Below the pieces are notes generated by a model that saw only the letters and a list, made by a program, of their open reading frames with translations, had not been told where the DNA came from and did not search any database. This document shows, piece by piece, positions 1-51,936 of a stretch of 51,936 nucleotides of DNA. Made by a program: the position numbers and the translations under genes. Each line of letters starts with the position of its first letter. Within the stretch, counting starts at the first letter, position 1. The DNA comes from Chitinophagales bacterium (GTDB lineage: Bacteria; Bacteroidota; Bacteroidia; Chitinophagales; UBA10324), in the NCBI GenBank assembly GCA_025057275.1, contig JANWXQ010000078.1, positions 1-51,936 of the forward strand. The letters run 5' to 3'.

Positions 1-762
1 CAGGCTGCCGGCTGGGCCAGGGAGAGCTATTATGAATACGAAAAATTAGCATACGATGTGCAGACCGGCATCAGCATGACGACCTTGCATCGTTTTAGCC
101 GGAACGGTGACCGGGAGCTGGCGGCCTGGCGCCGGGCCCTGCCGGATGGAATCATACAGCCGCTTTCCGAACGGGAGCTGCCTTACCCTTACGATTTCGG
201 ATGCGTGCTAACGGTTCCGCTGATTGAAACCCAACTGTTTATGCCCTATCTCATGGAGCAGTTTCTCGGTTTGGGCGGAACCATAGAAGTGCGTAGGATT
301 GAGCAGCTGAATTCTCTGCAGATTGATTGCGACCTGGTAGTCAACTGCAGTGGACTGGCAGCCCGTCAACTGGCTGACGATGAGTTGGTCAAACCGGTAA
401 AAGGGCAAATCGTGATGCTGGACCTGCAATTACCCTTGCCCATTCTGCTGGACGAACAGGAGCCCACCTATCTGGTGCAACGCCGCGACGGCCTGTTGGT
501 AGGTGGCACACGTGAAGAGGGCGTTTATACCGAAACCACTGATGAACCTACGCTGCAGGATATCTTGAGGCGTGCTGCAGTGCTGGTACCGCAGGTGAGG
601 CAGGCGCGCCGCCTGACGCAGTGGGCAGGGCTCAGGCCCTGGCGCCCGCACGTTCGGGTAGAGCGAAGCGGTAATCTGATTCATAATTACGGCCATGGCG
701 GCAGTGGCTTTACCCTGGCCTGGGGCTGTGCCCGCGAAGTGGTAAGGCTGGCGGAAAAGTGA
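1..762 (+). CDS. FAD-dependent oxidoreductase, D-amino-acid oxidase (DAO) family, 5'-truncated
   Basis: The reading frame is open from base 1 to a TGA at 760-762, so the N-terminal part with the dinucleotide-binding GxGxxG lies outside the window. The visible 253 residues match the C-terminal half of DAO-family flavoenzymes. They show a GLRPWRP segment and, near the end, HNYGHGGSGFTLAWGC, the FAD-contacting signature of D-amino-acid/D-aspartate oxidases. Such enzymes oxidatively deaminate D-amino acids to 2-oxo acids, reducing O2 to H2O2, in the cytosol. The substrate cannot be told from this half. No partner gene is visible: the next genes are on the opposite strand. Confidence 0.85.
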   Translation, partial: QAAGWARESYYEYEKLAYDVQTGISMTTLHRFSRNGDRELAAWRRALPDGIIQPLSERELPYPYDFGCVLTVPLIETQLFMPYLMEQFLGLGGTIEVRRIEQLNSLQIDCDLVVNCSGLAARQLADDELVKPVKGQIVMLDLQLPLPILLDEQEPTYLVQRRDGLLVGGTREEGVYTETTDEPTLQDILRRAAVLVPQVRQARRLTQWAGLRPWRPHVRVERSGNLIHNYGHGGSGFTLAWGCAREVVRLAEK

Positions 763-956
763 TAAAAAAATCGATTGACTTCTTCCCTCCAGCCTCTTGT
801 GAGAGGGCGGTGATCCCAGAAACATATTACAAAAATCTTCCCTTTATTGTGGAACCGATGAGTGGTAAAACCAGGAACCGACGAGCGATATCAAAAGACC
901 ATTCCGGAGGAATTCGGTTTTTTGAATAGGCGCCCCAAATACCTTGATGCCGGTCA
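763..956. other. gene-free stretch between the DAO-like gene and the terminator
   Basis: No open frame with coding character was found here. Besides the weak hairpin listed separately there is an imperfect 12-base direct repeat (GGAACCGATGAG at 851 and GGAACCGACGAG at 874). Nothing else stands out. Confidence 0.5.
898..923 (+). terminator. possible weak terminator after the DAO-like gene
   Basis: A short inverted repeat (ATTCC-gga-GGAAT, 901-913) is followed a few bases later by six T residues (918-923). It lies about 140 bases after the DAO stop codon. The stem is only 5 bp, so this is tentative. Confidence 0.3.
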
Positions 957-990
957 AGCAAAAAGCCCTCGTAGAGGAGGGCTTTTTGCT
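957..990 (-). terminator. strong rho-independent-type hairpin
   Basis: A perfect 14-bp inverted repeat (957-970 and 977-990) encloses a 6-base loop. The arms have the form AGCAAAAAGCCCTC, so a T-run follows the GC core on either strand. It lies 20 bases downstream of the minus-strand lipoprotein gene ending at 1011 and may also stop leftover plus-strand transcription from the DAO-like gene. Confidence 0.8.
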
Positions 991-1010
991 GAACAGCTTT
1001 TTATGAATAT

Positions 1011-1424
1011 TTAAATTTTTTCAAAGGTAAGATGGTCTATACTACCATCGCCACCGCTGATGTGTTCCAGGTCAATCAGCGTGGAGGTGAAGGAAAGCAC
1101 AACCCAGTCTTCGCTGATTTCCTCAAACTCGTACGGCGAGCTGAAGTACAGATCAAATTTGGTTTTTCCCGAGTCGTTGCGGGTGCCCCAGGTGCCCGAA
1201 ACGGTATTGCTGCCATTGGTGGCTGTTACTGTGCCGTTTTCATTAAAGGTAAACACGTAGCCGGTGAAGTAGCTGGTGTGGTCCACGGAATCTTCGATGA
1301 ATTTCGTTATGCGCCATTGGCCGTTTTGAACGGTTTGGGACACTTCGCCGGCCGAGCCATCGTCATCTTTTTTGCAGGCGCCAAACAAAGCGGCAACCAT
1401 CAGTACCGCAAGCAATCGGTTCAT
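1011..1424 (-). CDS. small lipoprotein, lipocalin-like, unknown function
   Basis: The 137-residue product begins with a short hydrophobic signal ending in a lipobox (LFGAC, cysteine 17), followed by KKDDDG, the charged linker often seen in Bacteroidota lipoproteins. The mature part has alternating hydrophobic residues and the pattern WRITKF...FTFNENGTVTATNGS...VSGTWG, which resembles the small beta-barrel lipocalin-like lipoproteins common in this phylum. No catalytic motif is visible. It sits 57 bases downstream of the cytochrome P460-like gene on the same strand and ends just before a strong hairpin, so it probably closes that transcript. Its role is not known. Confidence 0.75.
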   Translation of the reverse strand: MNRLLAVLMVAALFGACKKDDDGSAGEVSQTVQNGQWRITKFIEDSVDHTSYFTGYVFTFNENGTVTATNGSNTVSGTWGTRNDSGKTKFDLYFSSPYEFEEISEDWVVLSFTSTLIDLEHISGGDGSIDHLTFEKI

Positions 1425-1481
1425 TGCGTTAAGTTTTTTTTCCTCATTGCAATAATCAGGCCAATTGGGTTTACGATGCAG

Positions 1482-1994
1482 TCAGGGCCGGTAGCTGCTG
1501 AACACATAGTCAAAATCTTTGCGGCCGGCATGGCAGTTGAAACAGGCCGATTTGGCATCCAGTTGTACGCGGGTGCCCTTTTGGTCACTGAAGCCACCAA
1601 AGCCCCACCCTCCGGTTTCGGTAAACACGTTGCTGTTTTTATACATGACACCAATCACCTTGCGGTTGCCTTCGCTGACAGCGCTGTCTTTGCGCAAGGC
1701 TTCCAGCAGGTCAAAGACAATAACGGAACCATCGGGAAACGTGCCGCTGCGGTAGCCTTGCATGGCTTCAGCATTGGCATAGATGTGGTGAATGCCACCA
1801 AACGATTCGTACAGCGGATGGCCCGGCTCCAGCACCATGGATTTGACGTGGGTCCAGCTCCGGTAGTCGGCAGGGTACAGCACTTCGGAAGGCAGTTCTT
1901 TTTGCTCTGCCGTCTTTTCCTGCCTGCCGGGCGGCGTACAGGAAACGATCAGGGCAAAGGCCGTAACGAAAACAGAGAGGAGAAGGGTTTTCAT
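1482..1994 (-). CDS. cytochrome P460-like haem lipoprotein
   Basis: The 170-residue product has a signal peptide with lipobox (LIVSC, cysteine 19), so it should be membrane-anchored and exported. Features of the cytochrome P460 family follow: a YPADYRSWTHVKSM segment near residues 40-53, a G-IHHIY stretch at 66-72, FPDGSVIVFD at 86-95, and a canonical c-type haem motif CFNCH at residues 151-155. P460 cytochromes bind a haem cross-linked to lysine and, in characterised members, oxidise hydroxylamine or NO. Whether this protein keeps that chemistry cannot be read here, and many Bacteroidota homologues are uncharacterised. It lies 73 bases downstream of ftsY and has its own possible -7 box. Confidence 0.85.
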   Translation of the reverse strand: MKTLLLSVFVTAFALIVSCTPPGRQEKTAEQKELPSEVLYPADYRSWTHVKSMVLEPGHPLYESFGGIHHIYANAEAMQGYRSGTFPDGSVIVFDLLEALRKDSAVSEGNRKVIGVMYKNSNVFTETGGWGFGGFSDQKGTRVQLDAKSACFNCHAGRKDFDYVFSSYRP

Positions 1995-2037
1995 GGCAGA
2001 ATAATTTGGTTGAAAGCACCCATGGCGGGTTCTGCCG

Positions 2038-2045
2038 CAAATATA
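2038..2045 (-). promoter_or_regulatory. candidate -7 box for the P460-like gene
   Basis: On the minus strand this reads TATATTTG, matching the Bacteroidota -7 consensus TAnnTTTG, about 43 bases before the ATG at 1994. No good -33 TTTG element is seen at the expected 19-21 base spacing, so confidence is low. Confidence 0.3.
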
Positions 2046-2067
2046 GTTAGTAATGCTAACAGATTAG

Positions 2068-3021
2068 TTATTCCTCGTTTTGCCCGAATAGGGCTTGGGC
2101 AAAGGCATGGCCATCAAAAGGCTGGAGGTGTTCCATTTTTTCACCCACACCAATGTAGCGGACGGGAATGCCGAAGCGGTCGGCAACGGCCAGTACGACA
2201 CCGCCCTTGGCTGTGCCGTCCAGTTTGGTAAGGGCCAAACCGGTTACCTGAGTGGCGGCAATAAACTGGCGGGCCTGTTCCAGGGCATTCTGCCCGGTGG
2301 TGGCATCTAACACCAGCAGCACCTCATGAGGAGCTTCCGGCAAAACCTTCTGAATGACACGGCGGATTTTGGAAAGCTCATTCATCAGGTTTACTTTATT
2401 GTGCAGGCGGCCTGCCGTGTCAATAAGCACGACATCGGCTTTACGGGCCACTGCTGCGCTGACGGTGTCGAAAGCGACGGCAGCGGGATCGCTGCCCGGT
2501 TCGCGGCGGATAAGCGGGGCTTCGGCGCGCTGGCTCCAGACAGCGAGCTGGTCAATGGCGGCAGCACGGAAGGTATCGGCAGCACCCAGCAGCACCTGAT
2601 AACCCTGTTGCCGGTACTGATAAGCCAGTTTGCCTATGGTGGTGGTCTTGCCAACGCCGTTTACACCGACGACCAAGATGACATAAGGCCGGATACCATC
2701 GGGCAGGGTGAAAGGTTGCTGCTGCGGTGTTTCGGGCAGCAGGCGCATGGCTTCTTCGGCCAGCATGACCTGCAGGGCCTGCGCATCGGGCTTTTCTCCT
2801 GAAAGGCGTTGTTCCAGCCGGTCAATCAGCTTGACAGTGGTGTCCATGCCCACGTCGGCGCTGATCAGGGCTTCTTCGATGGCGTCCAGATCGGCGGCAT
2901 CCAGCCGGGGCTTACCGGAAAACAGTCCGGCAATGCGTGACCAGAAGCTGCGCCGCGTTTTTTCCAGACCCTTGCTCAGGTCTTCTTTCTTTTCCCTGGT
3001 AAGGAAGCTAAGCCAACCCAT
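2068..3021 (-). CDS. ftsY: signal recognition particle receptor FtsY
   Basis: The 317-residue product is the SRP-receptor GTPase that docks SRP-bound ribosomes to the membrane translocon. The short N-terminal charged region is followed by the N domain. The G domain has GVNGVGKT (119-126), ADTFRAAA (148-155), DTAGR (201-205) and TKLDGTAKGG (265-274), all diagnostic of SRP GTPases. The ATG at 3021 is preferred over a TTG one codon upstream. Compared with E. coli FtsY the acidic A domain is almost absent, as is usual outside gammaproteobacteria. It is the last gene of the rpmB-rpmG-DUF4295-ftsY order that is common in Bacteroidota. Confidence 0.97.
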   Translation of the reverse strand: MGWLSFLTREKKEDLSKGLEKTRRSFWSRIAGLFSGKPRLDAADLDAIEEALISADVGMDTTVKLIDRLEQRLSGEKPDAQALQVMLAEEAMRLLPETPQQQPFTLPDGIRPYVILVVGVNGVGKTTTIGKLAYQYRQQGYQVLLGAADTFRAAAIDQLAVWSQRAEAPLIRREPGSDPAAVAFDTVSAAVARKADVVLIDTAGRLHNKVNLMNELSKIRRVIQKVLPEAPHEVLLVLDATTGQNALEQARQFIAATQVTGLALTKLDGTAKGGVVLAVADRFGIPVRYIGVGEKMEHLQPFDGHAFAQALFGQNEE

Positions 3022-3099
3022 CAAAAAAAAGAATGTGTAAAAACGAAAACAGCTTCCCTTCTGCCAAGAGAAGCTGCCTGTCTGCCGGCCCTCAGTCCG

Positions 3100-3291
3100 T
3101 TATTTACCCTGGGCGGCAAGGAACTCCTTCACGTTGTCCTTGTGTATGATTTTTTCCCTGAACACATAGGCGCCGGTTTTTTCGGAGCGCTCCGAAACGA
3201 TCACGCGCACATAGGATTTGGATGCGGCCGACTGGGCGGCATCTTTAACCACCTTTGCGTTCTTGGACTTTTTTCCAGCATCTTTTGCCAT
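3100..3291 (-). CDS. DUF4295 protein, probable ribosomal protein bL38
   Basis: This 63-residue basic protein has the DUF4295 pattern VRVIVSERSEKTGAYVFREK followed by a conserved-looking VKEFLA end. The family is restricted to Bacteroidota and is almost always encoded next to bL33. From memory, a Flavobacterium ribosome structure reported this small protein as a phylum-specific ribosomal protein, bL38, and the context (31 bases after rpmG, before ftsY) agrees. The N-terminus, about 25 lysine- and alanine-rich residues, looks longer than the usual form of about 50 residues in total. Confidence 0.85.
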   Translation of the reverse strand: MAKDAGKKSKNAKVVKDAAQSAASKSYVRVIVSERSEKTGAYVFREKIIHKDNVKEFLAAQGK

Positions 3292-3322
3292 GGCAGAACG
3301 GATTTTAATTCACTAAAAAAAT

Positions 3323-3505
3323 TTATTTGATTTCCCGATGGATGGTCATGCGTTTGAGGATGGGGTTGTATTTGCGCAGCTCCAGCCGGTTGGGCGTGTT
3401 TTTCTTGTTTTTGGTGGTAATGTACCGGCTGGTGCCGGGCAGGCCGGAGTTTTTGTGTTCGGTGCATTCCAGAATTACCTGAATGCGGTTTTCCTTCTTA
3501 GCCAT
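3323..3505 (-). CDS. rpmG: 50S ribosomal protein bL33
   Basis: This is a 60-residue basic protein with the L33 pattern: [17 protein letters not shown] at the start, then [20 protein letters not shown], with [14 protein letters not shown] near the end. Length and sequence fit the bL33 family. Of the four cysteines found in zinc-binding versions only one is present, so this is the zinc-free (C-minus) type. It follows rpmB by 19 bases and precedes the DUF4295 gene, indicating one transcript. Confidence 0.97.
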
Positions 3506-3524
3506 TGACTTCTGTAGTTATAGG

Positions 3525-3761
3525 TTAAACCAACATACCTTTTTCGCGTGCCTCTTTCAGTACGGCACTTATGCCCTTTTTGTTGATGGTGCGCATGGCA
3601 CTGGTGGAAACCTTGAGTTCAATCCAGCGGTTTTCTTCCGGAACAAAAAAGCGCTTGCGCTGCAGGTTGGGTTGAAAGCGGCGCTTGGTTTTCCGATTGG
3701 AATGGGAAACCTTATGACCGAATTGGGTCTTTTTTCCGGTGAGCGCGCATGCATGAGCCAT
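3525..3761 (-). CDS. rpmB: 50S ribosomal protein bL28
   Basis: The 78-residue product starts [20 protein letters not shown] and contains [14 protein letters not shown], the typical bL28 core, followed by a strand ending in [14 protein letters not shown]. Length is normal for the family. It is the first gene of the ribosomal protein/ftsY transcript. A near-perfect Bacteroidota promoter (-33 TTTG, 19 bases, -7 TATCTTTG) lies directly upstream and overlaps the 3' end of atpG, giving this group its own start separate from the ATP synthase operon. Confidence 0.97.
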
Positions 3762-3781
3762 AACGCTGGGTTTAGGGGTTG

Positions 3782-3812
3782 CAAAGATAAGCGAAGGCGT
3801 TATGCCGTCAAA
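3782..3812 (-). promoter_or_regulatory. promoter of the rpmB-rpmG-DUF4295-ftsY transcript
   Basis: On the minus strand, TTTG (3812-3809) is followed after exactly 19 bases by TATCTTTG (3789-3782). This matches the primary Bacteroidota sigma-factor promoter, TTTG-N19-21-TAnnTTTG. The ATG of rpmB is at 3761, so the leader would be only about 15 bases. The -33 element falls just before the atpG stop region, so the promoter partly lies inside the 3' non-coding edge of the ATPase operon. Confidence 0.65.
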
Positions 3813-3815
3813 CCG

Positions 3816-4688
3816 TCAGCCCTGCAGGGCAGCAGCACCGGAAACAATTTCGGTGATTTCGGTGGTGATGGCGGCCTGACGGGCCCTGTTGTATTTGATG
3901 GACAGCTCGCGCAGTAACTCCTGGGCGTTTTCGGTGGCCTTGTCCATAGCCGTCATGCGGGCGCCGTGTTCGCTGGCGTTGCTGTCCAACAGTACACGGA
4001 AAAACCGGGTGTTCAGGATCTGAGGAATAAGACGGTTGAGCAACTGTTCCTGATCGGGCTCAAACAAATAATTGGTTGCTGCTGCGCCTCCTTTGCTTTT
4101 CACCACGGGCAAATAGGGTTCGATGGTAAAAATCTGGGTAGCTGCATTTTTGAACTGGGCATAAACCAGATCAATGGCGTCGAACTGTTCCTGACGAAAG
4201 GCGTCCATCAGCCAATGCGAGGCCTGCTGGCTGTGTTCAAAGGAAAGGTGCTGAAACAAGCCGACAAATTCGGCATGCAGGGGCAGATTGAGTCGGCGAA
4301 ACGCATCGTATGCTTTACGGCCAACGGGCATTACGGTGAGCTGGCCGCTTTGCAGCTGTCGGGCATATCGCTCGCTGATGTGCTGGCGGGCCAGGCGGAT
4401 GATGTTGGCGTTAAACGCCCCGGCCAGGCCGCGATCGGAGGTAACGACGACTACCAGCACCTTGCGGGGCGGATCGCTGCGGCGCGCAAAGGGGCTGCTG
4501 ACGCCGGCATCGCCCACCAGATTACTCATGATGTCGGTGAGTTTGGCGGCATAGGGCCGGATCTGAATGATGCGGTCGGTGGCGCGGCGCAGCTTGGCAG
4601 CAGCCACCATTTTCATGGCTTTGGTGATCTGCTGCGTGTTCTGTACGCTTTTGATGCGGTTGCGTACTTCTTTTAACTGACCCGGCAC
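3816..4688 (-). CDS. atpG: ATP synthase F1 gamma subunit
   Basis: The 290-residue gamma subunit forms the central rotor shaft of F1. The N-terminal helix LKEVRNRIKSVQNTQQITKAMKMV and the C-terminal helix with ATENAQELLRELSIKYNRARQAAITTEITEI are the two conserved coiled-coil ends that insert into the alpha3beta3 ring. Translation begins at a GTG (4688), since no ATG is suitably placed. It lies 25 bases after atpA and is the last ATPase gene here. The beta and epsilon genes do not follow, as is common in Bacteroidota, where atpD-atpC are elsewhere. Confidence 0.97.
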   Translation of the reverse strand: MPGQLKEVRNRIKSVQNTQQITKAMKMVAAAKLRRATDRIIQIRPYAAKLTDIMSNLVGDAGVSSPFARRSDPPRKVLVVVVTSDRGLAGAFNANIIRLARQHISERYARQLQSGQLTVMPVGRKAYDAFRRLNLPLHAEFVGLFQHLSFEHSQQASHWLMDAFRQEQFDAIDLVYAQFKNAATQIFTIEPYLPVVKSKGGAAATNYLFEPDQEQLLNRLIPQILNTRFFRVLLDSNASEHGARMTAMDKATENAQELLRELSIKYNRARQAAITTEITEIVSGAAALQG

Positions 4689-4713
4689 GGCTTGAGGGTT
4701 TTACAGGCTGCTT

Positions 4714-6306
4714 TCAGGATGCCTTTTTTACGTATTTGGCTTCTGTTTCCCTTGCCACCTGACGGATACGCGCCAGCGCCTCATCGCTAAGGCCGCCTTT
4801 ACGCAGTTCTTCCAGTACATCCTGGTGATGAGCTTCCATGACGTGCAGAAAATCTTCCTCAAATTCCTTGATGCGGTTAACGGGAATGTTCATCAGCAAA
4901 CCCTGGGTACCCAGGTAGATGATGGCAATCTGCTTTTCCACGGGCATGGGGGCAAACTGCCGCTGCTTGAGGATTTCCACGTTGCGGGCCCCTTTTTCCA
5001 GAACGGCCTTGGTGGCGGCATCCAGGTCGGAGCCGAACTTGGCAAAGGCTTCCAACTCACGGTACTGAGCCTGATCCAGCTTCAGTGTGCCGGCCACTTT
5101 TTTCATGCTTTTGATCTGTGCATTTCCGCCTACGCGGCTGACCGAAATGCCCACGTTGATGGCGGGCCGGATGCCGGCATTGAACAGGTTGGCATCCAGA
5201 AAGATCTGACCGTCGGTAATGGAAATGACGTTGGTTGGAATGTAAGCCGAAACGTCGCCGGCCTGAGTTTCAATGATGGGCAGGGCCGTCAGCGAGCCGC
5301 CGCCTTTGACTTTATCGCGGATGGAATCGGGCAGGTCGTTCATCTGGCGGGCCACGCTGTCGGTTTCGTTGATTTTGGCGGCGCGCTCCAGCAGGCGGGA
5401 GTGCAGGTAAAAGATATCACCGGGATAGGCTTCGCGGCCGGGCGGACGGCGCAACAACAGCGACACTTCGCGGTAAGCCACGGCTTGTTTGGATAGATCG
5501 TCATAAATGATCAGCGCCGGACGACCGGTGTCGCGGAAATACTCGCCGATGGCACAGCCGGCAAAGGGAGCATAGAACTGCAACGGGGCAGGATCGCTGG
5601 CAGAGGCCGCCACAATGATGGTGTAGGGCATGGCGCCGCGCTCTTCCAGCGTTTTGGCTACAGAGGCTACAGTGGAAGCTTTCTGTCCGCAGGCCACATA
5701 GATGCAATACACCGGTTCGCCGCGCTCATAGAATTCCCGCTGATTGATGATGGTGTCCAGAGCGATGGCTGTTTTTCCGGTTTGGCGGTCGCCGATGATC
5801 AGCTCACGCTGGCCACGGCCGATGGGAATCATAGCATCGATAGGCTTGATGCCGGTTTGCAGGGGTTCTTTTACAGGCTGACGATAAATTACGCCCGGAG
5901 CCTTGCGCTCCAGCGGCATTTCGCAAAGCTCTCCGGTGATGGGCCCTTTTCCGTCTATGGGTTCGCCCAGGGTATTGACCACGCGGCCAAGCATGCCCTC
6001 GCCCACGCGAATGGAAGCAATGCGGCCTGTTCGGCGAACGGTATCTCCTTCCTTGATCTTGGAACCTTCACCCATGAGCACCACGCCGACGTTGTCTTCT
6101 TCCAGGTTGAGTACAATAGCCTGGGTGCCTTCTTCGAACTCCACTAACTCACCGGCCTGCGCGTTGTTCAGTCCGTAAATGCGCGCTATGCCGTCGCCCA
6201 CCTGCAGCACCACGCCCACCTCTTCCAATTCGGCGGCTGTTGTATAGCCGCTAAGCTGCTGGCGCAGGATGGCGGAAATTTCTTCGGGACGGATGTCGGT
6301 AGTCAT
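4714..6306 (-). CDS. atpA: ATP synthase F1 alpha subunit
   Basis: This 530-residue protein has a beta-barrel N-terminal domain, the P-loop GDRQTGKT at 172-179, and the [11 protein letters not shown] segment that carries the arginine finger reaching into the catalytic beta sites. The segment [34 protein letters not shown] is typical of alpha subunits. The protein holds non-catalytic nucleotide sites and the stator contact for delta. It starts at an ATG 14 bases after atpH, in the operon order B-E-F-H-A-G. Confidence 0.98.
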
Positions 6307-6320
6307 AACTGGGGTACGGT

Positions 6321-6881
6321 TTAGTATTTGAGTTTGTAAAGGTTATCAATGAAATCCTGCTTTATAATGTGCAACTGGCGGCGGGTGCTGGCATCGTACT
6401 TTTTATCGTCCAGATGAAGCAGGAAACCGCCGATCAGGGCCGGATCGACTTCAGTTTCCAGTTGCAAGGTTTTGCCCTGCACTTCGGGCAACGAGGCAAT
6501 AGCGCGGTGCAGGTTTTGCCGCAAGTCATCGCTAAGGGGCACGGCGGTAACCACTTTTGCTTTAATAATATTTTTAATCTGATTGTAGCGCAGGTCAAAA
6601 GCCTGGATGATATCGTTCAGGGCAAATTCACGGCCTTTGCGGAACAACAGATCAAAAAAGCTGAGTGTAAGCTGATGGAGCTTTTCGCTAAAAATGGTGC
6701 GGAAGATTCGGGCTTTTCGCTCGCCGGGAATCACCGGCGAAGCAATAAGGGCTTCCAGGTCTTTATTGCCCAGGCTGCGCAGCAGGTCCAGGTCGGCTTT
6801 CACGGCGTCAATGGCTCCGGACTGCTGGGCAAGCTCCACAAGAGCCTTGGCGTAGCGGTATCCAACCCTGGCGTTGCGCAT
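6321..6881 (-). CDS. atpH: ATP synthase F1 delta subunit
   Basis: The 186-residue product links the peripheral stalk to the top of F1. It has the family's N-terminal six-helix domain beginning [16 protein letters not shown] and the C-terminal signature [21 protein letters not shown], followed by an amphipathic end. Length is normal. It starts at ATG 6881, seven bases after the atpF stop. Confidence 0.96.
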
Positions 6882-6888
6882 GAGGCGA

Positions 6889-7383
6889 TCAGTTGCGGGT
6901 GAGGTCGGCAGTGAGTTTTCGGATCAGTTCTTCCTGTTCCTGGCGATTGGCCAGTTGATGGCGCAGCACCTGTTCGGCCACGTCCACCACCATGTTGCCG
7001 ATCTGGTTTTTAAGATCCACCAGCGCTTCCATTTTGCGGTTTTCGATATCGCGGCGGGCCTCCTCCATGAGGCGGGCTGCTTCGGCGGCAGCCTTTTCGC
7101 GGGCTTCGGCAATGATGCGTTCCTTGGCCCGGTTGGCTTCACCTAAAATGGCGATGCGTTCCTGGCGGGCCTGCTGCAACAAGGCTTCGTGTTCGCTTTT
7201 GAGGTTAGCCATTTCCTGCCGGGTTCGTTCGGCGGCTTTCAGGGCCTGGTCAATAGCCGATTCCCGCTGGTCCAGGGCGTTGAGGATCGGACGCCAGGCA
7301 AAACGACGCAAGATGTACAACACCGTCAGAAAGACGATGAGGGTCCAGAACATCAGGCCCAGTCCGGGTTGCAGAAGTTCCAT
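6889..7383 (-). CDS. atpF: ATP synthase F0 b subunit
   Basis: The ATG at 7383 is chosen, giving 164 residues that begin MELLQPGLGLMFWTLIVFL, a single N-terminal transmembrane helix. The frame stays open 18 codons further upstream, but that extension is not helix-like and would crowd the atpE stop. After the membrane helix comes a long charged alpha-helical coiled coil (EANRAKERIIAEAREKAAAEA), the dimeric peripheral stalk. A C-terminal amphipathic end contacts delta. It sits between atpE and atpH in the operon. Confidence 0.96.
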   Translation of the reverse strand: MELLQPGLGLMFWTLIVFLTVLYILRRFAWRPILNALDQRESAIDQALKAAERTRQEMANLKSEHEALLQQARQERIAILGEANRAKERIIAEAREKAAAEAARLMEEARRDIENRKMEALVDLKNQIGNMVVDVAEQVLRHQLANRQEQEELIRKLTADLTRN

Positions 7384-7456
7384 GGGGTTTAGTTTGGCGA
7401 TTACAAATGCCCGCACCGGCGGCCAGACCGCTGGCACGGACCCGTGGCGTTGCAGA

Positions 7457-7723
<267 letters not shown>

Positions 7724-7762
7724 TTAGGGTTCGTTTGAAAAGGTTTATGAATGGTTTATTTT

Positions 7763-8866
7763 TTAATGTTTGGTTTCTGCAGTGGCATGATCGTGGCTGT
7801 GGGTGGCGCCCGTTTCGCTGATAAACAAGGCCGAGAGGATGGTGAATATGTAGGCTTGAAGGACAGCCACCAAGAGTTCCAGCAGATACACAAAAACGGA
7901 GAAGGCCACACTAAATATGCTGGCGCCGATGCCGGCGGCCAGACTCATGGCGGCAAACAGAAAAATGATAGACATAAACGAAAGAATAATCAGATGGCCG
8001 GCCAGCATATTGGCAAAAAGTCGGATCAGCAGTGCAAAGGGCTTGAGCACCACGTTGCTGAGAAATTCTATAGGAACCAGAATGGGCAGTACGCCGGCCG
8101 GCACGCCGGGAGGGGCCAGCATGTGCAGCCAGAAATCGCGCTTGCTGCCTGCCATCATCAGGATGAAGGTGAGCAGGGCCAGCGTTGCGGTTACGGAAAT
8201 GTTTCCGGTTACATTGGCGGCTCCCGGAATGAGGCCCAGCAGGTTGTTGATCCAGATAAAGAAGAACAGCGTAAGCAGGTAGGGCAGGTAGTAATCGGCA
8301 CGGTGACCGAGCAGGGGCCTTGCCACCTGATCGCGGATGAAAACGACAACCACTTCCACGGCATTTTGCAGGCCACGAGGCGCTGCCGTGCCGCGGTGTT
8401 GATAGCGTCGCCCCACCGACACAAACAGGATGACCATGAGCACCAGACTGAGCAGCAGCTGGGCTACGTTTTTGGTAAGGGAGAAATCAAAAAACTTTTT
8501 TCCGTCCGAACGGACGATGTGGTGCTGGTCGTCCAGTTGATAGCCTTTGTACGATCCATATTCATGCAGCTTGTGGTAGGAGAAAAAACTCCAGCCTTCC
8601 CCGGGCGTGTAGAGGATCACGGGCAGATACAGCTTAGCATGCCATTCCGATCCGTCTTTTTTCTTTATTGTAAAAAAATGCCATTCGTGGCTGTCGGTGA
8701 TGTGGTGCAGGATCATATCGCCGGCATTAAAGCCTTTTTTGCCTGCAGCATCATGGCCTTGAGCCTTGGATGTGTCAGCAACCGTGGAACCAGCAGCAGC
8801 CCAGAAGGGGAACAGCAGAATAGCGATAAGTGCCATTCTTCTGCCTGCGATATGCAAAAAATTCAT
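7763..8866 (-). CDS. atpB: ATP synthase F0 a subunit
   Basis: The 367-residue protein has a cleavable-looking signal at the start (RRMALIAILLFPFWAAAG), then about 130 periplasmic residues before the membrane domain. This long N-terminus is a known feature of Bacteroidota a subunits. The membrane part has five to six helices. It includes LIRLFANMLAGH, with the essential arginine of the proton half-channels, and a final helix segment ELLVAVLQAYIFTILSALFI. It is the first gene of atpB-E-F-H-A-G. No atpI or atpZ gene precedes it: the upstream neighbour is the divergent ndh. Confidence 0.97.
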   Translation of the reverse strand: MNFLHIAGRRMALIAILLFPFWAAAGSTVADTSKAQGHDAAGKKGFNAGDMILHHITDSHEWHFFTIKKKDGSEWHAKLYLPVILYTPGEGWSFFSYHKLHEYGSYKGYQLDDQHHIVRSDGKKFFDFSLTKNVAQLLLSLVLMVILFVSVGRRYQHRGTAAPRGLQNAVEVVVVFIRDQVARPLLGHRADYYLPYLLTLFFFIWINNLLGLIPGAANVTGNISVTATLALLTFILMMAGSKRDFWLHMLAPPGVPAGVLPILVPIEFLSNVVLKPFALLIRLFANMLAGHLIILSFMSIIFLFAAMSLAAGIGASIFSVAFSVFVYLLELLVAVLQAYIFTILSALFISETGATHSHDHATAETKH

Positions 8867-8891
8867 GCTGCCCGTTCCTTAAAAGCGGCGG

Positions 8892-8899
8892 CAAAGATA
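8892..8899 (-). promoter_or_regulatory. candidate -7 box of the atp operon
   Basis: On the minus strand this reads TATCTTTG, identical to the box before rpmB and to the one before gcvT, and lies 25 bases before the atpB ATG. No clear TTTG is found at the normal spacing upstream. It sits in the 126-base region between atpB and the divergent ndh gene. Confidence 0.45.
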
Positions 8900-8992
8900 T
8901 AGGGCGGTGGCTGAAAAACGATATCCGGCTACCGGGATTTTGAAGGCTTTTGGCCTGTCAGACAGGGAGTATGATTCCGTTATTTAGCGGCG

Positions 8993-10276
8993 GTGAAGCG
9001 AAACAAGGTAGTGATAGTAGGCGCCGGCTTTGGCGGGCTCACCTTAGCCTGCAAGTTGAACGGCAGCACTTACCGGGTTTTGTTGCTGGACCGGTTCAAT
9101 CATCATCAGTTCCAGCCTTTGCTGTATCAGGTGGCCATGGCCGGCTTGGAGCCTTCCAGCGTTTCGTTTCCGTTGCGCGCAATTTTTCAGGGATCGCCTA
9201 ATGTACGGGTTCGTTTGGCAGAGGTTAACGAAGTGGTTCCGGAGCAGCAGCTTATAAAAACCACCGATGGAGATTTTGAATATGACTTTCTGGTACTGGC
9301 TTGCGGAGCCCGAACCAATTTTTTCAATAATCCTGCACTGGAACAACATGCCTGGTCGCTGAAAAGCACTTCCGATGCCATTGCACTCAGGCAGCATCTG
9401 CTGTTGATGCTGGAACAGGCAGATACTGCTACTGAAGAAGAGATCCGCTCTTTGCTGACCATTGTTATTGCCGGAGGCGGCCCCACAGGGGCAGAGCTTG
9501 CCGGAGCTTTGGCGGAACTGCGCCGCCATGTTTTGTGGAAGGACTATCCGGAACTGAATGCATCCATGATGCGCATTGTGCTGGTGGAAGCTTCCGACCG
9601 TCTGTTGGGAGGCATGAGCCTGAATTCATCGCAGGCAGCGTTTCGCTATCTCACCCGAATGGGTGTTGAGGTGCTTACCGGCGTTCGGCTTTCGGGATAC
9701 GACGGCCATGTCGTTCAGCTAAGCAATGGCGCCACCATCAATACCAAAACGCTGATCTGGACGGCGGGCATTACGGCCAATGTGGTTAACGGCATCAACC
9801 TTTCGGAAAAAGCTCCCGGCAACCGGATTCGGGTGGATGCGTACTGCCGCATGATCGGCAATGAATCTATTTACGTGATCGGCGACCTGGCTTTTTTGCA
9901 GACGCCCCGTTTTCCCAACGGGCTTCCTCAGGTTGCTCCGGTAGCCATCGCTCAGGCGCGTCAGGTGGCGGCGAATTTGCTGCGCATGGCTAAAGGCAGA
10001 GCGCCTAAGCCGTTCCACTACCGGCATAAAGGAAGCATGGCCACCATTGGCAAACACAAAGCGGTAATAGACTTTCCGTGGTTCCGGATGCAGGGAGGCT
10101 TGGCCTGGTTCGTTTGGATGGCCGTTCATTTGATTACGCTGATGGGTATGAAAAACAAGCTGTTTGTGTTCATTAACTGGGTGATTGCCTATTTTACCAA
10201 CGATTCCACGTTGCGATTGATTTTTACGCCGGCCTCACAGAAGACCTGGGATAAAAAACAGAAACCCCCGCCATAA
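8993..10276 (+). CDS. ndh: type II NADH:quinone oxidoreductase (NDH-2)
   Basis: The 427-residue flavoprotein transfers electrons from NADH to quinone at the cytoplasmic face without pumping protons. It has the FAD site GAGFGG at 10-15, the phrase NHHQFQPLLYQVA typical of NDH-2, a second dinucleotide motif AGGGPTGAELAGALAE for NADH, and IGDLAFL near residue 300. The C-terminal hydrophobic stretch (FVWMAVHLITLMG) is the usual membrane-attachment region. The start is a GTG at 8993: an in-frame stop lies at 8972-8974 with no ATG between. It is divergent from the ATP synthase operon. Confidence 0.95.
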   Translation: MKRNKVVIVGAGFGGLTLACKLNGSTYRVLLLDRFNHHQFQPLLYQVAMAGLEPSSVSFPLRAIFQGSPNVRVRLAEVNEVVPEQQLIKTTDGDFEYDFLVLACGARTNFFNNPALEQHAWSLKSTSDAIALRQHLLLMLEQADTATEEEIRSLLTIVIAGGGPTGAELAGALAELRRHVLWKDYPELNASMMRIVLVEASDRLLGGMSLNSSQAAFRYLTRMGVEVLTGVRLSGYDGHVVQLSNGATINTKTLIWTAGITANVVNGINLSEKAPGNRIRVDAYCRMIGNESIYVIGDLAFLQTPRFPNGLPQVAPVAIAQARQVAANLLRMAKGRAPKPFHYRHKGSMATIGKHKAVIDFPWFRMQGGLAWFVWMAVHLITLMGMKNKLFVFINWVIAYFTNDSTLRLIFTPASQKTWDKKQKPPP

Positions 10277-10301
10277 CCCACAAGATGGTGCGGAGGTTTC
10301 T
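10256..10301 (-). terminator. rho-independent terminator of the OmpA-like gene, overlapping the ndh 3' end
   Basis: On the minus strand a stem of about 14 bp (GAAACCTCCGC...CAT pairing with ATGGCGGGGGTTTC, one G-T pair and a two-base bulge) is followed by TGTTTTTT. It ends transcription from the OmpA-like gene, whose stop is at 10351. The T-run and one arm lie inside the last codons of ndh, so coding and termination signals share sequence. Confidence 0.6.
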
Positions 10302-10350
10302 CTCTTCAGCCCACCCCCATGATGCTGAAGATGCTCTTCCTGACTAACGC

Positions 10351-12639
10351 CTATTCCACGAGTTTTATTTCTACCCTGCGGTTTTTTGCGCGGTTGGCTG
10401 CCGAGGTGTTCGGTACCGTCGGTCGGGATTCGCCATAGCCTGAAGTGGAAAGTTGTTCGGCCGGAACGCCCTTTCGTACCAGGTAATCTCTGACACTGAT
10501 AGCGCGGCGGTTGCTCAGGTCCTGATTATAGACGTCGCTGCCTACATCGTCGGTATGGCCTTCAATGCTCCATTTCAGGCCGGGATGTTTTTTCATGATT
10601 TCGGCCACCACATCCAGCACGCCGACTACATTAGGTTCGATGATGGCACTGGCTGTCTGGAAGAGAATAGCCTGGGAAGCCAGCCTGATTCGGTTAAGCT
10701 CATCATCGGTAATGCGCTTGGGACAGCCGGCATTTTCGCGCGGGCCGGGTTCATCGGGACATTTGTCTTCTTTGTCTAACACGCCATCGCCATCGCGGTC
10801 GGGACATCCCAGCAAGGCAACAGGGCCGGGCTCATCGGGGCATTGATCTTTAGGATCGGGCAATCCATCGCCGTCGCGGTCGGGGCAGCCACCAAAGCGT
10901 GCCGGGCCGGGTTCATCGGGACATTCATCGTTCTTGTCGGCTATGCCATCGCCATCGCGGTCAGGACATCCGGCCAGTTCCTTCAAGCCGGGTTCGTCGG
11001 GACAATCGTCGCGCTTGTCCACAACACCATCGCCGTCGCGGTCAGGACAACCTTTGAGGGCAATAGGTCCCGGAGTGTCGGGGCATTCGTCTTTCGGATC
11101 AACAACGCCGTCCTTATCGCGGTCGGGGCAGCCATGAGTTTCACAGGGGCCGCGCTGGGTGAGGCAGGAATCCTTCTTGTTAGACACCTTGTCGCCGTCG
11201 TCGTCGCGCAGGCGGCGGCCATTGAAAAAGACATGAACGCCGGCATAAACGTCGGCGCCTTCAAAGTCCTTGAGTTTCAAGATGCCGCCCCAGGCATCGC
11301 CCCCGATGAAGAAATAGCCAAACCGGGCGCAAAGTCCGATGCGGGGGCGCAGGTTATGATAGGAAAACAGCGACAGCGGCATGGACACTTCCACGGTCTG
11401 GGTTTCGTAGCGGGGAATGACGGAATACACATCGGGGTGAACGACGCCCTGTCCGCTTTGATGGTTGAAGCCTTTGACCACCGTAGCATTGACGTACCAG
11501 TTTTTGTGCACATTCCAGTCGGCGGTCAGATGAACGGCAGCCGGCAGAGCCATGGTAAAGTGGTCATTCTGGTAGGATGACAGCGAATCGCCCATGATCA
11601 CATAACTGACCCAGCGGTTGAAATGGTCAAAACTGCGGAATTTCACTGCAGGCCAGTCGTACCAGTTGGAAGAATCAGTTTGCAGACGATACGTGCTGGC
11701 ATTCCGGTCGAATTTGATTTTTCCCACATCAATCAGGGAAAGCCCGATGCGGTATTTATACTGGCTGGCATTGGGATCCACGAGCTTTTTGCAATCTATC
11801 TCATAGGTGAACTCAGATGAGTCGCGCTTGCGTTCGTAGGTAAAACCAATGGAACCGCCCCAACCATCGCCATGAATGAGGTCGTTGTATTTTTTAATCG
11901 GATCGTAGCTGGCATAGTCTATGCCGCCGTATTCGGCTGTTCCATTATAATAGAACAGATTTTTTCGGTCAAAAATGTTGTATGAACCAACAACATCTTT
12001 GATATAGGCGCCACCAACGCCATGCAGGTATTTTATTCCAAGACCACCTTTGACCAGGTGGCCGTTTTTGTGATAGAGAAGCTGGGCATAACTCAGGCCG
12101 TATTCAAACCAGCCCAATGTGTTGGCCTTGGTATCATCATCAGGAAGCGTTAATCCGTACAGGGTGGTATCGCGGTTTTCATAATAAGCCTGTTGCCCCT
12201 GGTGGCCGGGAGCATCGTTGATCACCAGATAAAAGCGTCCGGCTGTGTGTGCTCCCAAAGCGTGTCGGCCTTTTCCAAATGTAAAATAGCCGGAAGGCCC
12301 CATGCCTTCGGCGGCTACCGACATATCGTAGGTCTGGTTGGGGTCAGAACGTTCAAAACGGGTGTAAAAGTGTTTTTGTTTGACCAGGTCCACGATCCGG
12401 CCAAAGCCGAGAAATTTCAAGGAGTCCTTGGGGATGTAAAGGAAGTTGTTATCGCCGGAAATGGTAAAAGATCCCAGGTGGATGTCCCAGGGCAGGCGCG
12501 CATCCACCATGGTGCTGGGGTTGAACATGGCCCCCAACATGCCGGCATAATTGCTGTGGCGGATACCCAGATAGTTTTGGGCTTGAGCGGTTGAACAGAC
12601 TATTCCGAAAAGGAGCAGTAATGGGGGTAGCCGAAACAT
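10351..12639 (-). CDS. DUF5723 / thrombospondin type 3 repeat / OmpA-family outer-membrane protein
   Basis: The ATG at 12639 is chosen because it opens a clear signal peptide (MFRLPPLLLLFGIVCSTAQA); an upstream in-frame ATG lacks one. The 762-residue product has three parts. The first is a DUF5723 region beginning YLGIRHSNYAGMLGAMFNP, probably a beta barrel. The second is five 27-residue calcium-binding type 3 repeats of the form CPDRDGDGVVDKRDDCPDEP. The third is an OmpA domain of about 120 residues with SIEGHTDDVGSD and NRRAISVRDYL, which binds peptidoglycan. It should tie the outer membrane to the cell wall. It stands alone as a transcription unit. Confidence 0.93.
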   Translation of the reverse strand: MFRLPPLLLLFGIVCSTAQAQNYLGIRHSNYAGMLGAMFNPSTMVDARLPWDIHLGSFTISGDNNFLYIPKDSLKFLGFGRIVDLVKQKHFYTRFERSDPNQTYDMSVAAEGMGPSGYFTFGKGRHALGAHTAGRFYLVINDAPGHQGQQAYYENRDTTLYGLTLPDDDTKANTLGWFEYGLSYAQLLYHKNGHLVKGGLGIKYLHGVGGAYIKDVVGSYNIFDRKNLFYYNGTAEYGGIDYASYDPIKKYNDLIHGDGWGGSIGFTYERKRDSSEFTYEIDCKKLVDPNASQYKYRIGLSLIDVGKIKFDRNASTYRLQTDSSNWYDWPAVKFRSFDHFNRWVSYVIMGDSLSSYQNDHFTMALPAAVHLTADWNVHKNWYVNATVVKGFNHQSGQGVVHPDVYSVIPRYETQTVEVSMPLSLFSYHNLRPRIGLCARFGYFFIGGDAWGGILKLKDFEGADVYAGVHVFFNGRRLRDDDGDKVSNKKDSCLTQRGPCETHGCPDRDKDGVVDPKDECPDTPGPIALKGCPDRDGDGVVDKRDDCPDEPGLKELAGCPDRDGDGIADKNDECPDEPGPARFGGCPDRDGDGLPDPKDQCPDEPGPVALLGCPDRDGDGVLDKEDKCPDEPGPRENAGCPKRITDDELNRIRLASQAILFQTASAIIEPNVVGVLDVVAEIMKKHPGLKWSIEGHTDDVGSDVYNQDLSNRRAISVRDYLVRKGVPAEQLSTSGYGESRPTVPNTSAANRAKNRRVEIKLVE
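10726..11130 (-). repeat. five tandem 81-bp units encoding thrombospondin type 3 repeats
   Basis: Five consecutive 81-base units encode 27-residue repeats beginning CPDRD and containing DGDG-type aspartate loops and CPDEPG (the first unit has CPDTPG). The DNA itself is strongly repeated (for example the CGGGACATTC and CCATCGCCGTCGCGGTC blocks), so the copy number could vary between strains by slippage. Confidence 0.9.
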
Positions 12640-12789
12640 TAGCAATGGGATTGGTTCGGATTTGGCTGCATAAAGATTGAACTTTTGCAGCGGCAGAAAA
12701 TAACTTGAATATGAAATGTTGTTAACATTTTTGTTCATAGGTGTTCCGGCTTCTGGCCGGAAACTGCCTGTGTGGATAACCGGCGGGAG

Positions 12790-14616
12790 TTACGGATTCA
12801 GCAGGCGCAAGGCATTGGGGATAAATCCGGGCTTTTCTTTGACAAAAATCTGGTTGCCCCAGCGTTTATGAACGACGACTTTGCGGTGGGGGGAAAAGGT
12901 GAAAATGACCGGCTGCTGTTCGTAAATGATGCGCTGCAGGCGTCGGGACATGGCGATGCGGGCCGAATCATTGAGTTCGCGGCGCATGCTGTCCAGCAGA
13001 GCATCGGTGATCGGGCTGCCGAATCCGGAGTAGTTGCTGCCGTTTTGTTCCCATGACCGGGTGTGCCAGATCTGGGAATAATCTTTTGCCAGAGCGCTGA
13101 CAATGCCGGCCGTCAGCAGCATATCAAAATCATGCTGCCTTGCTTTTTCCATGAGGGTGCCGGTTTCCAGCTCGCGGATGCGGATGCGCATGCCTGCAGG
13201 AAGAGCAGCTTCGGCAATGAGGGTGGCTGCATCGCGCGAGGCGGAACCCAGGGCTGCCAGTGACAATTCCGGCTCCAGGGCCACCCGTCTGCCTGCAATG
13301 AGTTTATCCCGGATGCCGTCGTTGTCACTGTCGTGCCAACCGGCTTCTTCCAACAGGCGAATGGCAGCCTGAACATCGTAAGGAATGGGTTTCAGGGTGG
13401 TGTCCACTTCGTCAGTGCGGAATGGTGGAAGAAAGGTGGTCCATCGGACGGCCTGCTTCATGGCCAGCACTTCAATCATCCGGTCAACGGGTACCAGATA
13501 AGCCATGGCCTTTCGCATACGCACATCTTCGAAATAGGGCAGGCGCTTCAAGCCGTCGGGGCGCGTATTCAGATAAATGCGGTTGCAGGCCAGGTTTTCC
13601 ATGAATGCACTGTTGTAGTTGCGCAGAAAGGAGCTGTCAGTAAGCAGATCCATCAAGGTACGGGTGGTAAGCATGGATGAGGCATCCAGTTTCTGGCTGA
13701 GCAATTCCAGCTTGGTGGCCGTTTCGTCCCGGATAAAGCGGAAAACAATAGTCTCAGGGTAGGAGGCCAGCAGCAAAGGCAATGAATCTACCCCTGCGGT
13801 CCAGTGGCGCGGTTTGCGCTCCAGTGTAATAAACTGCCCCGGTTCCCATTGCGTGAGGCGATAGGGACCCAGCCCCTTGATGTGTGCCGGGTCGGTGCCG
13901 TTGACAGGATGGTTGAACGAACGGCTCCAGGCTACCAGATCGGCATGTTCTTCGGCACGAAAGGCCGGGTCGTCAAACTGAGCCAGTGAAAAGCGGGCCA
14001 GCACGTTGGCGCTGTCGTACACATGGCGGGGCAGTATGGGAAATTCAATGACAAAGCTTTCGTTGTGAACATAGCGGTCCTTGGAAATCAGGGTAAACCG
14101 GCGTGAATGCAGCGGGCTGGCAACAACAGCCGACAGATTTTCCAGATAAGGCTTTTGTGCCGGATTTTGGGTTAGCGGGCATTTATAGGCTTTAAACGAA
14201 AAAATCACATCTTCCGGAGTTACCGGCCGGCCATCGTCCCAGTACAGTCCCTCGCGCAGTTCATAGGTGAATTGCAGGCCGTCGGGCGATTGTTGCGGTA
14301 AGGTGCGGCAGATGCCGGGCTCCAGCTTGAGTGTAATCGGGTTGAGATACAGCAAATAGCCATGAATCAGCTGGGCTATCAGAATGGCGCCGTGATTGGT
14401 CAATGCAGAAGGGTGAACGGAGGAAGGATCGGAAATCAAATGGACCAACAGCGTGTTTTCGGTGCTCCACGATTCGTTCCAGGCTGGGGCATCCGGCAAC
14501 AGAAGGGCATTCTGGGTAAGCAATTGGCCGGGAACCTGGGCTTGCCGCGGCCTGCAGGACCAAAGGGCAGTGGCCAGCAGAACGGTTATGCCAACCAGCC
14601 GTAGCGCAACAGACAT
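12790..14616 (-). CDS. ABC-type peptide-binding lipoprotein, solute-binding family 5
   Basis: The start at 14616 gives a signal with lipobox (LLATALWSC, cysteine at about residue 21); an upstream ATG adds 19 residues without signal character. The 608-residue mature protein shows family 5 features: ANLVYLSP-like opening region, YELREGLYWDDGRPVTPEDVIFSFKA, and FEDVRMRKAMAYLVPVDRMIEVL. Family 5 proteins capture oligopeptides or nickel/haem-type ligands for Dpp/Opp importers. No ABC permease or ATPase gene is nearby, so transport partners must be elsewhere. Its stop precedes the OmpA-like gene by about 150 bases. Confidence 0.9.
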   Translation of the reverse strand: MSVALRLVGITVLLATALWSCRPRQAQVPGQLLTQNALLLPDAPAWNESWSTENTLLVHLISDPSSVHPSALTNHGAILIAQLIHGYLLYLNPITLKLEPGICRTLPQQSPDGLQFTYELREGLYWDDGRPVTPEDVIFSFKAYKCPLTQNPAQKPYLENLSAVVASPLHSRRFTLISKDRYVHNESFVIEFPILPRHVYDSANVLARFSLAQFDDPAFRAEEHADLVAWSRSFNHPVNGTDPAHIKGLGPYRLTQWEPGQFITLERKPRHWTAGVDSLPLLLASYPETIVFRFIRDETATKLELLSQKLDASSMLTTRTLMDLLTDSSFLRNYNSAFMENLACNRIYLNTRPDGLKRLPYFEDVRMRKAMAYLVPVDRMIEVLAMKQAVRWTTFLPPFRTDEVDTTLKPIPYDVQAAIRLLEEAGWHDSDNDGIRDKLIAGRRVALEPELSLAALGSASRDAATLIAEAALPAGMRIRIRELETGTLMEKARQHDFDMLLTAGIVSALAKDYSQIWHTRSWEQNGSNYSGFGSPITDALLDSMRRELNDSARIAMSRRLQRIIYEQQPVIFTFSPHRKVVVHKRWGNQIFVKEKPGFIPNALRLLNP

Positions 14617-14736
14617 GGGCTTGAGGTTAGAGCAATCTACAACAAGTACATTACACTTTAGGCAAGACATCACCGGAAAAGTGTAAAAATTTCGTAAGGT
14701 TAAAAATGCAGCAAGAGTACTTTAACAGCCTGCATC

Positions 14737-16206
14737 ATGAGTCCGCTGCTGATACTGGCTATCGTGTTGATTTATTTTTTATCGCTGCTGTGGGTGGCCC
14801 ATATTACCTCACGGGGTGCCGATGCTCATGCTTTTTTTATCGGCAGCCGGCAGTCGAGATGGTATGTGGTGGCATATGGCATGATCGGCACTTCCCTGAG
14901 CGGGGTCACCTTCGTCAGCGTGCCCGGTGAGGTAGGCATCAGGCAATGGTCGTACCTGCAGATTGTGCTGGGTTATTGGGCCGGCTATCTGGTGGTGGCG
15001 CTGGTGCTGTTGCCCCTGTATTACCGCCTTCAGCTCACATCCATATACACCTATCTGCAGCAGCGTTTCGGGCCGGTTACGTACCGTACGGGATCGTCGT
15101 TTTTTATCCTGTCCCGCACCTTGGGGGCCACAGCCCGGATTTTTTTGGTGGTCAACATGCTGCAGGTGTTCGTGCTGGATCCCCTGAATGTTCCGTTCAT
15201 GGTTACTGCATCCATTATTGTTTTCTTCATATTGCTGTATACGCTTCGGGGCGGGGTGAAAACGATCGTCTGGACCGACCTGATTCAAACCACCTGCATG
15301 CTGGCCGCCCTGGTGCTCACCATTGTGCTGATCCGAAACCGCCTGGGACTGGATTGGAGTGGCCTGATGGCCACATTGAGTCAATACGAGCTGACGCAAA
15401 CGTTTTTCTGGGACTGGCGCGACCGCAATTTCTTTTTCAAGCAATTTCTCAGCGGCATGTTCATCACCATAGCCATGACCGGACTGGATCAGGAAATGAT
15501 GCAAAAGAATCTGAGTTGCCGCAACCTAAAGGAAGCCCAGAAGAACATGTTTACGTTCAGCATGGTGCTGGTAGCCGTGAACTTGTTGTTTTTGCTGCTT
15601 GGGGCTACGTTGTACGCATACGTGTACGAAACAGGTCTTTCCGCACCGCAGCGATCGGACGATTTATTCCCCATGCTGGCTCTGCAGCATTTGGGTCAGG
15701 CGGCAGCGCTGGTTTTTCTGGTTGGACTTATCTCTGCCCTGTATCCTTCTGCTGACGGTGCGCTGACGGCTTTGACCAGCGCATTTTGCATTGACATCCT
15801 TGGCCTGCAAAATCGTACCGATCTGAGTGAAGCGGCCCGCACCCGCATCCGGTATATGGTGCATATTTCTTTTGCTGTCCTTTTCCTGTTGTGTCTGCTG
15901 GTGTTTCGTGTGGCCAACCAAACGGCCATCATTACCACCGTGCTCACTATTGCCGGTTACACCTATGGCCCGCTGCTGGGGCTCTATGCCTTTGGCATCT
16001 TTACGCGAAAATCCATTACCGACCGCTGGAGCTGGCTGGTTTGTGTGCTGGCCCCATTACTGAGTTATGTGATTAGCCTGAACTCGCAGCGATGGTTTTT
16101 TGGCTACCAACTGGGATTTGAGCTTTTGCTGGTGAACGCATTTCTGACGTTTTTTGGTCTTTGGCTGTTGGCATTAAAAAATGCACGGCCCCCCTCAGGC
16201 GTTTAA
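14737..16206 (+). CDS. sodium:solute symporter family protein
   Basis: The 489-residue protein is very hydrophobic, with about 13 predicted membrane helices, the usual number for the SSS family. Conserved stretches include SGVTFVSVPGEVGIRQWSYL near the start (unwound helix 1-2 region), a GGVKTIVWTDLIQ loop, and MTGLDQEMMQKNLSCRNLKEAQK in the middle, all typical of Bacteroidota SSS transporters. The family takes up sugars, amino acids or other small solutes with Na+. The substrate cannot be deduced. The next gene, an M23 peptidase, begins within 10 bases of its stop, suggesting co-transcription. Confidence 0.93.
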   Translation: MSPLLILAIVLIYFLSLLWVAHITSRGADAHAFFIGSRQSRWYVVAYGMIGTSLSGVTFVSVPGEVGIRQWSYLQIVLGYWAGYLVVALVLLPLYYRLQLTSIYTYLQQRFGPVTYRTGSSFFILSRTLGATARIFLVVNMLQVFVLDPLNVPFMVTASIIVFFILLYTLRGGVKTIVWTDLIQTTCMLAALVLTIVLIRNRLGLDWSGLMATLSQYELTQTFFWDWRDRNFFFKQFLSGMFITIAMTGLDQEMMQKNLSCRNLKEAQKNMFTFSMVLVAVNLLFLLLGATLYAYVYETGLSAPQRSDDLFPMLALQHLGQAAALVFLVGLISALYPSADGALTALTSAFCIDILGLQNRTDLSEAARTRIRYMVHISFAVLFLLCLLVFRVANQTAIITTVLTIAGYTYGPLLGLYAFGIFTRKSITDRWSWLVCVLAPLLSYVISLNSQRWFFGYQLGFELLLVNAFLTFFGLWLLALKNARPPSGV

Positions 16207-16213
16207 GCAGGCA

Positions 16214-17887
16214 ATGAGAAAATGGTTGTTGTGGTTGCTGTGGGCGGCCGTGCCGGCCTCTGCGCAAAAACCAGTTTTCCGCCACCCGCTGGATATTCCC
16301 ATTCAGCTTAGCTCGAATTTCGGAGAAATCCGCAGCGACCACTTTCACACGGGTTACGATTTCCGTACTCAGGGAAAGACAGGTTTTCCGGTATATGCTG
16401 CAGCCTCCGGCTTTGTATCTCGCATCAAAGTGTCGGCCACGGGCTTTGGTAAGGTGATTTACCTGATGCATCCGAATGGATACATGACCGTTTATGCCCA
16501 TCTGGACAGCTTTGCCCGGCCGGTAGCAGCGCTGATCCGCTCCGAACAATACCGAAGGCAATCGTTTGAGGTGGAAGTGTTTCCGGAGCCCGGCCGGTTT
16601 CCGGTGCAGCAGGGCGATCTGATCGGTTACAGCGGCAACAGCGGCACTTCATCAGGACCCCATCTGCATTTTGAAATCCGTGATGCCAGCGGAGAAAGCT
16701 TTCCGCTTAACCCCTACCCTTTTCTGCCCATTCCCGATAGCATGCCTCCGGTCATTTCCCGACTGTATGTTTATCCAATACGGCAGTTCTGTGAACCGGT
16801 CCAACCGCATTCGGCTGCCGTCAGCCGCAACAATGGCCGGCATCTGCTTGCCCCCGACTCCCTGATTACCCACTTCCCGGTTATCGGACTCGGCGTTCAG
16901 GTTAAGGATTTTTATGATGCATCACAGTCCGACCTGGGTGTTTACCGGCTGGAGCTGGAAGTAGATGATTCCGTTGTGTACGCCATGCAGCTGGATCGTC
17001 TGGTATTTGGCAATGGTCGTTACGTTAATGCGCACATTGATTACGGCGCTTTCCAGGACAGATCGGTTGTGGTGCAAAAGCTTTTTCGTGAGCCGGGAGA
17101 TCAAAACAGCATTTACCAGAGGGTGAAAAATTCCGGCTATGTGGATCTGAGCGACCGCCGGTGGCGCCTTGTAGTCATTCGGGCTGCTGATGCCTCGGGT
17201 AATAAATCGGTATTGCGCTTTCGTATCCGTTTTTCGGGAGCAGAGCAACCGCCGGCTGCCCTGCAGGGAGTTTGCGTGAAATTCCAGGAAGGTTACAAGT
17301 ACCGGAGCGACAGTGTCCGGGTAAATATTCCACCCGGAGCCTTATACCGCGATGCCGAATTTTTGGTTCGCCCCCTGAACCAGCGCAGCTTCTTTTCCGC
17401 CCGCTATCAGTTGGGCCATGCCCACATTCCTTTGCATCAGCCCATGGAAATTGCTTTGCTGCCGGCACGAACACTGCTTCAGAAAAAACAGTCCATGGTC
17501 GTGGTGCAGCTGAATAACGGCAAACCCAAGGCCCTTGCTTCACGCTGGGAGGACGGCTGGCTGGTGGCATCAGCAAGAAACTTCGGCACCTACACCATCA
17601 TGGCCGATACGCTGCAGCCCCTGATCCTGCCGCGAAACGTAAGCCAAAATCAGGCACTGTCCGGCCGTTATGTGCATTTCACCGTCCGCGACGATTTGAC
17701 GGGTATTACCTCGTATTCCGCTCATTTGAATGGTCAATGGGTCCTCATGGAGTATGACCCCAAAGAAGACCGGATGACCGTGGTGTTGGATGAGCCTTTG
17801 AAGGCCGGCAGGCATGTGCTGCGCCTTTCGGTTAGCGATGCCGTGCATAACCAGGCTACTTACGAACTTTCCTTCCTGAAAAAATAA
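16214..17887 (+). CDS. M23-family peptidase, exported
   Basis: The ATG at 16214 is chosen because it opens a signal peptide (MRKWLLWLLWAAVPASAQ); an earlier ATG at 16181 would overlap the symporter gene. The 557-residue protein has a LytM-type M23 domain with HFHTGYDF, giving the zinc ligands His and Asp, and SGTSSGPHLHFEIRD, giving the HxH pair. The catalytic residues are therefore intact. M23 enzymes cut peptidoglycan cross-bridges. The remaining 350 residues are beta-rich with no recognised catalytic motif, perhaps a substrate- or envelope-binding part. It is followed after 6 bases by bcp. Confidence 0.92.
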   Translation: MRKWLLWLLWAAVPASAQKPVFRHPLDIPIQLSSNFGEIRSDHFHTGYDFRTQGKTGFPVYAAASGFVSRIKVSATGFGKVIYLMHPNGYMTVYAHLDSFARPVAALIRSEQYRRQSFEVEVFPEPGRFPVQQGDLIGYSGNSGTSSGPHLHFEIRDASGESFPLNPYPFLPIPDSMPPVISRLYVYPIRQFCEPVQPHSAAVSRNNGRHLLAPDSLITHFPVIGLGVQVKDFYDASQSDLGVYRLELEVDDSVVYAMQLDRLVFGNGRYVNAHIDYGAFQDRSVVVQKLFREPGDQNSIYQRVKNSGYVDLSDRRWRLVVIRAADASGNKSVLRFRIRFSGAEQPPAALQGVCVKFQEGYKYRSDSVRVNIPPGALYRDAEFLVRPLNQRSFFSARYQLGHAHIPLHQPMEIALLPARTLLQKKQSMVVVQLNNGKPKALASRWEDGWLVASARNFGTYTIMADTLQPLILPRNVSQNQALSGRYVHFTVRDDLTGITSYSAHLNGQWVLMEYDPKEDRMTVVLDEPLKAGRHVLRLSVSDAVHNQATYELSFLKK

Positions 17888-17893
17888 ACCGTC

Positions 17894-18346
17894 ATGAAGT
17901 TGCAACCCGGTGACCCTGCCCCCGATTTTTCGGCAACAGATCAAAACGGCAATGAAATCCGGCTCAAAGATCTCAGGGGCAAAAAAGTCGTCCTTTACTT
18001 CTATCCGAAAGATTTTACACCTACCTGTACAGCTCAGGCCTGCAATCTGCGCGATCATCATGCCGAACTGGTGCGCAAAGGATATGTGGTGATTGGGGTC
18101 AGCCCGCAGGATGCGGAAACCCATAAGCGATTTGAACAAAAACACCAGCTTCCTTTTGCGTTGCTGGCAGACCCGGATAAAACCCTGATCAAAAAGTACG
18201 GGGTATGGGGAAAAAAGAACTTCATGGGCCGCAGCTTTATGGGTGTGCTTCGCACGACGTTTGTTATTAACGAAAAAGGCATTATAGAAAAAATTATTGA
18301 TCAGGTAAAGGCAAGTAACCATGCCGATCAGATCGTTTCATCATAA
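17894..18346 (+). CDS. bcp: thiol peroxidase Bcp (peroxiredoxin)
   Basis: The 150-residue product is a thioredoxin-dependent peroxiredoxin that reduces H2O2 and organic hydroperoxides in the cytoplasm. The peroxidatic cysteine is C45 in FTPTCTAQACN, and C50, the resolving cysteine of the BCP/PrxQ group, follows. The thioredoxin-fold features YFYPKD and GVSPQD are present, along with the C-terminal RTTFVINEKGII. It begins 6 bases after the M23 peptidase stop and therefore likely shares its transcript. Confidence 0.96.
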   Translation: MKLQPGDPAPDFSATDQNGNEIRLKDLRGKKVVLYFYPKDFTPTCTAQACNLRDHHAELVRKGYVVIGVSPQDAETHKRFEQKHQLPFALLADPDKTLIKKYGVWGKKNFMGRSFMGVLRTTFVINEKGIIEKIIDQVKASNHADQIVSS

Positions 18347-18419
18347 ATAAATTTTTATTAACGCGTCTTTATCGCCTGAAATCCAGTTGTAATAATTACC
18401 TTGCAGGCAAAATCGGTTT

Positions 18420-19280
18420 ATGAGATTACTCAAACCCTCGATCATTTTCCTGGCAATTGCCCCCTTGAGCATTCTGGTCGGTACGGTTTCCTACAACAAC
18501 GACCTGCAACCCCCCGGCAGCCGCACGGGCGCTCCCAGCGAGAGCACCTGCGGCGCTTCCAGTTGCCACAACAACACCCCGAACACTGGTCCCGGCAGTG
18601 TTTCGTTGACATTCAGCAATCCTTCGTTGAAATACACTCCCGGCGACACCTTTCAGATTACCGTCAAGGTCACCGACAACACCAAGACGAAATGGGGTTT
18701 TGAGCTGACTGCATTGAATGCCACGAACGATAGCACACCGGGCAAGTTCCTCAATGAAGCTTCCGGAATTCTGGTTTCTTTTCCCAATCCCATCTCTTCG
18801 CTGTCTAAACGCGAATATGTAGCACACCGCGATGCCAACACCGCTACCAGCCAATGGGTTATTAACTGGATCGCTCCTTCCACCAACATTGGTGACATTT
18901 GTTTTTATGCAGCCGGTAATGCCGCCAACAACAACGGAACCACATCCGGCGATAACATTTACACTGCTTCATTGTGCATATCACCGGAAACCGGTGTAGG
19001 CATTGCAGCCGTTTCCGATCAGTCGTCTCTCTTTTCCATAGATGCCATTCGCTGCCGGCAATTGTCGGTGACTTATCAGTTGGCAGAGCCCGCCACGGCG
19101 CGGTTTGTTTTAATGGATCTGTCGGGACGCATGCATGGCATGTTGCTTGAATCCGACGAACCGGCAGGGCAGCATAGCAGGACACTCTCGCTGCCCTCCT
19201 TTTTGCCGGGAGGGATTTATGTGCTGATCATGCAGGCTGCCGGTAATCAGTACGCTGCCAAATTTTATTACCAACCATGA
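18420..19280 (+). CDS. choice-of-anchor V-type exported protein with CX4CH motif and C-terminal T9SS tag
   Basis: The 286-residue protein has an N-terminal signal (RLLKPSIIFLAIAPLSILVG) followed by RTGAPSESTCGASSCHNN. The latter resembles the haem-like motif of the choice-of-anchor V domain, here with four residues between the cysteines (C44, C49, H50) instead of two. A beta-rich domain follows (about 55-200), with KWGFELTALN and a SQWVINWIAP segment. The last 75 residues form a type IX secretion sorting domain ending PGGIYVLIMQ...KFYYQP. It should be sent through the outer membrane. The following gene starts inside its stop codon (ATGA), so the two are translationally coupled. Confidence 0.75.
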   Translation: MRLLKPSIIFLAIAPLSILVGTVSYNNDLQPPGSRTGAPSESTCGASSCHNNTPNTGPGSVSLTFSNPSLKYTPGDTFQITVKVTDNTKTKWGFELTALNATNDSTPGKFLNEASGILVSFPNPISSLSKREYVAHRDANTATSQWVINWIAPSTNIGDICFYAAGNAANNNGTTSGDNIYTASLCISPETGVGIAAVSDQSSLFSIDAIRCRQLSVTYQLAEPATARFVLMDLSGRMHGMLLESDEPAGQHSRTLSLPSFLPGGIYVLIMQAAGNQYAAKFYYQP

Positions 19281-19690
19281 TGGTCAAACGCTGTTTTGGC
19301 TTTGAGCCGGCAGTTGCTTTTGGTATGCTGGCTTTTTTAGTCAGCTCATGCACCAGCGACGTCACGCCGGAGCCATCAGACACCAATTGCGTTGACAGTA
19401 CCCAGGTCATTTCCTACGTCAACGACATTGTGCCGATCATCAATACCTATTGCTCCAATCCCTCCTTTGGCGATTGCCATCAGCCGGGAGCCAGCAATCC
19501 CGATTTCACCAATTACGATGAGCTGAAGCTGCGGATTGAGGGCGGTGTTTTTCAGGATCGTGTTTTTGGTCCCTTTGCCACCGGTCAGCGCATGCCGCCG
19601 GCCTTCTGCACCGGTTGTCCGACCGAACTGGATGCTTGCGACAAGGAAATTCTCTTGCAATGGATTGACCAGGGATTCCCTAACAATTAA
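19277..19690 (+). CDS. cytochrome c-like lipoprotein with extended CX7CH motif
   Basis: The 137-residue protein carries a signal with lipobox (FLVSSC, cysteine 25). It then has DIVPIINTYCSNPSFGDCHQPG, which resembles the haem site of single-haem cytochromes and planctomycete-type cytochrome domains but with seven residues between C59 and C67-H68. A later RMPP (Met106) could be the second axial ligand. The C-terminal CDKEILLQWIDQGFPNN is typical of small c-type cytochromes. Haem binding is inferred: the motif spacing is non-standard, and C111/C114/C121 may form disulphides. It overlaps the preceding gene by four bases. Confidence 0.7.
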   Translation: MMVKRCFGFEPAVAFGMLAFLVSSCTSDVTPEPSDTNCVDSTQVISYVNDIVPIINTYCSNPSFGDCHQPGASNPDFTNYDELKLRIEGGVFQDRVFGPFATGQRMPPAFCTGCPTELDACDKEILLQWIDQGFPNN

Positions 19691-19722
19691 CTTTTTAGTC
19701 TGATTATTGAACCCAACACAAC

Positions 19723-20289
19723 ATGATGCTCACGGTTAAACGCTTGTCGCCGTTCGCGATGTTCATCAGCATAGCAGCCAGTTCACCATCAAGTTTTGCC
19801 CAAAAGGCCCATGTGGACAAGCAGGTGAACATTTCTTTTTTCTCAGAGGCTCCGTTAGAAAACATTGATGCCCATACCAAAAGCGCAGTAGGCGTCATTG
19901 ATATGAACACCGGAGCGGTTTTCTTTAAGGTTCCGATCAAAACCTTTACATTCAAAAAGGCCCTGATGCAGGAACACTTTAACGAAAACTATATGGAAAG
20001 CGACAAATACCCCCATGCCACACTGAAGGGACAAATCATTAACCTCCCTGACCCCAACAAAGATGGCACCTACAGCGTAACGGTTGAAGGGGACCTGACG
20101 ATACATGGCGTCACCCAAAAGCGGCAGATTCCCGGAACGCTCGTCATCAAAGGCAATGAGTTGCAGGTTACTTCCGAGTTTGATGTGCGGCTGGCTGATC
20201 ACAACATCACCATTCCCAAACTGGTTATCAAGAACATAGCAGAAGTGGTTCAGGTTAAGGTCAGCAGCACGCTGGTTCCTTCGCCATAA
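19723..20289 (+). CDS. YceI-family periplasmic lipocalin-like protein
   Basis: The 188-residue product has a signal peptide ending near ASSPSSFA and then a YceI fold: VNISFFSEAPLENIDAHTKSAVGVID, VFFKVPIKTFTFKKALMQEHFNENYMESDKYPHA and VEGDLTIHGVTQ. YceI proteins form a barrel that binds long isoprenoid or polyprenyl lipids in the periplasm; some act in quinone-like electron transfer or stress protection. It lies 32 bases after the haem-motif lipoprotein and before the DUF5777 barrel gene, which suggests one functional group. Confidence 0.93.
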   Translation: MMLTVKRLSPFAMFISIAASSPSSFAQKAHVDKQVNISFFSEAPLENIDAHTKSAVGVIDMNTGAVFFKVPIKTFTFKKALMQEHFNENYMESDKYPHATLKGQIINLPDPNKDGTYSVTVEGDLTIHGVTQKRQIPGTLVIKGNELQVTSEFDVRLADHNITIPKLVIKNIAEVVQVKVSSTLVPSP

Positions 20290-20335
20290 TTCGTGGCCAA
20301 TGGTCCGATGGAAATTGCCTAAACCGTTCGGGGTT

Positions 20336-20343
20336 TATTTTCG
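20336..20343 (+). promoter_or_regulatory. candidate -7 box for the DUF5777 gene
   Basis: The sequence TATTTTCG lies 11 bases before the ATG at 20355, with a TTG 18 bases upstream. The same octamer occurs close to the starts of asnB-like and lpxD-like genes. It could be a secondary promoter inside the cassette. Confidence 0.3.
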
Positions 20344-20354
20344 TAATTCGCTTC

Positions 20355-21308
20355 ATGCATTCGTTTATGAAAAGCCTTTTACTTCCCGTTTTGCTTCTGT
20401 ACAGCACTTGGATTTGGGCGCAGGACGACCTTGCTGCCCTGGCCGAGGAGCTGGTCCCTAAAGAATCGGAGCCTGTACTGGCCACTTTCAAAGCCTTTCG
20501 GCTTATCAATGCCCAGACCAATGAAACGGCCAAAGAGCGCAACCTGCATTTTAACATAGCCCACCGGTTTGGCACCGTGTTCACCGATGGTCAGCTGAAC
20601 GTGCACAGTTTTTTCGGGCTGGATCAGGCGCCAGATATCCGTTTTTCCTTTGACTATGGAGTAACCGACCGTTTGCAGTTAGGCGTAGGTCGCTCCAAGG
20701 GACTGGAACCTTACACCGAGCTGTACGATGGTAACGCAAAATACCGGCTGCTTTGGCAAACCACGGATGACCGTATTCCGGTCAGCATTACGCTGTACGG
20801 TGTTGCAGCCGTAACCGGCAGAAAGTCCTCATCGGATCCTTCATCCGATGCCTACTATCAGGATCGCTTCGCCCATCGTTGGTCGTATGTAAGCCAGGCC
20901 ATCATTGCCCGGAAATTTTCTCCCGGAGCTTCGCTCATGCTCTTGCCCACGTGGACCCATCGCAACTACGTGTACTACAAAGATGAAAATGACATGTTTT
21001 CGTTGGGTATCGGCGGCCGCATTAAGGTTTCCAACCGAACAGCTTTAATTGCAGATTATTTCTATAACTTCAGTGAGTACCGACGTCAGGAAAAAGATGA
21101 TGCCGGCGACCTGATATTCAGCAATCCGCTCAGCCTGGGTGTAGAGTTTGAAACCGGAGGCCATGTGTTCGCGCTGATGTTTACCAACGCAGCAGGTATT
21201 TTGGAAAATTCCTTTTTGCCCGCCACCAAAAGCAGTTGGGCCGATGGCGAATTTCGCTGGGGGTTCAACCTTACCCGCAATTTTGTGCTGGGCAGGAAAG
21301 ACTGGTAG
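20355..21308 (+). CDS. DUF5777 family outer-membrane beta-barrel protein
   Basis: The 317-residue product has a signal peptide (start at 20355 or at the ATG 12 bases later; LLLPVLLLYSTWIWAQ). It has the DUF5777 features LINAQTNETAKERNLHFNIAHRFG and DIRFSFDYGVTDRLQLGVGRSK, followed by alternating amphipathic strands ending in a phenylalanine/tryptophan-rich C-terminus. Members are uncharacterised barrels often found next to YceI and cytochrome-like genes in Bacteroidota. The arrangement here agrees and suggests it is the outer-membrane component of the cassette. Confidence 0.85.
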   Translation: MHSFMKSLLLPVLLLYSTWIWAQDDLAALAEELVPKESEPVLATFKAFRLINAQTNETAKERNLHFNIAHRFGTVFTDGQLNVHSFFGLDQAPDIRFSFDYGVTDRLQLGVGRSKGLEPYTELYDGNAKYRLLWQTTDDRIPVSITLYGVAAVTGRKSSSDPSSDAYYQDRFAHRWSYVSQAIIARKFSPGASLMLLPTWTHRNYVYYKDENDMFSLGIGGRIKVSNRTALIADYFYNFSEYRRQEKDDAGDLIFSNPLSLGVEFETGGHVFALMFTNAAGILENSFLPATKSSWADGEFRWGFNLTRNFVLGRKDW

Positions 21309-21334
21309 GAACGCAGTTTTTGGTTGATCGGTTC

Positions 21335-22123
21335 ATGGTCATACCGTTACATGAAGGGACTTTTACGGTTGACCATTCCAAACAGTTTATTCCATTCCAT
21401 CGACATACCGACCATCTGGAGCAACGGCCTCCGGGTTCGTTGCTGGTGGATATTGTTAGTTTTCTGGTGGTGGCCCCTGGTATCCTGGCTGTAGTGGATC
21501 CGGGTCTGGGCACCGGAACAGAAGAAGCCTGGATTCGCCGCGCTGTGCGTGCCCGGGGCTACGACCCTGAACAGGTTACCCATGTGCTCCTGAGTCATTT
21601 GCATAAGGATCACGCAGGAGGAGCCGTTTGGCCTGACGGTCAAGGCTGGCAACTGACTTTTCCTGCAGCAAGCTATTATGTTCAGAATAAAGAATTTGCT
21701 TATGCATTCAGTAAAAGCGCCAGCCGCTCTTATCGGTTTGAGGCTTTGGCATTTCTGTACGATCATCCTCAGCGGGTACGGTTTGACGGAGCTGCACGGA
21801 TCGGAGACTGGCTGGAAATAGAAGTCAGCGGCGGACATACGCCGCATCATCAATGTTTTCATTTTTACCTGAGCAACGAACATTATTTTTTCGGAGGGGA
21901 TGTGGCAGCACAATCCGGGCAGCTGCTGCGCCGGTTTCTGGCTAAATACGATGCAGATGCTGCACGAAGCCAGCATCTGCGCGAACAGTGGGCGCATCGC
22001 GGCGCTGAACAAGGTTGGAAGTTCTTGTTTTTTCATGATGCTCAGAAGACAATAGTTACCCTGAGGCACAGGGAAAACAGACCGGAACTGGCATCGTTTG
22101 TTCCGGCTGAAGGCCCGGCGTAA
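21335..22123 (+). CDS. metallo-beta-lactamase-fold hydrolase
   Basis: The ATG at 21335 is preferred: a more upstream ATG would run through the 3' end of the DUF5777 gene. The 262-residue protein has the MBL-fold signature SHLHKDHAGG at 87-96 (H88, H90, D92, H93), an upstream VVDPG segment, a GGHTPHHQ loop supplying a further His, and FFGGD. It also has a long internal helical insertion. Members act on lactones, thioesters, phosphodiesters and other substrates. No signal peptide is seen, so it is probably cytoplasmic. The substrate is unknown. It sits 26 bases after the DUF5777 gene on the same strand. Confidence 0.9.
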   Translation: MVIPLHEGTFTVDHSKQFIPFHRHTDHLEQRPPGSLLVDIVSFLVVAPGILAVVDPGLGTGTEEAWIRRAVRARGYDPEQVTHVLLSHLHKDHAGGAVWPDGQGWQLTFPAASYYVQNKEFAYAFSKSASRSYRFEALAFLYDHPQRVRFDGAARIGDWLEIEVSGGHTPHHQCFHFYLSNEHYFFGGDVAAQSGQLLRRFLAKYDADAARSQHLREQWAHRGAEQGWKFLFFHDAQKTIVTLRHRENRPELASFVPAEGPA

Positions 22124-22230
22124 AAAGCAATTCTGCAGACAGATTTTGTGGCTTCGCCGGCATTCGCGAACCACGTAACTTTAACCTCATGTTCAGTGCG
22201 GAGGAAGGTACCATCGTCTTTCTGCGGGAG

Positions 22231-23652
22231 ATGGATTTCGTTCTTCTTCCTATCTATCTTTTTTTCCTGCTTTTGTTTGCTGTTTTGTATCGAAACATCA
22301 AATACCGGAACACTACGGTCAAACAGTATTTTATGCCCGGACTGCTGGTTAAAATTTTCGGGGCATTGCTGTTGATGGTTATATATGGTTTTTATTATAA
22401 AGGAGGGGATACATTTTATTATTTCTACGATTCAAAAGCATTTAACAATGCCATCGGGCAATCGCTGAAATCGTTCTTTGACCTGCTGTTTTTGCCGGCC
22501 GGAAAGATCACGCTGGCAACCTATGAACATACCCGATGGCTGACTTTTTTCCGGGATACTTCTACCTGGACGGCAGATAAGGTCTATGGCGTGCTCAGCG
22601 TGCTGAGTTTTCATTCTTATCCCGTTATGAGTATTCTGATGGCGTTTCTTTCCTTCACCGGCGTCTGGGCTATGTATTTGACTTTTGTTTATTTATATCC
22701 AGCGCTGCATCGCCAGCTGGCGTTTTGCTTTTTGTTTGTTCCATCGGTGTTTTTCTGGGGTTCAGGCATTTTGAAAGACAGCATAACCCTGGGCAGTTTG
22801 GGTTGGGTGGTGTACACCAGCCATCAGATTTTTTTCAGACGCAGAAAAGTTCTGCGTAATGTTTTGATCCTCGTGCTGACCAGTTATCTGGCCTTGAATA
22901 TTAAGGCCTATATTCTGATTAGTTTTTTGCCTGCGTTGATGTTCTGGTTGTTTTTGTCTTACCGGTCCATGATTGGCGTCAAGTTTATTCGCGTGATCTC
23001 CGGCCCAGCCATCACCCTGGTGGCCATTGTGTTTGGTTATTTTCTGATCAAACGCATAGGGCAGGAATTCACGCAGTTTTCTTTAGGCAATGTGTTAACC
23101 ACAGCGCAGACCTTTCACCGTTGGCATGGGTACTTATCTGAAGCCGAGCGGGCTTCGGGCTATTCGCTGGGAGAAGTGGACGGCTCCTGGCAGAGCGTGT
23201 TGTTCAAGCTTCCGGCAGCAGTAAACGTTACGTTGTTTCGCCCCTACCTGTGGGAGGCGCGCAGTGTGATCATGCTGTTTTCTTCGATTGAAAGCCTCAT
23301 CTTGCTGTCCATTACCATTATGGTCATCTGGAAGAACGGCCTTCGCAACGTGCTGAATCATGCCATATCCAATCCGACGGTTTTCTTTTGTTTTGTTTTT
23401 TCTCTGGTATTTGCTTTTGCCGTCGGTTTCACCAGTTACAATTTTGGTGCCCTTGTGCGGTATAAGATTCCCTGTATTCCGTTTTTTCTGGCCGGACTGG
23501 TTATTCTGCATCACATCTGTTCAGCAGAGCGCGAGCGGAAATACGTTGAGGAATTGAAGCGACAATCCGCACGTGCAAACAGATACAAATCAGCAGCTGG
23601 CAGCACCTTAAGCCACGAAGCTAAACCCGAAGCAAAAGCTCCAGCCATTTAG
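22231..23652 (+). CDS. polytopic membrane protein of a polysaccharide locus, unknown family
   Basis: The product has about 473 residues from the ATG at 22231 (an in-frame ATG at 22189 adds 14 polar residues). It has roughly 10-12 hydrophobic helices, a large loop with YKGGDTFYYFYDSKAF after the second helix, and the phrase PSVFFWGSGILKDSIT. A charged, coiled C-terminal tail follows. The topology and location next to glycosyltransferases resemble O-antigen/exopolysaccharide polymerases or other lipid-glycan enzymes, but no recognised motif proves this. Its end overlaps the convergent glycosyltransferase gene by 32 bases. Confidence 0.75.
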   Translation: MDFVLLPIYLFFLLLFAVLYRNIKYRNTTVKQYFMPGLLVKIFGALLLMVIYGFYYKGGDTFYYFYDSKAFNNAIGQSLKSFFDLLFLPAGKITLATYEHTRWLTFFRDTSTWTADKVYGVLSVLSFHSYPVMSILMAFLSFTGVWAMYLTFVYLYPALHRQLAFCFLFVPSVFFWGSGILKDSITLGSLGWVVYTSHQIFFRRRKVLRNVLILVLTSYLALNIKAYILISFLPALMFWLFLSYRSMIGVKFIRVISGPAITLVAIVFGYFLIKRIGQEFTQFSLGNVLTTAQTFHRWHGYLSEAERASGYSLGEVDGSWQSVLFKLPAAVNVTLFRPYLWEARSVIMLFSSIESLILLSITIMVIWKNGLRNVLNHAISNPTVFFCFVFSLVFAFAVGFTSYNFGALVRYKIPCIPFFLAGLVILHHICSAERERKYVEELKRQSARANRYKSAAGSTLSHEAKPEAKAPAI

Positions 23653-24706
23653 GGGCCATCGCTTTCACGGAGTAATGGGTTTCTGCCCGCAGGCGGGCGT
23701 TTTGGCCTATCTGCTGTCGCAGGCCCGGATTGGAAATCAACAGCGTTAAAAGATTTACCCAGTCATCGGTTTGTTCCGCCCAAAAGCCGGAAATGCCGTG
23801 AATGACGATCGTCTTGTTGACGCCCACCGGACTGACCACAGGCACGGCACCCACGGCCATGTATTGCAGGGCTTTCAGTCCGCATTTGCCCTTTGACCAT
23901 TCATCATCCGGCAAAGGCATCAGTCCAATATCAAAGCGTTGCGTCGTTTCGGCTTCGGTTTGCGGATGCCATAACTGAAATTCAATGGGAAGATCGGCAA
24001 CGGCTGCGGGCTCGTTGCTGATCAGAAGAAACCGCACCGCACTTCCCCACGCAGCTTGAATGGCTTTTAATGCCGGAACCACCAGTTGAAAATGCCGGAT
24101 GGTGGTGTGTGAGCCGGTCCAGCCAATGCATACCGGTTCCGTAGGTGATGCGGCTGGTCTGGGTCGTAACTTGTCGGTGTCCACCACGGTGGGTACGGTA
24201 ACCACACGGGCAGTGTACTGGCGGGCATAATCAGCCAGATAATCGTTTCCGGCCAAAACCAAATCGGCAATTCGAAGTATGGCGTTAAGCTTTTGCGGCC
24301 GCTTCAACCACTGAAATGGCCGGTTGGCATCGGAAGTATCGCCCAGCCAAATGGCATCGTCGAAATCAAAGACCAGCCGGGTATTTCCTCCGCGCAACAG
24401 GCGTTCAAAAAGAGCCGTTCCCAGAAGGAAGGCTTCCCGTTGCACAAAAACCACCTGATAACGATGACGGCGGAACACATCACGCAACCGGATGATGGCG
24501 GCTTTGGCTACAATTCCTGCTTTTGGCAACCAATAGCCCGGCCGATAGAGTACTGCATCATCGGTTTCAGACAGATACCATGAATAATCTATAGCAATTC
24601 CCTGATCCATCAGATAAGGAAAAAATTGTTCCATCCGGTAACGTTGGCTGGGATTTCGGTCGGGCCGGTGGGGTCCGATAAACAGCATGCGTCGGCAATC
24701 GTTCAT
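23621..24706 (-). CDS. glycosyltransferase, GT4-like (GT-B fold)
   Basis: The 361-residue protein opens with a Rossmann-like strand (RRMLFIGPHRPDRNPSQRYRMEQ) and has VFDFDDAIWLGDTS in the first domain. The second domain has CIGWTGSHTT and the donor-site segment KCGLKALQYMAVGAVPVVSP. It is therefore a family 4-type sugar transferase, acting on an unknown lipid-linked glycan at the cytoplasmic face. Its ATG overlaps the stop of the upstream glycosyltransferase gene (ATGA), so it is translationally coupled. It is the last gene of a seven-gene minus-strand run. Confidence 0.9.
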   Translation of the reverse strand: MNDCRRMLFIGPHRPDRNPSQRYRMEQFFPYLMDQGIAIDYSWYLSETDDAVLYRPGYWLPKAGIVAKAAIIRLRDVFRRHRYQVVFVQREAFLLGTALFERLLRGGNTRLVFDFDDAIWLGDTSDANRPFQWLKRPQKLNAILRIADLVLAGNDYLADYARQYTARVVTVPTVVDTDKLRPRPAASPTEPVCIGWTGSHTTIRHFQLVVPALKAIQAAWGSAVRFLLISNEPAAVADLPIEFQLWHPQTEAETTQRFDIGLMPLPDDEWSKGKCGLKALQYMAVGAVPVVSPVGVNKTIVIHGISGFWAEQTDDWVNLLTLLISNPGLRQQIGQNARLRAETHYSVKAMAPKWLELLLRV

Positions 24707-25923
24707 GCTATGGATTGATAAATCTGATGATACTGTTCAATGGCGGTAAATGTATTCAGATGATTCAGGGCGCATTGACGGATACTGTGCTTGTCGGCAT
24801 GCATCAGGGCCTCCAGCTTCGGGATCACCTGTTCAAATTCGTTTTCGTTGCATTGATGAACCACCAGGCCGGCCTTACAGCATTCCACGATCCGGCGCAC
24901 ATCGCCAATGTCGTTGCAGACCACCGGAAGCCCCATGCTCATGGATTCGCTGAGTTTGGTGGGGGAAGAAGCCTGTTTGGAATAGCACGGCTTAATGAAG
25001 AATAGGGAAAGATCTGCCAGCTCCAGCCAATGCGGCACCTGATCGTAATCGGCCGACACAACCATCAGACGCTCCACGGGCACCTGTTGCTTTCTGGCCA
25101 GTTCTTCTATGTAGGAAGTGGATTCCGTGGTGATGATCAAAAATTTCCAGAACGGCTGTTGTTGCAGCAGTTTGCGGAAGAACAGCAGCATTTCTGCCGG
25201 CAAATACCAGGTGCGCAACGAGCCGCAATAAACCAGGACTTTTTCTTCTGAGCCAATGCCCATATCCTGACGTTGGCGCAAACGTTCAGCAGCATCCAGG
25301 CATGGCCGGAAATGATCCGGGTCGGCGCTGGAGGGAATAACCCCAATGCGTTCTGCGCTCAGGCGGGGAATTTGCCAGGAAAGGATAATTTCTTTTGCCT
25401 TATGCGTTACGGTTACGACATAATCGGCTTCGGCCAAAAGGCTGCGTTCTTTTTTTTTGAAGTAACGGAAGGCCAGGCGATAAGGCCAATGCTGCATCGG
25501 CCAGATGGAGCCATCCACCCGCTCATCCACCCAAAAACCTTTCATATCAAACACGAAAGGAATTCCATGCTTTTTTTTAAGCATACTCCCGATAAGGGCC
25601 GGTAAATAGCTGCGGCAGTGAATCAAATCGGTGGCCGTATTACGGCAACAGGATGCAACCTGCCGATACAGGCGGAACAGGGTAAGTAGCGTACTCAAGC
25701 CTTTGGGGGCAGCCTGATAACGAACAGGCAGCCAGTGTACACCGGATTGCTGCAACTGCTGACGAGTTCTTTGACCTGACTGCCGGTAGCGTTCGGGCTT
25801 TTCGGCAGAAACGAGGGTTATGCGGTGTCCTTTGCCGGCCAGGCCAATCAGGTAAGGAAGAATCTGGGAGCGCCCCAACGGGTCGGTAAGTCCGTCGTAG
25901 GATACATACACCACATGTTTCAT
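24703..25923 (-). CDS. glycosyltransferase family 4 protein
   Basis: The ATG at 25923 overlaps the stop of the asnB-like gene (ATGA) and opens the typical N-terminal strand KHVVYVSYDGLTDPLGRSQ. The frame is open far upstream, but that part would lie antisense-free inside asnB and is rejected. The 406-residue protein has a GT-B fold with FVFDMKGFWVDERVDGSIWP in the first domain and SPTKLSESMSMGLPVVCNDIG, the EX7E-like donor site, in the second. It should add a sugar to a growing polysaccharide or glycolipid. Confidence 0.92.
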   Translation of the reverse strand: MKHVVYVSYDGLTDPLGRSQILPYLIGLAGKGHRITLVSAEKPERYRQSGQRTRQQLQQSGVHWLPVRYQAAPKGLSTLLTLFRLYRQVASCCRNTATDLIHCRSYLPALIGSMLKKKHGIPFVFDMKGFWVDERVDGSIWPMQHWPYRLAFRYFKKKERSLLAEADYVVTVTHKAKEIILSWQIPRLSAERIGVIPSSADPDHFRPCLDAAERLRQRQDMGIGSEEKVLVYCGSLRTWYLPAEMLLFFRKLLQQQPFWKFLIITTESTSYIEELARKQQVPVERLMVVSADYDQVPHWLELADLSLFFIKPCYSKQASSPTKLSESMSMGLPVVCNDIGDVRRIVECCKAGLVVHQCNENEFEQVIPKLEALMHADKHSIRQCALNHLNTFTAIEQYHQIYQSIA

Positions 25924-27758
25924 TCGGGTCGCAAATGCCCTTTTGCCCAGTGATGCAAAACCATCAGATTCCACAGTCGCTGATACAGGTGCCGGTGACC
26001 GCTGTAAAAATTGCGTTTCAGCTTTTGTACATATTGGTAATTCACTAATCCCACCTGTTTTATGGCTGTTTCGGAAAGCATTTCTTCCATAAATGCATTC
26101 AGGCTTCCCTGAAGCCAACGGGCCATAGGGACAGAAAATCCCTGTTTGGGGCGGGAGAACAATTTTTCGGGCAGATAACGGCGCAGCAACTTTCGCGGCA
26201 GAATTTTCAATTCGCCGTTCTTCATCTTGAGTGACTGTGGCAAATTTAGGGCAAAGGCAACCAGGCGGTAGTCCAGAAAGGGCGTTCGGCATTCCAGGCC
26301 AACCGACATGGTGGTTCGGTCCACTTTGACCAATAAATCGTCGCGTAAATAAAACTGCAGGTCCCACAAAGCCTGTTGTTCGGCTGAGGTGAGCTTCCGG
26401 GCGCTGACTTCGGGTATGGGCAGGTGATGATCGCAGTAGCGATTTCCCAGCAATCGGGCAGCTTCATATTCGGAAAAAAAATATTGTTCCTGCGAAAACA
26501 CATGCTCGTGCAGGTGACTGGTGGGTTCGAACAGGCGGGCGGCGCGTCGGTAGCGATCGCCCAGCAGGGGCAGCAGCCGCCGAAGGGGCCTGTGCAGCGG
26601 ACGCAGGAGGGGTTGCTGCAGCCGGTGGATCCACCGGTACATGCCGTAACCCATGAAGAGTTCGTCGCCGCCGTCTCCGCTCAGCACCATTTTTACCGAA
26701 CGTCGGGCCATGCGTGCCACCAGCAACATGGGCAGGGCGGAAGAATCTGCAAAGGGTTCATCAAACAATACCAGCGCTTCCGGCAACAGCGACAGGGTTT
26801 GTTTTTCGGTGAGGAATTCATCGTGGTGGTGGGTGCCCAGGTAAGCAGCAATCTGCTGTGCATGATGTGCCTCATTGTGCGAGGCCGTTTCAAAACCTAT
26901 CGTAAAGGTGTTAATGGGTTGAGCAGCCTGCTTCTGCGCCATGGCGGCAATCAGGGAGGAATCAATGCCGCCGCTGAGCAAAATGCCAAAGGGCACATCA
27001 CTGATCAAGCGAAGCTGCACTGCATTCAGCAGCAAACAATCCAACCTGTCCAACAGTTCAGGTTCGCTGCTGTCGGTTGCCGGTTGAATCTGGTCGCCAA
27101 GCTTCCAGTAGGGGGTCCATTGGCTTTGGCCGGCATGCAATTGCAGATAATGTCCTGCAGGAAACTTGCGGACGGACTTCCAGATAGTATATGGCTCCGG
27201 CACATAGCCCAGCCTCAGGTAAAACGACAGGGCCACCGGATCCAGGCTTAAGGTTCTGCGCACCGGATCCGGGCGAAGCAGAGCTTTGATTTCACTGGCA
27301 AAAAAGAAACCTTCCGAAGTCTGACAGTAAAACAAAGGTTTTACACCCATGCGGTCACGGATCAAAAACAGCTTGTCGTTTACCGTGTCGTAGGCGGCAA
27401 TGGCAAACATGCCGTTGAACCGGTGGATGGCATCAATTCCCTCCACAGCCAGACTTTCGGCCAGCACTTCGGTGTCGCTGCTGGTGCGCAGAGGCAGATG
27501 CAGCTCAGCAGCCACTTCTCGGAAGTTGAACAGCTCGCCATTGAAGATCACCACCCATCTGCCATCGGCTGATGTCATGGGCTGATTGGCTTTTTCGGAA
27601 AGGTCAATTATGGAAAGCCTGCGATGGGCCAATCCCAAGCCGTTTTTCTGAAAAAAGCCCTCGGCGTCCGGACCTCTGTGCGCCAATGCCTGAGCCATGG
27701 ACTGCAACCATTCTGTTCTGCTGGGTTCAGCGCCAAAAAATCCGGCTATGCCGCACAT
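25920..27758 (-). CDS. asnB: asparagine synthase (glutamine-hydrolysing)-like amidotransferase
   Basis: The 612-residue enzyme has the N-terminal nucleophile Cys2 (MCGIAGFFG), the glutaminase residues RGPDAEG and NGELFNF, and a synthetase P-loop LSGGIDSS at about 261-268. It carries out glutamine-dependent amidation of an acid via an adenylate. AsnB homologues in polysaccharide clusters may amidate sugar acids instead of aspartate, and the neighbours (glycosyltransferases, FemAB-like acyltransferase, deacetylase) favour that reading. Its ATG follows a TATTTTCG box. The next glycosyltransferase is coupled to its stop codon. Confidence 0.93.
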   Translation of the reverse strand: MCGIAGFFGAEPSRTEWLQSMAQALAHRGPDAEGFFQKNGLGLAHRRLSIIDLSEKANQPMTSADGRWVVIFNGELFNFREVAAELHLPLRTSSDTEVLAESLAVEGIDAIHRFNGMFAIAAYDTVNDKLFLIRDRMGVKPLFYCQTSEGFFFASEIKALLRPDPVRRTLSLDPVALSFYLRLGYVPEPYTIWKSVRKFPAGHYLQLHAGQSQWTPYWKLGDQIQPATDSSEPELLDRLDCLLLNAVQLRLISDVPFGILLSGGIDSSLIAAMAQKQAAQPINTFTIGFETASHNEAHHAQQIAAYLGTHHHDEFLTEKQTLSLLPEALVLFDEPFADSSALPMLLVARMARRSVKMVLSGDGGDELFMGYGMYRWIHRLQQPLLRPLHRPLRRLLPLLGDRYRRAARLFEPTSHLHEHVFSQEQYFFSEYEAARLLGNRYCDHHLPIPEVSARKLTSAEQQALWDLQFYLRDDLLVKVDRTTMSVGLECRTPFLDYRLVAFALNLPQSLKMKNGELKILPRKLLRRYLPEKLFSRPKQGFSVPMARWLQGSLNAFMEEMLSETAIKQVGLVNYQYVQKLKRNFYSGHRHLYQRLWNLMVLHHWAKGHLRPE

Positions 27759-27771
27759 GAGAAATGCAGAG

Positions 27772-27779
27772 CGAAAATA
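27772..27779 (-). promoter_or_regulatory. candidate -7 box before the asnB-like gene
   Basis: On the minus strand this reads TATTTTCG and lies 13 bases before the ATG at 27758. It falls in the 117-base gap that is the only long space in the seven-gene run, so asnB and the two following glycosyltransferases may have their own start. A TTG lies 17 bases further upstream. Confidence 0.35.
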
Positions 27780-27875
27780 CTGGTTTCGTTTGCCGGCAAC
27801 AGTTGGTCATGCCTGGTGGAGCAGGGTTAGCAGCGTTTTGAGAAATGTTGTTTTAGAATGTGCGCCGGAGTCTTT

Positions 27876-28901
27876 TTAGCCTCTGTACAAACGAAACCAC
27901 TTTCGTACGCGCAACGCCGCATCAGTCAGCCGGGATCCTGCAGGCCGTATGTCAAAAATCAACTGGGGAACATAGCGCACCACTTCACCGCCAAAACCTT
28001 CCTTGAACCGATTGATGTTTGCGGTCTGGCTTCCGGGCCTGGCATGCAGATCGTAGCCTCCGAAATCAAATTCACTGAATCCCGCTTCTGCTGCCTGCAT
28101 CATGGCATAATGAAACAATCCGTGCATGACAGGAAAGGCGCGCAGGTCGGGATCGCTGGCGCCCAGAAAATAAAATGCAGAACGTTTCCGGTAGGCAATG
28201 ACTACGGCGCCTGCTAACTGCCGTTGATGCATGATACCCAGTATGGCGCCTCCACCGTATGAATGGAAGTGATCCCGCAGCGCGAAAAGCTGCTGGCGTA
28301 CAAGTTCTTTTTTGACGGCCAGCTTCCGGTGGCGGTACATTTTTTCATACAGAAAGCTGAACTGCTCCAGGTCGCTGTCATCGGATAAAAGTTTTGGCTC
28401 CAGACCCAAACGCCGAGCTTTACGGATATTGCGACGATGGTGCGCGGAACAGGCATGCCACAACGCCTGTTCATCGGTTGTTAACGGGGTTACCCAGGTG
28501 CTCCAGTTGAGTACCAGGTCAGAATGACGGAACGAAACCCGGTGTTGCAGGGCAGTCAGGACCTCATCCCCGATGGCTTCAGTAGGAAACGGAAGCTGAA
28601 CAGCCAGGCGCCAGAACGAAGATTGCCGGTGCAGGTAATCGACCCAGGCTTCCAGCAGGTCGCCTAGCGTTTCGGGCAGGGCGCCTACAGGCGCAAACGC
28701 AGCATGAAGTGTACGAAGTGGCTTTCGTTCGGCCAGCGCAAAGGCATGCAGGCAGCCGTCATCGGTGTAAAAGCCGAAGGTGCTGCGGGGGCGGGCAGCG
28801 GGTAACAGTGGATGCTGATGCAGAAACGCTTCCTGATGTTGACGGTAATGCGTGAACAGCTCTTCAACCGGCGGGTCTTCCACCACCCGTAAACCCTTCA
28901 T
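27876..28901 (-). CDS. FemAB/GNAT-type acyltransferase of the polysaccharide locus
   Basis: The ATG at 28901 overlaps the methyltransferase stop (ATGA) and gives 341 residues. The C-terminal half carries the acyltransferase-6 features HHRRNIRKARRLGLE, VKKELVRQQLFALRDHF, GAVVIAYRKRSAFYFLGAS and EFDFGGYDLHA with a GGEVVRYVPQ end. FemAB relatives transfer amino acids to peptidoglycan peptides or acyl groups to sugars. In capsule/EPS loci they are thought to decorate sugars with acyl or aminoacyl groups. The substrate is not known. A second, divergent relative occurs at 33274-34269. Confidence 0.85.
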   Translation of the reverse strand: MKGLRVVEDPPVEELFTHYRQHQEAFLHQHPLLPAARPRSTFGFYTDDGCLHAFALAERKPLRTLHAAFAPVGALPETLGDLLEAWVDYLHRQSSFWRLAVQLPFPTEAIGDEVLTALQHRVSFRHSDLVLNWSTWVTPLTTDEQALWHACSAHHRRNIRKARRLGLEPKLLSDDSDLEQFSFLYEKMYRHRKLAVKKELVRQQLFALRDHFHSYGGGAILGIMHQRQLAGAVVIAYRKRSAFYFLGASDPDLRAFPVMHGLFHYAMMQAAEAGFSEFDFGGYDLHARPGSQTANINRFKEGFGGEVVRYVPQLIFDIRPAGSRLTDAALRVRKWFRLYRG

Positions 28902-29662
28902 GGCTTTTGCGTTTCCACGAAGATCCACTGATCGGTAGTCGTTGTCCGCTGCGATTCCGGTATCAGGCGGCCGGTTTCCAGGTTGCTGGCCTGAACGGAA
29001 ACAAAGCCCAGTTGCATCAGGTCCTGCCATTGCTGGTGGGGAGCGACGTAGCATACCCGGGTTTGAAAATCATCGGAGCCGTCGTAGATATGAAAATAGT
29101 TTTTATCTATGTATTGTTGCCATGGTCCGTTAATGGTTCGCAGTTTTTTCCTCCGGCGCAATTCCCAGGGAATTTTGAACGGATTGCGGGGCATCTGAAG
29201 GGAATAGAGATGTCGAACGCTGCGTGCGTTGTGAAAGGAAAACAGCAGGGTGCCTTTGGATTTCAGTACGCGAAAGAATTCGCCCAGCACCCGGTTGCGG
29301 TCCTCATACGGAACGCAGTCTATTCCGTTAAAGCTGAACAGCACCACATCAAACGTATGGTCAGGAAAAGCAAGTTGTCGGGCATCCATGACATGAAATT
29401 CCGTTTGATCGGATGCGGGGAAATGATTCCGGCACCAGCGAATCATTTCCTCGGAGTAATCGATACCCACGTAGCGGGCCACAGCAGGGGCAAAATGGAG
29501 GGTGGTGCGGCCTGCGCCAATACCTACGTCCAGCAGGGTGCAGGTGGCCAACCGGTTGCCATTGCGCTCCAGAAAGCGACGCTCTGCGGCAAACAAATGA
29601 CGAAGCCGGCCATAGGCAAAAACCCATTCAGGATTTTCATAAGCGGTGGGCAGACCGGCCAT
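28898..29662 (-). CDS. class I SAM-dependent methyltransferase
   Basis: The 254-residue reading from ATG 29662 (an ATG at 29695 would overlap the deacetylase further) has motif I LLDVGIGAGRTTLHFA, the acidic loop YVGIDYSEEMI, and FDVVLFSFNGIDCVPYEDR, all typical of the methyltransferase-11/25 fold. It starts inside the 3' end of the deacetylase gene (26-base overlap) and its stop is coupled to the FemAB-like gene. It probably methylates a sugar or lipid intermediate of this locus; the target is inference from context. Confidence 0.9.
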   Translation of the reverse strand: MAGLPTAYENPEWVFAYGRLRHLFAAERRFLERNGNRLATCTLLDVGIGAGRTTLHFAPAVARYVGIDYSEEMIRWCRNHFPASDQTEFHVMDARQLAFPDHTFDVVLFSFNGIDCVPYEDRNRVLGEFFRVLKSKGTLLFSFHNARSVRHLYSLQMPRNPFKIPWELRRRKKLRTINGPWQQYIDKNYFHIYDGSDDFQTRVCYVAPHQQWQDLMQLGFVSVQASNLETGRLIPESQRTTTTDQWIFVETQKP

Positions 29663-30635
29663 AAGAGCGAACGAATGAATGAAATCCCTCCACATACAAA
29701 TATGCCTCAAAAGCACCGGAAGACGGCACAAGCAACCGGGGAAAGATCCATGGGTACGGCGCCTGCACAGGTTGCCCACCGACAAAGCGCTCTTCGGTGG
29801 TGAATAAATACGAGTAGCCCGCAGCGCCGCACAATTCAATAGCCGAGGGAATAAACTCTCCGTTGACAAACGAAAACGAGGTTACCGGCCTGCCGGTTAC
29901 TTGTTCCAATTGTTGTTTGGATTCCAGGATTTCCCGATGCATCTGGTCGGCCGGCAGATCCTCATGCAATACGAGATGATAAAAGCCATGGGCGCCGATC
30001 TGCACGCCGGAGGCGCAACAGTCCAGCAGATCATCGCGCTGCATCATGCGGGGCAGATACAAATCACCGGTGCATTGGTTCATGAGCCGATGGATGATCT
30101 GCTCAATTACCGAATGCGGAAATCGCTTCAGCCGGTGAAAGAGGTACAGGCTTTCGCGCTGGGCATTGGATAAGGCGATACGTCCGGAATATTTGATCTC
30201 TTCAATTTCCAGCGTTTTTTTTGATTTCAGAAAATCATCTACAATCAGATTCAGCAGGTAGGTCCAGTTGGGCCTGCCGCTCAATACAGAATCCGCCGTC
30301 ACATGGTGTATGGCAGGTAAACGATAGCGGTGCAGCAAGGGAAGAACATATTCAATGAAATCATAATACCCATCATCAAAGGTCAGAACCATCTTTGGGC
30401 CGCTTCCTTCGTAGAGTTCGGATCCGATGGAACACACCCGATAGTGCCTGCGGATGTAGTCCAGTAGGTTCCGGAATACGGAAACATGCATGGAGGGCCA
30501 TACGTGATGGGTTTCTTCATTGATCCGATGCAGGCACAGAACGGTAATGCTATTGCCCCGCCATTTTCGCAATAAAGCGGTTGTTCCCAGGCGGCACAGT
30601 ATCCAGGCCGCAGCCGAGCGCAAACTGTGAGGCAT
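29637..30635 (-). CDS. polysaccharide deacetylase family protein
   Basis: The ATG at 30635 overlaps the glycosyltransferase stop by one base (TGATG). The 332-residue protein has the NodB-type motif TFDDGYYD (85-92), giving the catalytic base Asp and metal-binding Asp. GAHGFYHLVLHEDL supplies a His pair, and a later RLLVPS region follows. These enzymes remove N- or O-acetyl groups from glycans. No signal peptide is clear, so it could act on cytoplasmic intermediates, or it may be anchored by the N-terminal hydrophobic helix. It belongs to the coupled minus-strand operon. Confidence 0.9.
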   Translation of the reverse strand: MPHSLRSAAAWILCRLGTTALLRKWRGNSITVLCLHRINEETHHVWPSMHVSVFRNLLDYIRRHYRVCSIGSELYEGSGPKMVLTFDDGYYDFIEYVLPLLHRYRLPAIHHVTADSVLSGRPNWTYLLNLIVDDFLKSKKTLEIEEIKYSGRIALSNAQRESLYLFHRLKRFPHSVIEQIIHRLMNQCTGDLYLPRMMQRDDLLDCCASGVQIGAHGFYHLVLHEDLPADQMHREILESKQQLEQVTGRPVTSFSFVNGEFIPSAIELCGAAGYSYLFTTEERFVGGQPVQAPYPWIFPRLLVPSSGAFEAYLYVEGFHSFVRSYGRSAHRL

Positions 30636-31954
30636 CAGGCCAGCACGGAGTTTAGAATGGCTCCCATTTTCTTGGCCTGCTGCTCCCTGCTGAACTGTGC
30701 AATGAAGGCCTCGTTGGCGGCAGAAGCTATAGACAAGCCCTGATTCAGGCAATTCATGCATTGCTGCAAAAAAGCTGCTGCCTGCTGTGGGGTTTGCGCT
30801 TTGGTGGCCAGGCCGGAAGGCAACAACAGGGCTTCCAGTTCGTCGTTGTCGGAAGGACACAGCAGAATGGGCTTTTTATACGACAGGTACACAAAGGCTT
30901 TACTCGAAATGGCGCCCTTGAATCCGGCATTGGCTACGGCCAGCAACACATGGGAACCGGCCAGGTAGCGACGGGCTTCCTCATCGCTGAGCCAGGGCGT
31001 GATCAGCAGCCGGACGGGCATGGAGCCGAACAGGCCTTCCAGTCGGGCTACCTGTTTGGGATCGTAACCCGTGCCGATAAACTGCAGGGCAATCCGTGCA
31101 TCGCGTTGTTGATGCAGAAACAGAGAGAGTCCTTGAGCAAACACGCTGATGTCCTGTGTAAAATACAGGTTGCCTGAATAGGTAATTCGCAATTCGCCAT
31201 CAAAGGGCACAGGCTCGCTTGCAGCGGAAAGGTCTTCGTATCCGTTGTAAACGACCTTGCCGGGTCTGAGAATGAAATTCGATATTTTCCAGACGTAATA
31301 CCGCGAAACGGAAGTAAATAAGACGGCACTGCTTAACCAGCGACGTTCCGATCGTTTTTCAAAAAATTTCAAAATGCGCTCTGGCAGCGAAAGAGCACCG
31401 CGCAAAAAACTTTGTTCACTGTAATTCGTTTTCCAGGATGTGGTGTTCCAGTCGTCGCGGTAATCAGCAACCCAGGGAATTTTGAATTTCCTGCTCAGCC
31501 TGTGGCACATGCCGAACAGGGAAAACGGCATGGCCGAAGCAACAATCAGCCGAATGGAAGGATCGCTGCGCAACACCTTCTGCGCCTGTTGATAGAGGTT
31601 GTAATACGGAAGAAAACGCAACGTAAAATTTTGCATAAAATGTTCCAGAAAAGTGAGCGAGCGGCGCAGTAAAACCAGGCGGTCCGGTCCGTACCGGGTG
31701 AGCAAACGGTCGCGAAGGCTGCCCCGATAGGGCATGTAGTACACTTCGTATTGGTCGTATTTCCTGTGAATAATCTGACGGGTGTCGGGCTGAAGCAATT
31801 CATAGGCGTTGGAAAAAGATACATTCCAGCTTCGGGTGATGATAATGGGATAAATGCCGGAATCATACAGATACATCGCCCAGGAGTGCAAACGACGGGA
31901 AGCAGCCAGATTGGCCGGCGGAAAGAAATAACAAAGAATAAGCACCTTTGTCAT
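30635..31954 (-). CDS. glycosyltransferase, GT4-like
   Basis: The ATG at 31954 gives about 439 residues starting TKVLILCYFFPPANLAASRR, a typical first strand and glycine-poor loop of GT-B glycosyltransferases. The frame could begin 19 codons upstream but that part is unlike the family. Later features are PWVADYRDDWNTTSW, VVYNGYEDL, and a C-terminal segment GFKGAISSKAFVYLSYKKP, which resembles the donor-binding loop. It is the first gene of the coupled run and divergent from the next glycosyltransferase, only 59 bases away. Confidence 0.9.
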   Translation of the reverse strand: MTKVLILCYFFPPANLAASRRLHSWAMYLYDSGIYPIIITRSWNVSFSNAYELLQPDTRQIIHRKYDQYEVYYMPYRGSLRDRLLTRYGPDRLVLLRRSLTFLEHFMQNFTLRFLPYYNLYQQAQKVLRSDPSIRLIVASAMPFSLFGMCHRLSRKFKIPWVADYRDDWNTTSWKTNYSEQSFLRGALSLPERILKFFEKRSERRWLSSAVLFTSVSRYYVWKISNFILRPGKVVYNGYEDLSAASEPVPFDGELRITYSGNLYFTQDISVFAQGLSLFLHQQRDARIALQFIGTGYDPKQVARLEGLFGSMPVRLLITPWLSDEEARRYLAGSHVLLAVANAGFKGAISSKAFVYLSYKKPILLCPSDNDELEALLLPSGLATKAQTPQQAAAFLQQCMNCLNQGLSIASAANEAFIAQFSREQQAKKMGAILNSVLA

Positions 31955-32013
31955 AAACGGCTGAGCCGGAGGGTGAACAGTGGACGGTCGGGCATTGGAA
32001 TCCACAATCAACG

Positions 32014-33288
32014 ATGAAGGCAGCAGGCAATCTGATAGTACTTACTCAGTCATTTCCCTACGACAGCGGAGAGGAGCATTTTGAAGAAGAGCTTCCGTAC
32101 TTATGCGCTCACTTTGAGCGCGTTACCGTCATAGCTCGGGGCAAAGTTAGCGAACGTACCCGAACGCTGCCTGACAACTGCACGACGCTGGCACTGCCCT
32201 ACCGATGCCAATGGTCCATCTGGTTTTCGCTGCTGCACCCCCGCAATCTGCGGTTGCTGCTGACGGAATGGAAGCGAATTCTGCTGAGTCGCCGTTTTAT
32301 TCTTTCCCGAATGCGAATTGCCGCGGGTTCGTTGGTGCGGGCTCTAGAGTTAAAACGCCGACTGAACGCAAGGTTTGTTTCGCCTGATTCGAAACCTCCG
32401 GTTGTTATTTATTCTTATTGGTTTGATCTATCGGCGCTAACGCTTGCGCTCATGCGCAGTTCGGGTTTGCCCTGCCCCACGGTGGCGCGTGCTCATGCGC
32501 ACGACATTTATGTGGAGCGAAATGCATTTTCGTACCTGCCTTTTCAACCGTTTAAGTTTGCCACACTGGATGCCGTTTTTTTTATTTCAGATTTCGGTAA
32601 ACGTTATGCGATCAAGACGTATGCGCTCCGGGATGATTTCCGGTTTGCCGTTTGCCGGCTGGGCTGCAGGGCCATTGCCGGCGCGGCGGCTACACCGCTA
32701 ACCTCACGACCGCTGCGCCTGATCAGCATAGGAAAAAATGCGCAGATCAAAAGAAACGTGCTTGCCTTACAGGCTCTGGAACGGGTGCAGGGAAGTGCAC
32801 TGGAATATTGGGTTCTGGGGGACGTGCCAGAAGCCGACACGGATTTAAAGGAAGCTGCGGAGCGCCTCAGGCAAAAACGTCCGCACATAAATCTTCGGTT
32901 TTTGGGTTGGTTATCGCGGACGGAGTACATCCGCTTGTTGGAAAGGGAGCCCTTTGACCTCATGTTGCACCTGAGCGCTACGGAAGGACTGCCGGTAAGC
33001 ATGATGGAAGTGCAGGCAGCGGGCATACCGGTTATTGCCGCAAACGTGGGCGGCATCAGCGAGCTGGTGGAAGACGGCTGGAACGGTTTTCTGCTCTCTC
33101 CCAATCCTACTGCTCAGGAAGTAGCCGATTGCATTATGAAGTTTTTAAATTTGAATGAAACAGAACGGGAACAGCTGCGTCAACATGCGCGGCAAAAATG
33201 GCAGCACCGGTTTCATGCAGCAAACAATTTTGAATCGTTTGCCCGCAGGTTGGCAGCTTTAGCCGCAAGCCGTTCAGAAATCCCATAG
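32014..33288 (+). CDS. glycosyltransferase family 4 protein
   Basis: The 424-residue protein begins NLIVLTQSFPYDSGEEHFEEE. It has RAHAHDIYVERN in the first domain and, in the second, FDLMLHLSATEGLPVSMMEVQAAGIPVIAANVGGISELVEDGWNGFLL, the classic EX7E donor-site region with the downstream GISE loop (shown here only in part by its key residues E-G-L-P and E-V-Q-A-A-G). The product should add a hexose-type sugar in the same pathway as its neighbours. Its 3' end overlaps the convergent acyltransferase gene by 15 bases. Confidence 0.94.
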   Translation: MKAAGNLIVLTQSFPYDSGEEHFEEELPYLCAHFERVTVIARGKVSERTRTLPDNCTTLALPYRCQWSIWFSLLHPRNLRLLLTEWKRILLSRRFILSRMRIAAGSLVRALELKRRLNARFVSPDSKPPVVIYSYWFDLSALTLALMRSSGLPCPTVARAHAHDIYVERNAFSYLPFQPFKFATLDAVFFISDFGKRYAIKTYALRDDFRFAVCRLGCRAIAGAAATPLTSRPLRLISIGKNAQIKRNVLALQALERVQGSALEYWVLGDVPEADTDLKEAAERLRQKRPHINLRFLGWLSRTEYIRLLEREPFDLMLHLSATEGLPVSMMEVQAAGIPVIAANVGGISELVEDGWNGFLLSPNPTAQEVADCIMKFLNLNETEREQLRQHARQKWQHRFHAANNFESFARRLAALAASRSEIP

Positions 33289-34269
33289 TTTGCCTTTAAG
33301 CACGTATTTGAGCGCCTCTTTGGATCGCAACAGCCAATGGCTGGTTTTTCGCAAACTGAAGTAGGGAACACACCGGGCACCAAACGAACGAAAATAGCTC
33401 CCCACCCCCTCCAACATGGAGCCTTCAAAATCAAAAACTTTTGTTCGGCCGCACAGGTGTTTAAACACTTCCCAAAACAGCAAAGACATGGCTCCGCTGT
33501 TTCCTGAACCGGGGCTGCGTCCGCCTATGACATAATAGGCTTTTTCCTTGTCCCAGACGATAAAAACAGCAGCATGTATTTTCCCGTCATCCGTCACAGC
33601 ATGCCAGATGGCGCCGGCATGGTGTGTCTGGCAGGCGGCAAACAGTTGACGCAGGTAACTGGCGGAAAAATTCAGGAAGGCCTTTTTGCGACGCAGCGTT
33701 TCCGATACCAGGCCGAACAGGGCATCGGTGTCGTTGGCCAGGCTCACAACATACCTTTTTTCAGCCCGGGCAATTTCCCGATGGATTTTTTCGCTGAAGC
33801 CTTTATGTAAATCGTTGGCTTCGGCAGGCAGCTTCAGCAGATGGGTGTAGCGAACGCTTTGGTGGTATTTTTTCCAGTGAAACGGCAACCAGTTCTGGTA
33901 TTGCGGTTGCCAGCGTGATTCAAAATGAATGCAGGCAGGCAGGTTGTCCTCCAGACGAATCAACAGTTCGGTTTCCCTATGTAGGTTGTGTTCGGCATCA
34001 GGGGCAGCAGCCAGTATGGCCGGCCCCAGATAAGCGGTAAGCGGCGGCATCAGCAGGTGTAGGCCTAAGAGCGAATGACGGAAGGCGTAAACATAATATG
34101 CTTCCATGCCGCTGTCGCCGCTCAGGGTTACAGCATCCCAGTTGCTGCCGCAACAAGCCTGCAACCACCAGGGCTGATGAAAAACAGGAGTGCCGGCAGG
34201 AAGGTGATTGGCATAGAACTGCTGCCGTTCGGTCCTATTCACAATCACAATATTAACGGCACAGACCAT
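33274..34269 (-). CDS. FemAB/GNAT-like acyltransferase, second copy
   Basis: The start at 34269 gives 331 residues (a more upstream ATG would overlap the divergent glycosyltransferase). The opening NIVIVNRTERQQFYANH and TPVFHQPWWLQACCG, and then GFSEKIHREIARAEKRYVVSL, RRKKAFLNFSASYLRQLF and VFDFEGSMLEGVGSYFRSFGA, fit the acyltransferase-6/GNAT fold found in capsule loci. Key residues of a specific substrate group cannot be assigned. It differs clearly from the copy at 27876-28901, so it is not a recent duplicate. Confidence 0.8.
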   Translation of the reverse strand: MVCAVNIVIVNRTERQQFYANHLPAGTPVFHQPWWLQACCGSNWDAVTLSGDSGMEAYYVYAFRHSLLGLHLLMPPLTAYLGPAILAAAPDAEHNLHRETELLIRLEDNLPACIHFESRWQPQYQNWLPFHWKKYHQSVRYTHLLKLPAEANDLHKGFSEKIHREIARAEKRYVVSLANDTDALFGLVSETLRRKKAFLNFSASYLRQLFAACQTHHAGAIWHAVTDDGKIHAAVFIVWDKEKAYYVIGGRSPGSGNSGAMSLLFWEVFKHLCGRTKVFDFEGSMLEGVGSYFRSFGARCVPYFSLRKTSHWLLRSKEALKYVLKGKLWDF

Positions 34270-34315
34270 TCCATGTTTCCTTGATGACCATGGTACTTTT
34301 GTCGGCTGAAGGTGC

Positions 34316-35458
34316 ATGCGCGTTGTCCATTTAATTCCTCAGTTCAGCGGAGGTGGTGCGGAAATGCTATTAAGCCAGCTGGCGCTATGGCAGCGCCGGG
34401 CGGGTCATGAGGTGTTTGTGGTGACCATGGCCGATCCCGAACCCACCTATTTGCTGAATCCTTATCGGTACGCTTTGGAACAAGAGGTGCCTGTTATTAC
34501 CACGCCGGGACGGTGGCGGCTCAATCCGTTTCGGGCTCATGAAGCCGATGCCTGGCGTCGGTTGCTGCTGGAGCTGAATCCTGAGATTGTTCACAGTCAC
34601 CTGTACGAAGCCGACGGGTTAGCGCTTTCCTATATCAGACAGGGCACGGTTTATTGTTGCCATGTGCACGGTCCGGTGCCGCCACCGAATTCCATGAAAG
34701 AAAAACTTATTCGTCCACTGGAGCTGATGATGATGCGGCGCCGCTATGCGCATGAGCAGGTATGGTTTGTGGCCATTTCCCAAAGCATGATGCGCTATGC
34801 TCAAAAACTGGTGCCTGGCAAGGACAGTCGGCGCATTCGGGTGGTGTATAATGGCATTGACCTGAGCCGGTTTACCTTTTCGCGGCGCAGGCGTCCACGA
34901 GTTCCCTTGAGGCTTGTTACGGTAGGCAGCCTGATTCCCCGAAAGCAACATGCTTTTCTGGTGGAGGTTGTGAATCGGCTGCGCTGCAGGGGCACGGCCA
35001 GCACCTTGCAAATTCTGGGATCGGGAACGCTGGAAGGCGCGCTTCGGCAGCAAATCAGAAAGCTTGGTTTGGACGATGTCGTAACGCTTGCCGGCCAGGT
35101 AAGTCACGTGGAAGAGTTCCTGCAACAAGCCGACGTTTACGTCCATGCAGCGCAACCCGAACCGCTGGGTTTAGCGGTACTGGAAGCCATGGCCTGTGGG
35201 TTGCCGGCTGTAGTATTGGACGGCGGCGGAGTGTCTGAATTGATGGAAGACGGCAGGAACGGTGCATTGGTCCAACAACGCCATGTCGATCGATTTGTTG
35301 AAGCCATTCTCTGGCTCACTGCCGATGAAAAACGATTTTCAGCCTGTTCGCAGGCAGCCAGAGCAACAGCCGAGCGGCATAGCCTGGATGATTACATCAG
35401 GCAGGTTCAGGAAGTGTATGAAGAAGCCTTGCGGGACGTGCGCGATCGCTCAGCCTAA
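34316..35458 (+). CDS. glycosyltransferase family 4 protein
   Basis: The 380-residue protein has the GT4 opening RVVHLIPQFSGGGAEMLLSQ, the glycine-rich acceptor-side loop. The middle carries RVVYNGIDLSRF and VGSLIPRKQH, and the donor site is PEPLGLAVLEAMACGLPAV followed by GGVSELMEDGRNG. It is one of the clearest family 4 enzymes in the region. It overlaps the following convergent glycosyltransferase gene by 9 bases and is divergent from the FemAB-like gene. Confidence 0.95.
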   Translation: MRVVHLIPQFSGGGAEMLLSQLALWQRRAGHEVFVVTMADPEPTYLLNPYRYALEQEVPVITTPGRWRLNPFRAHEADAWRRLLLELNPEIVHSHLYEADGLALSYIRQGTVYCCHVHGPVPPPNSMKEKLIRPLELMMMRRRYAHEQVWFVAISQSMMRYAQKLVPGKDSRRIRVVYNGIDLSRFTFSRRRRPRVPLRLVTVGSLIPRKQHAFLVEVVNRLRCRGTASTLQILGSGTLEGALRQQIRKLGLDDVVTLAGQVSHVEEFLQQADVYVHAAQPEPLGLAVLEAMACGLPAVVLDGGGVSELMEDGRNGALVQQRHVDRFVEAILWLTADEKRFSACSQAARATAERHSLDDYIRQVQEVYEEALRDVRDRSA

Positions 35459-36514
35459 AAATTCATGCAGTAACTGCCAGCCTATTTCGTTCAGTCGGAT
35501 AACGTACTGGCGACCTCGTTCGGCCAAGCGGTTGCGGTGGTTCAGGAGGTGTTCTGCCTTGCGGTACAGCGCATTGGGATCGTCTATTTCGTCGCAGATC
35601 AGCTCGCGGCCCAGATCGGGATCCCAGTCAAAAAAGCCACTGCTGCCTGAGGCCAGACAGGGCACGCCACGGGCCAGGCTTTCGGCGATGATCATGCCGT
35701 AGCATTCGCTGAAGGTGGCATAAAAATTCATAGTCATGCTGCCCAGCGTATCCAGGAATTCATTATAATTTTCAGTAAACTGATGCAGAATCAGCCGGTG
35801 AGAATTTCCCAGATAGTCGAGCTCAGGTCCGGAGGCCACGTGCACTTGGGCTTCAGGAAAAAGCAGCGCCGCGGCAACCTGATTGTGCAGGTTTTTCCGA
35901 AAGGCTTCATGGCCGAATGCCCCTATGTGCAGGCCGGGTAAAGGCATGCCCACCTGCTCCGGCACGGCGATCATGGTGAGCACCCGAAAAGAAGAAATAT
36001 TCCGTAATCGCACGAATGCTTCTGCCAGTCCTTTTTTCATGAAGGCGATGCGCCGGATATAGCCTTTCTCATACCAATAAAAAATCCGGTTGAGGTAATA
36101 CAAATCACGACTTTGCCTATAAAACTGGGAAAAGCTGCTATGGTAAATCAGATAACAGGGCTGACCCGACTGCGGGTTGCACAGTTTTTCCAGCAATACC
36201 TCCAGGTGTTCACTGAAACCGGTAAACACGATGCGTGAAAACCGGAGTTGCCGGATAGTATCGGCAAGTTTTTGGTATTGCGCACCGGTCAGCAGCGGTT
36301 GCGAATGAACATGGGGCAGGGCCAGCAGATGCCCGGGAAACATGCCGCAGGCTCCGTTGTACACCCCGCGCCAGGAATGGCCATAAGGTTTTCCGGTTAT
36401 GGCCAAAACGTCTGACCGTTTTCTGATTTGCTCCAGTTCGTTCAGAATATCATCCAGGAAAACCGATTGCCTGAGGCGGTAGCGTGCAAACTCTTGTCTC
36501 AGCTTTTGTAACAT
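35450..36514 (-). CDS. glycosyltransferase-like protein (GT-B fold)
   Basis: The 354-residue protein is less typical than its neighbours but has the second-domain donor-site pattern FYATFSECYGMIIAESLARGVPCLAS, with the conserved glutamate and glycine-proline turn, and a C-terminal HLLNHRNRLAERGRQY helix. The first domain (residues 1-170) shows no known acceptor motif. It lies 106 bases downstream of mnmG on the same strand and is convergent with the previous gene. Its sugar and acceptor are unknown. Confidence 0.8.
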   Translation of the reverse strand: MLQKLRQEFARYRLRQSVFLDDILNELEQIRKRSDVLAITGKPYGHSWRGVYNGACGMFPGHLLALPHVHSQPLLTGAQYQKLADTIRQLRFSRIVFTGFSEHLEVLLEKLCNPQSGQPCYLIYHSSFSQFYRQSRDLYYLNRIFYWYEKGYIRRIAFMKKGLAEAFVRLRNISSFRVLTMIAVPEQVGMPLPGLHIGAFGHEAFRKNLHNQVAAALLFPEAQVHVASGPELDYLGNSHRLILHQFTENYNEFLDTLGSMTMNFYATFSECYGMIIAESLARGVPCLASGSSGFFDWDPDLGRELICDEIDDPNALYRKAEHLLNHRNRLAERGRQYVIRLNEIGWQLLHEFLG

Positions 36515-36620
36515 AAAAGGGGCTCTGGCAAATAATGAGGGGGAACGGCGTTTTAACTGTATAAATGCCCTTTGGCAGGAAAAGACATATTAATCACTGA
36601 AAATCAATATTTTACAAAAA

Positions 36621-38510
36621 TCACCTTTTTAAGTAGACCAGCAAAGCGCTGATGTCGCTGGGATTCACGCCGCTGATTCGGCTTGCCTGGCCAAGGGTAC
36701 GGGGACGAAAACGGGAAAGTTTCTGGCGCGCTTCGGTGGACAGCGCTTTGATTCGGGAAAAGTCAAATTCAGGGGCAATGGGGAGGTCTTCCAAACGGTT
36801 CATTTTTTCCACCAGCTGCTTTTCCTTTTCAATATATCCTTCATACTTGGCCATTATTTCGGCCTGACGAAGGCTGTCTGCAGAAACGGTTGGTGGCCGG
36901 AATACCAACAGATCTTCCATGCTGATCTGGGGGCGGAGCAGCAACTGGTACAAGGCGATTTTTTCAGAAACGGGGCTTGTTTCACGTGAAACAAGCAGTT
37001 CGTTTACTTCATCCGGCTCCAGGCGGGTTTGTTTTAGCCACTGGATGCATCGTTCGGTTTCATCCACTTTTTGTTTCACGTGAAACAAACGCTGATCGGA
37101 AGCCAGGCCAAGGTCATGTCCAAGAGGTGTAAGCCTGAGGTCGGCATTGTCCTGCCGAAGCAAAATGCGGAATTCGGCACGTGATGTAAACATGCGGTAC
37201 GGTTCATCGGTTCCTTTGGTGATCAAATCATCAATCAGGACGCCGATGTAGGCCTGACTACGTTTCAAAACGACTGGCGCAAGGCCATTGATTTTTCTGT
37301 GAGCATTGATGCCTGCCATGAGCCCCTGGCAGGCAGCTTCTTCATAGCCTGTGGTTCCATTGATCTGTCCGGCAAAATAGAGGTTTTCAATGAGTTTGGT
37401 TTCCAGGCTGTATTGCAGCTGATGAGGGGGAAAATAGTCGTATTCAATGGCATAACCCGGTCGGAACATTTTGGCATGTTCCAGTCCCGGAATTAGCCTG
37501 AGGGCCTGGTATTGTACTTCTTCGGGCAGGGAAGTAGAAAATCCGTTGAGGTACACCTCAATCGTGTTCCAACCCTCTGGCTCTACGAATAATTGATGAC
37601 GTTCCTTATCGGCAAAGCGGCTGATTTTATCTTCAATGCTTGGGCAGTAGCGGGGTCCGGTTCCCTGAATGCGGCCGGTGTACATGGGCGACTGATCGAA
37701 ACCGGTTTTAAGAATTTCGTGTACCCGGGAATTCGTGTAGGTAATCCAGCAGCTCAGTTGTTTTTCGGGGAAAGGGGTTTTCCAGGTAATGTGTGACGAT
37801 TTTTCACGGAAAACCTGAACGGCATCCAGGTACGAAAAACGTTCCGGGGATTCATCACCTTTTTGTTCTTCCATTTTGGAATAGTCAATGGTGCGGCCGT
37901 CCAGCCGGGGTGGCGTGCCGGTTTTCAGGCGGCCGCTTTCAAAGCCCAAATCCCGAAGCTGTTCGGTAAGTCCGGTCGCTGCCCGTTCGCTGATGCGCCC
38001 GCCGCTTTGGTTTTTTGTGCCGATATGAATTACTCCGTTGAGAAAGGTTCCGTTGGTCAGTATGACGGCTTTGCAGCGAATCGAACGGCCCATGGATGTG
38101 GTAATGCCGGCCACATGGAAGGAATCCACAAGCAGACCATTGACAGCATCCTGCAGGAAATCAATGTTTTTTATGTTTTCCAATAAAAACCTCCAGGCCT
38201 GGCTGAACAGCATGCGGTCGTTTTGCGACCTGGGGCTCCACATGGCAGGGCCTTTGGAGCGGTTCAGCATGCGGAACTGCACAGCGCTGATATCGGATAC
38301 CAGGCCGGAAAGTCCGCCTAAGGCATCTATTTCCCTGATTATCTGACCTTTAGCTATTCCGCCCATAGCCGGGTTGCAGCTCATCTGGGCAATGGTATGC
38401 AGGTTCATGGTAACCAGCAGCACACGGGAGCCCATTTGGGCAGCCGAGGCCGCAGCTTCGCAGCCGGCATGTCCGGCGCCTACCACGACGATGTCGTATT
38501 CCGGCATCAT
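36621..38510 (-). CDS. mnmG: tRNA uridine-5-carboxymethylaminomethyl modification enzyme MnmG
   Basis: The 629-residue FAD protein works with MnmE to place the carboxymethylaminomethyl group on wobble uridine 34. It has the FAD motif [10 protein letters not shown] at 11-20, [34 protein letters not shown] and [20 protein letters not shown], and the C-terminal tRNA-binding domain. Two adjacent ATG codons could start it. The gene carries two parS palindromes in its C-terminal quarter. It is the last gene of a minus-strand set after ybeY (27-base gap). In many bacteria mnmG/gidA lies close to the replication origin. Confidence 0.98.
36975..36996. other. parS (ParB-binding) site 1, inside mnmG
   Basis: The 16-base core TGTTTCACGTGAAACA occupies 36978-36993 and is identical to the widely conserved chromosomal parS consensus. 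The palindrome extends to 22 bases (36975-36996) without a mismatch. It is read within mnmG as part of Leu-Val-Ser-Arg-Glu-Thr. A chance perfect 16-base match in a 52-kb window is very unlikely. Confidence 0.92.
37070..37089. other. parS (ParB-binding) site 2, inside mnmG
   Basis: A second copy of TGTTTCACGTGAAACA lies at 37072-37087, 94 bases from the first, with a 20-base perfect palindrome (37070-37089). Here the frame differs: the same DNA is read as Phe-His-Val-Lys-Gln. The DNA word is thus conserved in two codon phases, which points to selection on DNA rather than on protein. Confidence 0.92.
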
Positions 38511-38537
38511 GCAGCAACAAAATTCCGGTTTTAAGGC

Positions 38538-38966
38538 TTAGTTGGTCCGGGAAAGTAAAGCGAGGTAACGGTTTTCTGCGCGCCGCATCCGGGCGGCCTC
38601 GTTGCGGTTGCGGTCGCTGTATCCCAGGCAGTGAAGCAGCCCATGAATCATAACCCGATGGAGTTCGCGGACAAACGGTTCATGAAAACGGCGGGCATTG
38701 TCGGCCACACGGTCCACGCTGATGTACACTTCTGCTTCCAGCGGAAAACCCGGCGCAGCGTAGGAAAACGTGAGTACGTCGGTTGGCCATGAATGATTAA
38801 GAAATTTTTTATTTAAATTAAAAATATGTTTGTCTGTGGTCAAAACCACATGCAGGCGCTTGACCGTTGCTTTTTCCTTTTGGGCCGTTTCCAGCAGCCA
38901 GGTGCGCAGGATGCGGGACTGCTGCAGGCGAAATCCGGGTGCCAGGCAGGCAAACGTAACGGCCAT
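38538..38966 (-). CDS. ybeY: endoribonuclease YbeY (rRNA maturation)
   Basis: The 142-residue protein processes 16S rRNA 3' ends and takes part in ribosome quality control. It has the metal-binding HGLLHCLGYSD at 108-118: H108 and H112 are kept, and the third ligand is aspartate D118 where most bacteria have histidine. Aspartate at this position is usual in Bacteroidota YbeY, as far as I recall. It lies 8 bases downstream of the anti-sigma-type ATPase gene and 27 before mnmG. Confidence 0.95.
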   Translation of the reverse strand: MAVTFACLAPGFRLQQSRILRTWLLETAQKEKATVKRLHVVLTTDKHIFNLNKKFLNHSWPTDVLTFSYAAPGFPLEAEVYISVDRVADNARRFHEPFVRELHRVMIHGLLHCLGYSDRNRNEAARMRRAENRYLALLSRTN

Positions 38967-38974
38967 TGCCAGCT

Positions 38975-39385
38975 TCAGATGCGAAAGGCAAGTGTCACCT
39001 TGCGGCCGCCCTCGGAGAACGTCACCTCATCGGCCAGCTTACGCATCAGAAAAATGCCGCGTCCGGTAGGTTTCATGAGGTTTTCGGGAGCGGTGGGATC
39101 GGCAACGCGCGTGGGGTCAAAACCATCGCCCTCATCGGTAACGGAAAACATCAACCGGCCTTCTTCCTGCCAGCAATTCAGCAACACTTTTCGGCCGGGA
39201 TGGAAGCGGTTGCCGTGAACAATGGCATTGGAAACGGCTTCCGATAAGACGACCAGCATGTTGGCTTCCTGTTCGTCGGAAAGGTTGAACTGGGCCTTAA
39301 GCTCTAAAGTAAGGGCTTCAATTTCGTTCAGACTTTCCAGGCGGGACGATAAGGCAAGCTCACGCAAAACGGAATAGTCAATCAC
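38975..39385 (-). CDS. RsbW/SpoIIAB-like ATP-binding protein (anti-sigma factor type)
   Basis: The 136-residue protein has the HATPase fold of GHKL kinases: SEAVSNAIVHGN (48-59, N-box), VTDEGDGFD (82-90, G1 box) and TGRGIFLM (107-114, G2 box). Such small stand-alone ATPases are serine kinases that hold sigma factors or phosphorylate STAS-domain partners. No anti-anti-sigma or sigma gene is adjacent, so its partner is unknown. The start is a GTG at 39385, 14 bases after the DUF4175 gene. Confidence 0.88.
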   Translation of the reverse strand: MIDYSVLRELALSSRLESLNEIEALTLELKAQFNLSDEQEANMLVVLSEAVSNAIVHGNRFHPGRKVLLNCWQEEGRLMFSVTDEGDGFDPTRVADPTAPENLMKPTGRGIFLMRKLADEVTFSEGGRKVTLAFRI

Positions 39386-39399
39386 ACAAAAATGGTGTT

Positions 39400-42300
39400 T
39401 TAGTTGTTTTGAAGCGACTTGTAGTATTGTTCTACCAATTGCCGGTAAAAAGGTTTCAGTTCGGGAGGAACGGTTTTGAACAATTCCAGTTCAACCTGTT
39501 TTCTTTTGAGGTAATCGGCCAGTTCAGGGGGAATTGTGGGAGGGGTCGGGCTGGCGGTGCGGGCCTGACGCTGCTCATCGGTTTCGCGTTCGCGCTCAGC
39601 GTTTTCGGCTTCCAGCAGCCGGGTGAAGATGTCTTTCTGCCGTTTTAACGTTTCACCGGAGAGTTGGCGGTTCAATAGTTCGGTTTCGGTTTTTTCCATT
39701 TCGCGCTGCAGCTTTTCCAGGTCGCCGAGGGTTTTGTGGCCGTCTTTGTTGAGTTCTTCATTGAGCTGACGAAGGGCTTCGCGGATACGGGCTTGTTCCT
39801 GGGCCAGTTCGGCGATTTCCTGGGAAAAGCCCTGGCGTTTGCCCTGTGAGCTGCCTTCTTTCATCTTCTGACCCAGCTGCTCAATGCGGTCGTTGAGTTG
39901 CTGTTGCCGGTCGCTGAGCGACTGGCGGCCCTGCTGCTGGCTGCCGGGTCGCTGGCACATCTGGGAACCGGTCATCTGGGCGGCCATTTGCTGCTGCAGT
40001 TGCTGGAGCACTTCATCAAACATGAGGGCCAGGTTGTTGAGGGCCATCATGATGTGTTGCTGGCTGGCAGCAGCTACGGCAGGGCGGCGCTGCTGGAGCT
40101 GGTCGAGGGCCTGGGCCATGTGTTTGTCTATGTTGCTGACCTGTTCCTGGACAAAGCGCTGAATCTGAAAAACGCGCTTGCTCAGCTCGGTGATGCTGTC
40201 TTTGATCATCTGCAGGTCGTCTTCCAGCGCTTTCTGGGCCTGCATGGTTTGCAGGTACTGCGGGGTGTTGACGTTGGCCTGCTTGGTGCGGTTCAGCAGT
40301 TCTTCCTGGTCAAAGGAAGCTTTGATGAGGTTTTCCAGAATCTGGCGGGTGGCCTGCAGGTCCATTTCGGTTTGCTGCATCTGCATGGAGCTCAGGGCCT
40401 GATCCAGCTTTTCGCTCATGCGCTGCATGTTTTGTGCGGCATTCCGCTGGTGCTGACCGGCTTTTTTACCATCCTGGTTTTTCAAGTGCTGTCCGGCCTG
40501 CTCCATCTGCTGCCGCGTCTGCTGTTGCTCCGGTTCCGTGTCGGGCAGTTGTGTAGGATGATCCAATTGCTGGTTCAGCTTTTCCAGTTCATTGAGCTGC
40601 TGTTCTACCGATTCAAATTCCCGGGCAAGCTGCTGTTGCTGTTCTTCCAGTTGCTGGCGTTGCTCTTCGGATTTTTTCAAATCGGTTTGCTGCGATGATT
40701 TGGCCAGTTCTTCCTGCCTGCGGGCCAGTTCCTGAAGCTGGTCTTTGATGTCAGTCATCTTTTTTTCAAACTCCAGTCGTTTGTACAGCGAAAGCAGGCG
40801 GTCCAGTTGTTTTTCCAGTTGCTGGCTGGAGCGTTTCTGGTTTTCCAGCTGATCCAACGTCAGGTCTTTATTGAGCTGGTTGAGCAGTTCATTGAGGCGG
40901 CGGAGCAGCTCCTGCATTTCGTCGGTAAGCAATTCATCCATGAGCTTCTGGAGCTGTTCGTTTTTCTCCTGCAACTCCTGGTTAAACTGCCGGAATTCGC
41001 TCTGGCGCTGCAGGGTTTGGTCAAACTGGTTACGCAGCTGCTGCATGCGTTGCATCAGCGATTGCTGCCGCTGCAGGAGGCTTTCCAGCTTTTTCTTCTC
41101 TTCCCAACTCAATGTTTTGCTGCCCAGCAGGGTATTTCGGGCCTTTTCCAGATCCTGGTGCAGTTGCCGGGTTTGCTCAATGAGGTCTTTGAATTCTTCC
41201 TTCAGGTTTTCGCTTTGGCGGCTGGCCTGTTCCAGCAATTGTTCGGCGGAAGGCTTTTGCAGCCGCATCAGAGGCGAACGCGATGATTTGCTGCCGTTGA
41301 CGCCGTCGTTATCCCAGACTTCAAAGTAGTAAAACACCTGCTGCCCGGGTTGGAGGTTAAGGGGGGCAAGGTCCCAGAAAAAGGAAAATGGAGCTGTGCG
41401 GTTTCCGGAGAAGGGGATGGTCACCGATTCATAACCTGTTTCGTAGGAATTCTGCTGTTCAGAAACCACCTGGTAGCGAAACAGCAAGCGACGCAGGCCG
41501 TAGTCGTCGGCAACGTTGCCGGCAAAATACAGGTAATTGCTCTGGGTACTATCGGTAAGCTGAACGACATCAATGGTCGGGTAGCGGTCAGGGATGACGT
41601 GAATGGCGAAGCTGAGGGAATCCACGCGGGGCAATTCGGAGCCGGAAACGTAAATGCGGTAAGGAGTGGCGGAGCGAAGCCGGCGGCTGAACGTGAAGGA
41701 ATTGTTTTGCATGCCGGCAGCCTGCAGCGAATCGCCGAACAAAAAGTGAAGTTGGGTTACGTTCTGCGCCTGGAACTGCCAAACGGCCTCCGTACCCTCC
41801 GGTACGGTAAGGTCACCGATGTTCTGCAGGGTTTCGGGCTTGCGCCCGGTGTATGCCGGATAGTTCAGCAGCGTGGAAAAACGCAGGATGATGGGCCTGG
41901 CCAGTACGCGCAGCTCGTATTCGCGCGAGCGAAAGCCGCTTCCTTCCAGAGAAAAAGAAATGTTTTTCTCTGGTTTGACAAACGTGTAAGCATAGGCATC
42001 AGGAGATAGTTTTTGCATGGGATACGTCATGCCGTTATACGATAGGGTTACTTGTTGCGGCAAGGCCTGACCTTCCACGCGGACGGTGATGGTTTTGTCT
42101 TCAAACTGAACTGTCTGAAGCGGCTGGGGGGTAACCAGGAACCGGAACGGAGCAGGCCGTTCAAAAACATTGTTGTAGTGAATAAGTCGGTAGGCGCTTT
42201 CGGTGAGTATGGCCGGCGAAGCCAGCAGCAAGGCCAAAATGACCAGGACAGGCGGCAGCGCATAGCGCAGGTAACGGCGGTTTTTCTTCAGGTTGATCGC

Positions 42301-42747
42301 TGCCGTAAAAGGAATAGGGCGCAAGGCAGCAATTTTCTGATTGATGCTGGCTTCAATCAGTGCGGCATCGGCAACAGTATCGGCCTGCTGGCGCAGTTGC
42401 AAAACGTTCAGCAGGCGGTCCTGGACTTCGGTAAAGTGATTGCCGATCAGTCGGGCAGCCTGTTCATGAGAGAGAACCGGCCCCAGCCTGAGGTATTGGG
42501 TCAACGGACGAAAGATCCAGATGCCCACGGCGGTGCCGGCACCCAGCAGAAAGCCGTAAAACAAAATGGTTCGGACGGCAGAGGGCAGATAAAACAGGTA
42601 TTCGGCAAGTGCGATGAGCAGGTAGGCTGCAGGCAATAAAGCGCAGCAATACAACAGGCCACGAATGAGCTGGTTGAGGTAATACTTGCGGATGAACGCA
42701 TCCAGCCTGCTAAGCAGCAACCGGTAGTTATCAGAAACGGAGCTCAT
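39400..42747 (-). CDS. DUF4175 family membrane protein with very long Gln/Glu-rich coiled coil
   Basis: The 1115-residue protein has hydrophobic segments near residues 30-90 and about 165-180, so it is probably anchored by three N-terminal helices. A beta-rich, Ig-like extracytoplasmic region follows (about 190-480). Residues about 490-1000 are an almost uninterrupted heptad-like coil rich in Q, E, L and K (for example QQLEEQQQQLAREF). The family is common in Bacteroidota but of unknown function; the shape suggests an envelope tether. It is the first gene of the DUF4175/anti-sigma/ybeY/mnmG set. Confidence 0.88.
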   Translation of the reverse strand: MSSVSDNYRLLLSRLDAFIRKYYLNQLIRGLLYCCALLPAAYLLIALAEYLFYLPSAVRTILFYGFLLGAGTAVGIWIFRPLTQYLRLGPVLSHEQAARLIGNHFTEVQDRLLNVLQLRQQADTVADAALIEASINQKIAALRPIPFTAAINLKKNRRYLRYALPPVLVILALLLASPAILTESAYRLIHYNNVFERPAPFRFLVTPQPLQTVQFEDKTITVRVEGQALPQQVTLSYNGMTYPMQKLSPDAYAYTFVKPEKNISFSLEGSGFRSREYELRVLARPIILRFSTLLNYPAYTGRKPETLQNIGDLTVPEGTEAVWQFQAQNVTQLHFLFGDSLQAAGMQNNSFTFSRRLRSATPYRIYVSGSELPRVDSLSFAIHVIPDRYPTIDVVQLTDSTQSNYLYFAGNVADDYGLRRLLFRYQVVSEQQNSYETGYESVTIPFSGNRTAPFSFFWDLAPLNLQPGQQVFYYFEVWDNDGVNGSKSSRSPLMRLQKPSAEQLLEQASRQSENLKEEFKDLIEQTRQLHQDLEKARNTLLGSKTLSWEEKKKLESLLQRQQSLMQRMQQLRNQFDQTLQRQSEFRQFNQELQEKNEQLQKLMDELLTDEMQELLRRLNELLNQLNKDLTLDQLENQKRSSQQLEKQLDRLLSLYKRLEFEKKMTDIKDQLQELARRQEELAKSSQQTDLKKSEEQRQQLEEQQQQLAREFESVEQQLNELEKLNQQLDHPTQLPDTEPEQQQTRQQMEQAGQHLKNQDGKKAGQHQRNAAQNMQRMSEKLDQALSSMQMQQTEMDLQATRQILENLIKASFDQEELLNRTKQANVNTPQYLQTMQAQKALEDDLQMIKDSITELSKRVFQIQRFVQEQVSNIDKHMAQALDQLQQRRPAVAAASQQHIMMALNNLALMFDEVLQQLQQQMAAQMTGSQMCQRPGSQQQGRQSLSDRQQQLNDRIEQLGQKMKEGSSQGKRQGFSQEIAELAQEQARIREALRQLNEELNKDGHKTLGDLEKLQREMEKTETELLNRQLSGETLKRQKDIFTRLLEAENAERERETDEQRQARTASPTPPTIPPELADYLKRKQVELELFKTVPPELKPFYRQLVEQYYKSLQNN

Positions 42748-42834
42748 GTTGCAGCGCGCGGCCGTCTAAGTTAGCGTAAAAGGGCTAGGGGATAACGCAG
42801 GCAGATGTAAAAGATTGTTAAAGCAGCCCGCTGT

Positions 42835-43971
42835 TTATCCTGCCGGAGATTTAGAGGAAGTAACGGTAAAACGCAGATTGCGTTGAGCCAGGTAGTCCAT
42901 GATGAAATGAAAGACCGGTTCCTGCTCGCCAAGGTATTCCGGGGGGGAGATGCCCTTGCGCGTGTAAAGGCCTTCCAAAACAGCGGAAGCCGCAGCCGTA
43001 GCCGTGTAACCGGTGGTTCGGGCCATGGAAGTGGTTTGGGTGTTTGGGTCGTAACGGTCGTACAGGTGATAATTCAGGCATTTGTATTCGTTCTGTTCCC
43101 GGCCTTCCAGTTGAATGCTCAGCAGGGTAAACTCTTCTTCACCAGGCTCCAGCTTCCAGTGGGGAAACAACAGGGCACAGGCAAAGTCTATCGGTTTCAC
43201 CTGCTGTCCGTTAACCATCAGAGGCGATTCGGAAAACAAACCCATGGCGCGAAGGGCTTTCATCAGAGCAGCGTGACCGGGATAGCGCAAGGTTTTTTCA
43301 CACATATTAGGAATTTTCATTGTGCGAAGCATGGAGCGCAGGCCATCGGTGTCAAAAGCTTCCAGGGTACCGACAGGTTCCAGGTGCACTTCTTCCACGT
43401 TGGATAGAGCCGGCACGGTGCGAACACTGCCATTGACCACAATGCGTGCGGGTCGGGTATATATTTCCAGTACGTCAACGGGCGAAAACGGGGCTTTGTA
43501 CTGAAAGGGCAGGGTGCGGCGCACGGGCAGCCCGCCGCACATGGCCACGAGGTTGTCCACCTGCATACGCTGGTGGTGGTAGCCGGCAACGATATTGAAC
43601 AGGCCAGGGGCCACGCCGCAATCCACTATCGCTGTTACCTGACGTTGTTGGGCCAGAGCATCCAATTCAAAGCAGTCTTCCGCGAAAAAGGAGATGTCCA
43701 CGATGTTTTTGCCACATTCCAGCACGTGCTGCACGGTAGCAAAACCCATAAAACCGGGAACGGCGCCAATAACCAGATCAGCCGGTGCTACAATTCGGTG
43801 CAGCACCTCGGGACGGGACAGATCGGCCTGAACGGATGCGATGCCGGCAGGGAGGCGTTCCAGATTTTCGGCACTAAGGTCAGCGGCAGTGACGTGGTAA
43901 CGATCGGACAGGTCGGCAGCCATGGCACGACCCACCATGCCGGCGCCAAGAACCACAACTTTCTTCTTCAT
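42835..43971 (-). CDS. saccharopine dehydrogenase-family oxidoreductase
   Basis: The 378-residue protein has an N-terminal NAD(P) site GAGMVG (9-14) followed by VTAADLSAENL. The middle region is of the saccharopine dehydrogenase C-terminal type: DCGVAPGLFNIVAGYHH, CGGLPVRRTLPFQYKAPFSPVDVLEIYTRPA. These enzymes act on lysine/alpha-aminoadipate intermediates or, in some groups, form carboxynorspermidine-like or opine compounds. Bacterial relatives include lysine 6-dehydrogenase, which fits the length best. The exact substrate is uncertain. It begins 8 bases after the LpxD-like gene. Confidence 0.85.
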   Translation of the reverse strand: MKKKVVVLGAGMVGRAMAADLSDRYHVTAADLSAENLERLPAGIASVQADLSRPEVLHRIVAPADLVIGAVPGFMGFATVQHVLECGKNIVDISFFAEDCFELDALAQQRQVTAIVDCGVAPGLFNIVAGYHHQRMQVDNLVAMCGGLPVRRTLPFQYKAPFSPVDVLEIYTRPARIVVNGSVRTVPALSNVEEVHLEPVGTLEAFDTDGLRSMLRTMKIPNMCEKTLRYPGHAALMKALRAMGLFSESPLMVNGQQVKPIDFACALLFPHWKLEPGEEEFTLLSIQLEGREQNEYKCLNYHLYDRYDPNTQTTSMARTTGYTATAAASAVLEGLYTRKGISPPEYLGEQEPVFHFIMDYLAQRNLRFTVTSSKSPAG

Positions 43972-43979
43972 ATAAAAAA

Positions 43980-44933
43980 TTATTTATCATTATCAGAAGC
44001 GGGCCGCTGTATTTGGCGGCGAATCCATCTGAGCTCGCGCATTTTTTCCTGTGCTGGAACGGCCGGACTACCGAAATAGCTGTTTCCGCCTGCCAGACTG
44101 CCGGCCACACCCGACTGGGCATAAACCACTGCATGCGGGCCGATGACCAGGTCTTTGTTCACCCCCACCTGCCCCCAGAGGATAACGCCTTCTTCAATAC
44201 GGGTTACGCCGGCCACAGCCACATGGGCAGCGAACAGACAGTTGGGCCCGATGAAGGTGTCGTGACCGATGTGGACGTGGTTGTCCAGCTTGCATCCGTC
44301 GCTGACGATGGTGTCGGCCGAAACGCCCCGATCAATGGTGCAACAGGCGCCGATTTCCACATGATGACCAATAACGGCACGGCCGCAGGAATGCATTTTC
44401 CGGTAGCTGCCATCGGGATATTTTTTGAAGTAAAAAGCATCGGCACCGATTACGGTTCCGGAGTGGATAACGGCATGGTCGCCGATGATGCAGCGGGCAT
44501 GGATGCTGACGTTGCTGTAGATGCGGCAGTGCTTGCCGATGCGCACCTGCGGTCCGATAAAGGCCCCCGGAAAAATGACGGTGCCCTCACCGATTTCGGC
44601 GGTGGCATCTGCCATCGGATTGGCGGCAGAAGGCTGAAACGGCAGGTCGGGACAGAAATGCCGGGCCAGCGCATTATAGGCTTCAAAAGGATTGGAACTG
44701 ATCAGCAGGTGTTTGCCTGCAGGCGGAGTGATGTGCTGATTGATGATAATAACGGAAGCAGCAGAATGCAATGCCTTTTTGTAATACTTCGGATGGTCCA
44801 CGAACGTTACATCGCCGGGGCGTACCAGGTGGATTTCGTTGATTCCGGTTACAGGAAACGAAGCATCGCCAATCCACTCGGCGCCGGTCAGGTGAGCCAG
44901 TTCCTCAAGCGATCGGGGGGGATGAAGGTCCAT
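43980..44933 (-). CDS. LpxD-like UDP-3-O-acylglucosamine N-acyltransferase family protein
   Basis: The 317-residue product has the N-terminal LpxD substrate-binding domain (about 1-100) and a left-handed parallel beta-helix of hexapeptide repeats (IGEGTVIFPGAFIGPQVRIG). It keeps CTIDRGVSADTIV and HVHIGHD, whose H224 corresponds to the catalytic histidine of LpxD. LpxD adds the N-linked acyl chain in lipid A synthesis. Many Bacteroidota carry a second LpxD-like gene outside the lipid A operon. Here no lpxA, lpxB or lpxC neighbour is present, so this may be such a paralogue with another acyl acceptor. Confidence 0.85.
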   Translation of the reverse strand: MDLHPPRSLEELAHLTGAEWIGDASFPVTGINEIHLVRPGDVTFVDHPKYYKKALHSAASVIIINQHITPPAGKHLLISSNPFEAYNALARHFCPDLPFQPSAANPMADATAEIGEGTVIFPGAFIGPQVRIGKHCRIYSNVSIHARCIIGDHAVIHSGTVIGADAFYFKKYPDGSYRKMHSCGRAVIGHHVEIGACCTIDRGVSADTIVSDGCKLDNHVHIGHDTFIGPNCLFAAHVAVAGVTRIEEGVILWGQVGVNKDLVIGPHAVVYAQSGVAGSLAGGNSYFGSPAVPAQEKMRELRWIRRQIQRPASDNDK

Positions 44934-45009
44934 CAGCGCAGGATGTACGGGCGAAAATAGGGAGAATGCCGTGCAGGTTCAGGGCAGGCGCTGCCAGCTT
45001 AGATAGCCG

Positions 45010-48000
45010 TCAGTTTTTAACAAATTTTGTATAATATGTTCCGCAACGAACCAGGTACATGCCTGCGGCCCAGTCGGCAATAGATAGCCGAAGCATGGGC
45101 TCAAGGATGCGCCGGCTGAACATTAACCTTCCACTCAGATTAAATAATTGTAAGTTTTGACCTTTGGTTTCCGGAGGAAAAAGGAGTATAACGAAATCGG
45201 TTGCCGGGTTAGGATAAAGCAAGAGCCGATGGGGCATGGGCGACTGCGCTGCGGGCGGCAAGCCGGTCAGGTCTATATCCAGCGTGCAGGTGTCCAGACG
45301 AATAAGGACAACCGACGTAAAGGGCGACAGCGTCAGCGGGGAAGAAACGGCTGAGCTGTCCAGGTGAATAAAGCAATTCGGGGGTACGGTGATCGAAAGC
45401 GTCTGGTTGGAAGCATTAGTCAGCAGCGGAAACTTATAGTCGGGTGTCCATTCGGTAACGCTGACGGGCAGCAGCACGACATCATCAAGCCGAAGGTCGT
45501 AGTTGTCTTGTAACTTATATGAAAAAAACTGAAGTTTGGCCTCGGCAGCAGAAAAAGCGGGCCTGAAGATCAGCCGGATGGTTTCCACCTGGGTGCGCGG
45601 CTCAATGACGGTTGAAAACAGTACGGCACTGTTCTGGGAATTAATGATACTGACTGTCCAGAAGGTATTGGGCTTTCCCGAGTTGGAGATAACGAGGTTG
45701 GTATATGTTCTGAAGCTGAGCAGGTAATACCGGCTGCTGTCCAGATTTACGGTAACGCTGTAATTGTTGCTGCTGTCGGCAAGCTGGGTGTAGACAGTCA
45801 GGGTGTTGTTGAGGCAGGCCAGTCCGGAAGGATTGCGAACGAACAGATGTCCGGAGGGCATAACCGTATTGGAATCGCGTTGCCAGATAACATTGCACAG
45901 CGACTGCGATTTGGTGTAATTCCAATGCGCCACATCGGAGTGAAAATGGCCGTTGCGAACCAGGTTGCCCTGTTGGAGGGTGTCAAGCAGGGTAATGTGG
46001 GACTGCAGGGGTACAATCTGTCGGGAGCTGATATCGTCACCGGACTGTTTCCATTCGCTCAGGGTAAGCCATTCCGTTTTTTCAATCAGCCCGCTCACAT
46101 AACTTTTATCAAAGGGATAGGGATTGTGCAGGGTCAGATAGGTGTTGCTCTGGTAATCGCCCCAGTCCACACCGGCACCCAAGCGATTAGAGGTACGGAC
46201 GGCTTTTCCGGTAAGGTCAAAATGCAGCAGGGCATTATCGGCAAAATGAAGGGGCTTGTAGGTGAATACAGAGGGCACATTTTGCGGAAGCGACAGAGCA
46301 GCTATGTTGAACTGTTCCCAGAAGTTGTCGTAAAGGATGTTTTCGGTCAGTTCAGCAGGAGGAGAACAGTAGCCATTGCCATAAAGATTGGGCTGCCCTA
46401 AGGCATCTTCAGTTGTGATCAGGGCAATGCCGCGACCGCAGTGGGCGATGGTATTTCGGGTGGCCCTGAGTTGCTGAAAGCGCAGGTCGGCATTGAAGTC
46501 CAGATAGATGCCATTGGCAATAATGAGGGGTGAAACGGCCTGACTGGTCAGCCAGATGCCGCGGTCGGTGTTGCCGCCACAGTTTCGTATTACATTGTGA
46601 CGCAGCTCGGCACTGTCGCTGTAGGCTACATACAGACCGCCGCAGTCGGAGTAAAGGAGGCAGGCATGTTCAATCAGGTTATACTCAGCGGTGCACTGTG
46701 CATTGACGAAAATACCGTAGAGGCCACAGCTGTCAACGGTGTTGTAGGCAATCCAGCAGTTGCGCCCGGTACGTATGGCTGAGCCGTTATCATAGTCAAC
46801 CACATCGTACGACCGGGGCATATTCAGCCATTCGGCCAGATTGGGGCGCAGGCCTGTGCGGCGAATGGTGTTGTAGGAAATTGTGGCATCGCGTGGAAAG
46901 CAGGAGATAGCTTCGCGGAATATATCGGTGAAGGAATTTCCGCTGACGTTGAGCCGAAAGGTGAATGCGCGCCGGATAAGGCAATCGGCTGATGCCGACT
47001 GGCCGCGGTTGTGCAGGCCGAAAGGCATGCGGCTGAAGCTGCAGCTGATGATACTGATGTCGCTGTCGTTTTCCTTAAGCTCTATGCCACTGATGTGCTG
47101 ACCCGAAAACGCCACATTGCGGATGACCACGTAACGGGCAAAAGTGTCCATAAGCCGGATGCCGTAGCGATGCCTGCTGATGGCTACAGCAGCCGGCGGG
47201 GCAGCGCCTGCAAGGTAAAGCTGCTTTCCGGAGGCATCGTGCCAGAATTCACCGCCCTGGCTGAGAAATTCTTTTTTGTTGGATAAGAAAAATCCATATT
47301 TTTCTGATGTGCCGGCATGCAGGTTCAGCGAGCCGTTCCAGCCGTAAGAAGAAGAGTGCAGCCAAACCTTTCCGGCTGATGGATCAAAGGCAACGATGCG
47401 AAAGGTGCCTATGGTCCATCCCGACATGCGAATACTGGCATAAGCGCCGGTCAAATCGCCAATTGCAGTGTTTTTCAGCGCATTGGAGATAAACACCGAA
47501 TCGCGTGGATAGAGCTTGCCGCAAAAACTCAAATTACCCGACGATGCCAGCTGATCCATATAATAGTAATCTTCGTCGGGAAAACGGGCCGGGAAATGCT
47601 GCTGGTTATCGGCAAAAACAAACCAGGCGGTATCGGGGCATGGGGTTTTCCATACCGTTGTTCCAAAGTCGGATTCGCTGCTCCAGGAGGGATTTTGCAG
47701 TGGCTCTTCGCCGCTGATCAACGGTTTGCTGCCGGCGCCATAGGAGGAAATGACGATGGGAGCGGCTGCTGTTCCCGATCCGTGAAGCCACAGGGTTCCG
47801 CGATATACGCCGCCGCTTTCCAGCAGAAGGGAATCGCCGGGCTGAAAAGCCTGCTGGCTGGCACGGGCCAGCGTACGCCAGGCCTGGGCAGGGGAAGTTC
47901 CGTTATTGGCGTCGTTGCCTGAGGGAGAAAGGTAATACGAGGATTGCGCCGCAGCCGCACACCATGCGACAACCAGAATAACCTGCAGGAGTATGCTGCG

Positions 48001-48030
48001 GGCTCGTCCAAGGTTTATAGCATGAGTCAT
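45010..48030 (-). CDS. large right-handed beta-helix protein with T9SS type A sorting domain
   Basis: The ATG at 48030 opens a signal peptide (RARSILLQVILVVAWCAAAAQ) and gives 1006 residues. After the signal comes YYLSPSGNDANNGTSPAQAWRTL, the usual opening of pectate-lyase-like beta-helix proteins. A long parallel beta-helix region follows (about 290-590; for example YVVIRNVAFSGQHISGIELKEN and WIAYNTVDSCGLYGIFVN), and then a beta-sandwich (about 690-900). The end has LLLYPNPATDFVILLF and AGMYLVRCGTYYTKFVKN, a type IX secretion tag. It is a secreted or surface-attached protein, perhaps acting on or binding polysaccharide. No catalytic motif was identified. Confidence 0.9.
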   Translation of the reverse strand: MTHAINLGRARSILLQVILVVAWCAAAAQSSYYLSPSGNDANNGTSPAQAWRTLARASQQAFQPGDSLLLESGGVYRGTLWLHGSGTAAAPIVISSYGAGSKPLISGEEPLQNPSWSSESDFGTTVWKTPCPDTAWFVFADNQQHFPARFPDEDYYYMDQLASSGNLSFCGKLYPRDSVFISNALKNTAIGDLTGAYASIRMSGWTIGTFRIVAFDPSAGKVWLHSSSYGWNGSLNLHAGTSEKYGFFLSNKKEFLSQGGEFWHDASGKQLYLAGAAPPAAVAISRHRYGIRLMDTFARYVVIRNVAFSGQHISGIELKENDSDISIISCSFSRMPFGLHNRGQSASADCLIRRAFTFRLNVSGNSFTDIFREAISCFPRDATISYNTIRRTGLRPNLAEWLNMPRSYDVVDYDNGSAIRTGRNCWIAYNTVDSCGLYGIFVNAQCTAEYNLIEHACLLYSDCGGLYVAYSDSAELRHNVIRNCGGNTDRGIWLTSQAVSPLIIANGIYLDFNADLRFQQLRATRNTIAHCGRGIALITTEDALGQPNLYGNGYCSPPAELTENILYDNFWEQFNIAALSLPQNVPSVFTYKPLHFADNALLHFDLTGKAVRTSNRLGAGVDWGDYQSNTYLTLHNPYPFDKSYVSGLIEKTEWLTLSEWKQSGDDISSRQIVPLQSHITLLDTLQQGNLVRNGHFHSDVAHWNYTKSQSLCNVIWQRDSNTVMPSGHLFVRNPSGLACLNNTLTVYTQLADSSNNYSVTVNLDSSRYYLLSFRTYTNLVISNSGKPNTFWTVSIINSQNSAVLFSTVIEPRTQVETIRLIFRPAFSAAEAKLQFFSYKLQDNYDLRLDDVVLLPVSVTEWTPDYKFPLLTNASNQTLSITVPPNCFIHLDSSAVSSPLTLSPFTSVVLIRLDTCTLDIDLTGLPPAAQSPMPHRLLLYPNPATDFVILLFPPETKGQNLQLFNLSGRLMFSRRILEPMLRLSIADWAAGMYLVRCGTYYTKFVKN

Positions 48031-48063
48031 GCAATTAGGGATAACCTGATGGGAAGAAATTCT

Positions 48064-48094
48064 CAAAGTACAGATTTTTCTAAATGGTAACCAA
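48064..48094 (-). promoter_or_regulatory. candidate promoter of the beta-helix gene
   Basis: On the minus strand TTGG (48094-48091) is followed after 20 bases by TACTTTG (48070-48064), close to the Bacteroidota TTTG-N19-21-TAnnTTTG pattern. The leader to the ATG at 48030 would be about 28 bases. Confidence 0.4.
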
Positions 48095-48235
48095 TGATTG
48101 TGCCGGAAATCTTGCTACAACAGGCTTACGTTTATTCCAAATTTTCAAGAGGGCGGGGCCACTGCAGGCATGAAAGCAGCTCCTCGTTTCCGACGCAGTT
48201 TCGGCAAAAATCCATTGGAGGCGTAAACAGGCTTC

Positions 48236-48243
48236 TATCTTTG
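48236..48243 (+). promoter_or_regulatory. candidate -7 box of gcvT, near-leaderless
   Basis: TATCTTTG at 48236-48243 is identical to the boxes before rpmB and atpB, with ATTG 18 bases upstream. The gcvT ATG is only 8 bases after it, so the transcript would start almost at the initiation codon. Confidence 0.45.
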
Positions 48244-48251
48244 CCGGCAAT

Positions 48252-49340
48252 ATGAAGCATACGCCGTTGCATGACCTGCACGTGTCGCTGGGAGCACGCA
48301 TGACCGATTTTGCCGGCTATGCCATGCCGGTGTATTACTCCAGCATCACCGAAGAACATCATGCCGTACGGCAACGGGCGGGTGTGTTTGATGTGTCGCA
48401 CATGGGCGAATTTGTGGTGCGCGGTCCCGGAGCATTAAGTCTGCTGGAACGCATTACCACCAATCAAATCAGCCGTTTGAACATCGGCGATGTACAATAT
48501 ACCTGCATGGTCAATGAGCAGGGCGGGGTGTTGGATGATCTGCTGGTTTACCGGCTGCAGGAGCAGTCGTACATGATGGTGGTGAATGCAGCCAACATAG
48601 AGAAGGACTGGAACTGGGTAGTTACGCACAACACGGAAGGAGCAGAACTCAAAAACATCAGCGAGCAGGCAGGCTTGCTGGCTGTTCAAGGACCGCTGGC
48701 CCTGCAGATTCTGCAGCCCCTTACGCAAACCGATCTCTCGCAAATTGCCTATTACAAGTTTGCCCGTACTGTATTCGGCGGGGTGCGCAACGTGCTGGTG
48801 TCGCGCACGGGCTATACGGGTGCCGGCGGCTTTGAAATATATTTTGAAAACATACATGCAGAAAGTTTATGGAATCAGATTATGCATAGCGGGCGTTCCC
48901 TGGGCCTGCGGCCCGCTGGCCTGGGTGCGCGCGATACCTTGCGGCAGGAAGTGTGCTTCCGCCTGTATGGGAACGATATGGACGAAACCACCACTCCGCT
49001 GGAAGCCGGATTGGGCTGGCTGATTTACTGGAATAAGGAGTTCATCGGCCGGGATGCTTTGCTTCAACAAAAGCAGCAGGGCGTCCGTCGCAGGCTGGCG
49101 GGTTTTGTAATGGAAGAAAAGGGAATTCCGCGCAGCGGCTACGAGCTGACCGACGAACAGGGGAACCCGATTGGCAGGGTTACCAGCGGCTGCCACTCGC
49201 CTACCCTGCAACAGGGAATCGGCATGGGCTACGTGCCTACGGCGCAGGCCGCCGAAGGGTCTGCCATTCGTGTGCTGATTCGCGGGCAACAGGTGGCTGC
49301 CCGCATCCGGCGCATGCCTTTTCTGACCCCCCAAACCTGA
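48252..49340 (+). CDS. gcvT: glycine cleavage system aminomethyltransferase (T protein)
   Basis: The 362-residue protein transfers the aminomethyl group from the lipoylated H protein to tetrahydrofolate, releasing ammonia. It has the family features TPLHDLHVSLGARMTDFAGYAMPVYY at the start (given here by its key residues), FDVSHMGEFVV, GGVLDDLLVYR with the catalytic aspartate, SRTGYTGAGGFEIYF and LGARDTLRQEVCFRLYG. The C-terminal domain has SPTLQQGIGMGYVP. It starts a plus-strand run with comB 4 bases downstream. The other glycine-cleavage genes are not in the window. Confidence 0.97.
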   Translation: MKHTPLHDLHVSLGARMTDFAGYAMPVYYSSITEEHHAVRQRAGVFDVSHMGEFVVRGPGALSLLERITTNQISRLNIGDVQYTCMVNEQGGVLDDLLVYRLQEQSYMMVVNAANIEKDWNWVVTHNTEGAELKNISEQAGLLAVQGPLALQILQPLTQTDLSQIAYYKFARTVFGGVRNVLVSRTGYTGAGGFEIYFENIHAESLWNQIMHSGRSLGLRPAGLGARDTLRQEVCFRLYGNDMDETTTPLEAGLGWLIYWNKEFIGRDALLQQKQQGVRRRLAGFVMEEKGIPRSGYELTDEQGNPIGRVTSGCHSPTLQQGIGMGYVPTAQAAEGSAIRVLIRGQQVAARIRRMPFLTPQT

Positions 49341-49344
49341 TGCC

Positions 49345-50115
49345 ATGCCCGACAAAGCGATTTTGGACGTTTGCCTGAGTCCGGGGTTGCTGCCCCTGTA
49401 TCCCGTGGAAAATAAAGTAGTGGTGGTCATTGACGTGCTGCGCGCCACGACTACCATGTGTGTGGCCCTGGATCAGGGAGCCGAAAAAATCATTCCGGTA
49501 GAAACCATTGAAGAATGTATGCGCTATCGGGGAAAGGAAAACCACATTCTTGCAGGCGAACGCAACGGCAGGCGCGTGGAAGGCTTTGATTTCGGCAATT
49601 CACCGTTTGAGTTCATGAACGGTGTGGTGAAAGGAAAAATTCTGGTGCTCACCACCACCAACGGCACCCGGGCCATCAAGCTGGCGCAACAAGCGCATCA
49701 GGTAGTAGCCGGCGCATTCATCAACTTTTCGGCGCTGACCCGATGGATCATCAGCGAAGGACACGATACGCTGCTGTTGTGTTCGGGCTGGCGCAATAAG
49801 TTCAATCTGGAGGATACCATTTTTGCCGGAGCCGTCATTCATCATACCAAAGAGTATTTTCTGGTGGATTCCGATTCGGCTTTTGCTGCGGAAAAACTGT
49901 ACGTGAACTCCCGGCGAAACATGATGCACTTTGTCAAGCAGTCATCGCATTACCGGAGGCTGGCCCATCTGGGTGTCATCAACGATGTCAAATATTGTTT
50001 GCGGCCCGATCTGACTGATGTGGTCCCTATTTTGAAAGACGGCGCATTGGTAAAAGCCGACATCAGTCGGGATCTGGAAGGCGAATTTTTTGTTCTGGGA
50101 GAGCTGAAGCCCTGA
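49345..50115 (+). CDS. comB: 2-phosphosulfolactate phosphatase (ComB family)
   Basis: The 256-residue protein has the ComB signature VVVIDVLRATTTMCVALDQGA at about 25-45 (shown by key residues), with ILAGERNGRRVEGFDFGNSP and VLTTTNGTRAIKLA, and ends with a LRPDLTDVVPI segment. ComB removes phosphate from 2-phosphosulfolactate to give sulfolactate. In archaea this leads to coenzyme M; in bacteria the product may serve other sulfonate metabolism. No comA or other sulfonate gene is nearby, so the role here is inferred from the family only. Confidence 0.92.
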   Translation: MPDKAILDVCLSPGLLPLYPVENKVVVVIDVLRATTTMCVALDQGAEKIIPVETIEECMRYRGKENHILAGERNGRRVEGFDFGNSPFEFMNGVVKGKILVLTTTNGTRAIKLAQQAHQVVAGAFINFSALTRWIISEGHDTLLLCSGWRNKFNLEDTIFAGAVIHHTKEYFLVDSDSAFAAEKLYVNSRRNMMHFVKQSSHYRRLAHLGVINDVKYCLRPDLTDVVPILKDGALVKADISRDLEGEFFVLGELKP

Positions 50116-50214
50116 AATTCTCGGATAACTTTTTTGCTTTCGGCTTGGTTGCACGCGGTGGAGCAGGTTTCCTGTGCTTACTTTGGCAGCAGCAGGTTAC
50201 GAAATGCACAGCCA

Positions 50215-50937
50215 ATGGCAGCCGAGCAGTGGCATACCGCCCGGTTAAGCGGTTTTGACGATCTGACCGAAGACACGCGTCGCTTTTTTCTGGAAGCGAT
50301 TGACGGGTCAGTGGAATTCAAGCCAGGTCAATTCATCACACTGGATTTACCGATTCACGAAAAACGTATTCGTCGCTGGCGTAGCTACTCTTTAGCTAAT
50401 GCGCCGAACGGCAACACGATGGAACTGGTTATCAAACACGTGCCGGGCGGAGCAGCCACGCGCTACCTGTGGGAGCAGGTGGAACCGGGAACCTTATTGC
50501 AGTACAAAGGTCCTCAGGGAACCTTTGTGCTGCCGGATGAAATTCTTACGGATCTGTGTTTGGTGGCTACCAATACGGGAGTGGCGCCGTTTCGCAGTAT
50601 GCTTTTGGATTTGTTGCAACGGCCCCGATCGCATCATCGTATTTATTTGGTTTTTGGCACGCGTTATCTAAGCGGATTGCTGTACCGCGATGATTTTGAG
50701 CGCCTGCAGCAGGAGTTGCCGGGATTTGAGTATCACTACACCTTGTCGCGGGAATCCTCGCCCGATTACACAGGGCGGCGCGGCTACGTTCATGCCATTT
50801 ACGAAGAGCTGTTTGCCGACCTGCGTCCGGCCCATTTTTTTCTGTGCGGCTGGCGCAATATGATTGATGAAGCGCGTCATCGCCTGTTGCAGATGGGCTA
50901 CACGCCCCGGCAGATTCATGTGGAGTTGTATGGGTGA
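50215..50937 (+). CDS. ferredoxin-NADP+ reductase-like flavoprotein
   Basis: The ATG at 50215 is preferred to one at 50134, whose first 27 residues do not fit the fold. The 240-residue protein has the FAD-binding barrel with RRWRSYSLANAP (RxYS type motif), GGAATRYLWEQVEPG, and an NADP-binding domain with VATNTGVAPFRSMLLDLLQ (GxxP region). The end HFFLCGWRNMIDEARHRLLQMG carries the NADP contact CGxxxMI. It passes electrons between NADPH and ferredoxin, flavodoxin or an oxygenase. Its electron partner is not evident from the neighbours. Confidence 0.9.
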   Translation: MAAEQWHTARLSGFDDLTEDTRRFFLEAIDGSVEFKPGQFITLDLPIHEKRIRRWRSYSLANAPNGNTMELVIKHVPGGAATRYLWEQVEPGTLLQYKGPQGTFVLPDEILTDLCLVATNTGVAPFRSMLLDLLQRPRSHHRIYLVFGTRYLSGLLYRDDFERLQQELPGFEYHYTLSRESSPDYTGRRGYVHAIYEELFADLRPAHFFLCGWRNMIDEARHRLLQMGYTPRQIHVELYG

Positions 50938-50957
50938 GGGTTGGGTTGGGAATGATT

Positions 50958-50993
50958 AAAAAGCGGGGGGCTCGCCTTTGGCGAGCCCCCCGC
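50958..50993 (-). terminator. strong rho-independent terminator
   Basis: A perfect 14-bp GC-rich stem (50963-50976 with 50980-50993) and a 3-base loop is followed on the minus strand by TTTTTAAT. It ends the minus-strand T9SS gene whose stop is at 51017. On the plus strand there is no T-run, but the hairpin could also slow transcripts coming from the flavoprotein gene. Confidence 0.85.
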
Positions 50994-51016
50994 ACATTCA
51001 CTAAGAAACAACCAGA

Positions 51017-51936
51017 TTACCTGGCTATGATCAGCTGTTTGAAGGTGCGGCCGTTCAGTCCGTTGAAATGAACGACATACCAGCCGCTTTCCAAGGCAGG
51101 CAGTCTCAACTCATAATCGTTGATGCCAGGCCGCAGCGTCAGATCTGTTCGAAGCACAACTACACCCAGTTCATTGGTGAGCATTAACTGTCCTGCATCA
51201 TTGGCAGGCGATTCCAACGTCACTTTTACGTGGTCAAAAGCGGGATTGGGTTCCAGGCGCATGGACAGTGCCGCTCTGCCGGTTTCGCTGACTTCGGGTT
51301 TGGCGGTTTCAGGCCATTGCGGAGCAAAACCATCGGTAACCTTGAATTGGAAACGGCATTTGCCGCAAACTTCCATACCACACATGGCTATAATGGCCAC
51401 GCTGTAATTGCCTGGCATGGTTGGAAGGAAGGAAATCGGCATGCCGCTGCCACTGGTGTAATTCACGCCGTTGCGCCGGACTACCCATGAGAGCATGGCA
51501 CTGCAGCTTCCACCCTGGCAATAGTAATCTCCGCTAAGCGTGATGGGAACTTTTGCCTCGGACCAGTATTTACTGCCGCAAGCCTGATAGATGTACGATG
51601 CCTCACTGGTCGTTACGGTGAAATCACCCCATTGGCCGCAGCCACAACTATCAACCGGCAGGAAAATGTTGAAGTTGATGGTACACGTATCGCAAGCCGT
51701 GGTGCCGCAAACCGGAATAACCGTGAACGTATAAAAGCCTGGCAGTGGCGGTGAGAAGAATGCCGGAAAGCCGCTACCGGAGGAGATAATGTTTGCAGCG
51801 GCATCCGTTAGCTGCCAGTTGTAATCCGCCAGGCACGGCCCGGCATTAGACTGGCAGAGGAAAAATCCGGAAACCTGAACCACATCGCCAACATATCCGT
51901 TAAGCGTTGCGCCGCACTTGTTGAGAGCATAGGTTG
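51017..51936 (-). CDS. secreted cysteine-containing repeat protein with T9SS sorting domain, 5'-truncated
   Basis: The frame is open to the right edge, so the start lies outside the window; 305 residues are visible. Two similar Ig-like units are seen. The first runs from GDVVQVSGFFLCQ to CGTTACDTCTINFNI, and the second from KVPITLSGDYYCQGGSC to CGMEVCGKCRFQFKV. Each has PLPGFYTFTV- or TMPGNYSVAI-type strands and a C-x4-C-x2-C cysteine group. A short C-G-C-G-Q-W-G linker separates them. The C-terminal 75 residues are a type IX secretion tag (MRLEPNPAFDHVKVTL, ESGWYVVHFNGLNG). The repeats are not recognised as a named family. Confidence 0.85.
   Translation of the reverse strand, partial: TYALNKCGATLNGYVGDVVQVSGFFLCQSNAGPCLADYNWQLTDAAANIISSGSGFPAFFSPPLPGFYTFTVIPVCGTTACDTCTINFNIFLPVDSCGCGQWGDFTVTTSEASYIYQACGSKYWSEAKVPITLSGDYYCQGGSCSAMLSWVVRRNGVNYTSGSGMPISFLPTMPGNYSVAIIAMCGMEVCGKCRFQFKVTDGFAPQWPETAKPEVSETGRAALSMRLEPNPAFDHVKVTLESPANDAGQLMLTNELGVVVLRTDLTLRPGINDYELRLPALESGWYVVHFNGLNGRTFKQLIIAR

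Follow-up and report, generated by a model that had tools for sequence, protein, structure and literature searches.

A conserved cytochrome lipoprotein, YceI and DUF5777 gene cassette suggests a possible new electron-handling system of the Bacteroidota cell envelope

Ubiquinone-8 or octaprenyl compounds have been recovered with YceI-family proteins, and in Burkholderia the YceI lipocalin BcnA has a genetic link to LcoA, an electron carrier with haem, quinone being proposed as their shared cofactor (PMC9113575). In porin-cytochrome conduits of the Mtr/Pio type, a large outer-membrane porin encloses a multihaem cytochrome. Here, we describe a cassette of four genes (products P1 to P4, listed below) from a Chitinophagales bacterium, lying in a 51,936-nucleotide stretch of DNA that was analysed as a whole and is called the window. 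Like BcnA-LcoA, the cassette pairs a YceI lipocalin with a predicted haem electron carrier, but LcoA is an inner-membrane cytochrome b561, whereas the carrier here is a putative outer-membrane c-type cytochrome or, at related loci, a Rieske protein or cupredoxin, and a DUF5777 barrel is present as well; the named genes around the window cassette include no cytochrome b561 (scan of genes 14737-23649). Like the porin-cytochrome conduits, it combines a barrel and a cytochrome at the outer membrane, but the carriers are predicted to be monohaem and the barrel belongs to a different family; no multihaem cytochrome is present in the cassette, in which P1 and P2 have one C-Xn-CH motif each and P4 has none. 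Because a defining feature of each class was looked for and is absent here, we place the cassette outside both. Its parts are known families, and their combination appears undescribed in the literature searched, which agrees with the first-pass annotation of this DNA. The cassette, its candidate ligands and its flanking genes are as follows:

17894-18346, + strand, PrxQ-type thiol peroxidase, upstream neighbour (NF006960, E 7.7e-52)
18420-19280, + strand, P1, secreted protein of the choice-of-anchor V family, Reeler fold, T9SS tail at the C terminus (NF041895)
18549-18569, + strand, P1 C-X4-CH motif (C44, C49, H50), residues 44-50 CGASSCH
18825-18827, + strand, P1 His136 of YxxH, candidate distal ligand (22 homologues, conservation at least 90%)
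19277-19690, + strand, P2, lipoprotein, monohaem c-type cytochrome by sequence, C-X7-CH site
19451-19480, + strand, P2 C-X7-CH motif (C59, C67, H68), residues 59-68 CSNPSFGDCH
19592-19594, + strand, P2 Met106 (MPP), candidate axial ligand, invariant in 63 homologues
19723-20289, + strand, P3, YceI-family periplasmic lipocalin (polyisoprenoid/quinone-binding family), PF04264
20355-21308, + strand, P4, DUF5777 outer-membrane beta barrel, PF19089
20562-20564, + strand, P4 His70, invariant in 74 of 74 homologues
21162-21164, + strand, P4 His270 (TGGH), present in 73 of 74 homologues, the remaining one having a gap
21344-22123, + strand, MBL-fold hydrolase, downstream neighbour (PF00753, E 1.3e-21)

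The four consecutive open reading frames at 18420-21308, the ATGA coupling of the first two (19277-19280, where the P1 stop overlaps the P2 start), the cysteine-histidine motifs of P1 and P2 and the YceI and DUF5777 assignments had all been read from the sequence in the first-pass annotation, and each was borne out. About 32 nt separate P2 from P3, and about 65 nt separate P3 from P4, so that the genes are packed as in an operon. The PrxQ gene holds the same upstream position in relatives (L032-L036, L039, L041, L048), and the MBL-fold hydrolase is retained downstream within the family. Scans for consensus promoters and terminators gave nothing useful, and counts of the CXXCH pattern across the genome were too noisy for use.

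P2 lacks the canonical CXXCH spacing, having CX7CH instead, and the window protein alone matched no Pfam family, including at the PSCyt1 and Cytochrome_CBB3 cut-offs. Its homologues (n=63) match Cytochrome_CBB3, PSCyt1, PccH and Haem_bd, with 13 reaching E 0.01 or better against PSCyt1 and 20 against Cytochrome_CBB3. The lipobox Cys, C59, C67, H68, M106, P107 and W129 are invariant in the alignment, and together with the model this gives class I-like c-type features: C-Xn-CH, then an axial Met and a C-terminal helix. Against the PDB, the family profile matches both haem domains of the iron oxidoreductase FoxE (5mab, E 2.6e-9; CXXCH, an MPP-type Met and a W-containing C-terminal helix) and the Geobacter monohaem cytochrome PccH (4rlr, E 3.7e-5). 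FoxE is dihaem with CXXCH sites, whereas P2 would be a monohaem lipoprotein with CX7CH, and P2 differs from PccH in haem spacer and gene context. The AF2 model of P2 (pLDDT 86.8), in which N- and C-terminal helices are present, had PccH as its sole VIA structural match (Z 7.6 over 81 residues, a Z below 8 being weak when taken alone) and no significant match in Foldseek.

The Cys-Cys spacer in the P2 family is 2 residues in 25 sequences, 4 in 24 and 7 in 10, with 3, 5, 8 and 10 found once each. When the spacer columns are left out of the tree, 11 of the 12 sequences with a spacer of at least 7, the window P2 included, form one clade (support 92/86) nested in a 22-row group (99/98) whose other spacers are 4 and 5, and two changes suffice to explain long versus short spacers. 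The long spacers thus arose within a CX4CH clade, which makes CX7CH a later insertion into a functional family of cytochromes and not a random pair of cysteines. A plain disulphide was rejected for the P2 cysteines because His and Met are invariant alongside them. As far as alignment and profile matches can tell, the P2 family is one of monohaem c-type cytochrome lipoproteins, and the first-pass comparison of its motif to c-type haem sites stands. Covalent haem at the CX7CH site itself is putative, and we know of no demonstration of haem c on such a site. The genome encodes CcmF (PF16327) and a CcmC-like protein, so System I c-type maturation exists in this organism.

P3 matches YceI (PF04264) with E 2.2e-14 and 54.5 bits (cut-off 23.7), and by analogy with the known ligands of its family it may be a quinone carrier. 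P4 matches DUF5777 (PF19089) with E 2e-87 and 293 bits (cut-off 23.1) and has a dN/dS of 0.04; dN/dS was unusable for the other cassette genes because dS is saturated. DUF5777, a family with no function assigned, occurs in 112 of the 296 Bacteroidota genomes sampled, and no paper on it by name was found in the literature searched.

To describe gene neighbourhoods, 60 DUF5777 loci were drawn over the Bacteroidota and proximity was set at 4 kb. YceI lies within this distance of DUF5777 at 53 loci and a P2 homologue at 48; at about four YceI copies per 4-Mb genome, the chance expectation for YceI is below 1%, so these families co-occur in other genomes above chance. Of 55 YceI-DUF5777 pairs, 53 share a strand, and the two genes are mostly less than 60 nt apart, often with an ATGA overlap. 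By our count, some redox carrier is near DUF5777 at 56 loci, mostly a P2-type cytochrome and otherwise a Rieske protein or cupredoxin, and none was found at four (L086, L088, L092, L106). Rieske lipoproteins occur at 7 of the 60 loci and cupredoxins at 3 (L059, L069, L097), several of them in the place of P2, and the Rieske and plastocyanin substitutes are backed by Pfam. A cupredoxin identity was rejected for two members of cluster c11 (L065, L074), which do not resemble these proteins. This exchange of carriers at other loci marks the neighbourhood as redox and, with the c-type character of the P2 family, supports the redox half of the first-pass hypothesis.

The order P1-P2-P3-P4 recurs in relatives belonging to the family of the window or to two further ones, within a block that also holds a symporter, an M23 peptidase and PrxQ (at L034 and L037 the contig stops within or before P4). 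Outside these P1-bearing relatives the core is P2-YceI-DUF5777, as in the named cultured relative Sunxiuqinia dokdonensis (single-protein search), where the next gene after it resembles an RNA polymerase sigma factor. At variant loci from one family of the order (L040, L043, L047, L051), a dihaem cytochrome c is present as well. A genuine choice-of-anchor V protein was near DUF5777 at just one of the 60 loci (L093), the remaining P1 labels in this sample being T9SS-tail or Temptin-type matches, and the four-gene set was rejected as the conserved unit. The four-family cassette of the first-pass annotation is therefore upheld for P2-YceI-DUF5777, which is conserved across the Bacteroidota, and not for P1, which is mainly confined to the window's own lineage and is a lineage-specific addition; the four-gene make-up is thus one variant of a wider module. 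Sigma-factor-like and anti-sigma-like genes, assigned by eye, adjoin DUF5777 in Sunxiuqinia (L134:8066-9921) and at several of the loci L052-L111.

P1 matches the choice-of-anchor V family (NF041895 choice_anch_V) with E 3.6e-25 and 88.8 bits (cut-off 42). Its T9SS tail is weak in the window protein (E 0.0072, 16.3 bits, below the cut-off of 23) and is detected in 12 of 12 aligned family members. The AF2 model (pLDDT 78) shows a Reeler fold, matching F-spondin with Z 12.6, and then a beta domain resembling the PorU C-terminal domain. P1 is like the Reeler domain of F-spondin and choice-of-anchor V proteins in fold and family, and unlike them in its added N-terminal C-X4-CH segment and T9SS tail; no literature joining choice-of-anchor with CXXCH or Reeler was found. 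Among 22 homologues C44 and H50 are invariant, C49 is at least 90% conserved and the Cys-Cys spacer is 1, 2, 4 or 5, and the second Cys is missing from one copy of the cassette (L034). These residues make haem on P1, with H136 as candidate distal ligand, plausible, and the motif may hold another metal. Cytochrome f was considered as a candidate relative of P1: its structure aligned to the P1 model with Z 11.7, but the P1 profile gave just weak cytochrome c motif matches. Six choice-of-anchor V relatives (L114, L116, L117, L119, L120, L124) carry C-X-CH (CTCH, CSCH) and a conserved T-H at the position of the P1 YxxH.

Taken together, the association of P2, YceI and DUF5777 suggests that the cell envelope holds a system for handling electrons that has so far gone undescribed. 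Our best reading, to which we assign a probability of roughly 50%, is a Bacteroidota redox module linking quinone and a high-potential carrier at the outer membrane. By analogy with YceI ligands and BcnA-LcoA (PMC9113575), P3 would ferry an isoprenoid quinone through the periplasm and swap single electrons with P2, a monohaem cytochrome presumably lipid-anchored in the outer membrane, while the P4 barrel would be a docking or transfer point for both. The conserved histidines of P4 may bind a cofactor, quinone or metal, and the window lineage would have gained P1 as a T9SS-exported, putatively haem-binding surface protein. From general potentials, the carrier of high potential would most likely be the acceptor, and quinol or some other reductant the donor. 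The cassette contains no inner-membrane quinol oxidoreductase, and YceI proteins are common and may carry non-redox lipids; both points count against this reading, as do the four loci where YceI and DUF5777 stand together but no redox carrier was found and the lack of a significant Foldseek match for the P2 model. A fuller version, a phylum-wide and hitherto undescribed electron path crossing the outer membrane, in which interchangeable monohaem, Rieske or copper lipoproteins act with a quinone-carrying YceI and a His-bearing DUF5777, and which here would end in a surface cytochrome exported by T9SS and rely on CX7CH for its haem c, we regard as quite doubtful.

The main rival, though one we hold to be somewhat unlikely, is an antioxidant role like that proposed for BcnA-LcoA, in which P2, or the Rieske protein or cupredoxin, would hold YceI-bound quinone in a protective redox state against peroxyl radicals on outer-membrane lipids, with the barrel as docking partner. 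BcnA (YceI) and LcoA (cytochrome b561) guard against lipid peroxyl radicals (PMC9113575), and the PrxQ thiol peroxidase is a fixed upstream neighbour in the window lineage, although at most other loci it lies away from DUF5777. The ECF sigma/anti-sigma genes seen by eye beside several loci, including Sunxiuqinia, suggest stress control. Met-ligated cytochromes and Rieske proteins, however, are high-potential carriers and poor reductants for quinone. Less probable still is the trans-membrane half of the first-pass hypothesis, a conduit through the outer membrane in which electrons would move between an inner P2 and an outer P1, through or alongside DUF5777, and be exchanged with a partner outside the cell, for example iron. 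The anatomy would suit it, with a lipoprotein cytochrome, a barrel and a T9SS surface protein bearing C-Xn-CH and a conserved candidate distal His, as would the likeness of P2 to FoxE and PccH and the dihaem cytochrome c of the variant loci. Yet such a conduit would have to work with single haems and no multihaem wire, a surface partner of P1's kind is missing from most loci, and the genome itself is not known to respire minerals; the haem of P1 is also putative, its distant relatives having CXCH and the L034 copy lacking one Cys.

It is very improbable that the operon is coincidental or non-redox, with the cysteines of P1 and P2 forming disulphides and the cassette handling isoprenoid lipids or cell-surface assembly. 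P2 spacers of 7-10 do fall outside the well-known haem motifs, the YceI family binds lipids and the Reeler domain of P1 is a fold of adhesive proteins, but His and Met are kept with the cysteines in 63 of 63 P2 homologues, 25 of which have an ordinary CXXCH, and the substitutes for P2 are other redox proteins only. A constant YceI and a swappable redox carrier beside DUF5777 provide a first testable role for this barrel family. The P2 family also offers a natural CX2CH to CX10CH haem-motif series in one fold, with which the spacing tolerated by c-type maturation can be probed, and P1, if it carries haem, would be a case of a c-type protein that the type IX system delivers to the cell surface.

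Three further features were observed. At 15 of the 60 loci (e.g. L055:7457-7876), P2-YceI-DUF5777 contains or adjoins a gene for a small protein of the OB fold (PF12869, tRNA_anti-like) that is hydrophobic near its N terminus. Within the window, a Cytochrome P460 lipoprotein (PF16694, E 3.4e-31) with a CFNCH haem motif is encoded at 1482-1994 on the - strand, 16 kb off the cassette. T9SS proteins with an N-terminal CXXCH are found directly 3' of DUF5777 at three loci (L099:6797-8431, L103:6729-8354, L105:4400-6046), and the one at L099 matches Temptin_C.
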